From: Alphaproteobacteria bacterium
GTDB lineage: Bacteria > Pseudomonadota > Alphaproteobacteria > CAAHEQ01 > UBA3637
Direction of reading: 5' to 3'
Length of the DNA: 57,611 bases
Assembly: GCA_017647405.1 (NCBI GenBank)
Contig: JAGCKR010000026.1
Span: 1-57,611 of the forward strand
How positions within the stretch are numbered: the stretch's first letter is position 1; each line of letters starts with the position of its first letter. The notes below the pieces were generated by a model that made no database searches, had not been told where the DNA came from, and worked only from the letters and a program-made list of their open reading frames with translations. This document shows, in pieces, positions 1 through 57,611 of the stretch. A program made the translations under genes and the position numbers.

Positions 1-402
1 AAGGTCATCTTAACGCCGGAAGTTGGTGTTCGCTACTTAAATGCCAGACAAGAAGGATACACGGATTCTTTGGGAACAACGGTTGAAGGAACGAACTCTG
101 ACTTCGTGACCACAATGGCCGGGTTCAAAGTTGGCGCTGATTTAGGATGGATTCGTCCGTTAGCCGGAGTGATGGTTGGATATGATGTGATCACCGATGA
201 TGTATCATCCGTCAACACGTTGGCAAATGGCGCAACCTATACCATCAAAGGTAAAGCGCTTGATAGACTGAGCACAACAGTTGTTGCCGGGTTTGGGATG
301 GATTTAGGCGAAAACGCCACCTTAAAGCTTGAATATAACGGCAACTATCGAAAAGAATATTTGGATCACAGCGGTATGCTTCGCTTAGAATGGAAATTCT
401 AA
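1..402 (+). CDS. Autotransporter beta-barrel domain, C-terminal end (partial at window start)
   Basis: The reading frame is open from base 1, so this is the last 133 residues of a longer protein. It consists of alternating amphipathic strands rich in Gly, Tyr and Leu and ends in MLRLEWKF with a terminal Phe. That is the usual C-terminal signature of outer-membrane beta-barrels recognised by the BAM complex. The repeated GF/LEYNGNY strands fit the type V autotransporter beta-domain, which inserts in the outer membrane and carries a passenger to the surface. The passenger lies outside the window. The last 44 residues are identical to those of the minus-strand partial gene at the other window end, and a terminator follows directly. 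Barrel identity is fairly sure; passenger function is unknown. Confidence 0.8.
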   Translation, partial: KVILTPEVGVRYLNARQEGYTDSLGTTVEGTNSDFVTTMAGFKVGADLGWIRPLAGVMVGYDVITDDVSSVNTLANGATYTIKGKALDRLSTTVVAGFGMDLGENATLKLEYNGNYRKEYLDHSGMLRLEWKF

Positions 403-446
403 GAAGGTGCAACAAAAAGAAAAGGCGGTTTTAAACCGCCTTTTTT
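268..446 (+). repeat. Left arm of long inverted repeat (autotransporter 3' end plus terminator)
   Basis: This segment is repeated in inverted orientation at 57435-57611. Over the 132 coding bases shared I count seven differences, all in third codon positions and all silent. The stretch from the stop codon through the terminator stem differs at one base, in the hairpin centre. The repeat probably extends past the right window edge, so its full length is unknown. Confidence 0.9.
419..446 (+). terminator. Rho-independent terminator of the left autotransporter gene
   Basis: A stem of AAAGGCGGTTT and AAACCGCCTTT (421-431 and 433-443) is followed by a T run, 17 bases after the stop codon. The same hairpin lies at the opposite window end. 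Confidence 0.9.
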
Positions 447-628
447 AATTATATCAAATTATTATATTAAATACTTAAAGTTTTTATTTAGATGTGTGGG
501 AACATTTTTAAAAGAGTTGTTTTTCATCTGAAATATGAATTTTATTAGAATCTTGAGTGGAGGTAATTTTTTATTTCTTGAAAAAAAAGTTGTTTTATTA
601 TAATGTTGATTCAATAAGGAGTAAATCT

Positions 629-1264
629 ATGCAAAAAAAATTTATTTTAAACTGTTTGATTGAATTTTTTAAGTTAGACTTTTTTTTAAATGGGGTTAAA
701 AAATATTCGCATTTTGGTGGTAGAGAAGGGCGTAAAGACTTTTTCTTGTTTCAAATATCAAATATTTTGATTTTTATGGGATTAAATTCTGTTGCAGAAC
801 GATTTAATGGCCATGTCTATCTTTTGAGCTATATTCTTTTTATGTTTCCGCCGGTTATTTCTTCAATGGTTCGGCGCCTTCATGATGTTGGTAAAAATGG
901 CTTTGTTTTACCATTATCAATTCTGTTAGGTATATTATTTTTTGTTTTGGGCGTGTTATTTTTTTATGGCTCAAATGTTTTATTAGGATTAATTGCTGTT
1001 TTATCTGTACTTATTCTTTGTTATCCGTTCTTTTTATTTTTTAAACCATCGGTAAAGGGTGAAAATAGATTTGACGGGCAAAAATCTCATCCTATCCGTC
1101 ATGGCTTCATGCTTATTTCTTTTATTTTGATTTTTACTTTCTTTTTGTATTTATTTGGAATGGCGTTAAGTTCCGTTGATGTTTTACCTCAAGAAGAGGC
1201 TTTAACCTCTGAAGAAATAAAAGAAATTGATGATTTGATAAAAGAACAACAGGCGTTAAAATAG
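629..1264 (+). CDS. DUF805 family inner-membrane protein
   Basis: A 211-residue membrane protein. Near residues 25-35 it has the DUF805 opening (YSHFGGREGRKDFF, matching F-x-GR-x-x-R-x-x-F). It then has hydrophobic helices, the RRLHDVGKNGF motif typical of the family after the second helix, and a late GENRFDG motif. There are about four membrane segments. The ATG at 629 is preferred over upstream in-frame starts because AAGGAG lies eight bases before it and homology begins downstream of it. The family is widespread but has no assigned biochemical role. It converges on queA with a two-base gap. Family call is firm; function unknown. Confidence 0.8.
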   Translation: MQKKFILNCLIEFFKLDFFLNGVKKYSHFGGREGRKDFFLFQISNILIFMGLNSVAERFNGHVYLLSYILFMFPPVISSMVRRLHDVGKNGFVLPLSILLGILFFVLGVLFFYGSNVLLGLIAVLSVLILCYPFFLFFKPSVKGENRFDGQKSHPIRHGFMLISFILIFTFFLYLFGMALSSVDVLPQEEALTSEEIKEIDDLIKEQQALK

Positions 1265-1266
1265 CA

Positions 1267-2304
1267 TTATTTTTGTTTTTCAAGAAAACAGGCATCGCCA
1301 TATGAAAAGAAACGGTAATTCATGTTGATAGCTGTTTCATATGTTTTTTTCATTGTTTCAATGCCGGCAAAAGCGCAGACGAGCATGAAAAGAGTGGAGC
1401 CTGAAAGATGAAAATTTGTGAACATGGCATCAATAACTTTGAATTTATATCCAGGAGTAATGAATATAGATGTATCTTTTTCAAACGGATGCAAAATGCC
1501 ATTTTCATCTGCTGCTGATTCCAATAATCTTAAAGAGGTTGTTCCAATCGTAATGATTCGACGACCTTCTTTTTTCGCCTGATTAAGACGATCTGCTGTT
1601 TCTTTGGTTAAAACACCGAATTCAGCATGCATTTTGTGCTGATCTGTATCATCCACTTTAACAGGTAAAAATGTTCCGCCTCCCACATGAAGTGTTACAA
1701 AATGTTTTTCAATACCTTTTTCTTCCAATTTTTTGAAAAGGCTTTCTGTAAAATGAAGACCGGCGGTAGGTGCTGCAACGGCTCCTTCATGTTTGGCATA
1801 AATTGTTTGATAATTTGCTTTATCTGATTCTTTTCCGTTTCTTTCTCGCTTAATGTAAGGAGGAAGGGGCATGATTCCTGTTTCATGTAAAGCCCCCATC
1901 AATTCGGCGCCTGACTTGTTAAATTTTAATAAAACAGGACCATCTTCTTTTTTTAGAAGAACTTCGGCAAAAAAATCATCTTTAAACAAAATATGGTCGC
2001 CGATTTTTAATCTTCTTGAGTTTTTAATTAATGCTTCCCATGACGATAAATCAATTTGTTTGAAAAGAGTGACCTCCACATGCGCTTCACCTCTTGTGCC
2101 AAAAAGGCGGGCAGGGATAACCTTTGTGTTATTAAACACAAGAACATCTCCTTTTTTTAAGATGTCTGCTAAATCTCGGACATGATAATGATTAATCTTG
2201 CCTTCTGGATTAAGATGCAATAATTTAGAGCTGTCTCTTGGATTTGCCGGTTCGTTTGCGATTAAATCGGCGGGCATGTCGAATGTAAAAATTTCAGTTT
2301 TCAT
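1267..2304 (-). CDS. queA: S-adenosylmethionine:tRNA ribosyltransferase-isomerase
   Basis: QueA transfers and isomerises the ribose of SAM onto 7-aminomethyl-7-deazaguanine in tRNA, giving epoxyqueuosine at position 34 of His, Tyr, Asp and Asn tRNAs. The 345-residue length matches the family (about 340-360). Visible signatures are the N-terminal FDMPADLIANEPA with PRDSSKLL, then AAPTAGLHFT, and HVGGGTFLPVK. It is transcribed alone from a perfect-consensus promoter just upstream. No tgt is adjacent, although tgt often is. The start at 2304 has AAGG seven bases upstream and the expected MKTEIFTFDMP N-terminus. Confidence 0.97.
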   Translation of the reverse strand: MKTEIFTFDMPADLIANEPANPRDSSKLLHLNPEGKINHYHVRDLADILKKGDVLVFNNTKVIPARLFGTRGEAHVEVTLFKQIDLSSWEALIKNSRRLKIGDHILFKDDFFAEVLLKKEDGPVLLKFNKSGAELMGALHETGIMPLPPYIKRERNGKESDKANYQTIYAKHEGAVAAPTAGLHFTESLFKKLEEKGIEKHFVTLHVGGGTFLPVKVDDTDQHKMHAEFGVLTKETADRLNQAKKEGRRIITIGTTSLRLLESAADENGILHPFEKDTSIFITPGYKFKVIDAMFTNFHLSGSTLFMLVCAFAGIETMKKTYETAINMNYRFFSYGDACFLEKQK

Positions 2305-2334
2305 CTTGATTACCTTGAGTTTTTTGTGTCTCGG

Positions 2335-2363
2335 ATTATATGTTTTTTTATTAAAATTGTCAA
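2335..2363 (-). promoter_or_regulatory. queA promoter (perfect sigma-70 consensus)
   Basis: On the minus strand TTGACA (2358-2363), 17 bases and TATAAT (2335-2340) match the consensus exactly, about 30 bases before the queA start. It is back to back with the rightward promoter at 2376. Confidence 0.85.
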
Positions 2364-2375
2364 GTTCATTTTTTA

Positions 2376-2404
2376 TTGACAGGTATATAAAACTGTGTTA
2401 ATTT
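2376..2404 (+). promoter_or_regulatory. Promoter of the lipoprotein gene at 2444
   Basis: TTGACA at 2376-2381, a 17-base spacer and TAATTT at 2399-2404. The -35 boxes of this and the queA promoter are 12 bases apart on opposite strands. Confidence 0.6.
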
Positions 2405-2443
2405 GAGTTTAAAGATCTTTAATAAAAAATGGGGACAGGGGCC

Positions 2444-3124
2444 ATGAAAAAACTTCTTTTGCTTTCTTTTACTGCATTTTCCTTATTAACGGGCGGTTGT
2501 GGTTTTCAAGATTATGTTCATACAACGGAACCACGCTCAACGATATATATTGGTCAAACGGCAGCGGATGTGTATGAAAATTTTGGCATGCCAACAAAAA
2601 TAAAGCGTTTGGGTAATAATAAACAAATTTTGATTTATCATAAACAAGAAATTGAAAAAGATTGGGCTTATAGATATTTTCATGAATGTGAATTAAAATT
2701 TTACATGGAAGATGACCGTCTTGTTGATTGGTCAAAACGAGGGGATATGTGCGCGGTTAAAGAGCTTTCATCAGCCATTGAGCGCCCTTACTTTAATCTA
2801 AATGGGAATGAAGATATTTCTTATAGTGACCATTTGGAAATCAATGGAAATATGATCCCTGGTGACGCATTTGGTGGTGCCAAGATTGAAAGGGAAACAA
2901 GTTTCTTTTCAGAGAATGAAATTTTAGATGAAAAACCTAAAAAATCTTTCTTTTCAGGGTGGTTTTCAAATGAAGACGAATTAGAAAAAGAGTTCCCGAA
3001 TGAAATGCCGATCTATCAAATGGAAAATAAAAATAGAGTTTTTGTTGGAGATGGGGTGCCAACAGGATCTGAATATCAAAATAATGATTTGAGTTATATG
3101 AATATTCCGGCTGACGCTTTTTAA
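2444..3124 (+). CDS. Putative lipoprotein with BamE/SmpA-like N-terminal domain
   Basis: A 226-residue protein of unknown function. A signal peptide (MKKLLLLSF...) ends in LLTGGC, a somewhat non-canonical lipobox with Thr at -3, so lipidation of Cys near residue 19 is likely but not certain. Residues about 33-85 (IYIGQTAADVYENFGMPTKI, then a YHKQ strand) resemble the G-x-s-x-x-e-V-x-x-x-lG-x-P module of SmpA/BamE lipoproteins. The C-terminal half is acidic, looks disordered and carries two IP-G/A-DAF motifs, one at the extreme C-terminus. The ATG at 2444 is preferred to 2429 because the signal peptide begins there. A second, shorter lipoprotein with the same module is at 17862. BamE itself is usually shorter, so I do not assign that role. 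Confidence 0.65.
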   Translation: MKKLLLLSFTAFSLLTGGCGFQDYVHTTEPRSTIYIGQTAADVYENFGMPTKIKRLGNNKQILIYHKQEIEKDWAYRYFHECELKFYMEDDRLVDWSKRGDMCAVKELSSAIERPYFNLNGNEDISYSDHLEINGNMIPGDAFGGAKIERETSFFSENEILDEKPKKSFFSGWFSNEDELEKEFPNEMPIYQMENKNRVFVGDGVPTGSEYQNNDLSYMNIPADAF

Positions 3125-3199
3125 TCTTCGGTTTTTTCATCGAAGAAGTTGTTTTTTGATGCCAATGAGCCGATATAAAAGGTAAAAGAGGAGGTAAAA

Positions 3200-4153
3200 A
3201 TGACGGGGATTGATGAAAAAAGCATGTATAGTCCGATTGTGACGGATTTTTTAAACAGTATTAAGCATACGCCTGCTTTATATTTGGATACGTATGAGGC
3301 TGCGCGGGCTGAGTTGCTTAAAATTCAGTCGTTTCAATCATTTATGGATGATGTTTTAAGGAATGATTATGATATTTTGCTTAAAACGGGTGAGAAAATT
3401 CATGTTCGCATCGTTCGGAATAAAGGATTTAAAGGGTTACTTCCTGTAGCATTTTATGTGCATGGTGGCGGTTTTGTTATGGGCGATGCCATGTGTTATG
3501 ATACAATGCTTTATAAATTGGCTAAAGAAATTCCGGCTGCATTTGTTTTTGTTGAATATTCTTTGGCGCCCAATGTTAAGTATCCTAAACCACTGAACGA
3601 GTTATTTTCTGTTTTTATTCACTTGCTTAAAAATTATCGAAGATTTCAGTTGAATCCGAAAAAAGTTTTTATGATAGGTGATGGGGTTGGTGGAAATTTG
3701 GCTTCTGTGTTAACTTATTATGCAATTAGTAAAGGATATCATATTGATTCTCAATTTCTTTTTTATCCGGTTACAAATGGATTGATGAATTTTAATTCTC
3801 ATACAAATTTTCAAAATGCCGCTTGGATTGATGAAAAAACAGCCTCATGGTTTTGGGATGCCTATGAACCGGATATAAATAATCGTAAAAATCCGTTTGT
3901 AAGTCCTTATTTTTTAGATGAAGCGGAGCTTAAAAAAATGCCGTTTACTTTTATTTTGACGGTTCAAAATGATTTTTTTAGGGATGATGGTATTTTATAT
4001 GCGGAAAAATTAAGACGGGCCGGTGTTGATGTTTTAAATTTAACAATGACGGGTGTTATTCACGACTTTTTGTTGTTACATCCACTTGTAAATGCTATTG
4101 AAACCAAAATGGGATATCAGGTAATAGTTGATGTGATGAAAACAAGGGTTTAA
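3200..4153 (+). CDS. Alpha/beta-hydrolase of the HSL (GDXG) family lacking the catalytic serine; probable pseudoenzyme
   Basis: A 317-residue cytoplasmic protein of the hormone-sensitive-lipase esterase family. It keeps the oxyanion-hole motif HGGG (residues 88-91), the acid region NDFFRDDG with Asp258, and the His loop GVIHDF with His288. The nucleophile elbow, normally GDSAGG, reads GDGVGG here: Gly162 (codon 3683-3685, GGG) stands where the Ser should be. With Ser lost and the rest of the fold intact, it is probably catalytically dead or has a new role. A strong AGGAGG ribosome site precedes the start. It appears to be a single gene, with no related metabolic genes adjacent. The fold call is firm; loss of activity is inference. 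Confidence 0.8.
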   Translation: MTGIDEKSMYSPIVTDFLNSIKHTPALYLDTYEAARAELLKIQSFQSFMDDVLRNDYDILLKTGEKIHVRIVRNKGFKGLLPVAFYVHGGGFVMGDAMCYDTMLYKLAKEIPAAFVFVEYSLAPNVKYPKPLNELFSVFIHLLKNYRRFQLNPKKVFMIGDGVGGNLASVLTYYAISKGYHIDSQFLFYPVTNGLMNFNSHTNFQNAAWIDEKTASWFWDAYEPDINNRKNPFVSPYFLDEAELKKMPFTFILTVQNDFFRDDGILYAEKLRRAGVDVLNLTMTGVIHDFLLLHPLVNAIETKMGYQVIVDVMKTRV

Positions 4154-4193
4154 TGTGGTGAATTTGTAAAACTAAAAAAAACAAAAATAATCC

Positions 4194-4222
4194 TTGTCAA
4201 AGAGAAAAAAAGAGTTTAGACT
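4194..4222 (+). promoter_or_regulatory. Promoter of envC-ctpA
   Basis: TTGTCA at 4194-4199, 17 bases, TAGACT at 4217-4222, followed by a 35-base leader to the envC start. Confidence 0.6.
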
Positions 4223-4257
4223 TTATTATCATTAAAATTTAAATAAAGTTTAGGGAC

Positions 4258-5463
4258 ATGAAGAAAAATAATCTCTTTTTTTTAGTGGGTTACATTTGTT
4301 TTGCATTTATTTCTTCTTCGGCTCTTTCCGAACCGACAAGAGATGATTTAATGAAAATTGAACAGCAATTGCAGGCTGAAAGAAAAGTTCAGTTAGAGTC
4401 TCAACGAAAATCTGATAAATTAGCAGATGAAATTCGTTCTGTTCAACGGCAAATGGTTCGTTCGGCTAAAGCGGTTCAGGAAAAAGAGGATCATTTATTA
4501 CATTTAGATAGAAAGCTTGAAGAGTTGCGTGAAGAAGAGGCCGCTCTTTTAGAGAAGCTTTCAAAATCAAAGGCACGAACTGTTCATTTGGTGACGGCTT
4601 TGCAGTCATTGGCTTTGCGTCCGCGGGAACAAATCTTTTTAGAAAAACAAGCCCCTTCACATATTTTAAGAAGTCGTCTCATGCTTAATTCTTCCGTTCC
4701 GATTGCAAGGCGCATGACACAGGAAGTTTTGGCGGATATGGAAAAACTTGAAGCAACGAAAGTTGAAATTCAAACACAAATTCGTCGCGTAAAAGAAACC
4801 ATGGAAAAATTAAATGAGAGAACAGAGCAGATGAATGGTTTGATTTCGCGTAAGTTGCGTTTACAAGCGCAATATGATGCATCACATCAGCGATCTGGGA
4901 AAAAGATTGTTGCGCTTGCTAATCAGGCAAATGATTTAAAAGAGTTGTTGCAAAAAATTGAACAGGAACGGTTACGGCGCTTAGAAGAAGAGCGCTTGCA
5001 AGCGGAAAGAGAGAAAAAGATGGCTCAAGAACAGGAAATTGTTCGCCCGTCATTGACGCCATTTTCCCCAAAAAAAGGGGAATCATTTGAACAGTTAAAA
5101 GGAAAACTGTCCTTCCCAGTTGTGGGTCGGGTTGTTGAAAATTTTGGAGATGCCACCGTGAAAGGAATGCATGCCAAAGGATTAACGATTCAAACGCGGG
5201 CAGGAACAACTTTACGATCACCAATCAGTGGAGCCGTTTTATTTTCAGGACCGTTTAAAAGTTATGGTAAAATGTTGATTATTGATTGTAAGGATGGATA
5301 TTTGCTGTTGTTGGCTGGGTTGGATGATATTAATGTTGATGCTGGTCAGGATGTGATTGACGGCGAACCTATTGGGCGAATGGGGTCTGACAGATTGAAT
5401 TTATATATCGAAATCAGAAAAGATGGGCAGGCAATTGACCCTAAACCATGGTTTCAAAAATAA
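4258..5463 (+). CDS. envC: EnvC-like murein hydrolase activator (coiled coil plus degenerate M23/LytM domain)
   Basis: A 401-residue exported protein with a signal peptide over roughly residues 1-24 (to SSSALS). A long heptad-rich coiled coil follows over about 30-255, including a Glu/Arg-rich stretch. A C-terminal LytM domain covers about 275-400. Of the M23 zinc ligands only the first His (MHAKG) is present: the D of G-x-D, the YAH motif (here LAG) and the final HLH (here NLY) are replaced. That is what is expected of EnvC, which activates amidases at the division septum instead of cutting murein itself. It starts an operon with ctpA (15-base gap), an arrangement common in Alphaproteobacteria. 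Confidence 0.85.
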   Translation: MKKNNLFFLVGYICFAFISSSALSEPTRDDLMKIEQQLQAERKVQLESQRKSDKLADEIRSVQRQMVRSAKAVQEKEDHLLHLDRKLEELREEEAALLEKLSKSKARTVHLVTALQSLALRPREQIFLEKQAPSHILRSRLMLNSSVPIARRMTQEVLADMEKLEATKVEIQTQIRRVKETMEKLNERTEQMNGLISRKLRLQAQYDASHQRSGKKIVALANQANDLKELLQKIEQERLRRLEEERLQAEREKKMAQEQEIVRPSLTPFSPKKGESFEQLKGKLSFPVVGRVVENFGDATVKGMHAKGLTIQTRAGTTLRSPISGAVLFSGPFKSYGKMLIIDCKDGYLLLLAGLDDINVDAGQDVIDGEPIGRMGSDRLNLYIEIRKDGQAIDPKPWFQK

Positions 5464-5478
5464 AATGAGGAGAAAAAG

Positions 5479-6819
5479 ATGAAATATACGGTATCTGAAA
5501 TAGTTTTAGGGATGTTATTAATGGTGGGCACAACGGTTTGTGCCACGGAAGTAAAGCCGGTTGAGGCTCCTCAAGTTAAAGAAGAAAATGTAGTCAAAGA
5601 TCAATATGATCCTTATTTATTGATGGAATTATTTGGCCTTGTTTATAAGGAAATTAAGAAAGAATATATTGATGAACCTGAAGATAAAAAGTTAATTGAA
5701 AGTGCCATCAATGGGATGCTTACGGATTTGGATCCGCATTCTGCATTTATGAATCAAGACGATTTTAATGATTTAGAAGCACAAACAAAAGGTGAGTTTG
5801 GTGGTCTTGGAATGGAAGTTACCTCTAAAAATGGATTTGTTCGTGTTGTTTCGCCAATTGATGATACACCGGCATTTAAAGCAGGTATTCAAGCCGGTGA
5901 TTATATTACGCATATTGATGGGGAATCTGTTTCCGGTTTGAGTTTGCAAGAGGCTGTTAAAAAATTAAGAGGTGAGCCGGGAACTGATGTTAAAGTAAAA
6001 ATATCCAGAGAAAAGCAAGAACCATTTGACTTAACTTTAACAAGGGATATTATTCAACAAAAACCAGTGAAATATGAAGCAAAAGGGGATGTCGGATATA
6101 TTCGTATTTCTTCATTTAGTGAAAAAACAGTTGAAAACACACATGAGGCTGTTAAAAAATTAACTGAAAAAATTGGTCAGGAAAAATTAAAAGGTTTTGT
6201 TATTGATGTTAGAAACAATCCGGGGGGATTGTTGGATGCGGCAATCGGCGTTGTTGATACCTTCTTGGCGCAGGGGGAAATTGTTACAACCCGTTCCCGT
6301 TTGCCAGAGGAAACAACAAGAGCTTCTTCTAAAACACCGGATATGACAAATGGTAAACCTTTAGTTGTTTTGATTAATGAAGGTTCCGCTTCGGCGTCTG
6401 AAATTGTTGCGGGAGCCTTGCAAGATCATAAGCGGGCTGTTATTGTCGGGTTACGTTCATTTGGAAAGGGGTCTGTTCAAACAATTAAGCCTATTCGTGG
6501 ATTTGGTGGATTAAAAATGACTATTGCGCGTTATTATACGCCATCGGGCCGATCAATTCAGGCGAAAGGTATTGAACCGGATATTGTTGTGCCTCGGGCT
6601 AAATTAGAAGCAGAACCGATTTTGGAAGGATTTGGTGAACGGGATTTGCACGGTGCTTTGGCCGCGGAAGAGAAAAAACATATCAAGAAAAATGAGAAAG
6701 AAGATAAAAAAGAACGGGAAAATAAATCCGATGATCAAGGAGATGATAAAAAAGAAGATTATCAGTTGGATCGGGCTATAGATATTTTAAAAGCTATTGC
6801 CGTTTATCAGGAAAAATAA
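5479..6819 (+). CDS. ctpA: C-terminal processing peptidase, S41 family
   Basis: A periplasmic serine protease of 446 residues that trims or degrades envelope proteins from their C-termini. A signal peptide (to about VCA, residue 21) is followed by an S41 N-terminal helical region, a PDZ domain around 105-185 (FGGLGMEV ... AGIQAGDYI) and the protease core. The core has the catalytic Ser in EGSASASEI (about Ser305) and the Lys in RSFGKGSVQ (about Lys330), so the Ser-Lys dyad is intact. The tail (about 385-430) is highly charged and Lys/Glu-rich. It follows envC by 15 bases with a GAGGAGAAA ribosome site and ends at a terminator before rppH. Confidence 0.95.
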   Translation: MKYTVSEIVLGMLLMVGTTVCATEVKPVEAPQVKEENVVKDQYDPYLLMELFGLVYKEIKKEYIDEPEDKKLIESAINGMLTDLDPHSAFMNQDDFNDLEAQTKGEFGGLGMEVTSKNGFVRVVSPIDDTPAFKAGIQAGDYITHIDGESVSGLSLQEAVKKLRGEPGTDVKVKISREKQEPFDLTLTRDIIQQKPVKYEAKGDVGYIRISSFSEKTVENTHEAVKKLTEKIGQEKLKGFVIDVRNNPGGLLDAAIGVVDTFLAQGEIVTTRSRLPEETTRASSKTPDMTNGKPLVVLINEGSASASEIVAGALQDHKRAVIVGLRSFGKGSVQTIKPIRGFGGLKMTIARYYTPSGRSIQAKGIEPDIVVPRAKLEAEPILEGFGERDLHGALAAEEKKHIKKNEKEDKKERENKSDDQGDDKKEDYQLDRAIDILKAIAVYQEK

Positions 6820-6826
6820 AGAAGGG

Positions 6827-6852
6827 GAGCGACCCATTGGTCGCTCTTTTTT
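6827..6852 (+). terminator. Terminator after ctpA
   Basis: Eight-base-pair stem GAGCGACC/GGTCGCTC with loop CATT, followed by six T. It lies between ctpA and rppH, so rppH depends on readthrough or on its own promoter. Confidence 0.9.
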
Positions 6853-6874
6853 ATAACTTATATAAGGATTGGTT

Positions 6875-7345
6875 ATGGAAAAGAAATATCGCAAAAATGT
6901 TGGATTGATGATTGTGAATGAAAAAGGCTTAGTCTGGATGGGTGAACGGGTTAATGCTGAAAAATTTGGGTTTAAATACCAAATGCCGCAAGGTGGTATG
7001 GACTTGAATGAAACGCCACTAGACGCTGCTTTTAGAGAGTTGTATGAAGAAACGGGATTAACAAAAGAACATGTTGAATTTATTAAAGAAAGCAAAGAAT
7101 GGCATCAATATGATTTTTTTGAACCGCTAACCTATCCTGAAGGTGTTTTTCATGGACAAAAACAAAAATGGTTTTTATTTTCATTTAAAGGGACGGATGA
7201 TGATTTTAATTTAAAAGTTCATCCGCAAGAAATAGAGTTTGCCTCTTATTTTTGGTGTGAGCCTGAAAAGATGATTGATTTGGTTGTTCCGTTTAAAAGG
7301 CCGGTTTATCAAAAAATTATTGAGGAGTTTTTGCCTTATTTTTAG
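6875..7345 (+). CDS. rppH: RNA pyrophosphohydrolase (Nudix)
   Basis: RppH removes pyrophosphate from the 5' triphosphate of mRNA and so starts RNase E-dependent decay. The 156-residue protein has the family N-terminus KKYRKNVGLMIVNEKG and a complete Nudix box at about 40-62 (GGMDLNETPLDAAFRELYEE). It also has the WHQYDF and GQKQKWFLFSF stretches typical of RppH over other Nudix enzymes. The ATG at 6875 is chosen because AAGGAT lies five bases upstream; an in-frame TTG at 6869 overlaps that site. Its stop overlaps the stop of the convergent membrane gene by a few bases. Confidence 0.95.
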   Translation: MEKKYRKNVGLMIVNEKGLVWMGERVNAEKFGFKYQMPQGGMDLNETPLDAAFRELYEETGLTKEHVEFIKESKEWHQYDFFEPLTYPEGVFHGQKQKWFLFSFKGTDDDFNLKVHPQEIEFASYFWCEPEKMIDLVVPFKRPVYQKIIEEFLPYF

Positions 7346-7953
7346 CTATTGTTTTTGATTTGAGTGGTTAATATCAAAGAAATTAAAATCGCAATAATCA
7401 ACAAAAGAAACGGTGAGAAGACAATATCAAAAGAAAGTCCAATGGTGTAGATGATTAAGATCAAACAAAAGGGAAGGGATAATATATTCATCCAAAAACG
7501 TTTTTCTTCTGGTTGATAAAAATAAGGACCCACGCTTTTTAAAATAAAATAGGCAATGTAAAATAAAAACATAAATAAAAGATAAAAAAGTGCAATAAAC
7601 AGGATTTGTTGGATTAATAATGCTTTTTTAATTAAGTCAAGAAATTGTGCAGCTGAAAGATTTTGGAGCATATGGTTATCTCTTAAAGATTTTGCAGCAT
7701 TATTAATTAAAGAGTAAAAAAGCTGTTTTTCTTGAGAATCTTGGGTTATAATTTGCTGAGTGATCTCTTCAGCTGGTTTTGTTAAAATATCATTTAAAAA
7801 TGAAAGAGTTTGAGGTTCTTGTAAAATAAAATTCAATGGCTTTGTTATTTGAAATGATAATACGGTTGCTGCAAAAACTGCGCAAATAAAACAAAAACGC
7901 ATTCTCTTTAAATTTTTTGAAAAACAAAATAATTTTAAAAATTTCAGAAACAT
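7342..7953 (-). CDS. Hypothetical inner-membrane protein
   Basis: A 203-residue protein I do not recognise. It has a basic N-terminus and about four hydrophobic segments: roughly 18-38, 110-140 (very aromatic, LLIQQILFIALFYLLFMF), 155-175 and 178-198. A Gln/Asn-rich soluble stretch lies between the first and second, presumably in the periplasm. Composition is strongly Leu/Ile/Phe, as in neighbouring AT-rich genes. It is convergent with rppH (ends overlap) and downstream of the tRNA-Ala gene on the same strand. Coding potential is good; function unknown. Confidence 0.6.
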   Translation of the reverse strand: MFLKFLKLFCFSKNLKRMRFCFICAVFAATVLSFQITKPLNFILQEPQTLSFLNDILTKPAEEITQQIITQDSQEKQLFYSLINNAAKSLRDNHMLQNLSAAQFLDLIKKALLIQQILFIALFYLLFMFLFYIAYFILKSVGPYFYQPEEKRFWMNILSLPFCLILIIYTIGLSFDIVFSPFLLLIIAILISLILTTQIKNNS

Positions 7954-7969
7954 TCTAATCCTATAAAAA

Positions 7970-8045
7970 TGGTGGAGTTAAGGGGGGTCGAACCCCTGAC
8001 CTCTGCATTGCGAACGCAGCGCTCTACCAACTGAGCTATAACCCC
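7970..8045 (-). tRNA. tRNA-Ala (anticodon CGC), CCA encoded
   Basis: A full cloverleaf can be folded by eye. The acceptor stem is GGGGTTA/TAACTCC and includes the G3-U70 pair, the alanine identity element. The D arm is GCTC...GAGC, and the anticodon stem CTGCG/TGCAG carries loop TTCGCAA (anticodon CGC, reading GCG). The T arm is AGGGG-TTCGACC-CCCCT, followed by discriminator A and genomic CCA (7970-7972). A consensus-like promoter lies 22 bases upstream. Confidence 0.95.
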
Positions 8046-8067
8046 ACGAGGTTTCTGACTGTTTGGT

Positions 8068-8096
8068 ATCATATAAGTTATCAAAAAAAATGTCAA
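8068..8096 (-). promoter_or_regulatory. tRNA-Ala promoter
   Basis: Minus strand TTGACA (8091-8096), 17 bases, TATGAT (8068-8073). Confidence 0.8.
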
Positions 8097-8141
8097 GCCA
8101 AAAATCCAAAAGAAATTAATTATTCTTTATGATTGTAGCAA

Positions 8142-9050
8142 TTAGTAACAATATTTTTCAGAGAGAGATTTTAACGCTTCCTCATCAAAGAAATTATTTT
8201 CATTCTTTTCATGGAATCTTTTGATAATGAAACAAAACTTTTTATGTGAAAGAGGGTAGGAAAGTTGATTTAATTCTTCTTTTTCAAAAAAAGGTTTGAG
8301 TGTCATTCTTATAAAATGATTAAAACTATCAGCTTGTTTATGAAAAGAATAATTTTTTGGAGAATAGATATCCTGAATAACAAGTGGTTCCGGATAATTG
8401 GTTATTTTTCCCCCTTCTTGAATAATGCGATACCAAAAAGCCGTGTCTTCGGCAGCATCATATTTTTTTTCATAGGTTATATTATGATCTTTTAAGAATG
8501 ATCTTCTAATCATGGTTGTTGGATGATAGACAGGTACTTGAAAATAAGAAAGGATTTTAGCTTCATGCTCATTTTTTGCTAAATGCAATACGTTATCTTT
8601 TTGGGGTATTTTAATGGCAGAGCCAAGAACAGCTATATCCGGATGTTTATCTAAATAATCTATTTGTTTTTCAAATCGGTAAGGTAAAGAAACATCATCA
8701 TCATCCATTCGAACGATGTATTTGCCACGAGCAATTTTTAAAGCCCTGTTTAGACTGAAGGTAATACCTTTATTTTCGGTATTTGTTAAGACAATAATTC
8801 TTTTGTCTTTGTTTTTTCTTGTATTTAAAACGGCCGCCGTTTCATCTGAAGAGCCGTCATTAACAATAATAAATTCAAAATCTTTATATGTTTGATTTAA
8901 AATGGAGTCGATGGCTGCTTGAACTCTGTGTGCGCGGTTATAGGTTGGCATAAGAACGCTGACTTTTGGTGCAACGCTCTGAAATTGCAAATAAGTAAAA
9001 CTGCTGATTAAAAGGATTAAGAGAGAAGTTAGTAATATGTATTTTTTCAT
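8142..9050 (-). CDS. Membrane-anchored family 2 glycosyltransferase
   Basis: A 302-residue protein with one N-terminal membrane segment (about 4-24) and then a GT-A domain. The domain begins VSVLMPTYNRAHRVQAAIDS, continues with FIIVNDGSSDET (nucleotide binding) and GKYIVRMDDDDVSLP (metal-binding DXD, about residue 116), and ends with a WYRII acceptor-side element. It likely transfers a sugar from a nucleotide sugar to an envelope polysaccharide or glycolipid at the inner membrane; donor and acceptor cannot be told. No other polysaccharide genes are adjacent. No strong ribosome site is visible, and the ompA-type terminator region lies upstream and downstream genes are separate. Confidence 0.85.
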   Translation of the reverse strand: MKKYILLTSLLILLISSFTYLQFQSVAPKVSVLMPTYNRAHRVQAAIDSILNQTYKDFEFIIVNDGSSDETAAVLNTRKNKDKRIIVLTNTENKGITFSLNRALKIARGKYIVRMDDDDVSLPYRFEKQIDYLDKHPDIAVLGSAIKIPQKDNVLHLAKNEHEAKILSYFQVPVYHPTTMIRRSFLKDHNITYEKKYDAAEDTAFWYRIIQEGGKITNYPEPLVIQDIYSPKNYSFHKQADSFNHFIRMTLKPFFEKEELNQLSYPLSHKKFCFIIKRFHEKNENNFFDEEALKSLSEKYCY

Positions 9051-9063
9051 TTTCTGTAGCTTA

Positions 9064-9100
9064 ATAAAAATCCAAGGAGGCAGTAAAACCCCCTTGGATC
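9064..9100 (-). terminator. Terminator of the OmpA-type lipoprotein gene
   Basis: On the minus strand ATCCAAGG pairs with CCTTGGAT around a 15-base inner loop and is followed by TTTTTATT. It separates the lipoprotein gene from the glycosyltransferase gene. Confidence 0.8.
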
Positions 9101-9110
9101 AAATATGTTA

Positions 9111-9755
9111 TTAATTTTTATTAATGAGGAAAATTTCAACACGTCTGTTTTGTTCGCGTCCTTGAGCAGTTGCATTGCTTGCAATCGGATTTTGAGGGCC
9201 AAGACCATCCGTGATGAGTCTGTCAGCAGAAACGCCTTGAAGTCTTAAATAGTTTGAAACAGCATTTGCTCTTCTCAAAGACAATGTGTTGTTATAGGCG
9301 GCAGAACCGGTATTATCCGTGTATCCGACAACTTGAACCATTGTTTTATTGTATTCTTTGATTACTTTGGCGATTGAATTTAATGTCGGCATAAAGGCGC
9401 TTTGAATATTGGCTTCATTTGTGCCAAATGTAATATTGCCAGGCATGATTAATTGAACTTGACCATTTTGAGAAATGACTTGGACGCCGGTTCCAACAAG
9501 TTCTTGACGCAATTTTTTAGCTTGTGCATCCATGTAGGCACCTGTTCCGACACCAACTAATGCACCGGCGCCAGCTCCGATAAGAGCTCCCTTTTTACCA
9601 CCAATCAAAGCGCCGATACCGGCACCTGCGGCTGTTCCGATGCCAGTTCCCCAAGCTGTTTTTGAAACTTGGCTTTCGCCTGTATAAGGATTAGTTGCAC
9701 AAGCACTTAAAAATGATGCTAAAACAAGTGAAAGTGTGGCTTTTTTTATATTCAT
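9111..9755 (-). CDS. OmpA-family lipoprotein with glycine zipper (YiaD-like)
   Basis: A 214-residue outer-membrane lipoprotein. The signal peptide ends in the lipobox LSAC (Cys about residue 19). Residues about 35-75 are a glycine-zipper segment (TGIGTAAGAGIGALIGG and repeats), and 95-214 form an OmpA/MotB peptidoglycan-binding domain. In that domain the VVGYTDNTGSAAYN motif and the LRRANAVSNYL helix are clear, and it ends QNRRVEIFL. It anchors the outer membrane to peptidoglycan, as YiaD-like proteins do. It is a single-gene unit with its own terminator. Family call is firm; the gene name is not assigned. Confidence 0.9.
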   Translation of the reverse strand: MNIKKATLSLVLASFLSACATNPYTGESQVSKTAWGTGIGTAAGAGIGALIGGKKGALIGAGAGALVGVGTGAYMDAQAKKLRQELVGTGVQVISQNGQVQLIMPGNITFGTNEANIQSAFMPTLNSIAKVIKEYNKTMVQVVGYTDNTGSAAYNNTLSLRRANAVSNYLRLQGVSADRLITDGLGPQNPIASNATAQGREQNRRVEIFLINKN

Positions 9756-9791
9756 TTTTTTTCCTTTCCAATAATGTTAATGTAAATATAT

Positions 9792-10880
9792 TTAAAAAAT
9801 TTCTTTTTTGAGTTGTTCCCGATATTGGTCTAGAGAAACCATGATCGGTTTTTTATTTTTTTGTTTTTTTGATATGGTGTGCCAAAACGTCCAACCATTA
9901 CAAGATGCAATGTTTTGCAGTGAGGCGGCTACCTGATGAATAGAACCATGATGGGATCCTGAATGAATTGTTCCGTCGGAACGGATAATTGCCGAAAACT
10001 TTTGTTTTATATCAAAAATTTTTTGCCCTGGTTTAATCAGCCCGTGCTCCAATAATGATCCAAAAGGTATTTTGGGTTCTGTTTTCTTTGGTTGTATCGG
10101 ATCAAAAATATGGCTTTCTGTGGAAGGGCGAATGGCTGCTAATCTTTTTTTGGCGTATTTAATATAAGTTTCATCTTTCTCTATTCCAATATATTTGCGA
10201 CCAAGTTTTTTAGCAACGGCACCGGTTGTTCCCGTGCCAAAAAAAGGATCTAAAACAATATCGCCAGGGTTTGTTGAAGCAAGCAAAATTCGATAGAGTA
10301 AGCATTCTGGTTTTTGAGTTGTATGAACTTTTTTGCCTGTTTCATTTTTTAATCTTTCAGGACCGTTACAGATGGGTAATAACCAATCTGAGCGCATTTG
10401 AATATTGTCATTAAACGCTTTCATGCTCTCATAATTAAAGGTATATTTTGCTTTTTCAGATTTGGCGCACCAAAGAAGAGTTTCATGTGCATTTGCAAAA
10501 CGGGTTCCTTTAAAATTTGGCATGGGATTTGTTTTTACCCAGATGATGTCATTTAAAATCCAAAACTTCAAATTTTGCAAATGGTATCCAACTCTATAAA
10601 TATTATGATAAGAACCGATAATCCAAATGGTGCCATTTTCTTTTAAAATCCGCTTGGCTTCCTTGATCCAGTTGAGTGTAAAAGAATCATAAGAGTCAAA
10701 ACTTTCAAATTTATCCCAAGAATCCGTGACGGCAGATACATGGGTTGCATCCGGTCTGAGAAGATTACTTCCAAGTTGCATATTATAGGGTGGATCTGCA
10801 AAAATCACGTCGACGGAATTATCCGGCATTTTTTTCATGATTTCAATGCAATCGCCTTTAATAATTGTGTTTGTTCTCAT
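9792..10880 (-). CDS. ccrM: Cell-cycle-type adenine DNA methyltransferase, GANTC-specific
   Basis: A 362-residue beta-class N6-adenine methyltransferase with DPPY at 29-32 before the SAM-binding DPFFGTGTTGAV. It also has the CcrM-type C-terminal extension (about 270-360: FGSLLEHGLIKPGQ, FSAIIRSDGTIHSGSHHGSIHQ, GWTFWH) that distinguishes CcrM/HinfI-type enzymes. No restriction gene is adjacent, so it is a solitary regulator methylating GANTC, as in Caulobacter and relatives. The start at 10880 is preferred over 10898 because GGAGAAAAAG stands just before it and homology begins at MRTNTIIKGDC. Strong marker for Alphaproteobacteria. Confidence 0.95.
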   Translation of the reverse strand: MRTNTIIKGDCIEIMKKMPDNSVDVIFADPPYNMQLGSNLLRPDATHVSAVTDSWDKFESFDSYDSFTLNWIKEAKRILKENGTIWIIGSYHNIYRVGYHLQNLKFWILNDIIWVKTNPMPNFKGTRFANAHETLLWCAKSEKAKYTFNYESMKAFNDNIQMRSDWLLPICNGPERLKNETGKKVHTTQKPECLLYRILLASTNPGDIVLDPFFGTGTTGAVAKKLGRKYIGIEKDETYIKYAKKRLAAIRPSTESHIFDPIQPKKTEPKIPFGSLLEHGLIKPGQKIFDIKQKFSAIIRSDGTIHSGSHHGSIHQVAASLQNIASCNGWTFWHTISKKQKNKKPIMVSLDQYREQLKKEIF

Positions 10881-10981
10881 CTTTTTCTCCCAAAACAAAC
10901 CAATGTTATCACAATAACAAATAAAAAGAAAGTAAAAAAAAGATGTTTTGTTTTTATAAAGTTGATAAATTTTTTTTGGGC

Positions 10982-11010
10982 TTGCAAAAAAAATAAATTT
11001 AAGCTAGAAT
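10982..11010 (+). promoter_or_regulatory. secG promoter
   Basis: TTGCAA (10982-10987), 17 bases, TAGAAT (11005-11010), with a leader of about 50 bases to the secG start. Confidence 0.75.
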
Positions 11011-11065
11011 GCACCCGTTTAAAACTTTGTTGAGAAGTTTTTCTTTATATTTTATAGGAAAAAAG

Positions 11066-11365
11066 ATGCAAACATTTATTTTGACTATTCATATTATTTT
11101 AGCAATTTGTATAACGATTTTTGTTTTGTTGCAACGTTCAGAAGGCGGTGCTCTTGGTGCGCTTGGTGGCGGGCAGGGTGGTGCCGGTCTTTTCACATCG
11201 CGACAAGCAGGTAATTTTCTTTCTCGTGTAACGGCTTATTGTTTCGCTGCTTTTATTGTAACAAGTTTAACGCTTGTTATTATGGCTAAAAACAGCAGTG
11301 AAGTCGAAAAAATCAGCATTGTTCCAACAGCAACGGTTGCTCAGGAAGATGCCTCAGAAAAATAG
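11066..11365 (+). CDS. secG: Preprotein translocase subunit SecG
   Basis: A 99-residue subunit of the SecYEG channel in the inner membrane. It has the two expected helices (about 2-22 and 50-72), with the conserved LLQRSEGGALGALGGG loop between them and FTSRQAGNFLSRVT before the second helix. The ATG at 11066 with AGGAAAAAAG just upstream gives the family N-terminus MQTFILTIHII; the longer frame from 11009 covers the promoter and is not used. It is first in a secG-kdsA-eno run. In many Alphaproteobacteria pyrG lies between secG and kdsA; here it does not. Confidence 0.95.
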   Translation: MQTFILTIHIILAICITIFVLLQRSEGGALGALGGGQGGAGLFTSRQAGNFLSRVTAYCFAAFIVTSLTLVIMAKNSSEVEKISIVPTATVAQEDASEK

Positions 11366-11373
11366 AGGGATAA

Positions 11374-12204
11374 ATGCAAAAAGAAATTCAGGTTGCAAAC
11401 CTTAAAATTTCAAATGACAAACCGTTTACTTTAATTGCGGGTCCTTGTCAGATGGAAAGTGCTTCACATGGTATGGAAATGGCTGAAGCGCTTGTTTCTT
11501 TAACAAAAAAATTGGATATACCGTTTATTTTCAAGGCTTCATTTGATAAGGCAAACAGAACAAGTATTAATGGTGTTCGTGGAATGGGGCTTGAAAAGGC
11601 AATGCTTGCTTTTCAAGATATTAAAGATAAGTTGAATTGCCCTGTGATTACAGATATTCATGAGCCGTTTCAATGTGAAGTTGCTGCCAAAGTTGTTGAT
11701 GTGTTGCAAATTCCGGCTTTTTTATGCAGACAAACTGATTTGTTGATTGCTGCTGGAAAAACAAAGGCTGCTATTAATGTGAAAAAAGGGCAGTTTTTAG
11801 CGCCTTGGGACATGAAAAACGTTGCAGCCAAATTGGAAAGTACGGGTAATACGAATATTATGTTAACTGAACGTGGCGCCTCATTTGGATATAATACTTT
11901 GGTAGTGGATATGCGCTCATTGCCTATTATGAAGCAAACGGGTTATCCGGTTGTTTTTGATGCCACGCATTCTGTTCAGCAACCAGGCGGTCAGGGAACT
12001 TCAAGTGGTGGACAAAGAGAATTTGCCCCTGTTTTAGCTAATGCAGCCATCACAACGGGTATTGCAGGTGTTTTTATTGAAACACATGAAACCCCGGATA
12101 CTGCACCAAGTGATGGGCCGAACATGATTCCGCTTCATCAGATGGAACAAGTTTTGAAAACTTTAAAAGCCTATGATGAAATTGCCAAAGGTTTAAAAAA
12201 ATAA
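11374..12204 (+). CDS. kdsA: 3-deoxy-8-phosphooctulonate synthase (KDO-8-P synthase)
   Basis: KdsA condenses phosphoenolpyruvate with arabinose 5-phosphate to Kdo-8-phosphate for lipid A-core synthesis. The 276 residues show [60 protein letters not shown] and [12 protein letters not shown], all family signatures. Cys25 in AGPC (in place of the Asn of the E. coli enzyme) suggests the metal-dependent class. It starts eight bases after secG and shares its promoter. Its presence implies a Kdo-containing lipopolysaccharide. Confidence 0.96.
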
Positions 12205-13539
<1,335 letters not shown>

Positions 13540-13552
13540 GATTTGAAATAAA

Positions 13553-13587
13553 AACACCCGTGCTGTTTTAGTGCGGGTGTTTTTTTA
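13553..13587 (+). terminator. Terminator after eno
   Basis: Stem ACACCCG/CGGGTGT with a 13-base inner loop, followed by eight T. Confidence 0.9.
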
Positions 13588-13636
13588 TCTTTATTAGTTT
13601 TAATAAAAGATTGAATAATTTAATATATCTTGTTGA

Positions 13637-14167
13637 TTAATCAAAAGAATTATCTTTTTGTAAGGGGTTTATTTCTAGTGCTTGTTTGGCAATTTCATAG
13701 GAAAAACCGGCTCTGCCAAGGGCTGCTAAATCTTTTTGATAAAATAAAGAGGCATCTTTTATTCTAAATTGTCCTTTTTTATGTTTTTTTAACCAGTTAT
13801 GCGCTCTTGTTAAATCAGAACTTGAAGTTTCTTCATCAAATGTTCTTAAATAATTAGAGACGGTTTGGGGACACAGCCCATCTTGTTTTAATTTATTTAA
13901 AATAAAAGATTTTGATTTTCCGCTATTTGAAAGACGCTGAACTTGATTTTGAATGACTCGTTCATCATTAATATATCCAAGTTCAATCATTTTTTGAATG
14001 ACTTCATCAATCATGGTATTAATATTGTCAGGGATGATATTCCCATTTAATCTTTCTTTTTGAATACGTCGTTCTAACATTTTTCTTGTTTTAAAGCTGG
14101 AAGATTCAAATCGTTCAAGATAAAACAGCGTAATGTTTGTAAGCCTTGTTTTGTTAATTTGTTTCAT
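13637..14167 (-). CDS. recX: RecX-family regulatory protein
   Basis: RecX binds RecA and limits its filament. The 176-residue, highly basic, helical protein has the tandem three-helix pattern of the family. Visible elements are KTRKMLERRIQKER, then the signature VIQKMIELGYINDERVIQNQVQRL and SKSFILNKLKQDGLCPQTV, and a third repeat with LKKHKKGQFRIKD and ALGRAGFSYEIAKQAL. recA is not nearby. It is transcribed away from hslO from a promoter whose -35 sequence overlaps that of hslO. Confidence 0.85.
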   Translation of the reverse strand: MKQINKTRLTNITLFYLERFESSSFKTRKMLERRIQKERLNGNIIPDNINTMIDEVIQKMIELGYINDERVIQNQVQRLSNSGKSKSFILNKLKQDGLCPQTVSNYLRTFDEETSSSDLTRAHNWLKKHKKGQFRIKDASLFYQKDLAALGRAGFSYEIAKQALEINPLQKDNSFD

Positions 14168-14190
14168 GGTTATTATTTCCTTTAAAAAGA

Positions 14191-14219
14191 AGTGTAAAAT
14201 ACTTTTTAATCATTGACAA
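14191..14219 (-). promoter_or_regulatory. recX promoter, -35 overlapping the hslO -35
   Basis: Minus strand TTGTCA (14214-14219), 17 bases, TACACT (14191-14196). The seven bases TTGACAA at 14213-14219 supply both this box and the opposing TTGACA. Confidence 0.6.
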
Positions 14220-14241
14220 GAAAAAACCTTTTTATCATAAT
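14213..14241 (+). promoter_or_regulatory. hslO promoter
   Basis: TTGACA (14213-14218), 17 bases, CATAAT (14236-14241), about 25 bases before the hslO start. Confidence 0.7.
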
Positions 14242-14266
14242 ATAAAAAATTTTTAAGGAGTATAAA

Positions 14267-15109
14267 ATGGATTCGATTACATCGTTTATTTTAGAAGGTG
14301 CCCGTTTTCGGGGTGTGTATATCGGTGCTGATAAAGTGGTTCAAGATATTTTGGATTGCCACTCATATCCGCTTGTTGTTCAAAAAATATTAGGGCAGAG
14401 CATTATATTGGCCCTTGCTTTGGCACAAAGTATTAAATATCAGGGTGTTTTTTCATTTCAGGTTCGTTCTTCCGGACCGGTTCAATCTTTGTTTGTGAAT
14501 GTGACACATGATAAACAAGTTCGCGCTTATGCTGTTTATGAAGAAGAAAAATTACCGACAGAGGATGAATTAACAAATGAAGCATTATTTGGTAATGGGG
14601 AGCTTTTATTCTCGGTAACGCAATTAGGACAAGAACCTTATCAGGGTATTATTTCTTTAACGGGAAAAACATTGACTGACACAGTATTAGATTATTTCAG
14701 ATTGTCAGAACAGATTAAAACAGATTTAATTTTGCGACAAAAAGAGGGTAAAACGCGTTGTTTAATGTTGCAACAAATGCCGTTAAAAGAAGGCGATGAT
14801 GCAGAAGAAGTTGCATCTTTATATGAAACGGCTGATGTTTTGATGAATAGTGTGAAAGATGCAGAGTTGTTTACAGATAAATTGGTGCCCGAGCAGTTAT
14901 TATATCGCTTATTCCATGCAAATGATTTAACTGTATATGAACCAGTAGTGCCTCATTTTTCTTGTTCTTGCCATAAAGATCAGATGAAAAGATTTTTAAG
15001 TCGGTTGACAGATCAAGAAAGAGAAGAGCTTTATCAAGATGGGCAGATTATGACGGAATGTCAGTTTTGTCAGACGCAATATGTTTTTAAGCATGAGGAT
15101 TTTAACTAA
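14267..15109 (+). CDS. hslO: Redox-regulated chaperone Hsp33
   Basis: Hsp33 is a cytoplasmic holdase activated by disulphide formation and zinc release under oxidative stress. The 280 residues show the N-terminal fold (SFILEGARFRGVYIG, GQSIILALALAQSIKYQG, FQVRSSGPVQSL). The C-terminal zinc motif is FSCSCHKDQ followed by TECQFCQTQY, giving the four Cys of the CxC/CxxC switch. AAGGAG precedes the start. The next gene's ATG follows the TAA directly, so a four- to five-gene operon running to hisS is likely. Confidence 0.95.
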   Translation: MDSITSFILEGARFRGVYIGADKVVQDILDCHSYPLVVQKILGQSIILALALAQSIKYQGVFSFQVRSSGPVQSLFVNVTHDKQVRAYAVYEEEKLPTEDELTNEALFGNGELLFSVTQLGQEPYQGIISLTGKTLTDTVLDYFRLSEQIKTDLILRQKEGKTRCLMLQQMPLKEGDDAEEVASLYETADVLMNSVKDAELFTDKLVPEQLLYRLFHANDLTVYEPVVPHFSCSCHKDQMKRFLSRLTDQEREELYQDGQIMTECQFCQTQYVFKHEDFN

Positions 15110-15664
15110 ATGAGATATTTTTCTTTTCTTCTTTTATTTTTGTGTTGTGCATGTGCCGCACCTGAATTTACAATGGTTAAGGTAAATACATTTGAAGAAG
15201 AAAAGAAAATTTCTGTTTTTGCTTCAGCTGTTGAGATAAATTCAACGGTTGAACGATTTGACAGGTTGCCTCACATTGAGGATGAAATGCCTATAACACC
15301 CGAAGAATCCTTGAAAAAATGGATACAGAATCGTTTTGTGGCAATAAAACCTGAAACGCAGTTAAAAATGCGAGTAGTTATTGAAAAGGCGTATTTAACG
15401 CAAATGGATGAACAATCCGGTCATTGGTATGTTTTTGATAATGTGAAATACACGTTGTCATACGCTTTAAAATTTATTTTTGAAAAAGGAGAAGATGCTG
15501 TTTATACGCATAATATTGGTGGATATGAAACATCTTCATTGCCCAAACGCAGTTCGATTTCTGTGAAAGAAAAAGTGTTTGAAAAAATGCTAAATGCCAT
15601 GATTTATAAAATAGATGAAGAGATACGTAAGAGTGTTCCTAAAAAATTTATAGAAGGTAACTAG
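15110..15664 (+). CDS. Hypothetical lipoprotein
   Basis: A 184-residue protein with a signal peptide and the lipobox CCAC (Cys about residue 15, LLFLCCAC), followed by an extracytoplasmic domain I do not recognise. It has a mixed alpha/beta pattern: KMRVVIEKAYLTQ and a WYVFDNVKYTLSYALKFIF strand pair, then a C-terminal helix with VKEKVFEKMLNAMIYKIDEEI. The pattern suggests a small lipid- or protein-binding lipoprotein. It begins immediately after hslO's stop, so it is translationally coupled to it, and comEC starts five bases after its end. Existence is well supported; role unknown. Confidence 0.75.
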   Translation: MRYFSFLLLFLCCACAAPEFTMVKVNTFEEEKKISVFASAVEINSTVERFDRLPHIEDEMPITPEESLKKWIQNRFVAIKPETQLKMRVVIEKAYLTQMDEQSGHWYVFDNVKYTLSYALKFIFEKGEDAVYTHNIGGYETSSLPKRSSISVKEKVFEKMLNAMIYKIDEEIRKSVPKKFIEGN

Positions 15665-15669
15665 ATAGA

Positions 15670-17811
15670 ATGAAACCACTATTTTTTCTTGAAGAAGAGG
15701 AACATAAAGGCATCTTTTTGATTATGTCTTTTATTTTGGGTATTTTGATTTATTTTTCCTTACCGTTTGAGCCGTCTTTTGCCGTTATTTCACTTTGTTT
15801 AGTTTTTGTTTTGGGATTAACCTTTTTCTTTTTTTTTAGAAGTCGGTTTAAATTTTTTTCATTTATTCTTTTTTTTCTGGTGTTAGGAGTTTTTATTTCT
15901 TCTTTACATGCCACTATTGTTAATACGGATTTTTTAATAAAAACGATTGATAAATCTGATGTGATAGGGTCGGTGATAGATGTTGAGGAAAGACCGCAAT
16001 CGGCTCGAATAACACTTGAAAATGTTTTAATCCGCTCAAAAGATGAAAGAGTGTATGTGAATAAAGCCAAAATGTGGGTGTCGAAAAAGGCTATTTGGAA
16101 TAAATCAGATACTGAAGATGAAATGAATTGTTTGGATTTGGAGGAGTTAAATAAAATTTCAGACAAAAGGGGTGTTGAAAAACCAAGTAAAAAAATATCA
16201 ACAGATACGTGTGTATTAAAAAAGCCGGATGCGGTCATGATCAAAAAAGGGGATTTGATTATTGGTAAAACATTTTTAATACGTCCCCCATCAAATCCCA
16301 CTCAATATGGTGGATATTATGAAGCCAGAACTTTATTTTTTGATGGAATTGGCGCTGTTGGTAATTTTTCTAATGTGTTGATTTTAAAAGAGTCAAGTGC
16401 TAAATATTCCTTTTTGGAAGAATTTAAAAGATATTTAAAAGAGAAAATATCTTTTTTAAAACCAGAAACAAGAGGTGTTATTCAGGCGCTTCTTGTGGGT
16501 GATGCTGATTTGATTACAGCGCCGATTGAAGTTTTATATCGCTCTTTAGGGCTGACACATATTCTTTCAGTGTCTGGGTTTCATGTTGGTCTTATTTCTT
16601 TTTTAGTTTATTATTTTTTCAGGTTATTTTTAGTTGTTTTAACATTTAAAGTGCCGGTTTCTCCTTTTGTAATCAGAGCGTTGAGTTCATTAGTGGCTTT
16701 GATCGTTTCTTTTTGTTATGTTTTATTAACAGGAGCCGAACCGCCGGCCGTTCGGGCATTTATAATGACAGCTTTTGTTTTTTTGTGTTTTTTCATGAAA
16801 AGACAAGCTCTTTCTATTCGAACAGTGTTTGTTGCCGCTTTTTTAATCCTTTGTTACAAGCCTGTTTTGGTTTTAAGTGTTGGATTTCAACTTTCTTTTA
16901 TGGCAGTTTTGACATTATGCGTTTTAGTTAAGAATGTTCAGACAAAAGTGAAAGAATTCTTTATTAAAAAATCTTTCCGTTTGTTTGTGGTAAGTCTTGT
17001 TTTATTAAATGTTTTTGTTACGCTTGTTTCTTGGCCGTTTATCGCGTATCATTTTCATAAAATAGCTCTTTATGGGATTTTGGGTAATCTGCTACTGAGT
17101 TTTATTTTTTCACTGTTTATTATGCCGTTATTGTTGCTGGGTGCTCTTTTTGCGGCATTTCAATGGAGTGATATTTTTTTCGTGTGGGCGGAAAAAGTTT
17201 TACTTGTTGTTCATTATATAGGTGAAAAAATAACCGTTTTACCATTTATGATGGTTCCCGTTCCGGCTTTTTCTGGTTGGGGTCTTTTTCTTTTTTCTTT
17301 TGGATTTATTATTTTTTGTTGTATGAAAGGAAGATTTAAATATGTGGGGTTATTATTAATCGGTTTATTCTTTTTTTCTTTCATGACTTATCCTAAAAGT
17401 GATATAAAATTGGGTAGAGAAGGGCGTTTATTAGCAGTTCGGATGTCGGATGGAAAGTTTTTGTTAAATGAAAGTTATCGCCATCATATTGTTTCGGATA
17501 ATTGGTTGCTTGCAAATGCTGAGAATCCTGAAAATTATTCTTCTTCAGAAATTTTTAACGCCGATTATCTTATAGTAAAAGGTAAAAAAATTGCATTTGA
17601 GCCCGTCTCTTGTCAAGATGCTGATTTGACTATTGAAATGCAAAAAAAAGATTATTCTGCGTGTCCTCATCTTATTTCTAAAGAAAAATTAAAACAGATG
17701 GGTAGTTTAGATGTTTTTATTCATGGGAAAGAGCTTTTTCTTTTTGACTATTCGTTAATAGATCGAAACAGACCGTGGAATCAAAAAAGAAGAGAAATAA
17801 ATGATTTTTAG
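15670..17811 (+). CDS. comEC: ComEC/Rec2-family DNA-uptake channel
   Basis: A 713-residue inner-membrane protein. The N-terminal part has three helices followed by a soluble DUF4131-like region (about 95-240, including GGYYEARTLFFDGIGAVG). The competence domain follows, with the family hallmark LYRSLGLTHILSVSGFHVGL and then about eight helices, including VLLTGAEPPAVRAFIM. The C-terminal roughly 130 residues are soluble and lack metallo-beta-lactamase motifs (no HxHxDH), as in many alphaproteobacterial homologues. In competent bacteria ComEC passes single-stranded DNA into the cytoplasm. dprA at 33.5-34.7 kb could receive that DNA. Confidence 0.88.
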   Translation: MKPLFFLEEEEHKGIFLIMSFILGILIYFSLPFEPSFAVISLCLVFVLGLTFFFFFRSRFKFFSFILFFLVLGVFISSLHATIVNTDFLIKTIDKSDVIGSVIDVEERPQSARITLENVLIRSKDERVYVNKAKMWVSKKAIWNKSDTEDEMNCLDLEELNKISDKRGVEKPSKKISTDTCVLKKPDAVMIKKGDLIIGKTFLIRPPSNPTQYGGYYEARTLFFDGIGAVGNFSNVLILKESSAKYSFLEEFKRYLKEKISFLKPETRGVIQALLVGDADLITAPIEVLYRSLGLTHILSVSGFHVGLISFLVYYFFRLFLVVLTFKVPVSPFVIRALSSLVALIVSFCYVLLTGAEPPAVRAFIMTAFVFLCFFMKRQALSIRTVFVAAFLILCYKPVLVLSVGFQLSFMAVLTLCVLVKNVQTKVKEFFIKKSFRLFVVSLVLLNVFVTLVSWPFIAYHFHKIALYGILGNLLLSFIFSLFIMPLLLLGALFAAFQWSDIFFVWAEKVLLVVHYIGEKITVLPFMMVPVPAFSGWGLFLFSFGFIIFCCMKGRFKYVGLLLIGLFFFSFMTYPKSDIKLGREGRLLAVRMSDGKFLLNESYRHHIVSDNWLLANAENPENYSSSEIFNADYLIVKGKKIAFEPVSCQDADLTIEMQKKDYSACPHLISKEKLKQMGSLDVFIHGKELFLFDYSLIDRNRPWNQKRREINDF

Positions 17812-17861
17812 GTTGAATTTTCTTGGAAAATTATATAAAATGCCGTAAAAGGAATTTAAAA

Positions 17862-18200
17862 ATGAAATATCTTTTGCTGATGTCTTTTTTTCTGATGAGC
17901 GCCTGTAGCTCTTTTCAAGGTGATTTTTTTGATACATCTTCCAGATTTAATCGTGTTCAAAAAAGAGAATTTGTCGGCCGGTCTGCTGGAGAAGTTGTTA
18001 ATGTATTGGGAACACCAAGAACGGTGTTGACGGAGGAACCTAATCAGGTTTGGACATACCGGAAAGATAAATGTATCACATTTGTTTATTTTGACAAAAG
18101 CGGAAAAGTAGGTTTTGCCGAAGAAAGAGGTGAATGTGTGAATTTGGATGCTTTTGAGTATGCGAAGGAGAATAAAAATGAAACAGAAAGTAACACCTAA
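17862..18200 (+). CDS. Small lipoprotein with BamE/SmpA-like domain
   Basis: A 112-residue lipoprotein: signal peptide MKYLLLMSFFLMSAC with lipobox LMSAC (Cys about 15). A compact module follows, FVGRSAGEVVNVLGTPRTVL, then an aromatic strand VWTYRKDKCITFVYFD and EERGEC. The G-x-s-x-x-e-V-x-x-x-lG-x-P pattern followed by a W-x-Y strand resembles SmpA/OmlA/BamE lipoproteins. Two further Cys could form a disulphide. The start at 17862 (AAAAGGAATTTAAAA upstream) is used because the signal peptide begins there. The 3' end overlaps hisS by 23 bases, so the two genes are coupled. A role in outer-membrane assembly is possible but not shown. Confidence 0.75.
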   Translation: MKYLLLMSFFLMSACSSFQGDFFDTSSRFNRVQKREFVGRSAGEVVNVLGTPRTVLTEEPNQVWTYRKDKCITFVYFDKSGKVGFAEERGECVNLDAFEYAKENKNETESNT

Positions 18201-19548
18201 AACATTATCAGGTTTTATGGAGTTGTTGCCGGCAGAACAACTTGTTTTTGATAGAATGAAAAATATTATTGAAGAAACATACAGATCTTTTGGGTTTGTT
18301 GGGTTGGATACGCCTGTTTTAGAATTGTCCGATGTTTTGTTAGCCAAAGCAGGTGGAGAAACGGAAAAACAAATTTATCGCTTTACAAAAGGCGATAATG
18401 ATTTGTGTATGCGGTTTGATTTGACTGTGCCATTGGCAAGATATGTTGCTGAACATCAAAATGAATTAACTTTTCCATTTAAAAGATATCAAATTTCAAA
18501 ATGTTATAGAGGAGAAAGACCTCAAAAAGGTCGTTTTAGGGAATTTTATCAAGCAGATATCGATATTATCGGTAGTGAAAAATTAGCAGTTGTTTATGAT
18601 GCTGAAGTTCCATCTATCATGTATCATGTGTTAAAAAAGTTAGGGTTGGAAAGATTTCATATTAAATTGAACAATCGTAAAGTAATGATTGGTTTTTTTG
18701 AGTCATTGAATTTATCTGAAAAGTCTTCTGAAATTTTAAGAATTATTGATAAGGCAGATAAAATCGGATTTGATAATGTTAAAGCCTGTTTGAAAGATTT
18801 GGCTTTATCTGACGAGATGCTTGAAGTAATTATGACTTTTGCGATGAAGCAGGGAACCGTTGCTGAAATTTTGGATTTTCTCAAAAAACAAGAAATCGAA
18901 AATGAAAAGTATAAAGAAGGTGTTGCGGAAATTGAACTTGTGTGTGAGGCAATGAAAAATCTGGGTGTTGATGAAAATGCCTTTGAAATTGATTTAAAAA
19001 TCACACGAGGTTTAGATTATTACACCGGAACGGTATATGAAACATTTTTAGATGATTATAAAAATTGGGGATCGATTTGTTCTGGTGGCCGTTATGATAA
19101 TTTGTCTGGCTATTATACTGACAGAAAGCTTCCGGGTGTTGGAATGAGTATTGGATTAACAAGATTTTTTGATTTGCTTAAAGATCAAAATCTTATTCAA
19201 CCAAAAGCACAGACACCTGCAGATGTCTTGGTTCTTCCAATGGGGGATGAAGCGCTTTTATATGCTTTAAAAGTGGCAAATTCTCTAAGAGAAAAAGGAT
19301 TTAATGTTCAAACAAATGCCTCTGATGGAAAGTTTAAAAACAAGATGGTGTATGCTAATAAAATCGGGGTGCCGTTTGTTGTGATTTTGGGAGAAGATGA
19401 GGTTCAAAGCCAAACGGTGACGCTTAAAAATATGCAAACAGGAGATCAATCTTGTTTGTCGTATGAGCAGTTGCCGGTTGAATTAAAAAATGTTTTGAGT
19501 GAAAATTCTTTAAAAACAACGAAGGTAATTCGGTATTTTGCGGAATAA
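18178..19548 (+). CDS. hisS: Histidyl-tRNA synthetase
   Basis: A class II aminoacyl-tRNA synthetase of 456 residues. Motif 1 lies near the dimer helix (FGFVGLDTPVLE). Motif 2 is ISKCYRGERPQKGRFREFYQ, the histidine-specific GLDYYTGTVYE is clear, and motif 3 is GVGMSIGLTRFF. A C-terminal anticodon-binding domain (about 360-456) starts with TPADVLVLPMG. The REFYQADIDIIG version of motif 2 is unlike the RQFMQ form I associate with many Alphaproteobacteria (see findings). AAGGAG precedes the ATG at 18178, inside the preceding gene. It is the last gene of the hslO-led run. Confidence 0.95.
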   Translation: MKQKVTPKTLSGFMELLPAEQLVFDRMKNIIEETYRSFGFVGLDTPVLELSDVLLAKAGGETEKQIYRFTKGDNDLCMRFDLTVPLARYVAEHQNELTFPFKRYQISKCYRGERPQKGRFREFYQADIDIIGSEKLAVVYDAEVPSIMYHVLKKLGLERFHIKLNNRKVMIGFFESLNLSEKSSEILRIIDKADKIGFDNVKACLKDLALSDEMLEVIMTFAMKQGTVAEILDFLKKQEIENEKYKEGVAEIELVCEAMKNLGVDENAFEIDLKITRGLDYYTGTVYETFLDDYKNWGSICSGGRYDNLSGYYTDRKLPGVGMSIGLTRFFDLLKDQNLIQPKAQTPADVLVLPMGDEALLYALKVANSLREKGFNVQTNASDGKFKNKMVYANKIGVPFVVILGEDEVQSQTVTLKNMQTGDQSCLSYEQLPVELKNVLSENSLKTTKVIRYFAE

Positions 19549-19559
19549 AAGCTTTTTTC

Positions 19560-19588
19560 TTGCATAAAATTTTATTTTTGTGTAAAAT
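19560..19588 (+). promoter_or_regulatory. dnaE promoter
   Basis: TTGCAT (19560-19565), 17 bases, TAAAAT (19583-19588), then a leader of about 40 bases. Confidence 0.75.
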
Positions 19589-19632
19589 AAAAAGCCTTAA
19601 AGCATAATGGGTTATTTTAAGAGAGTTTTACG

Positions 19633-22600
19633 ATGATGGCATCGCCAAAATTTATTCATTTGCGTGTTCATACGGCTTATTCGATTTTAGAAGGCGCAAT
19701 TAAAATGAAGGATCTGGCAAAATGGGCGGCAAATTCAGGTGTGCCGGCTGTTGCCATGACGGATACAAACAATATTTTTGGCGCTATGGATTTTGCGGAT
19801 GTATGTGTCAAAGCCGGCGTTCAACCCATTTTGGGATGTCAGTTATTGATTAAAACCCCTAAAAAAACAACAAATTCTTTTGCAGATGATAAAGAAACGT
19901 TTGATAAGGTTGTTGTTCTTGTTCAAAATGAAGCTGGTTATCTTTCTTTGTTGCAATTCTTTAAGTATTTTTATACGGGGGAGGGAAAGCAAGGAACGCC
20001 GCATTTAACGTTTGAAGAATTATTAAAGTGTTCCGAAGGATTGCTTTTATTAACGGGAGGCCCACAAGGAATTTTAGCACGTCCTATCTATGAAGGGGAT
20101 ATGGAATATGCTCAAAATTTAGCCCAACAAATGAAAGAAGCTTATGGGGATAGGCTTTACATCGAAATTCAACGTCATGGAACGGAAATTGAAGAAAAAA
20201 TCGAAGATGGTTTTTTAAAAATAGCTTATGATTTAAATATTCCTTTAGTTGCAACGAATGAGGCTTATTTTATAACGCCAGACATGTATGAGGCGCATGA
20301 TGCTTTGCTTTGTATTGCAGATAAAACATTTGTTGATGTAACGGATAGGCGAAAAGTGACGCCGGAGCATTACTTGAAAAGTGAAGAAGAAATGCTTGAA
20401 ATATTTAAAGATTTGCCTGAGGCAACTTTAAATACAGTTGAGATTGCGAAACGTTGTTATTTCTTGGCTGGGAAGAAAAAACCGGCATTTCCTAATTATG
20501 ATTGCGGTGGAAAAACAGAAGATGAAAAATTAGCGGAAATGGCTGAAGCCGGTTTTGAAATGCGTATGCAAGGGCGTTCGCAAGAAGAACGGGAAAGATA
20601 TCATGAACGCCTTATGTATGAGTTAAGCATCATTAAAACAATGGGTTTCCCCGGATACTTTCTGATTGTTGCTGATTTTATTCAATGGTCAAAAGCAAAT
20701 GGGGTTCCAGTTGGGCCAGGGCGTGGTTCTGGGGCTGGTTCCGTTGTTGCCTGGTGTTTAACAATTACCAATATTGATCCTCTTCGTTTTAATCTTCTTT
20801 TTGAAAGATTTTTGAATCCTGAACGTGTTTCTATGCCTGATTTTGACGTTGATTTTTGTCAAGAGAATCGTTCTAAAACAATTGAGTATGTGCAACAAAA
20901 ATATGGATTGGATCATGTGGCGCAAATTTTGGCTTTGGGTCAGTTGCAGGCAAAAGCGGTTATCAGAGATGTTGGTCGAGTGTTGCAAGTTCCTTATCCG
21001 GTTGTTGATCGTTTATCAAAATTAGTTCCACCAACGTTAGGGATTACGTTACAAGAAGCTTTGGATCAGGAACCGGAATTTCAAAAAGAAGCTCAAGCAG
21101 ATGATACAATTGCAAGATTAATTGAAATTGCGTTAAAATTGGAAGGGATGTATCGCAATATTTCCATGCATGCAGCAGGTGTTGTGATTGGGAATAAGCC
21201 ACTTGATGAAATCGTTCCGCTTTATAAAGATCCGTCATCGGATATGCCGATTACACAATATGATAAACATTTTGTTGAAGATGCAAGTTTAATTAAATTT
21301 GACTTTTTGGGCTTAAAGACGCTGACAACAATTGAAAAAACATTAGAACTTATTCGTCAAAAGGAAGAAATTACTTTTGATATCAATAATTTGCCATTAG
21401 AAGATGAAAAAACCTATGAACTTTTGAAATCTGGGAACACAACAGGGGTCTTCCAACTTGAAAGTACCGGTATGCGCAAAATTTTGTTTGATATGCAACC
21501 AGACAAAATTGAAGATATTGTTGCTCTTGTTTCGTTATATCGACCAGGACCGATGGATAGTATTCCAAGTTATATTGCTCGTAAAAAAGGTGAAGAAATT
21601 CCAGATTACATGCACCCCATGTTGGAAGGGATTTTAAAAGAAACCTATGGGATTATGATTTACCAAGAACAGGTGATGCAGATTTCTCAGGTGATGGCAG
21701 GGTATACACTTGGAGGCGCTGACTTATTGCGTCGCGCTATGGGTAAAAAAATTAAATCTGAAATGGATAAACAGCGTTCGATTTTTGTTGAAGGCGCCGT
21801 AAAAAATAATGTGGAGCGAGCAACCGCTGAACTTGTTTTTGATAAAATGGCAAAGTTTGCAGAGTATGGATTTAATAAATCTCATGCGGCGGCTTATGCA
21901 TATATTGCATATCAAACAGCTTTTTTGAAAGCGCATTATCCAGTTGAATTTATGGCTGCAACGATGACGCTTGATAAAACAAATACGGACAAGTTGGCCT
22001 TTTTTAAAAATGATTTAACTCAGATGCATATTCAAGTTCTTCCTCCAGATATTAATCAGTCTGAAGTGAATTTTAGTGTTGAAAATGGTTCGGTTAGATA
22101 TGCACTCTCCGCCGTTCGAAATGTGGGCGAAGGAGGGATGAATTTGGTTGTGGAAGAGCGCCAAAAAAATGGGCCATACAAATCCGTTCAAGATTTCTTT
22201 TCAAGAGTTGATGCCTCAGCATTGAATAAACGTTATATTGAAAACTTAATTAAATCAGGTGCTTTTGATTGTTTAGATAAAAATCGTGCAAAACTTTTTG
22301 AAAATATTGAAAACTTTTTAGCGTTTGCATCTACGGCAACACAAAGCAGAAAAAGTGCACAGATTAATTTATTCGGAGCAACAGACACCTCTGTCAATGG
22401 TTTAAAAATGAGGGATATTCCTGATTGGCCACATCTTGAAAAGCTTGAAAAAGAAGCTGAGGCCATTGGGTTTTATCTATCTGCTCACCCGTTAGATACA
22501 TTTGATAGTGTGTTTGAACGGTTACGCGTGATTCCAAGTACGGAAGTAAAACAACAAGTTGCCGTTGCTGGTGCTGTGCGTATTCAATTGGCCGGCATCA

Positions 22601-23064
22601 TTTCATCCGTTCGTGAGAGAATTAGTCAAAAAGGAAACAAATTTGCGTTTATAACGGCAACGGATAAATATGGTTCTTATGATGCAATTTGTTTTTCGGA
22701 TTTATTAGCAAATTCAAAAGATAAGCTAAAATCAGGGCAACCTCTTTTATTAACGATGAGTGCGGATAAAAAGCCGGATGATGAACAAATTAGAATGAAT
22801 TTATTATCCGTTGACTATTTGTCAGAAGTAATGGCTCGAACGGCTTCTTGCCTTATTTTAGATTTGGATGGGGGAATGGAAACGCTTCAGGAACTTAAAA
22901 AGGTTCTTTCTCAGGACGAACCGGGAAAATGCAAAATTTTCCTGCGGATGAAGGTGAAAGAATATGAAGTTGAAGTGGAGCTTTCCGAAAAGTATGCATT
23001 ATCACAAAAAACATTGGAGGCCCTGCAACACCTAGGCGGAATAGGTGAAATTAAACAAGTATAA
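19633..23064 (+). CDS. dnaE: DNA polymerase III alpha subunit (replicative polymerase)
   Basis: A 1143-residue C-family polymerase. The N-terminal PHP domain (FIHLRVHTAYSILEGAIKM; VAMTDTNNIFGAMDF) is followed by the polymerase palm and its catalytic acidic motif PDFDVDFC, with GPGRGSGAGSVVAWCL just before. Fingers (GRVLQVPYPVVDRLSKL; YRPGPMDSIPSYI; YGIMIYQEQVM) come next, then an HhH/OB-fold C-terminal region with IKSGAFDCL and an OB domain around 985-1060. Length fits DnaE1, not the shorter DnaE2/ImuC. Two in-frame ATGs (19633 and 19636) could start it. It is followed after 14 bases by an unknown gene. Confidence 0.97.
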   Translation: MMASPKFIHLRVHTAYSILEGAIKMKDLAKWAANSGVPAVAMTDTNNIFGAMDFADVCVKAGVQPILGCQLLIKTPKKTTNSFADDKETFDKVVVLVQNEAGYLSLLQFFKYFYTGEGKQGTPHLTFEELLKCSEGLLLLTGGPQGILARPIYEGDMEYAQNLAQQMKEAYGDRLYIEIQRHGTEIEEKIEDGFLKIAYDLNIPLVATNEAYFITPDMYEAHDALLCIADKTFVDVTDRRKVTPEHYLKSEEEMLEIFKDLPEATLNTVEIAKRCYFLAGKKKPAFPNYDCGGKTEDEKLAEMAEAGFEMRMQGRSQEERERYHERLMYELSIIKTMGFPGYFLIVADFIQWSKANGVPVGPGRGSGAGSVVAWCLTITNIDPLRFNLLFERFLNPERVSMPDFDVDFCQENRSKTIEYVQQKYGLDHVAQILALGQLQAKAVIRDVGRVLQVPYPVVDRLSKLVPPTLGITLQEALDQEPEFQKEAQADDTIARLIEIALKLEGMYRNISMHAAGVVIGNKPLDEIVPLYKDPSSDMPITQYDKHFVEDASLIKFDFLGLKTLTTIEKTLELIRQKEEITFDINNLPLEDEKTYELLKSGNTTGVFQLESTGMRKILFDMQPDKIEDIVALVSLYRPGPMDSIPSYIARKKGEEIPDYMHPMLEGILKETYGIMIYQEQVMQISQVMAGYTLGGADLLRRAMGKKIKSEMDKQRSIFVEGAVKNNVERATAELVFDKMAKFAEYGFNKSHAAAYAYIAYQTAFLKAHYPVEFMAATMTLDKTNTDKLAFFKNDLTQMHIQVLPPDINQSEVNFSVENGSVRYALSAVRNVGEGGMNLVVEERQKNGPYKSVQDFFSRVDASALNKRYIENLIKSGAFDCLDKNRAKLFENIENFLAFASTATQSRKSAQINLFGATDTSVNGLKMRDIPDWPHLEKLEKEAEAIGFYLSAHPLDTFDSVFERLRVIPSTEVKQQVAVAGAVRIQLAGIISSVRERISQKGNKFAFITATDKYGSYDAICFSDLLANSKDKLKSGQPLLLTMSADKKPDDEQIRMNLLSVDYLSEVMARTASCLILDLDGGMETLQELKKVLSQDEPGKCKIFLRMKVKEYEVEVELSEKYALSQKTLEALQHLGGIGEIKQV

Positions 23065-23078
23065 AAGGATTGGATATC

Positions 23079-24065
23079 ATGACCCCTCAAGAAGAAATAA
23101 AAAATAAAAAAGTAACTTTTTATTTGATTGCTGAAGATACGAAAGAAACAGCTAAAAAAATCAAAGAAAATGCGATTAATCTATTAAATAATCGTCCCAT
23201 TCATGACGAAGAATTACGTTCGTTACCGCTATTTCCATCATTTAGGGGCTCATTGATTGATGCCGCTGAAAAGGTAACGTATGAAAAAAGAAAATGGTTG
23301 CGGTTAGTTTTTAAAGCAAATCTGAGTGATGTAAAATATCCTTCTTTTCAGTTTGAAAAAAGCTCTGATGTTCCTTTTTATTTGTTAGATGCGCATGAAG
23401 AAGCTTTTGAAAGAGCTGCAACAAAATTGAATGCCAATCCTCCAAAATATATTGAAAATGGTATTGAGATGGGATCAATTATTAAAGTGCACTATCTTGA
23501 TGGTGAGAATAAGCGTTTTTCATTCTATTATAAAGATAATGAAACAGGTCGTACACAATTATCAAGAGTGTTTAGTTTGCGAGAACAAGGAGAGATGTTT
23601 TCATCCGTTGTTAATTGGTTTTTGAAAGAAGATAAGGCATTTGAAGACCATTATAATAAAATTTTAAGACGTACAGTGGAAAGAAAACCTTCTGAGATTA
23701 TTGATAGCACAAATCCTGATATGGTCACGGTTGTTAATCCTTCGACAACGGCTATTGTGTGCACATCAAAGACTTCTTGGCCTGTTTTAAAACAAGTTAC
23801 AAGGATTAATAATAAATTATTACCTGTTCGTTCAGATTATAAGTATTTTATGAAACAAGATATTGCGAATCCGAGAGCATTTAAAGAACTTGAAACAGCA
23901 GCTGGAAGGTCTTTGGCCGGATGGAAATATACCATTCAAGGGGCAACAACGAATGTTCCGCAATTAAAGAAGAAAAAAGAAAAGGTGATTATGAATATCT
24001 ATCGCTCAAAAACTTCTTTATGGCGTTGGCTTGTGAATAAGCTTAAAACAGATCGAACAAAATAA
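23079..24065 (+). CDS. Conserved-looking protein of unknown function downstream of dnaE
   Basis: A 328-residue soluble, lysine-rich protein without signal peptide or membrane segment; I recognise no domain. The N-terminus is predicted to form a strand (KVTFYLIAED) and an acidic/basic helix. A middle part (about 120-200) holds YIENGIEMGSIIKVHYLDGE, which reads like a beta-rich domain, then aromatic RFSFYYKDNETGRTQL. The C-terminus (about 235-328) is basic and ends in WRWLVNKLKTDRTK. The ATG at 23079 has AAAAGGAT ten bases upstream; the TTG at 23070 is the alternative. It is likely co-transcribed with dnaE. Existence is well supported by length and codon use; no function is offered. Confidence 0.65.
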   Translation: MTPQEEIKNKKVTFYLIAEDTKETAKKIKENAINLLNNRPIHDEELRSLPLFPSFRGSLIDAAEKVTYEKRKWLRLVFKANLSDVKYPSFQFEKSSDVPFYLLDAHEEAFERAATKLNANPPKYIENGIEMGSIIKVHYLDGENKRFSFYYKDNETGRTQLSRVFSLREQGEMFSSVVNWFLKEDKAFEDHYNKILRRTVERKPSEIIDSTNPDMVTVVNPSTTAIVCTSKTSWPVLKQVTRINNKLLPVRSDYKYFMKQDIANPRAFKELETAAGRSLAGWKYTIQGATTNVPQLKKKKEKVIMNIYRSKTSLWRWLVNKLKTDRTK

Positions 24066-24070
24066 AAAAC

Positions 24071-24099
24071 TTGACCTTTTTAACGCAAAAGGGCATCAT
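24071..24099 (+). promoter_or_regulatory. Possible lgt promoter
   Basis: TTGACC (24071-24076), 17 bases, CATCAT (24094-24099). The -10 is weak (4 of 6). Confidence 0.4.
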
Positions 24100-24138
24100 A
24101 AGAGTAATTAGATAACAGATAAAGAGGGGTTAGAAAAA

Positions 24139-24960
24139 ATGTATTCTGGTGTTCCTTTTCCGGAAATTGATCCGGTCATTTTTCAAATCGGATTTTTTTC
24201 TTTACGCTGGTATTCTTTGGCGTATATTGTTGGGATTATAGGTGCGTGGTTTATGGCGCGCAAAATGTCAGTGAAAACAAAAAGTGTTTTTACTGTTTTG
24301 AAAATTGATGATTTTTTGGTGTGGGCAACTGTTGGTATTATTTTAGGTGGCCGGTTAGGTTATGTGTTTTTTTATAATGCCTCATATTATTTAGAGTTCC
24401 CACTCAAAATTTTTGCGTTATGGCAAGGAGGAATGTCTTTTCATGGAGGTTTGTTGGGTGTTATTATCGCCTCATATCTTTTTGCAAAGAAACGAAAAAT
24501 ACCTCTTTTAGAAATGTCTGATATTTTAGTATGTGTGGCTCCGTTTGGATTGTTTTTGGGACGATTAGCCAATTTTTCAAATGGAGAACTGTTTGGTAGA
24601 GTCACTCATTCGGTTCCATGGGCAATTATTTTTCCCGATGGTGGTCCAGAACCTAGACATCCTAGTCAGCTTTATGAAGCGGCGTTAGAAGGAATTATTC
24701 TTTTTGTGATATTAAATGGTATATTTTGGTTTTCAAAAAGGCTTCAGGAACGCCAAGGATTTTTAACAGGTTTATTCTTTTTATTATATGGGGTATTTCG
24801 CTTTTTACTGGAATATACAAGGGAACCGGATGGTCATTTAGGATTTATTTGGCAAAATTTCTCTATGGGGCAAATTTTAAGTGTGCCGATGGTTTTATTT
24901 GGCATCTATCTAATTAAAAAAAGTTCATTTAAAAATAAATTACGTAAAATTGAGGTTTAA
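24139..24960 (+). CDS. lgt: Prolipoprotein diacylglyceryl transferase
   Basis: Lgt transfers diacylglycerol from phosphatidylglycerol to the lipobox Cys of prolipoproteins in the inner membrane, the first step in maturing the several lipoproteins predicted here. The 273 residues contain about seven helices and the family motifs FSLRWYSLAYI, GGRLGYVFFYN, GGMSFHGGLLGV, the signature GRLANFSNGELFGR (near residue 145) and EPRHPSQLYEA. The C-terminal LLYGVFRFLLEYTREPD is also typical. pgeF follows by 16 bases; in many Alphaproteobacteria a SAM-dependent methyltransferase gene separates the two. Confidence 0.97.
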   Translation: MYSGVPFPEIDPVIFQIGFFSLRWYSLAYIVGIIGAWFMARKMSVKTKSVFTVLKIDDFLVWATVGIILGGRLGYVFFYNASYYLEFPLKIFALWQGGMSFHGGLLGVIIASYLFAKKRKIPLLEMSDILVCVAPFGLFLGRLANFSNGELFGRVTHSVPWAIIFPDGGPEPRHPSQLYEAALEGIILFVILNGIFWFSKRLQERQGFLTGLFFLLYGVFRFLLEYTREPDGHLGFIWQNFSMGQILSVPMVLFGIYLIKKSSFKNKLRKIEV

Positions 24961-24976
24961 AAAGGGGGTAAAAAGA

Positions 24977-25603
24977 ATGGAAACGGTTGCGTGTTTGCAA
25001 AATGAAAGTATTTCTCATGGCTTTTTTGATGCCAAAGAAAGTGCAAAACTTCAAAATCTTATCTTGATGAATCAGGTGCATTCTGCGGATGTTCTTTTCA
25101 TTGATGCTCCATGTGCTGAAGCCCCTCAAGTTGATGCTCTGATTACCAAAACACCACAGTTGGCTTTGGCCGTTAAAACGGCTGATTGTGCGCCAGTTTT
25201 ATTGTTTGAGCCTAAAAGTAAAATTGTTGCAGCGATTCATGCTGGTTGGAAAGGTGCTTTTCAAGGCGTAATTGAAAATACAATTTTAAAAATGATTGAA
25301 GTTGGGGCAGATGTTTCTTATCTTATGGCAGGGATTGGACCTCATATTCAAAAAGAAAGTTTTGAAGCGGATGAAAAGATGAAGGCGCTTTTCCCGGTAA
25401 CTGAGCATCATTTTTTTGAAAAAGTAGGAGAGGGACGTTATCATTTTGATTTTCACGGATATGTTGTTTATCGTTTAAAGCGTGCTGGTGTCAAATTTAT
25501 TGATTCTGTTTTGATTGACACATATCAGAATAATCAGTATTTGAGTTATAGAAGAGATCCGAGTAACCCGGCTAGACAATTTTCTGTTATTATGTTGAAA
25601 TAA
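24977..25603 (+). CDS. pgeF: PgeF/YfiH-type laccase-domain purine nucleosidase-like protein
   Basis: A 208-residue member of the YfiH/DUF152 family, which edits mis-incorporated residues in peptidoglycan precursors (PgeF) and in other members acts on purine nucleosides. The metal-site residues are all visible: His in MNQVHSADV, Cys in KTADCAPVLL and His in IHAGWKG. Also present are GIGPHIQKESFE and the C-terminal YLSYRRDPSNPARQFSVI. It is shorter than the usual 240-260 residues because the segment before QVHS is only about 32 residues. AAGGGGG precedes the ATG at 24977. It is convergent with the M48 protease gene, with a four-base gap. Confidence 0.9.
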   Translation: METVACLQNESISHGFFDAKESAKLQNLILMNQVHSADVLFIDAPCAEAPQVDALITKTPQLALAVKTADCAPVLLFEPKSKIVAAIHAGWKGAFQGVIENTILKMIEVGADVSYLMAGIGPHIQKESFEADEKMKALFPVTEHHFFEKVGEGRYHFDFHGYVVYRLKRAGVKFIDSVLIDTYQNNQYLSYRRDPSNPARQFSVIMLK

Positions 25604-25607
25604 TTAT

Positions 25608-26909
25608 TTAATTTTTATTTGTTAATGCTAAAATATCTTCAGCTTTGTGATATGTGACGGTTCCTTTTTTTAGCCCCTTTAAGGCTTTTTGTGCAGATTT
25701 AGCTGCGTTTTTATAATCTCTTTGTAACCGATATAATTCAGCCATTGAATAGTCTCTGAGAGCTATTTTGTTGGTTCTGTCATAGGCTGTTGCTAATAAT
25801 TGCCAGACAAAAGGAATATTTTGATCTGTTAATAAAATAGTTTCCAGCTCTTTTTGAGCTTGAAGAGCGCTTGCTTTATCTTCTTTTTGAAGAAGTGCTT
25901 GTGCTAGCGATAACCGAATAAGAGGGGCTTGTTGAATATGTTTTAAAGCTTCCTGATAGTAATAGATAGCCTTGTCGATTTGGTTTGTTTCAAGCAAAAA
26001 TTGGGCTTTTAATTCGTAAAAGTATGGAAAATTTGGTTTTAGTTTTATAAGACTATCTAATAAAGAAAGACTTTTTTGAAGTTCTCTGTTTCGATAATGA
26101 GCAATAGATCTGGCATAAAGAGCCGGAAGAGTATTTTGGGCGCGATAAATATCAAAAACTCTTTGAGGTGGATATAAAAATCCAATTAATTTTGCTTTTA
26201 TAAGTTCAAATCGAATATCCTTTGTTAAGGGAAGGGGATTTTGTGTGAAGCGATCGAGTGCCCCCATTCTTTCTTGTGATATGGGATGAGTTCTTAAATA
26301 ACTCCATTCATTTTGAGGTGTTAAACGATCTTGCATTTTTATTAATTTCATTGTGTTTAAGAATCCATCCATGGAATAATTTGTTTTATGCATGATGTCA
26401 ACCGCAATCCGATCGGCAGAGCTTTCATCGGTTTGTCTGAATGTAGTGTAAAGAGCCTCAGCCGACGTATTTCCCCCCATCATTACGGCAATGCCTGCAT
26501 CTGGTCGGCCAACAACGGCAACGAGCCCACCTAAAATAGTTGAAATCAAGGCGGTTGTTTGAGCTCTTTCATAAGCTTCGGTCCCGCGTACGACATGTCC
26601 ACCTTTTATGTGACCGGTTTCGTGCGCCAAAACAAAGATGAGATCGTCCACACTTTTTGATTGTGTAATTAAACCGGTATGAATGAAAATAGTGTGTCCA
26701 CCAACAACAAAAGCATTTAAATCTTGATCATTAACAATGGCAACATTTGCTTTTTGAACGGGCAAATCCGCTGCTTTAAATAATTTTTGAACATAACTTT
26801 TTAAAACACCTTCAATTTCGGTATCTCTGATGAAGGAAAGTGTTTGTGCTTTTGCTTCTATAACAGTGAGAAAAAATAAAAAAAATATTAAAATTACTTT
26901 TATCTTCAT
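25608..26909 (-). CDS. Periplasmic M48 metalloprotease with TPR repeats (BepA-like)
   Basis: A 433-residue exported protein: signal peptide to EAKAQ (residues 1-22), then an M48 peptidase domain with the zinc motif HETGH at 96-100 and the third ligand Glu in TDESSADRIA. The C-terminal roughly 200 residues are helical TPR-type repeats (YELKAQFLLETNQIDKAIYYYQ and similar). This layout is that of BepA/YfgC and LoiP relatives, which monitor outer-membrane protein and LPS-transport assembly. AAGGG stands before the start. It is a single gene, divergent from the MCE genes. Confidence 0.92.
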   Translation of the reverse strand: MKIKVILIFFLFFLTVIEAKAQTLSFIRDTEIEGVLKSYVQKLFKAADLPVQKANVAIVNDQDLNAFVVGGHTIFIHTGLITQSKSVDDLIFVLAHETGHIKGGHVVRGTEAYERAQTTALISTILGGLVAVVGRPDAGIAVMMGGNTSAEALYTTFRQTDESSADRIAVDIMHKTNYSMDGFLNTMKLIKMQDRLTPQNEWSYLRTHPISQERMGALDRFTQNPLPLTKDIRFELIKAKLIGFLYPPQRVFDIYRAQNTLPALYARSIAHYRNRELQKSLSLLDSLIKLKPNFPYFYELKAQFLLETNQIDKAIYYYQEALKHIQQAPLIRLSLAQALLQKEDKASALQAQKELETILLTDQNIPFVWQLLATAYDRTNKIALRDYSMAELYRLQRDYKNAAKSAQKALKGLKKGTVTYHKAEDILALTNKN

Positions 26910-26933
26910 TTTTAGAACCCTTTGTTTTTTATT

Positions 26934-26962
26934 ATATTAAGATACTTAAATAAAATCGTCAA
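26934..26962 (-). promoter_or_regulatory. Promoter of the M48 protease gene
   Basis: Minus strand TTGACG (26957-26962), 17 bases, TAATAT (26934-26939). Confidence 0.65.
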
Positions 26963-26992
26963 TGAGTTTTATTAAAATGACAAAAAGAGCTC

Positions 26993-27021
26993 TTGACAAA
27001 GATTATAAATTTGTGTCAAAT
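26993..27021 (+). promoter_or_regulatory. Promoter of the MCE-protein operon
   Basis: TTGACA (26993-26998), 17 bases, TCAAAT (27016-27021), 22 bases before the first MCE start codon. The -10 is moderate; an alternative TATAAC begins at 27021. Confidence 0.55.
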
Positions 27022-27042
27022 ATAACCATTTAGAGGGAAAAA

Positions 27043-27558
27043 ATGAAATCAGAAAAAAAAGAAATTTTTGCAGGTGTTTTGTTGGTGGCTTTATTATCCA
27101 TCAGCTTATTATTCGTTCATGCAAGGGCTGTTTTAGATAAAAAAGGCACGGATTTTGTGTTATATGCCCCTTTTAACCAATCAGATGGATTGATGGTTGG
27201 GGCAGACGTTCGCATGGGCGGTATAAAAGTTGGGCGTGTTGTTGATCAAACACTGAATAATAATTATCAGGTTTTGGTAAAAATGGAATTTTTTAATTCG
27301 ATGAATATCCCGATTGATTCATCTGTTATTATTGAAACCGATGGGCTTCTTGGCGCAAAACATATTGAAATTGTTCCTGGTGCCGATGAAGAATTTTTCC
27401 TTTCCGGAGGGGAATTTGAGTATACGCAGGATGCATTGATTTTGAGTGATTTAATGGATAAGGTGAATGCATATATGCGTGAAAAAAATAAGAAAAAAGA
27501 AGATGTTGAACAAGAAAATACTCAATCAAGTGATGTTGATGATGGGCAAGAGGAGTAG
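27043..27558 (+). CDS. mlaD: MlaD-type MCE-domain protein, first of two in tandem
   Basis: A 171-residue inner-membrane-anchored periplasmic protein: one N-terminal helix (about 8-27), then a single MCE domain at about 38-120 (FVLYAPFNQSDGLMVGADVRMGGIKVGRVV in outline, ending GLLGAKHIEIVPGADEE). A charged low-complexity tail follows. MlaD hexamers hold phospholipid for the MlaFEDB transporter. No mlaE or mlaF is next to it; in Alphaproteobacteria they are commonly elsewhere. It is followed after five bases by a second, shorter MCE gene. Confidence 0.88.
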   Translation: MKSEKKEIFAGVLLVALLSISLLFVHARAVLDKKGTDFVLYAPFNQSDGLMVGADVRMGGIKVGRVVDQTLNNNYQVLVKMEFFNSMNIPIDSSVIIETDGLLGAKHIEIVPGADEEFFLSGGEFEYTQDALILSDLMDKVNAYMREKNKKKEDVEQENTQSSDVDDGQEE

Positions 27559-27563
27559 TCAAA

Positions 27564-28007
27564 ATGAAGAAAAATCCGGTTGAAACAATCTTAGGTTTTT
27601 GTGTGTTAATTTTTACGGGGCTTTTCCTCTTTTTTGCCGGTTCAAGAGTGGATACAAAGGCTGTTGATGGATATAAATTGAAAGCAAACTTTTTGAAAAT
27701 CGGTGGATTGGAAGTGGGCGCTGATGTGCGTATTGCGGGTATTAAAGTTGGTTCTGTTTTATCAACAACATTGAATCCGGAAGATTATACGGCAGATGTG
27801 TTGATGAGTATTGATCATTCGGTTTCATTGCCAGAAGATACGATTGCAGCTGTTTCAGATGTTGGCGTTATGGGTGGTAAGTATATTTCATTGACCCCGG
27901 GTAAAAGTAAACAGTTATTAAAAGATTATGGAAAAATCAGCCAAACAAAGGATTATAAATCTTTAGAGGATAGTGTTTCTGAATTTATTTTTCTTTCAAC
28001 AAATTAA
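27564..28007 (+). CDS. MlaD-type MCE-domain protein, second of two in tandem
   Basis: A 147-residue protein of the same plan as its neighbour: a helix at about 8-26, then an MCE domain with LKIGGLEVGADVRIAGIKVG and VGVMGGKYISLTPG. It lacks the charged tail and ends in a short helix region KSLEDSVSEFIF. Length and motif are closer to the canonical outer-membrane lipid asymmetry MlaD of Alphaproteobacteria, so this copy may be the true orthologue and the first copy a paralogue. The two may form mixed hexamers; that is inference. DUF2155 follows after 11 bases. Confidence 0.88.
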   Translation: MKKNPVETILGFCVLIFTGLFLFFAGSRVDTKAVDGYKLKANFLKIGGLEVGADVRIAGIKVGSVLSTTLNPEDYTADVLMSIDHSVSLPEDTIAAVSDVGVMGGKYISLTPGKSKQLLKDYGKISQTKDYKSLEDSVSEFIFLSTN

Positions 28008-28018
28008 AAGGTGAAGAC

Positions 28019-28486
28019 ATGAAGAAGTTTTTTCTGCTTGGTTCTCTTTTTTTGAGTTATTCGGTTTTTGCGGCTGATATTTCCACAAAAACGATGATGA
28101 TTAGAGGTGTTGATAAGGTTACAGGACATGTTTCAACTGTTAAGGCAACGGTTCATGAACCATTAGAGTTTGGAACCTTGATGATTGTTCCTGAACGTTG
28201 TTTAACAAAACCGCCTGAAGAAACGCCTGAAAATGCAGCCTTTTTTAGAATTTTTGAAAAAGATTCTGAAGGGGTTCAACAAACTGTTTTTAATGGTTGG
28301 ATGTTTTCTTCAAATCCTGCTTTATCAGCTATGGAACATTCCCGATATGATATTTGGGTTTTGTATTGTATCAATGATGATTTACGTTCAAAAATAGTTT
28401 CGCCGGATAAAATTGCAGATGAAGATGATTTAAATTTGGTAGCAGAAGATGATAATCCGGCATTGAGTGAAGATGTTGAAGACTGA
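28019..28486 (+). CDS. DUF2155 periplasmic protein
   Basis: A 155-residue exported protein: signal peptide to VFAAD (about residue 19), then the DUF2155 domain. Its hallmarks are IRGVDKVTGHVSTV, FGTLMIVPERCLTKPPEETPENAAF and FNGWMFSSNPALSAMEH with YDIWVLYC. The tail from about 125 is strongly acidic. The family is essentially alphaproteobacterial, often sits beside mlaD and aat, and has no known function. The two conserved Cys (in PERC and VLYC) could form a disulphide. It ends the MCE operon. Confidence 0.92.
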   Translation: MKKFFLLGSLFLSYSVFAADISTKTMMIRGVDKVTGHVSTVKATVHEPLEFGTLMIVPERCLTKPPEETPENAAFFRIFEKDSEGVQQTVFNGWMFSSNPALSAMEHSRYDIWVLYCINDDLRSKIVSPDKIADEDDLNLVAEDDNPALSEDVED

Positions 28487-28523
28487 TTTTTTGCTAAAAA
28501 AGGAATTAATTTAAAAAAAAGTA

Positions 28524-28552
28524 TTGATTTTTCTTTTTATATCGTGTATAAA
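28524..28552 (+). promoter_or_regulatory. rpmE promoter
   Basis: TTGATT (28524-28529), 17 bases, TATAAA (28547-28552), then a short leader with GGAG before the start. Confidence 0.75.
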
Positions 28553-28582
28553 ATAGACCTCAATGAATCTATGGAGTTAAAA

Positions 28583-28804
28583 ATGAAAAAAGATATTCAT
28601 CCGGATTACCACGAAATTACAGTTGTTATGACAGATGGTACCGAATTTAAAACACGCTCAACTTTGGGCAAAGAAGGTGCTGTTGTTCGTTTAGATATTG
28701 ATCCGTTATCACATCCGGCTTGGACAGGTGTCTACCGTATGATTGATACAGGCGGTCAATTAGCGAAATTTAACAAAAAATTTGCTGGTTTCAAAGCATC
28801 CTAA
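28583..28804 (+). CDS. rpmE: Ribosomal protein L31 (zinc-free form)
   Basis: A 73-residue large-subunit protein with the N-terminus [21 protein letters not shown] and the SHPAWTG motif followed by KFNKKFAGF. There are no Cys, so it is the C-minus, zinc-independent form usual in Alphaproteobacteria. The ATG at 28583 is chosen because the GGAG site is seven bases before it and the family N-terminus starts there; the longer frame from 28544 covers the -10 box. It is transcribed alone and followed by its own terminator. Confidence 0.95.
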
Positions 28805-28843
28805 TCTGTTTGCTATTATTTTAGTAAAGGATTTTAAAGAAGA

Positions 28844-28869
28844 GGCATTGGTTACAATGTCTTTTTTTT
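28844..28869 (+). terminator. Terminator after rpmE
   Basis: Stem GGCATTG/CAATGTC (one G-U pair) with loop GTTA, followed by eight T. Confidence 0.8.
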
Positions 28870-28959
28870 ATATCTCAATTAGGTGAGTATTCTCTCATTC
28901 TTTCTGATAAATAAAATAATTATCACAGAGGAATGGATTTTGTTTTGGCGCAGTATATA

Positions 28960-28997
28960 AAAAAACACCTGCGATAAAGATATCACAGGTGTTTTTT
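28960..28997 (-). terminator. Terminator of ppiD (bidirectional hairpin)
   Basis: AAAAACACCTG pairs with CAGGTGTTTTT around 14 bases; T runs lie on either strand. It sits just past the ppiD stop. The 90 bases between this hairpin and the rpmE terminator show nothing recognisable. Confidence 0.85.
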
Positions 28998-29009
28998 ATT
29001 TTATATTAA

Positions 29010-30914
29010 TTACTCTTGATTTTTATATAGAGAAATAATTTGATTGATTGCTTTTTGATTTACTTTAACTTTGAGCTTGTTTAAATAATCATTAAAAATG
29101 GCTTCATTCAAGGCCTGAGAATTAATTTGTTTTTCATCTATTTTTGTTGCGGTTAAATCAACGTTATTTTGATTAAAATCAGGTGTTTGAATGGTGTCTA
29201 CAGTAAAGATAACAGCGCCTTGATTATTTGGAGCTAAAACAAAGGATGTATTTTGAAGTCCTTTTTCTTGAGCAAAAATTTGGCTTAAGTGAGGTTTAAA
29301 TAAATTGTGATTGCTCATTCTTGTTAAAGCGGTTGCTTTTTCAAGCTTAAATGAGCCTTCTTTTCCATTCGAAAGTTTGTCAAGAGCTACCCCAGATTTG
29401 GCTTTTTGTGTTAAATCTTCGACCACTTTAGCAAAAATTTCTTTTTGTTTTTCAGCTTTAAAGAGATTAATAACCTCATTTTTAACTGATTCAAACGGTT
29501 TGCTTCCAACAGGATCAATTTCAACAATTTCACCGATAAGATATCCATTATTATGTTCGATTAAAGAGGAAATTTCTCCTTGCTTTAATGTGAAAATTTC
29601 TTGCATCAGATCAGGTGTAACAAATTCGTTTGATTGACCGGAAATATCAATGCCAGCAACATCAAGGAATGGTAATTCTTTTGTTTCAAGAGATAATGTT
29701 GCGGCCGTTTCAGCTAAAGATTTTCCTTCTCCAAGCAAATCTTCAATTTTGCGAGAAATTTCCGCTAATTTATCATAGGCTTTATTGTTAATAAGATTTT
29801 TTCTGATTTCAGCTTTAATAGTATTTTCATCTGTTTTTGTTGCTTCTTTAATTTCTTTAATATAGAAAATCTGCCAGCCTAATTCAGTTTCAATCGGTTG
29901 TGTCAGGGTCCCCTTTGCTGCAGTAAAAACAGGTTCTTGCAACGCTTCAGCTAATTGATTTTTTTGCGTCATTCCAAAATATGTAGCTTCCTTTGTTTGT
30001 CCAAAAGAGGCGGCTTTTTCTTCAAAATTGGCTGGTGTTAAGTCTGTTTGAGCGCTTTGAGCTTCTTCTTTTGTTTTAAAAAGAATTTGAAGCAATTCTC
30101 TTTCTTCAGGTTGATCATATTTTGTTTTTTCAAATTCGAAATTTTGAGCAATTTCTTCTTCACTAATCAGTATGAATTTTTCCATTGTGGCCGGTGTTAA
30201 TTGCATTAATCTAATTTTGCGATATTCCGGTTTCATGAAATTTTCACTGTATGCTTCATAGTAACTTGTTAAATCTTCAGGGGAGGGTTGTTCGCTAATT
30301 GCTAAATCATCCGGTTTTAAAAATAATGCCGTAACATCTCTCATTTCATTTGAGGATAAATATGAAAGCTTGTTAATAGGGGTTGTTTCATAAGATAAAT
30401 CGGATACGGTATCTTTTAAATGATTGTAAGAAAGTTCCTCTTTTAATTGATAAGCAAGGCCGGTTTCTGAAAGGCCTCTTTGAGATAAAAAGGCATAAAA
30501 AATATTTTTATCAAAATTTCCAAGAGCATCTTTGAAAAGAGGATTATTTTCAACATATTTTTGAACAGCTTCATTTGAAGCAGATAACCCTAAATCTTCT
30601 TTGATTTGGTATTGAACTTGTTTGTAAATCTCTTCTTGAATCACTTTTTGTAATAAACCAATTTCTAAGGCTTGAGCTGGTGAAATATATTTCCCGCCGA
30701 TTTTAGCTGATAAATCTTTACGTTCTTGGTCAAATCTTTGGGCAACTTGTTGTGTTGAGATTGAAACTTTCCCGACGGTTATCGCATCATTGTTATACAT
30801 ATTGATGTTTGTTAAGCCACCAAGACCCCATAAAGCAATCATACTTAAGGTTAAAAATCCTAAAATAATTTTTGCACCCCAAGAATTGGCAAATTTATTA
30901 AAAAAAGTAATCAT
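29010..30914 (-). CDS. ppiD: PpiD/SurA-type periplasmic peptidyl-prolyl isomerase
   Basis: A 634-residue membrane-anchored chaperone that helps outer-membrane proteins leave the Sec channel. It has one N-terminal helix (about 13-35, ILGFLTLSMIALWGLGGL). A SurA-N-like chaperone domain follows (AQRFDQERKDLSAKIGG ... LLQKVIQEEIY ... YVENNPLFKDALGNFD). A parvulin-like PPIase domain spans about 245-365 (ELLQILFKTKEEAQ ... ELGWQIFYIKEI), and a second related region extends to the C-terminus. The ATG at 30914 is preferred over 30980 because the anchor begins just after it and GGGA precedes it. It has its own promoter and terminator. Confidence 0.88.
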   Translation of the reverse strand: MITFFNKFANSWGAKIILGFLTLSMIALWGLGGLTNINMYNNDAITVGKVSISTQQVAQRFDQERKDLSAKIGGKYISPAQALEIGLLQKVIQEEIYKQVQYQIKEDLGLSASNEAVQKYVENNPLFKDALGNFDKNIFYAFLSQRGLSETGLAYQLKEELSYNHLKDTVSDLSYETTPINKLSYLSSNEMRDVTALFLKPDDLAISEQPSPEDLTSYYEAYSENFMKPEYRKIRLMQLTPATMEKFILISEEEIAQNFEFEKTKYDQPEERELLQILFKTKEEAQSAQTDLTPANFEEKAASFGQTKEATYFGMTQKNQLAEALQEPVFTAAKGTLTQPIETELGWQIFYIKEIKEATKTDENTIKAEIRKNLINNKAYDKLAEISRKIEDLLGEGKSLAETAATLSLETKELPFLDVAGIDISGQSNEFVTPDLMQEIFTLKQGEISSLIEHNNGYLIGEIVEIDPVGSKPFESVKNEVINLFKAEKQKEIFAKVVEDLTQKAKSGVALDKLSNGKEGSFKLEKATALTRMSNHNLFKPHLSQIFAQEKGLQNTSFVLAPNNQGAVIFTVDTIQTPDFNQNNVDLTATKIDEKQINSQALNEAIFNDYLNKLKVKVNQKAINQIISLYKNQE

Positions 30915-30991
30915 TTTTATATTCCCATTTTCGTTAGTGATAAATGCATTTGACGGTAAATATAAGATAAAATACCGCAATCGTGTTAAAA

Positions 30992-31020
30992 TTTATATAA
31001 CACTTTTCACCTTTTTGCAA
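30992..31020 (-). promoter_or_regulatory. ppiD promoter
   Basis: Minus strand TTGCAA (31015-31020), 17 bases, TATAAA (30992-30997); leader of about 70 bases. Confidence 0.75.
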
Positions 31021-31040
31021 GCGCTTTATCCTGCAAAATT

Positions 31041-33524
31041 TTATTTTTGATGCATCTTATCCTGAATAAGAGAAATGGCTTCTTCCAACGTTGGAATACT
31101 ATCTTTTTGTTTAACAGAAGCCATGATCTTTTTCCACTTAACATAGGGGCCATATCTACCAATTTGATAAGTTATTTTATCATCTTGCCATTTGCCGAGA
31201 TCTTTGGATTTTGTTTTTTCTTTTGCTTGAGAAAGAAGTGCAATCGCTCGATCAAAGTCAATTGTTAAAATATTATCTTCTGGTGTTAATGATTGATATG
31301 TTGTTCCTCTTTTAATATATGGACCAAATTTGCCAAGCCCCGCTTCAATTGGTTCATGTGTTTCAGGATCATTTCCAAGCATGCGTGGCAAAGAAAGTAA
31401 TTGCAATGCCTTTTCAATGGAAATTGTTGTGGGATCCATTGATTTTGGAATGCTTGTTCGTTTAGCTTCTTTGCCGTCACCTAATTGAACATACCAACCG
31501 TAAGGTCCTTTTTTTAATAAAACATCAAGTCCTGCGGCATTTTTACCTAAAACAGTTGATTGTTTTTCTTCACTTGATGTCTCAATGATTTTCCCATTTT
31601 CATCAACTTCCGGTGGGGTAATGGAGGCAAACTGTTTGGTATATTTACAAGTTGGATAATTTGAACAGCCGATAAAAGCGCCAAATCTACCAATATGTAA
31701 GGCAAGTTTCCCGTTATCACAATCAGGGCATTTTCTGGATTCTTCCGTTGGGAACAGTTGTTTTTCAAGCGTTTTTGAAACAGTTTCAAGAATATCTGTC
31801 ATTTTTGGTGGAACAGCTTTTACCGTGGCATCAAATGTGCTCCAAAAATCATTTAACACATTTTTCCACTTTAAAGCGCCTTGAGTGATTTCATCTAGCT
31901 TGTTTTCCATTTGAGCTGTATAATCATACTGCACATAGGTATTAAAATAATTTTCCAAAAAGGCTGTAACAATTTTTCCTCGATCTTCAGGGATGAATTT
32001 CTTGGCAACTAATTTAACATAAGATCTTTCTTGTAATACTGAAAGAATGGTTGCATAGGTTGATGGACGACCAATGCCAAGTTCTTCCAGCTTTTTCACA
32101 AGACTTGCTTCTGAAAAACGAGGGGGGGCTTCTGTAAAATGCTGTTCTGTTTGAATGTCTTCGATTTTTAATGGATCGGTTTCATTCATCGGTGGAAGCA
32201 TTTTTTCATCATCTTCTTGATTTTTATCATCAACATCTTCTTTATAAACTTTGATGAATCCGGCAAAAGCAATGGTTTGGCCGGTTGCTCTTAATTGGGC
32301 TGAACCATCTTCGGCTAAAATATCAATGCCGACTTTATCTAAAATAGCGCTTTGCATTTGGCTTGCAACCGTTCTTTTCCAGATAAGTTCATAAAGTTTT
32401 CTTTGGTCAGCTGATAAATGCGCTGCAATGGAGTTAGGTGTGCGCATCACATTTGTTGGACGAATAGCTTCATGCGCTTCTTGTGCATTTTTAGAATTGT
32501 TTTTATAAATACGTGGCTTTTCCGGAAGGTAATCTGTACCATATTCTTTTGCAATAAGTTCGCGAATAGCGGTTGTTGCTTCTGTTGAAAGAGCAACACT
32601 ATCTGTTCTCATATATGTGATTAAACCGACAGTTTCTCCGCCGATGTCAACCCCTTCATAAAGGTTTTGAGCTAACTGCATGGTTTTTTTTGCCGAAAAA
32701 CCTAATTTTCTGGAAGCTTCTTGTTGAATTGTTGAGGTTGTAAATGCCGGAGCAGGGTTTCGTTTCGTTTGTTTTCTTTCAATAACTGAAACCTTAAAAG
32801 AAGCATTTTTAACAATTTCTTCTGCTTCTTTTGCCGTGGTTTGATTATTGAGATCAAATTTTGAAAGCTTTTCACCTTTGAGATGAGTTAACTTTGCAGA
32901 AAAAGTTTCATTGGAAGGCGTTGATAAAAGCGTTGTGATTGACCAGTATTCTTGGGGAATAAAAGCAGTGATTTCATCTTCGCGTTCACAGACCAAACGT
33001 AAGGCAACAGATTGAACACGTCCGGCAGATTTTGCGCCTGGAAGTGAGCGCCAAAGCAATGGAGAAATGGAAAAACCAACCAAATAATCCAATGTTCTTC
33101 TGGCCAGATAGGCATCAACTAATTGCATGTCAATATCGCGTGGGTTTTTAATGGCCTCTAAAATGGCATTTTTCGTGATTTCGTGAAAAACAACCCGATG
33201 AATAGGCATAGAATCCGGTAATTTTTTTCTTTTTTTCAATTCTTGAACAACGTGCCAAGCAATAGCTTCTCCTTCGCGATCAGGGTCAGAAGCCAAATAA
33301 AGGGCATCAGCTTTGGCTAATGCTTTTATCATTTCACGAACGGTTTTTTCCCCTCTTGCTTGAACTTCCCAATCCATGGCAAAATCTTCATGTGGCCTGA
33401 CAGATCCTGTTTTTGCAGGAACATCTCTAATATGTCCAAAACTGGCCATAACAAGATAATCTTTTCCTAAATATTTATTAATCGTTTTGGCTTTTGCCGG
33501 AGATTCCACGATAACAAGTTTCAT
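31041..33524 (-). CDS. topA: DNA topoisomerase I
   Basis: A type IA topoisomerase of 827 residues that relaxes negative supercoils. The Toprim domain is N-terminal (MKLVIVESPAKAKTINKYLG; LYLASDPDREGEAIAWH), and the active-site Tyr lies in LITYMRTDSVALS. The region RRTLDYLVGFSISPLLW and GIGRPSTYATI are typical. A C-terminal zinc ribbon (CPDCDNGKLALHIGRFGAFIGCSNYPTC) is followed by three GPYxK-type repeats. The start at 33524 gives the canonical N-terminus and overlaps the dprA stop as TAATG, so the two genes are translationally coupled. Confidence 0.97.
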   Translation of the reverse strand: MKLVIVESPAKAKTINKYLGKDYLVMASFGHIRDVPAKTGSVRPHEDFAMDWEVQARGEKTVREMIKALAKADALYLASDPDREGEAIAWHVVQELKKRKKLPDSMPIHRVVFHEITKNAILEAIKNPRDIDMQLVDAYLARRTLDYLVGFSISPLLWRSLPGAKSAGRVQSVALRLVCEREDEITAFIPQEYWSITTLLSTPSNETFSAKLTHLKGEKLSKFDLNNQTTAKEAEEIVKNASFKVSVIERKQTKRNPAPAFTTSTIQQEASRKLGFSAKKTMQLAQNLYEGVDIGGETVGLITYMRTDSVALSTEATTAIRELIAKEYGTDYLPEKPRIYKNNSKNAQEAHEAIRPTNVMRTPNSIAAHLSADQRKLYELIWKRTVASQMQSAILDKVGIDILAEDGSAQLRATGQTIAFAGFIKVYKEDVDDKNQEDDEKMLPPMNETDPLKIEDIQTEQHFTEAPPRFSEASLVKKLEELGIGRPSTYATILSVLQERSYVKLVAKKFIPEDRGKIVTAFLENYFNTYVQYDYTAQMENKLDEITQGALKWKNVLNDFWSTFDATVKAVPPKMTDILETVSKTLEKQLFPTEESRKCPDCDNGKLALHIGRFGAFIGCSNYPTCKYTKQFASITPPEVDENGKIIETSSEEKQSTVLGKNAAGLDVLLKKGPYGWYVQLGDGKEAKRTSIPKSMDPTTISIEKALQLLSLPRMLGNDPETHEPIEAGLGKFGPYIKRGTTYQSLTPEDNILTIDFDRAIALLSQAKEKTKSKDLGKWQDDKITYQIGRYGPYVKWKKIMASVKQKDSIPTLEEAISLIQDKMHQK

Positions 33525-34660
33525 TATATAACCCATTCATTATTATAGATAAGAGCGACATATTGACCGGCAAAACGTTCAATTTTTCCGGCAATTTCTA
33601 ATTCCATTAATATGGTGTTGACAATATAAGGCGCAAGCCCTGTTTCTCTGATTAAAACATCGATATGTGTTGCTTGCGGAGAAAGTTTTTCCAAAAGAGT
33701 TTTTCTTGCTGTTTCAATTTCTGTTTCAGCTATTTTAAGAGTAAGAGTATCCATTTGCTCAAAATTATTATATGAATCAAAAAATCTGAAAGAAGTTTCT
33801 GTATCAATAATATTTAAAATATTTTCTGCGGAAGATACTAAATGAGCGCCATCCTTGATTAATTGATTGGGCCCGGCAGATCTTGAATCAAGAGGGGATC
33901 CCGGAATGGCAAAAACTTCTCTTCCCTGAGAAAGCGCTTCACGAGCAGTAATTAACGAACCGGACATTAACCCCGCTTCCACAACAAGAGTTCCATAACT
34001 TAATCCTGAAATAATTCTGTTGCGACGAGGAAATGCAGATGGGGTTGGTTTTGTTCCAAAAGGCATTTCGCTTACTAACAGGCCTTGTTCTTTTACTTTA
34101 TCATAGATATCTTGATTTTCTTTTGGATAAAGAATATCAACGCCTGTTCCTAAAACGGCAACAGTGGATCCTGTTGATTCATTGTTTGTTAATGCGCCTT
34201 CGTGTGCTGCCCGATCGATTCCTTTTGCAAGACCGGATATAACGCAAACATCTTGTGATGATAAATCATAAGCGATTTTTCTTGTAAGGGAAATTCCGTT
34301 TAAAGAAGCATTTCTGCTTCCAACGATTGAAATTCCTTTTTTATTTAATAATTCCTTATGCCCATAAAGAAATAAAACTGGGGGAGCATCATCAATAAAT
34401 TTTAATAGTTTTGGATAGGTTTCATCTTTAAAAAATAAAATCTCAGCGCCCATTTTTTGCGCTGTTTCCATTTGTTCATAAACAAAAGAATCGGGTGCTA
34501 TTTTAATAACTCTTTTGGATGATTGAAATTTATAATCCAAAATGTTTTCAATAGCTTGCTCAGCGCTTTTAAAATGCTTTAAAAGTGCTTTAAATGTGAC
34601 AGGGCCAACATTTTGGCTTAGTGCCAGTTTTAAATAAGCAAACCGTTCTTTTGCATTCAT
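33524..34660 (-). CDS. dprA: DprA/Smf DNA-processing protein
   Basis: DprA loads RecA onto incoming single-stranded DNA during transformation. The 378 residues have an N-terminal SAM-like helical part and then the Rossmann-fold core with ISIVGSRNASLNG, ISGLAKGIDRAAHEGAL, VLGTGVDILYPKEN, FPRRNRIISGL and VVEAGLMSGSLITA. A C-terminal winged-helix domain covers about 310-378. The plsY-dprA-topA order with a five-base gap and a one-base overlap marks one operon. It may work with ComEC in this window, but no other competence genes are seen. Confidence 0.95.
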   Translation of the reverse strand: MNAKERFAYLKLALSQNVGPVTFKALLKHFKSAEQAIENILDYKFQSSKRVIKIAPDSFVYEQMETAQKMGAEILFFKDETYPKLLKFIDDAPPVLFLYGHKELLNKKGISIVGSRNASLNGISLTRKIAYDLSSQDVCVISGLAKGIDRAAHEGALTNNESTGSTVAVLGTGVDILYPKENQDIYDKVKEQGLLVSEMPFGTKPTPSAFPRRNRIISGLSYGTLVVEAGLMSGSLITAREALSQGREVFAIPGSPLDSRSAGPNQLIKDGAHLVSSAENILNIIDTETSFRFFDSYNNFEQMDTLTLKIAETEIETARKTLLEKLSPQATHIDVLIRETGLAPYIVNTILMELEIAGKIERFAGQYVALIYNNEWVI

Positions 34661-34665
34661 TTATT

Positions 34666-35262
34666 TTAAGCCTTCCGTTTGAGTTTAATTTTGCTTTCTT
34701 CTCCTTTTAAGATGCGTTTAATATTTTCTTTATGTCGATAAAAGGAGAGAACAGCAAGACCCAAATAAATTAAGGAGATAATTGGACTTTCGAAGAATAT
34801 GGCATAAACAGGTGATAAAGCTAAAGCCGTTAAAGCTGAAAGAGAAGAGTATTTAAATGTAAATGCCATAAACAACCAGGTGAGGGCTGTTAAAATTCCG
34901 ACAACAGGAGTCATTGCGATCATTAACCCTAAAGTGGCTGCAACACCTTTTCCTCCTTTAAACTTTAACCAGATAGGATAGTTATGTCCGATAATGGCTG
35001 CAACACCGGATAATACCCCGATAATCTCATTTTGAGAGATATATTTAAACAATAGGGCGATAATGGCTGCTTTACCGGCATCTAAGATGAGTGTCAACAA
35101 GGCTAAATCTTTACGGCCTGTTCTTAAAACATTTGTTGCTCCGATGTTGCCGGAACCGATTTTTCTGATGTCGCCTAAGCCGGCAGCTTTTGTTAAGACC
35201 AATCCAAAGGGAATAGAGCCAATTAAGTAACCAGTTAATAATGCTAAAACAGTTGTGATCAT
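34666..35262 (-). CDS. plsY: Acyl-phosphate:glycerol-3-phosphate acyltransferase
   Basis: PlsY makes lysophosphatidate from acyl-phosphate and glycerol-3-phosphate, the first membrane step of phospholipid synthesis. The 198 residues span about five helices, with the three family motifs visible: GSIPFGL with IRKIGSGNIGATNVLR near the N-terminus, GHNYPIWLKFKGGKGVAATLG near 90-112, and YRHKENIKRILKGEE close to the C-terminus. A GGAGG ribosome site precedes the start. It is first of the plsY-dprA-topA unit. Confidence 0.96.
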   Translation of the reverse strand: MITTVLALLTGYLIGSIPFGLVLTKAAGLGDIRKIGSGNIGATNVLRTGRKDLALLTLILDAGKAAIIALLFKYISQNEIIGVLSGVAAIIGHNYPIWLKFKGGKGVAATLGLMIAMTPVVGILTALTWLFMAFTFKYSSLSALTALALSPVYAIFFESPIISLIYLGLAVLSFYRHKENIKRILKGEESKIKLKRKA

Positions 35263-35289
35263 TTTAAGAAACCTCCTTAAGTCTTTCTT

Positions 35290-35318
35290 CTTTTACATAA
35301 AATAGAGTTAAAAGGCAA
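35290..35318 (-). promoter_or_regulatory. plsY-dprA-topA promoter
   Basis: Minus strand TTGCCT (35313-35318), 17 bases, TAAAAG (35290-35295), in the 68-base gap after recJ. Confidence 0.5.
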
Positions 35319-35330
35319 GTAAAAAATATT

Positions 35331-37094
35331 TTAAGTAGCAAAAGCAGCATCGATAATCTGCATTTGAACTTTTGTATTTCCTTTCCAAGTGTCTTTCTTT
35401 AATGTGCCGGCAATATGAAGGTAATTTTTTTCTTTGTTGAGTAATTTATGTCCCAGTTCTGTATCAACGGCCCTAAACGCGATGGCATTGATGTATTTGC
35501 CTGATTTAGAAGATAAAACACAAGCAATATGTCCATTTTTTAAAATGGTTGTTTTGCTGATTAACATATCTTTCAAAACAAAAACAGGTTCCGGATTTGC
35601 CTCACCAAAAGGAGCCAATAACAGAATGTTATCCATTAAGTCAATCGTGGCACTTTGTGCATCTAAAACAGCATCAATTTCCAATAGACTTCCGTCATTT
35701 GCAATCATATCGCTTTTGATACTTTCTTTTAAATAGTCTTTGAAAAGAGTCAGATTTTCTTTTTTAAGTGAAAAACCTGCTGCCATTGGATGCCCACCGC
35801 CACGACTTAAAATACCTTTTTGAATAGCATTCATAACAAGAGTTCCAAGGTCAACGCCTTGAACGGATCTAGAAGAACCTTTAATTTCATCTTCCTCAAT
35901 ACTGAGGGCAAAAACAGGCATGTTATATTTATCTTTTAATCGGCCGGCTACAATCCCGACAACGCCTTGATGCCAATTTTCGCCTTGAACAACGATGAAT
36001 GGTGTTTCAAGTGGGCGGGATTCAACTTGTTCAATGGCTTCTAATAATACGCTTGTTTCGATTTCTCTTCTTGTTAGATTTAATGCTTCTAACTCTTGAG
36101 CTAAAACACCGGCTTTAATAGGATCAGAGGCGGAAAGCAGATGCATGCCAATATCTGATTTGCCAACCCGACCACAAGCATTAATTCTGGGGCCGAAAAC
36201 ATATCCTAAATGATACGCTGAGGCGGGTTCTGATAAGTTAACAAGTTGGGCCAAAGCTCTAAGACCTAAATTGTTTTGCGTTTGCATTTGTTTGAGGCCG
36301 GCTTTAACAAAAAGGCGGTTTACCCCTTGAAGGCGAACAACATCACAAACGGTTCCAAATGCAACTAAATCCAGATATTTGATTAAATTTGGTTCCTGTT
36401 TATTTTTATAAAATCCTTTTTCCCGTAAGATGGTGTTTAATGCGACTGTGAATAAAAAAACAACGCCGACAGCAGCCATATAGTGACAAGGATGATCTGG
36501 ATTTTCATCTAATCTTTTGGGGTTAACAATGGCATAGGCATTGGGATAGCGTTTTTCATCGGCATCGTGATGGTCTAAAACAATCACATCCAACCCAAGG
36601 TCTGTTCCTTCTTGGATGGGATCAAATGCGGTCATCCCGCAATCAAGTGTTGCAACGACTTTACATCCATTGTTAAAGTATTCATGCATTTTGATAGCAC
36701 TGGGACCGTATCCATCTTCTCTGTCTGGTATATAACAGAAAACTGAAATGCCGAGTTCTTCTAAAAACATTTTTAAAAGAGCAGTGGATGTTGCTCCGTC
36801 CACATCGTAATCGCCCATTAAACCGATTGGCTCGTTATTTAAAACGGCTACAGACATTCTTTCAGCAGCCTTTTTCATATCAATTAACGAGAAGGGGTTG
36901 GGTAAATTATTTTTTAATGTGGGATATAAAAAAGCATTGATTTCATCTAAATTATGAATGCGTGCAGATAAAATTTTTGCCACAATATCAGGTAAGTCAA
37001 ATCGTTGTGATATTGCTAGTGCTAATCTTTCATCAATATTTTTATAAACCCACTTTAAACCGTTAAACGAACTTTCTACACCTAAAACACTCAT
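35331..37094 (-). CDS. recJ: Single-strand-specific 5'-3' exonuclease RecJ
   Basis: RecJ degrades 5'-ended single strands in recombination and repair. The 587 residues carry the DHH motifs in order: IGLMGDYDVDGATSTALLK, VIVLDHHDADE, CDVVRLQG, then the DHHA1 domain with GPRINACGRVGKSD and SRGGGHPMAAGFSL, and a C-terminal OB fold. It is preceded by a promoter whose -35 is 22 bases from that of the divergent glgA. plsY follows 68 bases downstream. Confidence 0.97.
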   Translation of the reverse strand: MSVLGVESSFNGLKWVYKNIDERLALAISQRFDLPDIVAKILSARIHNLDEINAFLYPTLKNNLPNPFSLIDMKKAAERMSVAVLNNEPIGLMGDYDVDGATSTALLKMFLEELGISVFCYIPDREDGYGPSAIKMHEYFNNGCKVVATLDCGMTAFDPIQEGTDLGLDVIVLDHHDADEKRYPNAYAIVNPKRLDENPDHPCHYMAAVGVVFLFTVALNTILREKGFYKNKQEPNLIKYLDLVAFGTVCDVVRLQGVNRLFVKAGLKQMQTQNNLGLRALAQLVNLSEPASAYHLGYVFGPRINACGRVGKSDIGMHLLSASDPIKAGVLAQELEALNLTRREIETSVLLEAIEQVESRPLETPFIVVQGENWHQGVVGIVAGRLKDKYNMPVFALSIEEDEIKGSSRSVQGVDLGTLVMNAIQKGILSRGGGHPMAAGFSLKKENLTLFKDYLKESIKSDMIANDGSLLEIDAVLDAQSATIDLMDNILLLAPFGEANPEPVFVLKDMLISKTTILKNGHIACVLSSKSGKYINAIAFRAVDTELGHKLLNKEKNYLHIAGTLKKDTWKGNTKVQMQIIDAAFAT

Positions 37095-37123
37095 CCTAAA
37101 ACCTTTATTTCTTATTTTTAACT

Positions 37124-37152
37124 ACTTTATCCTGATTTAAACGAAAAATCAA
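37124..37152 (-). promoter_or_regulatory. recJ promoter
   Basis: Minus strand TTGATT (37147-37152), 17 bases, TAAAGT (37124-37129). Confidence 0.6.
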
Positions 37153-37173
37153 GAAAAAATAAAATAATTGTAC

Positions 37174-37202
37174 TTGCAAAGGGTTTTGTTTTTGTTTATA
37201 CT
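37174..37202 (+). promoter_or_regulatory. glgA promoter
   Basis: TTGCAA (37174-37179), 17 bases, TATACT (37197-37202), 33 bases before the glgA start. Confidence 0.8.
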
Positions 37203-37235
37203 CAAAAAGAGAAATAACGTTAAAGGGGATTTTAT

Positions 37236-38720
37236 ATGACGCAAAACATTTTATTTGTTGCAAGTGAAATGACTCCGTTTATCAAAACAGGAGGGTTGGG
37301 TGACGTTGTTGGGGCTTTGCCAAGAACCTTGGCAGAAGCTCATCATGTAAATATAAAAGTGATTATTCCGCTTTATTCTGGCATTGATTATCAAAAATTT
37401 GGGCTTTATCGAGTGATGCAGGGTAACTGTGTTGCAATGGGTAATTGTCAAGAATTTTTTAGTGTGCATCGCTCAGATTATGTGCCTGGTGTTGAAGCCT
37501 ATTTTATTGAGTTTAATAAATATTTTGGGCGACCGATTTGGCGTCAGCATGGGCTTTATGATGATTGCGCAACGCATCAGGAATATCAGGATAATGCTTA
37601 TCGCTTTTCATTTTTCTGTCGTGCGGCTCTTCAAACGGCGAAAGATATGAATTTTAAGCCGGATGTTATTCATGTTCACGATTGGCAAACTTCTTTAATT
37701 CCTTATTATTTGAAGCATGATAATGATCCGTTTTTTTATGGAACAAAAAGTTTGTTAACATTGCATAATTTGCCATATCAGGGACGTTTTGGTTCAGATG
37801 TTGTTCCGTATGCTAAAATTGAATGGCGTGATTTTCATGCCGGTGCTTTTGAAGATTATGGCCGAATTAATCTTTTAAAGGGCGGTATTCGTTTTGCGGA
37901 TAAATTAAATACGGTTTCGCCAAATTATGCTAAGGAAATTTTAACGCCGGAATATGGGGCAGGACTGGATTTCCTTTTAAGAGAAAGACAAGGAGATTTG
38001 GTGGGGATTTTAAATGGAATTGATACAAAATTATGGAATCCTTCCAAGGACTTGATTATTCCTAAGCGTTATTCATTTGAAAATTTTGATGAAGCAAAAC
38101 AGTTGAATAAACGAGAATTGCGGAAGGAATTTGGATTGTCTCAGGATGATTATAAACCGATTTTTTCAATGGCTGTGCGTTTAACAGAGCAAAAAGGCGT
38201 TAAAATGTTGACGGAGTGTTTGGAACCTGTTTTGCAAACGATGCAGTGTCAGGTAGCCATTATGGGAAATGGTGACAGTTGGATTCAAGATTACTTTTCA
38301 TTATTGCCCAATAAATATAAAGGGCAGATTGGGGTGAAGATCGGTTTTGATCAAGAAACGGAGCATTTAATGGATGCTGGATCTGATTTTTCACTTGTCC
38401 CCTCTATTTATGAACCTTGTGGTTTGAAACAAATGGTAAGTCAAACCTATGGAGCTTTGCCGATTGGTCGGGCTACTGGTGGTTTAGATGATACTATTTT
38501 TAACTATAATGAATCTTATGGAGTTGGTACCGGATTTAAGTTTAGAGATATTTCATCTAGAGCGCTTTATAATACAATCGGATGGGCTAATGCAACTTAT
38601 TTTGACCGTCCGGAACATATTAAATCGCTTACAAAAATGGCGATGAAACAAGATTATTCTTGGGATAGATCATCAAAAGAATATAAAGATTTATATTATA
38701 ATTTATCAGGAGTATATTAA
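37236..38720 (+). CDS. glgA: Glycogen synthase
   Basis: A GT5 glycosyltransferase of 494 residues adding glucosyl units to alpha-1,4-glucan. The N-terminal ILFVASEMTPFIKTGGLGDVVGALP holds the KTGGL nucleotide-sugar loop. VIHVHDWQTSLIPYYL, TLHNLPYQG and LNGIDTKLWNP follow, and the C-terminal signature is SIYEPCGLKQMVSQTYGALPIGRATGGLDDT. No glgC is present, so the donor-forming step lies elsewhere. Its TAA overlaps the ATG of a diaminopimelate dehydrogenase gene (TAATG), an unexpected operon partner. The other glycogen genes are 10 kb away. Confidence 0.97.
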   Translation: MTQNILFVASEMTPFIKTGGLGDVVGALPRTLAEAHHVNIKVIIPLYSGIDYQKFGLYRVMQGNCVAMGNCQEFFSVHRSDYVPGVEAYFIEFNKYFGRPIWRQHGLYDDCATHQEYQDNAYRFSFFCRAALQTAKDMNFKPDVIHVHDWQTSLIPYYLKHDNDPFFYGTKSLLTLHNLPYQGRFGSDVVPYAKIEWRDFHAGAFEDYGRINLLKGGIRFADKLNTVSPNYAKEILTPEYGAGLDFLLRERQGDLVGILNGIDTKLWNPSKDLIIPKRYSFENFDEAKQLNKRELRKEFGLSQDDYKPIFSMAVRLTEQKGVKMLTECLEPVLQTMQCQVAIMGNGDSWIQDYFSLLPNKYKGQIGVKIGFDQETEHLMDAGSDFSLVPSIYEPCGLKQMVSQTYGALPIGRATGGLDDTIFNYNESYGVGTGFKFRDISSRALYNTIGWANATYFDRPEHIKSLTKMAMKQDYSWDRSSKEYKDLYYNLSGVY

Positions 38721-39628
38721 TGCAAAAAATATCAGTTGCAATTGTTGGATGGGGGAATGTTGGACGTGGCTGTAAACGGGCTATTTCTGAATGTTCGGAT
38801 TTGGTTTTGGCCGGTGTTGTTAGACGTGCTTCTTCATTAAAATATGAAGATCCGGATTTGGAAAATACAGTTGTTGTTTCTGATATTACTGAATTAGAAC
38901 ATGTTGATGTCGCCATTTTATGTATTCCATCAAGAGAAGTGCCAGAACGGGTTAAACAATATCATGAGCTTGGCATTTCAACGATTGACAGTTATGATGA
39001 ACACGCTAACATTGCGTCAATAAGAAGAGATTTGGATATTTCTGCAAAATCCAAAAAGGTTGTTTCTATTATTGGTGCCGGTTGGGATCCGGGTACTGAT
39101 TCTGCAATCAGAGCCATTATGAAACTTGTTTCTATCACTGGTCATGGGACAACAACTTTTGGCGGAGAAAATGGTGGTAGAAGTATGGGGCATACCGTTC
39201 AAGTGAAACAAATTGAAGGCGTGAAAGATGCTGTTGCGTTAACTTTGGCCAATGGTCGTGGTAAACAAAAGAGAAAAGTTTATTTAGAGCTTGAAAAAGG
39301 TGCTGATTTAGCTTTGGTTGAAAAAGCAATTCTTGCCGATCCATATTTTAAAAATGATCCAACAGAGGTGATTGAAGTTAAAAATATTAATAAATATAAC
39401 ACATTAAATCATTCTGTTTGTTTAGAAAGAACAGGAATGCAAGTTAACCAAAAATATGAAGCTGAAGGTATAAATCCTGAATTTACGGCAAATATTATGG
39501 TTTCTTGTGTTAGAGCCTGTATGAAAGCTTATACGGATGAGGATTATGGGGCTTATACGTTTATTGAAAGACCTCTGATTGATTATTTGCCGGGGGTCAC
39601 AATTGATGAAAAATTAGAAATTTATTAA
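38720..39628 (+). CDS. ddh: meso-Diaminopimelate D-dehydrogenase
   Basis: This NADPH enzyme reductively aminates tetrahydrodipicolinate to meso-diaminopimelate in one step, a shortcut in lysine and peptidoglycan synthesis. The 302 residues begin with a Rossmann motif (VAIVGWGNVGRGCKRAI). Family signatures IDSYDEHANI, SIIGAGWDPGTDS, GGENGGRSMGHTV and an NHSVCLERTGMQ-type segment follow. Ddh is known mainly from Corynebacterium, some Firmicutes and Bacteroidetes, and is uncommon in Alphaproteobacteria. It is coupled to glgA by a one-base stop/start overlap. The family call is strong; the in vivo direction of the reaction is not visible. Confidence 0.93.
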   Translation: MQKISVAIVGWGNVGRGCKRAISECSDLVLAGVVRRASSLKYEDPDLENTVVVSDITELEHVDVAILCIPSREVPERVKQYHELGISTIDSYDEHANIASIRRDLDISAKSKKVVSIIGAGWDPGTDSAIRAIMKLVSITGHGTTTFGGENGGRSMGHTVQVKQIEGVKDAVALTLANGRGKQKRKVYLELEKGADLALVEKAILADPYFKNDPTEVIEVKNINKYNTLNHSVCLERTGMQVNQKYEAEGINPEFTANIMVSCVRACMKAYTDEDYGAYTFIERPLIDYLPGVTIDEKLEIY

Positions 39629-39644
39629 TAGAAGTCAAATAAGA

Positions 39645-39672
39645 AAAAGCTCTCTTTATGAGGGCTTTTTTT
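39645..39672 (+). terminator. Terminator of glgA-ddh
   Basis: Stem AGCTCTC/GAGGGCT with loop TTTAT, followed by seven T. Confidence 0.85.
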
Positions 39673-39688
39673 ATATAAGAAAAAATGC

Positions 39689-39717
39689 TTGACTTTTAAA
39701 GATTTTTTGTATAAAAT
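39689..39717 (+). promoter_or_regulatory. rpsD promoter
   Basis: TTGACT (39689-39694), 17 bases, TAAAAT (39712-39717). It gives an unusually long leader of about 135 bases. Confidence 0.75.
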
Positions 39718-39724
39718 AACGGCT

Positions 39725-39858
39725 ATTCCCTGAGAATGCGGGTGTTAGCAATAGGTTAGGGCCACGCTTTGGCAATTCGGTCAAAGACTATCGGGGACAA
39801 CAAGGAGTTTTTGTTTTCTTCTTTTACAAAGGCTCTGGCTATAAAAGAAAGGTATACT
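39725..39858 (+). promoter_or_regulatory. Structured 5' leader of rpsD, candidate autoregulatory element
   Basis: The leader contains several hairpins: GCCA/TGGC near 39760-39775, CTTTG/CAAAG flanking it, AACAA/TTGTT near 39798-39815, and TTCTTTTA/TAAAAGAA (39819-39826 with 39842-39849). The last one ends directly against the AAAGG ribosome site of rpsD (39848-39852). S4 represses its own operon through leader RNA in other bacteria, so an S4-binding role is a reasonable guess, but no known element is recognised here. Confidence 0.4.
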
Positions 39859-40473
39859 ATGTCAAAAAGATTAAGTTCTAAATTTAAAATTGATCGTCGT
39901 TTAGGCGTTAACCTCTGGGGTAAAGCAAAAAGCCCTGTTGAAAAAAGAAATTATGGTCCGGGTCAACACGGTGCAAACCGTAAAAAATTAACGGACTACG
40001 GTGTTCAGTTGCACGCTAAACAAAAATTAAAAGGTGTTTACGGCAACGTTTCTGAAAAACAACTTCGTAAATATTATGCTGAAGCTGTTCGTCGTAAAGG
40101 CGATAGCTCTGAAAACTTGGTTGGTATTTTGGAAACACGTTTAGATTCAGTTGTTTATCGTATGAAATTTGTTCCGTCAGTTTTTGCTGCTCGTCAGTTT
40201 GTAAACCACGGTCATGTTCTTGTTAACGGTAAAAAAGTAAACATTCCGTCATACTTGGTTAAACCGGGTGATGAAATCTCCATTCGTTCAAAAGCTAAAG
40301 AAATGGCTTTGGTCATTGATGCTTTGGCTGCAACGGATCGCGAAGTTCCTGAATATATGGAAGTTGATGTAAAAGCCGGATCTGGTAAATTTATCCGTGT
40401 TCCGCAATTGGCTGATATTCCATATGCAACACAAATGGAACCAAATTTGGTTATCGAGTTCTATTCTCGTTAA
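39859..40473 (+). CDS. rpsD: Ribosomal protein S4
   Basis: A 204-residue primary binder of 16S rRNA in the small subunit. It starts [20 protein letters not shown] and carries the family stretch [20 protein letters not shown]. The S4 RNA-binding domain is clear at about 95-160: [48 protein letters not shown]. The ATG at 39859 has AAAGG upstream; an in-frame open stretch reaching back to 39769 lies in the leader and has no homology to S4. Transcribed alone with its own terminator. Confidence 0.98.
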
Positions 40474-40490
40474 TCGATATCAGGTTACGA

Positions 40491-40522
40491 AAAACCGCTC
40501 TATTTTCGGAGCGGTTTTTTTT
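40491..40522 (+). terminator. Terminator after rpsD
   Basis: Stem ACCGCTC/GAGCGGT with an eight-base loop, followed by eight T. Confidence 0.9.
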
Positions 40523-40574
40523 GTATTTATTATGACAATAAAAAAGAAAGATAATTCAAGAGAGTGGTTGCCTG

Positions 40575-40612
40575 AAAAAAATATCCTCTGTGTAAGCAGA
40601 GGATATTTTTTA
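40575..40612 (-). terminator. Terminator of the pilin-like gene (near-perfect hairpin)
   Basis: AATATCCTCTG and CAGAGGATATT pair around TGTAAG, with A and T runs on both sides, so it can work in both directions. It lies 50 bases past the stop of the minus-strand pilin-like gene. Confidence 0.85.
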
Positions 40613-40661
40613 TATTTTCCCAAGAGGAGCAGGGTGATAGTCCTAAAAGATTGAGCCTCTT

Positions 40662-42470
40662 TTATTTTACTACACCATCTGCAGTTCTTTCTGTCACGGC
40701 GCTTGTGCCAACATATACACAGTATGTGTGAACAAGTGCTGTGATTGGTTCAATTATGTCTGTAATCGCAGTATCTTGTTGTGTATAATAGAGGCTAACT
40801 TTCCAATTATCATTAACAGGTTTTTCTGTTGCTTGATGATGATATTCTTTATTAGCCGCGCTGTCATAAGTAATGGATACGCGAGGTAAAATGGGGTACG
40901 TACTTGGGATTTTATCTGCTACGGGTGTTAATAAGCCGTTATCTTGTGCAACAAGATATTTTGAAACAGTATCAGTAATTTCCTGTTCTGTTGTTTGGTG
41001 CCATTGTACCGGAGTAATAACAATCGCAGGTACGTGCTCATTTAAGCAAGAAGGCATCGGAATTGTTCCCGGAACTGTGGCAGAGAATTTATCGTCTTTG
41101 GTTGAAATGGTTATCACTTCTTTGAGTTGATATTTAGGGAGGAGATCGCTTAATTTTGCGCCACCTCGACTTTCAAGACGAATATCTCCCATAACGGAAA
41201 TGTGTCGAGGGTCCACCTTATAGGCTTGAGCTGATCCGGCTTCTGTTGATGATTTTGTAGCTTTTACATTTGTTTCCATTCTACCATTTTTAATGGTTAA
41301 TGTTTCACTTTCACCTGTTTTACCAGACATTGCTTCGCTATTTTTTAAAGTATCACTTCCTCTGGCAATAATTTCACCTTGTCCGTTAATAACGATTGCT
41401 TCTTTCCCGTTGGATGTGTAAACAACGATTTGTCTTTTTTTGTTTTCATCAACGGTTGGTGTTGCTGAGGTTGTTCCTGTTCCCTCAATTAAAACAGAGG
41501 CTGGGCGCTTATCTGTTGTACTTAATGGTTCACTTGCAATAACAATAGATGGCGATTTTGATGGATCAGGTAATGAGCGGAAATGTAATTGATTTTTAAC
41601 AAAAACATTTCCTGAATCATCACCACCATCCGCTGAAACCCAAAATAATGGGTCGCAACTGTTTTCATTTGCATTATAAATTACATCACTAGAAGCTGTT
41701 GTTGTGCCGTCAGAAGTTGTTGAAAGAGAGTTATGGTTTAATTCATAACATCTAGCGGTATCTGAAGAGTTGTTTACTTGTCCGACAGAAAAGTAATTCC
41801 ATGCATGCAAGCGTTTGCTGACAAAACCGTCATCAGGCATTAAAATATTTGATTGATCAAAGTCTTCGTATTTAACAGTAGGAATATAAGTATCAATACC
41901 GGTTGTAGCAATAAAAAGGTGGTCTAATGTGTTATCCACTGTAATGCCGGCATTGGTCAGTGATGTTTTGTCCATTTGCCATGCACCACCGGTTCCGTTA
42001 ATCCTGTCCTTTGATTTTCTTAAAATACCGCCATCAGCTCCAATTAAGGTGGCGATGCGGGCAACTCTTTTTAAACTCAATCCTTCAAGACCAAGGGTAG
42101 CTAAATTAGGTATAATAAACCCTTGTAGGGTGCTACTACCTTGGCTTGTTGCATTTTTAAGTATCACAAAGTTATATCCGCCCATGCTGGTTTCAAAACC
42201 GGCAGGTAAATAAGATTGTATGGCTGTTGTATCTGGTGAGCATTTATTTTGCTCATTACAAGAAATATCCGCATGATAGTTCATAATATAAGAGGAAAAA
42301 GCCTCTTTCATAATGCGTATTTCAGAGGCAATATTGATATTTTCAACCTCTTCATTTCGGCTTGAAACTTGTTTAAAAAGAAGTGGTCCCATAACTCCCA
42401 GTAAGGCGACGACTGCAATAACCTCAATAAGAACGGAGCCTTTTTCTTGATTTTTAAATTGTTTATTCAT
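40662..42470 (-). CDS. Large type IV pilin-like (PilV/shufflon-type) surface protein
   Basis: A 602-residue protein with a class III signal at its N-terminus: a short basic leader, KG followed by SVLIEVIAVVALLGVMGPLL, with Glu at +5 of the mature form. Prepilin peptidase cleavage after Gly12 and assembly as a minor or tip pilin are therefore expected. The long ectodomain has a helical stalk (VENINIASEIRIMKEAFSSYIM), then Ser/Thr/Asn/Asp-rich beta-type sequence and a C-terminal module with two or three Cys (SCLNEHVPAIVITP). The plan is that of PilV adhesins of thin pili. AAGGAGG precedes the start; the LamG gene lies 18 bases upstream in the same operon. No pilus assembly genes are in the window. 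Confidence 0.7.
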   Translation of the reverse strand: MNKQFKNQEKGSVLIEVIAVVALLGVMGPLLFKQVSSRNEEVENINIASEIRIMKEAFSSYIMNYHADISCNEQNKCSPDTTAIQSYLPAGFETSMGGYNFVILKNATSQGSSTLQGFIIPNLATLGLEGLSLKRVARIATLIGADGGILRKSKDRINGTGGAWQMDKTSLTNAGITVDNTLDHLFIATTGIDTYIPTVKYEDFDQSNILMPDDGFVSKRLHAWNYFSVGQVNNSSDTARCYELNHNSLSTTSDGTTTASSDVIYNANENSCDPLFWVSADGGDDSGNVFVKNQLHFRSLPDPSKSPSIVIASEPLSTTDKRPASVLIEGTGTTSATPTVDENKKRQIVVYTSNGKEAIVINGQGEIIARGSDTLKNSEAMSGKTGESETLTIKNGRMETNVKATKSSTEAGSAQAYKVDPRHISVMGDIRLESRGGAKLSDLLPKYQLKEVITISTKDDKFSATVPGTIPMPSCLNEHVPAIVITPVQWHQTTEQEITDTVSKYLVAQDNGLLTPVADKIPSTYPILPRVSITYDSAANKEYHHQATEKPVNDNWKVSLYYTQQDTAITDIIEPITALVHTYCVYVGTSAVTERTADGVVK

Positions 42471-42488
42471 AAGCGCCTCCTTGTTATT

Positions 42489-43961
42489 TTAAAATTTATA
42501 TCGTTTTTTTTCTGTTTTTAAATTATGTCTGATTTCGTCTTGGTTTAAAACGCGATTATATATTTTTATATTATACATATCAGCATTTATTTTATTTCCA
42601 CCCATATCTCTAGGGGATTCTGAAATCATCAGTGTTGTCGCATTAAGTGGTGGTAAAAACTCATTACCGGGAAATGTTTTTGTTGCAGCAAGATTTCCAT
42701 TAATAAAGAGGTGGTGGAATTTTGGTCCAAGTACATAAGAAATAGCTGTGATGGAGTGGGGAATTGTTGCTTTTAATTCACTTAATTCGATGTTGCCTTC
42801 TTTATATATGGTTATGGTTAAATCTCCGGATTTGTATTTTGCAATAATATAAGGGAAAGATCCATTATTCGTTGAAAATAAGGGTGATTGAGTATCAATA
42901 ATGGATTCATAAACATCAAATTGGGCAACAAAAGATAAGGTAAATTCATTGGTGATTTTTGTTGATCCTTCAATGGGTATTTGTAATGAAACATCCTTCA
43001 TCATTGCCAAAGGCATTTCGTTGTTTGGATTCCATTTTGCATTGCCAATGCCTCCGAAAATAGTTGTTGGTTGTTGACTAATAATATTTAACCATTCCGT
43101 TTTTGTTTCTTTATGAAGCGGTGCACCATTTTCTGCTTGAGCATTCATGGTTGCATCAAAGTGATAAATTAACCCGTCTGTAACATAGGGAGAATTAACC
43201 GGCGTGATGCAAAAAATTGGTTGATAATCATAGGTGTTTTCTCCTGGAAAATAATTATTATCTTCAAAAACTTTATATAAATTATAAGGAATTTTTCTTT
43301 TTTTACCATTTGCTGAGAAAATATATGGTAAATTTTCTTCTATTCCTACAAAACCGCAATCAGGATCGCCTTTTGTTCTTTTTGCTAATGCTTTTTCCCA
43401 TAGGATATGGTTTCGATAGGTGTCACTACTTTCGGAAGTGTCTATCCTGCTTTTAAAAAGATTGTGTTGAATGCCGATTCTAGGGAATAACGCCCCATAG
43501 GTTAAAACATATTTAAAAGTTTGAGCTTGAGTTTGACAAGAAACAACATCGCCATAAACATATGTTTCGCTGGCACCTGTTGAAACTTTTTTATCAAGAC
43601 CATCCATGCAAACAATGGCGGATGTGTAAGATCCATCTGTCGGAAAGGTATTTCTTGAAACATCATCAGGCATAATTTCAGGCATATATCCGATATTGAT
43701 ATCATCAAATTCATCTTTAAAAATATGAATATATTGTGCTTTACCACTAGGTTTATCTTTGCCGACACTTGGATTGATATAGGGTAGAGTAAATGAAATT
43801 TGATCAGCATAATCTCTGGCAAATTGATGTTGGGCAACAAAACTGGCCACATAAGATTCTGAAATAGGCACTTCCTCAACGTTAATTCGATCCGAACGTG
43901 GGAATAACATTGCAGTCATTAATCCAATCAAGAATGTTAAAACTGTTGTCCAAAATATCAT
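42489..43961 (-). CDS. Membrane-anchored protein with C-terminal LamG/concanavalin-like lectin domain
   Basis: A 490-residue protein. A single N-terminal hydrophobic segment (about 2-20, MIFWTTVLTFLIGLMTAMLF) acts as anchor or uncleaved signal and lacks the prepilin G-x4-E site. The ectodomain (about 25-260) contains several Cys and is not recognised. Residues about 270-485 fit a LamG-type jelly roll: DGLIYHFDATMNAQ, then TEWLNI, FTLSFVAQFDVY, HHLFINGNLAATKTF, and the usual ending DMYNIKIYNRVLNQDEIRHN. Such domains bind glycans or proteins. It is first in an operon with the pilin-like gene, which suggests a joint surface or adhesive structure. Confidence 0.68.
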   Translation of the reverse strand: MIFWTTVLTFLIGLMTAMLFPRSDRINVEEVPISESYVASFVAQHQFARDYADQISFTLPYINPSVGKDKPSGKAQYIHIFKDEFDDINIGYMPEIMPDDVSRNTFPTDGSYTSAIVCMDGLDKKVSTGASETYVYGDVVSCQTQAQTFKYVLTYGALFPRIGIQHNLFKSRIDTSESSDTYRNHILWEKALAKRTKGDPDCGFVGIEENLPYIFSANGKKRKIPYNLYKVFEDNNYFPGENTYDYQPIFCITPVNSPYVTDGLIYHFDATMNAQAENGAPLHKETKTEWLNIISQQPTTIFGGIGNAKWNPNNEMPLAMMKDVSLQIPIEGSTKITNEFTLSFVAQFDVYESIIDTQSPLFSTNNGSFPYIIAKYKSGDLTITIYKEGNIELSELKATIPHSITAISYVLGPKFHHLFINGNLAATKTFPGNEFLPPLNATTLMISESPRDMGGNKINADMYNIKIYNRVLNQDEIRHNLKTEKKRYKF

Positions 43962-43998
43962 TTAAGCCCCCGAAATCTTTTATATCCCTTATCTTTAT

Positions 43999-44027
43999 AT
44001 TATAACAAAAATTTTTTGTTTGGTAAA
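43999..44027 (-). promoter_or_regulatory. Possible promoter of the LamG/pilin operon
   Basis: Minus strand TTTACC (44022-44027), 17 bases, TATAAT (43999-44004). The -10 is perfect, the -35 weak. The remainder of the gap to 44149 is AT-rich with no other feature. Confidence 0.5.
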
Positions 44028-44149
44028 TGTTTTTTTGTCAAAAAGTATATTTTTTGACTCTTTTTTTTGAAAAATAAGAGAATAGATTGTTTGAATATTT
44101 ACTTGCGAATAAAAATGATACATAAAGTTATTCGAAGTCGTCATCAAAT

Positions 44150-44557
44150 TTATTTAAAAATCGGTAGGTTATTTAATTTTTTTAAAGCGTCAATAAAAGG
44201 TTTATCTGCAGGGCAGAATTCATAATCATCTATCTCTGATAAGGATATCCATTTGGCATCATTATGCTCATATAAAGCGGGTAGATGTTCTGTTGTGCAA
44301 CTACCCCAAAAGGCATGGAGATGAAAATCACCTTTTTCCGGATAAGTATGAATATGACTCATGAAAAGATCATGAACTTTTATTTCTTTTTCCATTTCTT
44401 CTTTGAATTCGCGGATGACGCATTCTTGAAGAGTTTCTCCTTTTTCAAGTTTTCCACCGGGAAATTCCCATAAAAGTTCTGGAAATTTTCCTTTTTTGCG
44501 TTGTGCAATTAAAATTTTATTATTATAGATAACGATGGCCATTGAAATTTCAATCAT
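44150..44557 (-). CDS. mutT: MutT-type Nudix hydrolase (8-oxo-dGTP diphosphatase)
   Basis: A 135-residue Nudix protein: strand SMAIVIYNNKILIAQRKKG, then the Nudix box at about 34-56 (GGKLEKGETLQECVIREFKE) preceded by WEFPGGK as in MutT. A C-terminal WISLSEIDDYEFCPADKPF segment is also typical of MutT. It probably removes 8-oxo-dGTP from the nucleotide pool. It follows the unknown gene 44571-45545 by 13 bases on the same strand, so the two share a transcript. Substrate is by similarity only; related Nudix enzymes cannot be excluded. Confidence 0.85.
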   Translation of the reverse strand: MIEISMAIVIYNNKILIAQRKKGKFPELLWEFPGGKLEKGETLQECVIREFKEEMEKEIKVHDLFMSHIHTYPEKGDFHLHAFWGSCTTEHLPALYEHNDAKWISLSEIDDYEFCPADKPFIDALKKLNNLPIFK

Positions 44558-44570
44558 AAAAAATCCTTTG

Positions 44571-45545
44571 TTAAGCTGTTTTATCCAATCCGGTTCGCAA
44601 CAGATATAAGTTTGGATCTGAAGGACGAGAAGAATGTTTCACCGGAATTTGATCGTTTTCTGCTTTGGAAAATTCAGGCGCAACATTCTGTCTATATACC
44701 ACATTTAATGCTGAGCAAACGGCATTTGTTTTTTCATTAAAGAGGCGATGTTTTTTTATTTCGCTCAACATCCCATCTAACTCATTTCTTGTCATCAAGA
44801 AATGGCCAAGATTTGAAAGGCGTTCAAACGTAATTTTTTTACCAAATTCGATTTTATAAAAAATATTGTTCTTTTTTAAAATTAATTTTTTCCCTTTTGT
44901 TAAAACAGGAGGAATAGGGAAGTTATTGCTAACAATATCCAGTTGTTTTGAACCTAGATTAAAACAGTCTTTTAAGGCAAAATAGCGATAAATATCTGAA
45001 AAATGTGGATATATTTTTTTTGTTGAAGGTTTTTTTAGTTTAGATGCAGTTGTTTTTGAATAAATTTTTCCTAATTTTTCTAAAGTTTTTTCTGCTGTTT
45101 GAGGATCATTTTTTAACCAAGTTGAAATCATCTCTTTTGCTTTTGAAAATGACATTAAGTTAATTTTATTGTTTTTCAAGTTGATTTCTTGAAAGCCTGG
45201 ATTAGATTCATCCAAAGATAAGCGAAATAGGGTTGGTCCTTCTTTTGAAAACAAAACCCCATCATTTCCAAGTAGTGGTGGAATATTAAAATCAGCGGCA
45301 TAAGGATTTTTCTTTCCAAAGTTTTCGGTTTGATTTTTAAATTGATAATCCATTAAATAAACGGATGAAATTAGATCATAGTCAACGCGATTGTTTTCTT
45401 TTCCAAAGAAGTACGAACGGTTATCCGATTGAATTGCATTATGCAAAAAAGCTGTGTTTGGAATTTTATTTTCATCAATGATAAGAGGATGATCAGGTTG
45501 ATCCTCTTTAATAAATTTATTCAAAACCATTTCAATATTTGCCAT
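44571..45545 (-). CDS. Protein of unknown function upstream of mutT
   Basis: A 324-residue soluble protein without signal peptide or membrane helix; I recognise no family. It has a high content of Lys, Asn, Phe and Leu. The first half (about 15-125) has DHPLIIDENKIPNTAFLHNAI and aromatic stretches, the middle is a Lys-rich linker (SKLKKPSTKKIYPHFSD), and the C-terminal part ends in a polar tail. There are no obvious catalytic motifs. A good promoter and a long uninterrupted frame support it as a real gene. It may be lineage-restricted or a secreted or injected protein of unknown kind; that is speculation. Confidence 0.6.
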   Translation of the reverse strand: MANIEMVLNKFIKEDQPDHPLIIDENKIPNTAFLHNAIQSDNRSYFFGKENNRVDYDLISSVYLMDYQFKNQTENFGKKNPYAADFNIPPLLGNDGVLFSKEGPTLFRLSLDESNPGFQEINLKNNKINLMSFSKAKEMISTWLKNDPQTAEKTLEKLGKIYSKTTASKLKKPSTKKIYPHFSDIYRYFALKDCFNLGSKQLDIVSNNFPIPPVLTKGKKLILKKNNIFYKIEFGKKITFERLSNLGHFLMTRNELDGMLSEIKKHRLFNEKTNAVCSALNVVYRQNVAPEFSKAENDQIPVKHSSRPSDPNLYLLRTGLDKTA

Positions 45546-45579
45546 TTGAGTCTCCGTTTTTTTTTTGATGATTATTTGT

Positions 45580-45608
45580 AAGATAGCAGATTAAATTTAT
45601 TTAGGCAA
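45580..45608 (-). promoter_or_regulatory. Promoter of the unknown gene-mutT operon
   Basis: Minus strand TTGCCT (45603-45608), 17 bases, TATCTT (45580-45585). A GACTC/GAGTC (GANTC) site at 45550 lies in the leader next to the start codon. Confidence 0.6.
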
Positions 45609-45638
45609 GAGGTGTTTTTTTGAATATTGTTTTGCATA

Positions 45639-45672
45639 AAAAAATCCCCCACTTAAAAGCAGGGGATTAAAA
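45639..45672 (-). terminator. Terminator of ppdK
   Basis: AATCCCC and GGGGATT pair around a 13-base loop; on the minus strand a run of T follows. It lies 17 bases beyond the ppdK stop. Confidence 0.85.
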
Positions 45673-45688
45673 GAGTTTAAGCTAAAGC

Positions 45689-48355
45689 TTATTTCTTTTC
45701 GTTGCGAACGGCTGCTTGTGCTGCTGCTAAACGTGCGATTGGCACACGATATGGTGAGCAAGACACATATGTCAAACCAACTCTGTGACAGAAATCAATT
45801 GTTTCTGGATCACCACCGTGTTCGCCACAGATACCGAGTTTGATGTTTGGACGAGTTGCTTTACCTTTTTGAACGGCAATGTCAACCAAAGCGCCAACAC
45901 CTTCTTGGTCAAGTGAAGCAAATGGATCACGAGCATAGATGCCTTTTTGAACGTATTCTGGCAAGAATGAACCAGCATCGTCACGGCTCATGCCCAAAGT
46001 TGTTTGAGTTAAGTCGTTTGTACCAAAGCTGAAGAATTCAGCTGATTCTGCAATTTTATCAGCTGTGATAGCTGCACGAGGCAATTCAATCATTGTACCA
46101 ACATGGTATTCAAATTTTACGCCTTTTTCAGCCATAACAGCATCAGCAACTGCAACAACAACTGCTTTAGCAAGGTCTAATTCTTTCTTTGTGCCGACAA
46201 GTGGAATCATGATTTCAGGAACGATTGTGCGACCTGTTTTATTCATAACTTCAACAGCAGCTTCAAAGACAGCACGTGCTTGCATTTCGTTGATTTCAGG
46301 GTATGTGATACCTAAACGGCAACCACGGTGACCAAGCATTGGGTTAGCTTCGTGTAATTTTGCTGTACGGGCAGCAATTTCTTCCACTGTAACACCGAGT
46401 TCTTTTGCGATTTCAGCTTGTTCTTCTTTTTTGTTTGGTAAGAACTCATGCAAAGGCGGATCCAAGAAACGGATTGTTACTGGAAGACCTTCCATGATTG
46501 TGAACAAGTCTGTAAAGTCTTGACGTTGGTAAGGCAAGAGTTTTGCAAGAGCTTCTCTTCTTGCTTCAACTGTATCAGACAAGATCATTTGACGCATATG
46601 GTTAATACGTGCTGGGTCAAAGAACATGTGTTCTGTACGGCAAAGACCAATACCTTCAGCACCGAAATCACGAGCTGTTTTAGCATCTAATGGTGTTTCA
46701 GCATTTGTGCGAACACCGAGTGTGCGGATTTCATCAACCCAGCTCATGAATTCACCAAAGTTACCTGTCATTTCTGGGAGAACAAGTTTCAATGCACCTG
46801 CCATCACTTCACCAGTTGTTCCGTCGATTGAAAGCATGTCGCCTTCTTTAATAACTGTGTCACCAACTGAGAGTGTTTTTGCATCATAATCAATACGTAA
46901 AGCAGAAACACCGGATACACAAGGTTTGCCCATACCACGAGCAACAACGGCAGCGTGACTTGTCATACCGCCACGAGCTGTTAAAATACCTTGTGAAACA
47001 TGCATACCGGCAATGTCTTCCGGAGATGTTTCGATACGGACTAAGATGACTTTTTTGCCTTCTTCAGCAGCTTTTTCAGCATCTTCAGCTGAGAAAACAA
47101 CTTCACCAACAGCAGCACCTGGAGATGCTGGGAGACCGCTTGTTAAAACAGTGCGTTTTTCTTTTTTATCGAACATCGGGTGCAATAATTGATCTAATTG
47201 ACCGGCTTCAACACGCATAATAGCTGTTTTTTTATCGATTAAACCTTCGTTAACCATTTCAACTGCGATACGAAGAGCGGCTGTACCTGTTCTTTTACCG
47301 TTACGTGTTTGAAGCATCCAAAGTTTGCCGTCTTGGATTGTGAATTCCATATCTTGCATATCTTTGTAGTGATCTTCTAATTTTGCACGAATGTCTGACA
47401 ATTCTTTAAAGAGAGCTGGGAATTCTTCTTCCATGCAAGGCATATCTGTACCTGAACGTTCTTTAACGAGTTTTGTCATTGGTTGTGGTGTACGAATGCC
47501 GGCAACAACGTCTTCACCTTGAGCGTTTTTAAGGTATTCACCATAGAAATAGTTTTCACCTGTTGCAGGGTCGCGAGAGAAGCAAACACCTGTTGCAGAT
47601 GTGTCACCATAGTTACCGAAAACCATTGTTTGAACGTTAACGGCTGTACCCCAATCACCTGGGATGTTGTTCAGTTTACGGTAGTAGATAGCACGGTCAA
47701 CCATCCATGAAGAGAACACAGCGCCAATACCGCCCCACAATTGTTCAAACGGATCTTGTGGAAGAGGGTGACCATCGTTTACACAGATTTCTTTGTATTC
47801 TTTAATAACTTCTTTTAATTGTTCAACAGTCATTTGGTTGTCGAATTGATAGCCGTTTTCTTCACGAACACGATCTAAAACAGCTTCAAATTTTGAGCTG
47901 TGAACACCCATAACAACGTCGGCATACATTTGAATGAAACGGCGATAGCTGTCATAAGCAAATTTAGCATTGCCTGAACGTTCAGCCAAACCGACAACAG
48001 TTTCATCATTTAAACCAAGGTTTAAAACTGTATCCATCATACCAGGCATAGAAACACGAGCACCTGAACGAACGGAGAATAAAAGCGGGTTTTTCGGATC
48101 GCCGAATTTGCTTCCCATTTTTGATTCAATGCCTGCAAGAGCAGCTAAAACCTGATCTTTTAATTCAGCAGGATATGAATGATTGTTTGCGTAATAATAT
48201 GTACACACTTCTGTTGTGATTGTGAAACCCGGAGGGACAGGAACACCAACACGGCTCATTTCAGCCAAGTTAGCACCTTTACCACCCAACAAGTTTTTCA
48301 TAGAGGCATCGCCTTCTGCAACACCGTCACCAAAAGTATAAACCCATTTTGTCAT
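45689..48355 (-). CDS. ppdK: Pyruvate, phosphate dikinase
   Basis: PPDK interconverts pyruvate, ATP and phosphate with PEP, AMP and PPi, and in anaerobes can replace pyruvate kinase. The 888 residues are full length. The N-terminal ATP-grasp region has [22 protein letters not shown] and [21 protein letters not shown]. The phosphohistidine domain has [21 protein letters not shown] (catalytic His), and the C-terminal PEP/pyruvate barrel has ending motifs [14 protein letters not shown] and [12 protein letters not shown] (catalytic Cys). Codon use is biased as in eno and rpsD, suggesting high expression. It is divergent from the glycogen operon. No regulatory PPDK kinase is adjacent. Confidence 0.97.
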
Positions 48356-48437
48356 TAGTTTTTCCTTTGCTTGTTAGTTAATTAAAAACCATATTTCTGA
48401 TAAGAAGTATGGAACCTTAAGATTTTTATTCGCCAAA

Positions 48438-48466
48438 TGTTTAGCATTTTTTTTGTTTGAATGCAA
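48438..48466 (-). promoter_or_regulatory. ppdK promoter
   Basis: Minus strand TTGCAT (48461-48466), 17 bases, TAAACA (48438-48443); leader of about 80 bases. Confidence 0.55.
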
Positions 48467-48572
48467 GTGATTTTTTCTTTTTTATATAAATATAAGTTTG
48501 AAAACGTGTCGCCTAAAAAAAATAAATAAAAAATCTATCTTTTTGCTTTTCTTTTTGGTAAAAAGGATGTTA

Positions 48573-48578
48573 TATAAT
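48573..48578 (+). promoter_or_regulatory. glgB operon -10 box
   Basis: A perfect TATAAT lies 30 bases before glgB, but no good -35 stands at the usual 17-base distance; the closest candidates are T-rich. This is the one clear operon in the window whose -35 looks weak, which could mean activator-dependent transcription. Confidence 0.5.
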
Positions 48579-48607
48579 TGTAGTTTTATTAAAAAAAGGG
48601 GATTAAA

Positions 48608-50821
48608 ATGAATTTTATGACGACAGAGGATATGAATGCCGTTTGTTCCGGTTGTTATCAAGGGGATCCGTTCAGTATTTTTGGAATGCATTTGTGTTCA
48701 AAAAATATTTTAACCCCGTTTTTATTTGTCAGAACATTTCAACCACAGGCCAAAAAAGTGGAAATTGTTCGAACTAAATCAAAAGAGTCATACGAAATGA
48801 AAAAGATTCATCAGGATGGTCTTTTTGAAATGGCTTTTGTGGATGAAACAGAATTTTTTGATTATTATTTTAAAATTACTCTTTATAATGATCATACGTA
48901 TGAAACAGAAGATGCCTATCGTTTTTGGCCGGTGTTGGGTGATATGGATTTATATCTTTTTAATGAAGGTAATCATAAAGATATTTATCAAAAGATGGGT
49001 TCTCATTTGATGACGCATCAAGGTGTGAAAGGGGTTAGTTTTGCCGTTTGGGCGCCTAATGCCAAAAGAGTCAGTGTTGTTGGTAATTTTAATGATTGGG
49101 ATGGTCGTCGTCACATGATGCGCCCACGTGGCTCTTCCGGTGTGTGGGAAATTTTTATTCCGCATTTACCGGAATGGACAATCTATAAATATGAAATTAT
49201 CGGTTCCAATGGCGAATTACTCCCGTTAAAAATTGATCCGTATGGTCGTTCTTTTGAAATGCGCCCTAAAACAGGAACATTGGTGATTGATCCGAATAAA
49301 TATCAGTGGCAAGATGGCCAGTGGTGTGCAATGAAACGCCATAAGGCCAATGCGCTTGATTCGGCTATTTCCATTTATGAAGTTCACTTTGGATCGTGGA
49401 GACGTAATTCTCTGGAAGGAAACAGATGGCTTACCTATCGCGAGATGGCTGAGGAATTACCCGCTTATGTAAAAGAAATGGGATTTACGCATGTTGAGTT
49501 TTTGCCCTTATCCGAATATCCGTTTGATGGTTCATGGGGTTATCAAGTAACGGGAATGTATGCGCCGACCAGTCGGTATGGAACGGCTGATGATTTTAAA
49601 TATTTAATAGATAAATTGCATCAGGCGGGAATTGCTGTTATTATGGATTGGGTGCCGGCTCATTTCCCAAAAGATGCGTTCGGGTTGGCAGAATTTGATG
49701 GAACGGCTCTTTATGAACATGCAGATCCACGTCAAGGGGAGCATAAAGACTGGGGAACAAAAATTTACAATTATTCCAGAAATGAAGTTTCAAACTTCTT
49801 GTTGGGTAATGCGTTATTTTGGTTGAGAGAGTATCATATTGATGCTTTGAGAGTTGATGCGGTTGCCAGTATGCTTTATTTGGATTATTCCAGAAAAGAA
49901 GGGGAGTGGATTCCAAACAAATATGGCGGTCGTGAAAATATTGATGCAATTCATTTCTTGCGTCGGTTAAATGAATTGGTGTTTGGTGAAAATGCAGGAT
50001 ATACAACTTTTGCAGAAGAATCAACATCTTGGCCAATGGTTTCAAAACCCACTTATATTGGCGGTCTTGGATTTGGGTATAAATGGAATATGGGATGGAT
50101 GCATGATACATTGGGCTATATTGCTCATGAACCGGTGCATCGTAAATATCATCACAATGAGCTTACATTTTCAATGTTGTATGCTTTTACCGAAAATTTC
50201 ACTTTGCCGATTTCGCATGATGAAGTTGTTCATGGTAAAGGACCGATGTATGATAAAGTTCCGGGAGATAATTGGCAAAAATGCGCTAATTTAAGACTTT
50301 ATTATTCTTATATGTATATGCATCCTGGGAAAAAACTTTTATTTATGGGGAATGAATTTGGGGTTCGCAAAGAATGGAATTATGCAGATAGTTTGGATTG
50401 GTCATTGCTTCAATATGATGATCACAAAAAATTGCAACATTTAATTAAAACCCTTAATCATCTTTATTCTTCTTCAAAGGAATTATCTGATTTTGATTTT
50501 GAAGGCGCCGGTTTTGAATGGATTGATGGCAGTGATGCAGCGCAGTCTTGTTTTTCATTTATGCGAAAAGATAAAGAGGGTAATGCGTTGGTTGTTGCAT
50601 GTAATTTTACGCCGGTTGTTCGATATGATTATAAAATTGGCGTGAATCAAGAAGGGGTATATGAAGAAATTTTCAATTCAGATGCTTTTGAATTCGGCGG
50701 TTCCGGTGTTGTTAATAGCGGACAAATTCAAACAGTTGAAGGATGGAATTTTAAACCATATGCTTTAAAGGTTACTTTACCGCCATTAGGAGTTGTTGTT
50801 TATCGGTTGAAGAAAAAATAG
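48608..50821 (+). CDS. glgB: 1,4-alpha-glucan branching enzyme
   Basis: A GH13 enzyme of 737 residues making alpha-1,6 branches in glycogen. An N-terminal GlgB N1 domain (GDPFSIFGMH) is followed by a CBM48 domain around 120-220 (GVSFAVWAPNAKRVSVVGNFNDWDG). The catalytic barrel has the nucleophile Asp in IDALRVDAVASMLYLDYSR, the acid Glu in TFAEESTSWP and LPISHDEVVHGKGPM. The long form with the N1 domain matches Proteobacteria. AAGGGG precedes the start. It opens a six-gene operon; glgX follows after 22 bases. Confidence 0.97.
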   Translation: MNFMTTEDMNAVCSGCYQGDPFSIFGMHLCSKNILTPFLFVRTFQPQAKKVEIVRTKSKESYEMKKIHQDGLFEMAFVDETEFFDYYFKITLYNDHTYETEDAYRFWPVLGDMDLYLFNEGNHKDIYQKMGSHLMTHQGVKGVSFAVWAPNAKRVSVVGNFNDWDGRRHMMRPRGSSGVWEIFIPHLPEWTIYKYEIIGSNGELLPLKIDPYGRSFEMRPKTGTLVIDPNKYQWQDGQWCAMKRHKANALDSAISIYEVHFGSWRRNSLEGNRWLTYREMAEELPAYVKEMGFTHVEFLPLSEYPFDGSWGYQVTGMYAPTSRYGTADDFKYLIDKLHQAGIAVIMDWVPAHFPKDAFGLAEFDGTALYEHADPRQGEHKDWGTKIYNYSRNEVSNFLLGNALFWLREYHIDALRVDAVASMLYLDYSRKEGEWIPNKYGGRENIDAIHFLRRLNELVFGENAGYTTFAEESTSWPMVSKPTYIGGLGFGYKWNMGWMHDTLGYIAHEPVHRKYHHNELTFSMLYAFTENFTLPISHDEVVHGKGPMYDKVPGDNWQKCANLRLYYSYMYMHPGKKLLFMGNEFGVRKEWNYADSLDWSLLQYDDHKKLQHLIKTLNHLYSSSKELSDFDFEGAGFEWIDGSDAAQSCFSFMRKDKEGNALVVACNFTPVVRYDYKIGVNQEGVYEEIFNSDAFEFGGSGVVNSGQIQTVEGWNFKPYALKVTLPPLGVVVYRLKKK

Positions 50822-50843
50822 TCTGAAATAAGGGGGACTTAAG

Positions 50844-52886
50844 ATGACGCGAACCGTTTTAAAGGGAGAACCGTATCCATTAGGGGCAACTTATGATGGA
50901 AAAGGGGTTAATTTTGCTCTTTTTTCTTCTTCGGCAACAAAAGTTGAGCTATGTCTTTTTGATAAATCGGGAAAACAAGAAGAACGAATTGTTTTGCCTG
51001 AATATACGGATGAAGTTTTTCATGGATATATAGAAGGATTGAAACCGGGGCAACTTTATGGTTATCGAGTATATGGTCCATATGAACCGGAGAAAGGATT
51101 TCGGTTTAATCCAAATAAACTTTTAATTGATCCTTATGCAAAGTTATTAACTGGACCGATTTCAGCACATAATTCGATGTTGGGGTATCAAGCTCTTTCT
51201 AAAAAAGAGGATTTATCTTTTTCAAAAGTAAATTCGGCGCCATATGTTCCTAAAGCAGTTATAACGGATGATAATGCTTATCAGTGGGGAGGTGTTCAAA
51301 AGCCAAAAGTTCCTTGGACGGAAGAAATTATTTATGAAGCCCATGTGAAAAGTTTTACGGCACTTAATCCTGAAATCGATCAGGCTTTGCGTGGAACGTT
51401 TAAAGGAATGAGTTCTAAAAAGGCAATAGATTATATTAAATCTTTAGGTGTAAGATCTGTTGAATTATTGCCGATTGCTTCTTTTATGAACAGTGGATTT
51501 TTAAAGGAAAAAGGATTATCTAATTATTGGGGATATGACCCGATTGCCTTTATGGCTCCTCAATCTTCTTATTTATCTGATAAAATGAATTTAGATGAAT
51601 TAAAACATATGGTTCGTTTGTTTCATGAAGCAGGTGTTGAGGTTATTTTAGATGTGGTTTATAACCATACCGGTGAAGGCAATCAGATGGGGCAAACGCT
51701 TTGTTATCGAGGAATTGATAATGGTGTTTATTACCGTTTGAATAAAGAAAATAAACGCTATTATGATGATACCACGGGGTGTGGAGCCTCTTTTAATTTA
51801 GGGCATCCGCGTGTTCTTCAATTAGTAATGGATTCTTTGCGTTATTGGGCTAATCAGATGCAAATTGATGGGTTTAGATTTGATTTGGCAACAACTTTGG
51901 CGCGTGATGAAAATAATCAATATGGTATCAAGAGTGCCTTTTTATCAACCGTTCAACAAGATCCGACTTTGCAACGTTTAAAATTGATAGCTGAACCTTG
52001 GGATTTGGGGCATGGCGGATATCAGGTTGGTTTTTTTAGACCCGGCTGGGCGGAATGGAATGATAAGTTTAGGGATACCATGCGTCGGTTTTGGCGTGGT
52101 GACGAGGGTCAAGCTGGCGATTTTGCTTCACGCTTAATGGGATCCTCCGATGTGTATCAGTTTAGAGGGCGTCGACCATGGGAATCTGTTAATTTTATAA
52201 CGGCACACGATGGATTTACACTGAATGACCTTGTTTCATATAATCAAAAGCATAATGAAGCAAATGGGGAAGGTAATCGAGATGGAACTGATCACAATTT
52301 ATCCTATAACGGAGGGATTGAAGGGAAGACGACTGATGCCAAAGTTTTGAAAAACCGTTTGGATCGGGCAAAATCTTTGATGGCCACACTTCTTTTATCT
52401 TTTGGAACCCCGATGATTCGGTCAGGGGATGAAGTGATGGCCTCTAAAAAGGGTAATAATAATACGTATGCACAAGATAACGAATATTCTTGGATTGATT
52501 GGAAAAATATCACCCCACAAGGCAAAGAAATGCTGAAAATGGTAAAAGAACTTATGGCTTTTCGCCATTCTCGTCCTATTATGGAGCATAGTTATTTCTT
52601 TACGGAAGATGTTTGTACCTGGTATAAACCAGATGGCTTGCAAATGAAAAAAGATGATTGGCATTATTATGTGCGAGCACTTTCTTGTTTGATTAAAAAT
52701 AGTAAAAATAACAATAGGTTGTTTTTTATTTTTAATGCATATCATGAAGAAATTAAATGGATTTTGCCGGCAAGGGATTTTGAATGGAAGGTTGTGTTTT
52801 CAACATCTGATACGATAAAAAAACAGAAAGTGAAAAGTTTAAAAGTACCACCATTTAGTGTTATTGTGTTAGAAAAATCAAAATAG
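50844..52886 (+). CDS. glgX: Glycogen debranching enzyme (GlgX-type isoamylase)
   Basis: A GH13 enzyme of 680 residues that hydrolyses alpha-1,6 branches of phosphorylase-limited dextrin. The N-terminal CBM48 starts YPLGATYDGKGVNFALFSS, and GYRVYGPYEPEKGFRFNPNKLLIDPYAK is the GlgX signature. In the barrel, GFRFDLATTLARD holds the nucleophile, LIAEPWDLGHGGYQVG the acid and NFITAHDGFTLNDLVSY the third carboxylate. It sits between glgB and malQ, ten bases before the latter, so released maltotetraose can be taken up by MalQ. Confidence 0.96.
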   Translation: MTRTVLKGEPYPLGATYDGKGVNFALFSSSATKVELCLFDKSGKQEERIVLPEYTDEVFHGYIEGLKPGQLYGYRVYGPYEPEKGFRFNPNKLLIDPYAKLLTGPISAHNSMLGYQALSKKEDLSFSKVNSAPYVPKAVITDDNAYQWGGVQKPKVPWTEEIIYEAHVKSFTALNPEIDQALRGTFKGMSSKKAIDYIKSLGVRSVELLPIASFMNSGFLKEKGLSNYWGYDPIAFMAPQSSYLSDKMNLDELKHMVRLFHEAGVEVILDVVYNHTGEGNQMGQTLCYRGIDNGVYYRLNKENKRYYDDTTGCGASFNLGHPRVLQLVMDSLRYWANQMQIDGFRFDLATTLARDENNQYGIKSAFLSTVQQDPTLQRLKLIAEPWDLGHGGYQVGFFRPGWAEWNDKFRDTMRRFWRGDEGQAGDFASRLMGSSDVYQFRGRRPWESVNFITAHDGFTLNDLVSYNQKHNEANGEGNRDGTDHNLSYNGGIEGKTTDAKVLKNRLDRAKSLMATLLLSFGTPMIRSGDEVMASKKGNNNTYAQDNEYSWIDWKNITPQGKEMLKMVKELMAFRHSRPIMEHSYFFTEDVCTWYKPDGLQMKKDDWHYYVRALSCLIKNSKNNNRLFFIFNAYHEEIKWILPARDFEWKVVFSTSDTIKKQKVKSLKVPPFSVIVLEKSK

Positions 52887-52895
52887 GGGATAAAA

Positions 52896-55088
52896 ATGGG
52901 GAAAGAAAATATTAATCTTGAAAGATTAAATTTATTAGCTGAAAAAGCGGGTATTTGGCTTGAATTTTTAGATAGAGGAACAAATACACGATATGAAGCA
53001 GATCTTCTTTCAAAGCAAACCATTTTAAAAAGTTTAGGCTATAAAAGCGATACAAATCAAGAAATAGAAGCCTCTATTAATAAAATGAAAGCAGATGAAT
53101 ATTCATTTTTGATTTCGAAAACACATGTAGTTCGTTTAAGTGAATCGGAAGATACAATTATCAAAGTTTATCTTCAAAAAGAATTTGAAAATGAAAATTT
53201 AATTTGGAAAATTAAAACCGATCAGGGTGAGGAATTTTATGATGAAGTTCCTTTATCTTTATTACAAACCATTCAAGAAGATGAGTTGAATGGGAAACTT
53301 TATATTCAAAAAGAATTAAGTTTGATGCTTGATTTAGAAATGGGCTATTACGAATTAACGGTTTCTGTTGGAAAACAAAAAGAAACTTCTTCTTTAATTA
53401 TTGTGCCGGATACTTGTTATATGAATGAGGCGTTGGCTGATGATAAGAAAGTTTTTGGATATCCCGTTCAATTATATGCTATTCGATCAAAAAGAAACTG
53501 GGGAATTGGTGATTTTAAAGATCTGGAAGGTTTAATTGATGTGGCAAAGAAAACGGGCGCTTCATTTATTGGCGTCAATCCTTTGTCGGCGCTTTTTCAA
53601 GATAATCCGAATGATGCAAGTCCATATTTTCCTTCATCAAGACTCTTTTTAAACCCGATTTATGTGGATATTGAAGGTATTGCAGAACGTGAAAATTATG
53701 TTCAGTTTCAAAGATGGTTTTCGTATCCTTCCATTCAAAGACTTTTAAAAATGGCGCGTCGCAGTAAAACGGTTGATTATTCGGCGGTGATGGGATTAAA
53801 AAAGAGTGCGCTTAAAATTTTATTTAAGCGGTTTAAGGAACTTCATTTTGATATAAACGGAAAGCCTAAAACAAAAAGAGGCGAAGATTTTAATGCCTTT
53901 TTAAAGGAAAAAGGAGTGGCTCTTCAAAATTTCGCTGTTTTTCAGGTGTTGCGAGATAAGTCGTCTCTTTCTAAAACATCAATGATGTGGCGCGAATGGG
54001 ATAAGGCTCTTCAAAATCCAAATTCCAAAAAAGTGAAAGAATTTATCAAAGAAAATGAAATAGATATTTTTAATATTTATTATCAACAATTTATCGCTTT
54101 TGAACAGTTAAATGCAGTGATCGAAAAAGCCAAAAGTTTATCTTTGGGGCTTTATACAGATATGCCGGTTGGCGTAAGTGATAATTCCGCTGAGGTTTGG
54201 TCAGATCAAACGTCATTTATGCAAGGTGTCACAACAGGGGCTCCTCCTGATGCCTTTAATCAAAAAGGACAAGATTGGTCTTTGGCGCCATTTAATCCGT
54301 TAAAACTGCATCAGACAGGTTATAAATCATTTATCAACGTGATTAAAAGCGTGATGAAAGGGGCAGGGGCTGTTCGTATTGATCATGCCTTTGGTTTAAT
54401 GCGCCTTTATTTAAGAGTACAAGGTGGAACAGGTGCCTATTTAACCTTTCCGTTTAAAGAACTGACAGGTATTATCGCTCTTGAAAGCCATCTAAATAAA
54501 TGTGTGGTTATAGCTGAAGATTTAGGAACAGCACCGGATGGTTTTTCAAATGAAATGATTAAACTAAATGCTTTTTCATTTAAGATTATGCATTTTGAGC
54601 GCGACTGGAATGGTTTTATTGAACCACACTGTTATCCTGCTAATTCTTTAATTTCAACAGGAACGCATGATTTACCATCTTATACTTCCTTTTATAAAGA
54701 GCTTGATTTAGAGCTTGCTAAAAAGATGAAAACCATTTCATTAGAGCAATATACTCATCATAAAGAAAATAGAAAAGTTGAGAAAGATCTCTTTAAAAAA
54801 GCATTTGAAAAACAAGGGTTTGAGATTAAACAGTCAAAAAAAGAGGATTTAAAAACAGTGCCAAATTGGTTTATCCCGTCTGTTTATAAATATTTATCTT
54901 TGACAAATAGTAAAATTTTGCTTATAAGACCGGAAGATGTTTTTGAAATGGAAGAACAGTTTAATTTGCCGGGTACTTATATGGAATATCCGAATTGGCG
55001 ATACAAACTTCCTATTCCATTAGAAGAAATGTTGCAGGATAAAAGATTAAAGGATATTGTACGTATCATTAAAAAGCAAAGAGATTAG
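52896..55088 (+). CDS. malQ: 4-alpha-glucanotransferase (amylomaltase)
   Basis: A GH77 enzyme of 730 residues that disproportionates maltodextrins. The N-terminal roughly 170 residues form the extra domain typical of the longer MalQ type (AEKAGIWLEFLDRG; KQTILKSLGY). The core then has QLYAIRSKRNWGIGDFKDL, GASFIGVNPLSALF, SPYFPSSRLFLNPIY, TDMPVGVSDNSAEVWSDQ, AVRIDHAFGLMRLY (nucleophile Asp), VIAEDLGT (acid Glu) and STGTHDLPSYTSF. It recycles the short chains made by GlgX. The next gene's start is five bases after its stop. Confidence 0.96.
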   Translation: MGKENINLERLNLLAEKAGIWLEFLDRGTNTRYEADLLSKQTILKSLGYKSDTNQEIEASINKMKADEYSFLISKTHVVRLSESEDTIIKVYLQKEFENENLIWKIKTDQGEEFYDEVPLSLLQTIQEDELNGKLYIQKELSLMLDLEMGYYELTVSVGKQKETSSLIIVPDTCYMNEALADDKKVFGYPVQLYAIRSKRNWGIGDFKDLEGLIDVAKKTGASFIGVNPLSALFQDNPNDASPYFPSSRLFLNPIYVDIEGIAERENYVQFQRWFSYPSIQRLLKMARRSKTVDYSAVMGLKKSALKILFKRFKELHFDINGKPKTKRGEDFNAFLKEKGVALQNFAVFQVLRDKSSLSKTSMMWREWDKALQNPNSKKVKEFIKENEIDIFNIYYQQFIAFEQLNAVIEKAKSLSLGLYTDMPVGVSDNSAEVWSDQTSFMQGVTTGAPPDAFNQKGQDWSLAPFNPLKLHQTGYKSFINVIKSVMKGAGAVRIDHAFGLMRLYLRVQGGTGAYLTFPFKELTGIIALESHLNKCVVIAEDLGTAPDGFSNEMIKLNAFSFKIMHFERDWNGFIEPHCYPANSLISTGTHDLPSYTSFYKELDLELAKKMKTISLEQYTHHKENRKVEKDLFKKAFEKQGFEIKQSKKEDLKTVPNWFIPSVYKYLSLTNSKILLIRPEDVFEMEEQFNLPGTYMEYPNWRYKLPIPLEEMLQDKRLKDIVRIIKKQRD

Positions 55089-55092
55089 GTAT

Positions 55093-55833
55093 ATGGATAG
55101 ATTTCAAAAAAAATATCGTGTCAGATCCGCTGAATGCGACAGGTTTAATCAAATGCGGTTGCGTTCACTTTTTAATCTGTTTCAAGATATTGCAGATTTA
55201 AATGCGGAAGAATTGAAAGTAGGGTATACTTATTGCCTTCAAAACCAAATGACATGGATGGGTGCCGGGTATCATTTAAAAATCAATCGATTGCCAAAAA
55301 GAGATGAAAATTTGATTTTGACATCTTGGCCAAGTGGGATGCAAGGAATATCTGCCATTAGAGAGTTTGACCTTAAAAATGAAAAAGGGGAAACTCTTAT
55401 TCAGGCTTCAAGCAGTTGGATCTTAATAGATTTAAATCGCAAAAGACCGGTGATGCCTCAAAAATATTTTTCTCATTTAGATCTTGCTCAAAATCGGGTG
55501 TTAGAAACAGATTTTCAAAAAATTGTTTTGCCGGAAACATTTGAGTATTCTTTTAAAGAAATTGTCAGAGAAGATGATATTGATATTAACCTTCATGTCA
55601 ATAATGCGGTTTATCCTTCTTGGGTGTTAGATTCCTTGCCATTGGAATTTTTATCATCTCATAACCTAAAAGAGCTTCAAATACAGTTCAAACAAGGGAC
55701 GGATAAAGAAAGTTTAGTTGAGGTGTTGTCAACTGAAAATGAAAAGGAAGTTTACACGTTGATTCAAGATAGCGAAACAAAAAAAGAATATGCACGGATT
55801 TTAAGCCGTTGGGAAAGAAAAGAGTTGGAGTAA
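55093..55833 (+). CDS. Acyl-ACP thioesterase (FatA-like double hot-dog)
   Basis: A 246-residue thioesterase of the acyl-ACP family, which releases free fatty acids from acyl carrier protein. The first hot-dog runs over about 1-125 (YRVRSAECDRFNQMRLRSLFNLFQDIA; WMGAGYHLKINRLPKRDENLIL). The second hot-dog carries the catalytic motif DIDINLHVNNAVYPSWVLD (Asp, Asn and His in DxNxHVNN). The Glu that often follows in a Y-x-x-E stretch is not obvious (FKQGTDKES). The ATG at 55093 fits the family N-terminus. The family is common in plants, Firmicutes and Bacteroidetes and unusual here. Function in this operon is unclear. Confidence 0.85.
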   Translation: MDRFQKKYRVRSAECDRFNQMRLRSLFNLFQDIADLNAEELKVGYTYCLQNQMTWMGAGYHLKINRLPKRDENLILTSWPSGMQGISAIREFDLKNEKGETLIQASSSWILIDLNRKRPVMPQKYFSHLDLAQNRVLETDFQKIVLPETFEYSFKEIVREDDIDINLHVNNAVYPSWVLDSLPLEFLSSHNLKELQIQFKQGTDKESLVEVLSTENEKEVYTLIQDSETKKEYARILSRWERKELE

Positions 55834-55837
55834 GTTT

Positions 55838-57109
55838 TTGACGAATACATTGGTTTTATTGCCGTATTTAAAACAAGAAGCGGATATCAGAACGCCAGAG
55901 GCGCGGTTGGAAGAAGTTGCCAGTTTAACAAAAGCGATTGAGTTAAATGTGATTGAAAGTGCGCTTGTTCCTTTAAAGGAAATTAAAGCAAATGCTTACA
56001 TTGGGAAAGGCGTTATTGAAAATTATATTGATTTTATTAAAGAAAATGAAATTGAACTGGTGATTATGTCATGTAGACTTTCCCCGCTTCAGCAAAGAAA
56101 CCTTGAAAAAGCTTGGAACACAAAGGTTATTGATAAAACGGCACTGATTTTAGAAATTTTTGGAAAGCGCGCCAGAACAAAAGAAGGGGTGTTGCAGGTG
56201 GAACTTGCTCATTTAACCTATGCGCGCTCTCGTCTTGTCAGGTCTTGGACACACCTTGAGCGCCAACGGGGTGGTTCCGGCTTTTTGGGTGGTCCTGGGG
56301 AAACGCAGATTGAGCTTGACCGCCGGTTAATTGATGAGGATATTATCAAAATTAAAAAAGAGCTTGAAGATGTGAAAAAAACGCGTCATTTACATCGAGA
56401 AGCCAGAAAAAAGGTGCCGTTTCCGATTGTGGCACTGGTGGGATACACCAATGCTGGAAAATCAACGCTTTTTAATAAATTAACAAAGGCAGATGTGATG
56501 GCAAAAGATATGCTTTTTGCCACATTAGATCCCACAATGCGTAAATTAAAATTACCATCAGGGCAAGTGGTGATTTTATCAGATACGGTGGGATTTATCT
56601 CTGATTTGCCGACAGAACTTGTAATGGCGTTTCGGGCAACACTTGAAGAAGTGTTAGATGCCGATGTGATTGTTCATGTACGTGATTATTATCATGATGA
56701 TTCAACGGCGCAAAGAAAAGATGTGGAAGCGGTTTTATCTGATTTAGGATTGCATGATGAAGTTGAAGAAGGTCTGATTGAGGCTTTAAATAAAATGGAT
56801 CTTTATGATGAAGATGACCGTCAAATGATTTTAGAGCAAAAAAAGAGAAGACCAAAGGAATGTCCAATTTGTGCTGAAACAGGTGAGGGGTTTGATAAAC
56901 TTTTAAATTGTATTGAAGAAGCCTTAAACAAAACAGCCAAAGAAGTTGAGCTTAAGATTCCGATTACGGATGGAAAATCCTTATCACTTGCTTATCAAAA
57001 AGGGCAGGTGATTGAGCGAAAAGATCTTCAAAGATATATTAAATTAAAGGTTAAAATCAAAGAAAGCGAACTTTTTTATTTTGAAGAGTTTATGAAAGGC
57101 GAAAAATGA
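55838..57109 (+). CDS. hflX: GTPase HflX
   Basis: HflX is a ribosome-splitting GTPase acting under stress. The 423 residues have an N-terminal HflX domain (EVASLTKAIELNVIESAL; AYIGKGVIENYIDFI), a coiled linker with the HflX glycine-rich stretch (ERQRGGSGFLGGPGETQIELDRR), then the GTPase domain. That domain has G1 GYTNAGKSTLFNKLT, G3 DTVGFISDLP and G4 NKMD. The start is a TTG at 55838 with GGAG seven bases upstream; no ATG is near. Its stop overlaps the next gene's ATG (ATGA). In Alphaproteobacteria hflX often follows hfq; here it is in a glycogen operon. Confidence 0.96.
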   Translation: MTNTLVLLPYLKQEADIRTPEARLEEVASLTKAIELNVIESALVPLKEIKANAYIGKGVIENYIDFIKENEIELVIMSCRLSPLQQRNLEKAWNTKVIDKTALILEIFGKRARTKEGVLQVELAHLTYARSRLVRSWTHLERQRGGSGFLGGPGETQIELDRRLIDEDIIKIKKELEDVKKTRHLHREARKKVPFPIVALVGYTNAGKSTLFNKLTKADVMAKDMLFATLDPTMRKLKLPSGQVVILSDTVGFISDLPTELVMAFRATLEEVLDADVIVHVRDYYHDDSTAQRKDVEAVLSDLGLHDEVEEGLIEALNKMDLYDEDDRQMILEQKKRRPKECPICAETGEGFDKLLNCIEEALNKTAKEVELKIPITDGKSLSLAYQKGQVIERKDLQRYIKLKVKIKESELFYFEEFMKGEK

Positions 57110-57429
57110 GCAAACTTTTTGAAAGAAATGTTGAAGATTTTGTTTGCGCTGTTTGTGGGCAAGAAGTTGAAGGAAATGGATATACCAACCACTGCCCAAA
57201 ATGTTTATCTTCTTTGCATGTGGATATTAATCCAGGAGATAGGGCATCTTCTTGTCATGGAATAATGTATGCTGTTGGGTATGAAATTAAAAATGGTGCA
57301 GAATTTATTTTACATGAATGTTCAAAATGTGGATTTCAGCGCAAAAACAAGGTTTCTCCAAAAGATTCAAGAAAAGCCTTGATTGCATTATCTTCTGGCA
57401 CCTTTAATCCATTAGAATATAAGAAATAA
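57106..57429 (+). CDS. RNHCP-domain zinc-binding protein
   Basis: A 107-residue small protein with a treble of Cys/His motifs: FVCAVCGQEV, then NHCPKCLSSLHVDINPGDRASSC (the RNHCP signature, here TNHCP), HGIM, and a C-terminal CSKCGFQRKNK. Each pair could bind zinc. The family occurs widely in bacteria, probably binds RNA or protein, and has no established function. The four-base ATGA overlap with hflX implies translational coupling, and it ends the operon at the following terminator. A link to ribosomes through HflX is a guess. Confidence 0.85.
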   Translation: MSKLFERNVEDFVCAVCGQEVEGNGYTNHCPKCLSSLHVDINPGDRASSCHGIMYAVGYEIKNGAEFILHECSKCGFQRKNKVSPKDSRKALIALSSGTFNPLEYKK

Positions 57430-57430
57430 A

Positions 57431-57465
57431 AAAGAAAAGGCGGTTTTAAACCGCCTTTTCTTTTT
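57431..57465. terminator. Bidirectional terminator between the glycogen operon and the right autotransporter gene
   Basis: Perfect 16-base arms (57431-57446 and 57448-57463) around one base: AAAGAAAAGGCGGTTT and its complement. It carries T-rich ends on both strands and serves two convergent genes. It is the inverted counterpart of the hairpin at 419-446. Confidence 0.9.
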
Positions 57466-57611
57466 GTTGCACCTTCTTAGAATTTCCACTCTAAGCGAAG
57501 CATACCGCTGTGATCCAAGTATTCTTTACGATAGTTGCCGTTATATTCAAGCTTTAAGGTGGCGTTTTCGCCTAAATCCATCCCGAAGCCGGCAACAACC
57601 GTTGTACTCAG
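57435..57611 (-). repeat. Right arm of long inverted repeat (partial at window end)
   Basis: Inverted counterpart of 268-446; runs off the window edge. Differences in the shared coding part are silent only. Confidence 0.9.
57477..57611 (-). CDS. Autotransporter beta-barrel domain, C-terminal end (partial at window end)
   Basis: The minus-strand frame is open from the window edge to a stop at 57477-57479 and encodes 44 residues ending MLRLEWKF. All 44 match the end of the gene at 1-402. The terminal Phe and alternating strand pattern mark an outer-membrane beta-barrel. The rest of the gene, including the passenger, lies beyond the window. It is convergent with the RNHCP gene and shares the bidirectional hairpin. 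Confidence 0.8.
   Translation of the reverse strand: MSTTVVAGFGMDLGENATLKLEYNGNYRKEYLDHSGMLRLEWKF

Follow-up and report, generated by a model that had tools for sequence, protein, structure and literature searches.

Conjugative plasmids and a few pathogens are the best-known carriers of R64-type pili, and in them the long minor pilin PilV selects the partner cell. PilV binds the LPS of recipient cells (PMC5297154), and transfer in the mouse gut depends on it (PMC9045228). The R64-type IVb pilus is marked by the PilO2 domain PF06864 (PMC3984277). The tip pilin gene may be accompanied by a gene for an anchored protein, as in PilM2-PilV2 of PAPI-1 and of the Burkholderia Tfp7 (PMC3984277, PMC5297154); pilV and pilM are also neighbours in the plasmids pSA20053897.1 and Cronobacter unnamed3. 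Plasmids with pilV beside pilM also have a second T2SS/T4P-type ATPase next to pilV. In the CofB-CofJ and TcpB-TcpF systems, the tip minor pilin (CofB, TcpB) is bound by a second protein (CofJ, TcpF), which is needed for colonisation (PMC9565799). Streptococcus sanguinis has a ConA-like lectin domain in the tip complex of a type IV pilus; it is carried by PilC, which pairs with PilA (PMC9934059).

The window analysed here is a stretch of 57,611 nucleotides (contig JAGCKR010000026.1) from the genome of a gut alphaproteobacterium (1.61 Mb, 68 contigs, 90% complete). It contains a pair of genes which looks like an R64-type tip subunit (P0001) and a lectin-fold partner (P0002), with the machinery elsewhere in the genome. 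The features of the pair are listed in Table 1. The original prediction had described a 602-residue protein with a type IV prepilin N-terminus, encoded 18 bases after an anchored protein of 490 residues with a lectin-like domain, and the ORF coordinates and domain searches bear out this description. The two genes are evidently not chance ORFs, because homologues were found in 44 (prepilin) and 34 (partner) of the 96 genomes searched. Upstream of the unit is a mutT-like gene, and downstream of it rpsD. A TAA stop codon abuts the ATG of P0002 on its 5' side, and a candidate extended -10 promoter (a consensus match only) is located 37 nt 5' of this ATG. No shufflon-type repeats were found in 39600-45600, where the short repeats look like chance, and no recombinase was recognised by eye among the ORFs flanking the pair.

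Table 1. Positions of the gene pair and its predicted features in the window.
Feature	Position	Strand	Basis or remark
PilV-like minor prepilin gene (P0001)	40662..42470	-	ORF, 602 aa
Anchored partner gene (P0002)	42489..43961	-	ORF, 490 aa; first gene of the pair
Class III leader peptide MNKQFKNQEKG	42438..42470	-	sequence; predicted cut after Gly11; mature Glu5 = E16
P0001 pilin domain, residues 1-195	41886..42470	-	homology to the PilV constant region (hhalign)
P0001 C-terminal head domain, residues 410-602	40665..41243	-	family alignment
P0002 hydrophobic anchor, residues 2-20	43902..43958	-	no leader peptide
P0002 LamG/ConA-like domain, residues 332-477	42531..42968	-	PF13385, E 2.8e-7
AAGGAGG ribosome-binding site of the PilV-like gene	42476..42482	-	sequence; within the 18-nt gap
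Candidate promoter of the pair, TTTACC-17-TATAAT with TG extension	43999..44027	-	consensus scan only
Candidate terminator, perfect hairpin of 15 bp between the 3' end of the pair and rpsD	40576..40611	.	

P0001 starts with the class III prepilin signal MNKQFKNQEKG/SVLIEV, which has Gly11 and a Glu at mature position 5. Among 26 aligned homologues, E16 never varies, and the conservation of G11 is at least 90%. The PilV of the R64/ColIb-P9/TP114-type conjugative pili (PF04917) is likewise a class III prepilin and a long minor pilin. The profile of 35 P0001 homologues (first 230 residues) was compared by hhalign with that of PilV from ColIb-P9 and eight other plasmids, which gave a probability of 99.0 (E 4e-18) over 212 columns. 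The probability was still 97.2 (E 4.5e-11) after the pilin helix had been removed; the controls for this helix-less comparison (20 column shuffles and one reversed profile) all gave E values of at least 0.063, with the best at 0.063. Comparison of the full-length profiles showed that the match is confined to the first ~195 residues. The remainder of P0001 is a different head of ~400 residues with the family-conserved motifs 'DPaYtSVMnDIrLxSRGGArLSxiLPnY' and then 'CPxgYxxAIxVTP', and no PilV counterpart of this C-terminal head was found over the whole length of the profiles. The head has no detectable homologue that would point to a receptor.

P0001 is below every Pfam and NCBIfam cut-off for PilV, and has no match to Shufflon_N (PF04917) at E≤1; it was filed as PilV-like and not as a Shufflon_N member. 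Sequence searches of the PDB gave no useful relative of P0001. Its AlphaFold model, made from a two-sequence alignment, was poor (mean pLDDT 34), and a Foldseek search with this low-confidence model found nothing. The locus of P0001 differs from that of the R64-type PilV: it lacks a shufflon or recombinase, has an unrelated head, misses the Pfam model and is apart from the pilus operon; moreover, tblastn of P0001 and P0002 returned no plasmid record with a match to either.

The pilus machinery is encoded elsewhere in the genome, which carries the genes of an R64/TCP-type IVb pilus. The pilus assembly genes sought outside the window are located on contig C13 (L080), in the order: a 344-aa protein, a TcpQ/PilL-like protein (TcpQ, E 5.7e-17), the secretin PilN (Secretin, 3.8e-9), PilO, a PilP-like protein, the PilQ ATPase (T2SSE, 1.4e-69), and PilR (T2SSF, 1.1e-23). 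The PilO gene matches PF06864, which is typical of the R64-type IVb pilus, with an E value of 9e-31; the PilP-like gene matches TIGR03021 (3e-7) slightly under the cut-off. A PilS-type major pilin is found on C66 (PF08805, 2e-10, over the cut-off). The original prediction had depended on a prepilin peptidase in the genome, and a single one is present on C12 (PF01478, 5.2e-12, over the cut-off). The pair was also said to be not near pilus assembly genes; this holds within the window, whereas in the relative G016 a truncated PilV-like homologue lies ~0.7 kb from pilR. The idea of a compact, possibly undescribed adhesion system is partly retained: a tip pilin with a partner fits, but the system is not self-contained, with its R64-type operon elsewhere in the genome.

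P0001 is best read as probably a PilV-type subunit of the R64-type IVb pilus encoded by the operon on C13. The pair as a whole probably serves this chromosomal pilus, P0001 as its PilV-type tip minor pilin and P0002 as a dedicated partner anchored in the membrane; a probability of about 0.68 is given to this reading.

Two other features were observed in the pilus genes of this genome and its genus. A PilT-like ATPase is encoded on C35 (L082 7907-9178), apart from the pilus operon, with a TIGR01420 match (1.5e-35) below the NCBIfam cut-off. Prepilin genes with the near-identical N-terminus SGRSMVEMLGVLAIIGVLSVGGIAGY are massively multiplied in the genus: at least 80 matches were found in each of G001 and G004, 78 in G006 and 49 in G008, and only 9 in the genome of the window. 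For example, such genes are located on G001:C11 and G001:C12 (L148, L149 10564-19901), and on C67 (L138 7063-8095) and C66 (L139) of the genome of the window. The same N-terminus also starts very long open frames, one of which has 3860 aa in G001.

P0002 has a single hydrophobic segment at its N-terminus, and the MxFW...P start is conserved across its family. It contains exactly four cysteines, all nearly invariant among family members, which is what an exported domain with disulfide bonds would be expected to show. A periplasmic location of the bulk of P0002 may be assumed, whereas the charged residues R22 and R25 after the anchor disfavour a periplasmic C-terminus by the positive-inside rule. 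The Laminin_G_3 domain scored 31.2 bits against a cut-off of 27.6. The AlphaFold model from a two-sequence alignment was poor (mean pLDDT 36); a Foldseek search of the PDB with this low-confidence model retrieved only ConA-like, LamG and galectin folds. The LamG part of the family profile also touches a bacterial sialidase domain (E 0.0017). These matches support a fold, not a ligand. The partner family ranges from 217 to ~570 aa or slightly above, and its common part is the N-terminal anchor with a 'QHQAA..Y' helix. The LamG domain is not a fixed part of the gene pair: Pfam recognises it in only 11 of the 31 partners. One partner had a weak match to TafC (NF052521), which was not recovered when ten members were scanned singly.

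The LamG/ConA-like domain of P0002 and the strict pairing with a PilV-like gene would also suit a two-part tip adhesin, in which the P0001 head would take P0002 along to the tip of the pilus and the LamG domain would be the glycan-binding part. Since TcpF and CofJ (PMC9565799), as well as PilC with its ConA-like lectin module (PMC9934059), are precedents, this idea of the original prediction stays alive as a rival; however, it is considered unlikely. CofJ and TcpF are secreted proteins whose signal sequences are cleaved off, whereas the N-terminus of P0002 is hydrophobic and uncleaved, and is not a prepilin leader or a typical signal peptide. The lectin module of PilC is fused to a true pilin of a Gram-positive pilus, unlike that of P0002. 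The scarcity of recognised LamG domains among the partners also counts against it, and several partners of 217-291 aa have no room for such a domain after the middle domain.

The pairing of the partner and the PilV-like gene is real. Co-occurrence and synteny in relatives had been set beforehand as a test, and the two genes are adjacent in 31 of the 33 relatives holding both, with the two exceptions (G010 and G021) in one genus. At the ORF level, the partner is directly upstream of the PilV-like gene in 28 of 30 loci, and the two ORFs overlap in several genomes. In the family f74, the partner comes after the PilV-like gene and not before it, and in G115 it is on the opposite strand. In the same genus as the window, the 92% complete G003 encodes the ATPase and the platform protein but yields no PilV-like match, which counts against the preferred reading; the relatives' assemblies vary in completeness, and absences such as those in G003 and G006 are weak evidence.

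The P0002 gene adjoins a PilV-like gene as pilM adjoins pilV, which raises the possibility that P0002 is a PilM that has diverged strongly and that carries a LamG extension in some lineages. The adjacency of pilV and pilM in PAPI-1, in Burkholderia (PMC3984277) and in the two plasmids points in this direction, as does the similar build with a short uncleaved N-terminal helix. This reading is nevertheless doubtful: the profile-profile probability between P0002 and PilM was 0.5-0.6, whereas an enterobacterial PilM profile finds two divergent PilMs at 96-98, and PF07419 had no match over the cut-off in the 96 genomes. Moreover, PilM2 is small, whereas P0002 has 490 aa, four conserved cysteines and a LamG-fold domain. 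The identity of P0002 with PilM was examined in four ways, and no homology was detectable.

A class-wide sample of 385 genomes was also searched. The PilV-like profile was found in 31 genomes and PilO (PF06864) in 29, of which 21 were common to both (~2 expected; Fisher p 7e-21, treating as independent genomes that are not). This overlap spans many families (f1, f22, f32, f39, f48, f51, f70 and f74). Sixteen genomes matched the N-terminal part of the partner, and each of these also had the PilV-like match (p 4e-20, with the same treatment of genomes); five more matched the generic LamG part of the partner only. An independent surface system of lectin and pseudopilin, which would borrow only the prepilin peptidase and work without a pilus, agrees with the unlinked pair in this genome and with the ten PilV-like genomes of the class lacking a PilO match, but is very improbable given the 21 shared genomes, the homology of P0001 to PilV, and the G016 homologue so near to pilR; some of the ten are incomplete assemblies, and G010 also lacks the platform gene.

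In the preferred reading, a PilV-type tip pilin with its anchored partner, P0001 would be cut after Gly11 by the stand-alone prepilin peptidase. It may then start or cap the filament of the PilS-type major pilin, which would be driven by PilQ/PilR and exit through the PilN secretin; these filament parts are encoded in the same genome, and the tip position of P0001 is suggested by that of PilV. The head of ~400 residues, which occupies the position of PilV's shufflon-variable end, might contact other bacteria or host mucus. The uncleaved N-terminal helix of P0002 would hold this protein in the inner membrane, and P0002 might load or stabilise P0001 before export in PilM's place. Its LamG-fold domain might bind either the P0001 head or a glycan. 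Most simply, P0002 would act in the PilM position as a factor for assembly or loading, the role best supported here.

The R64-type set is fixed across a whole family of small-genome alphaproteobacteria, whose closest named relative comes from sheep rectum. The unlinked, shufflon-less tip protein and the new partner family suggest that the pilus was recruited for something besides or instead of DNA transfer. It is conceivable, at rather long odds, that the partner family (with its MxFW anchor, a middle domain with four Cys and sometimes a LamG domain) is a new dedicated tip-pilin partner replacing PilM in R64-type pili and in some lineages bringing a lectin to the tip, and that commensal gut alphaproteobacteria thus turn a plasmid-type mating pilus into a colonisation organ that binds glycans. 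The family now has names and coordinates, whereas Pfam and NCBIfam identify none of it in these genomes.

Several other observations were made at the loci of relatives. The pilus operon of G016 adjoins a VirB4-like gene (TIGR00929, 1.8e-12; L083 1-1612, G016:C19), and likely VirB2/VirB3-like ORFs were seen nearby by eye; these neighbours recall the conjugative setting of R64-type pili. In G063, from another family, there are 13 matches to the PilV-like protein (e.g. L085 6103-8067 and 14413-15984), with no adjacent partner gene at the two loci read and no match to the partner profile in this genome. In several genera, a likely sua5/ywlC gene (tRNA threonylcarbamoyl-AMP synthase; by eye) follows the PilV-like gene, including G013 (L098), G016 (L083), G025 (L156), G080 (L087) and G207 (L150).
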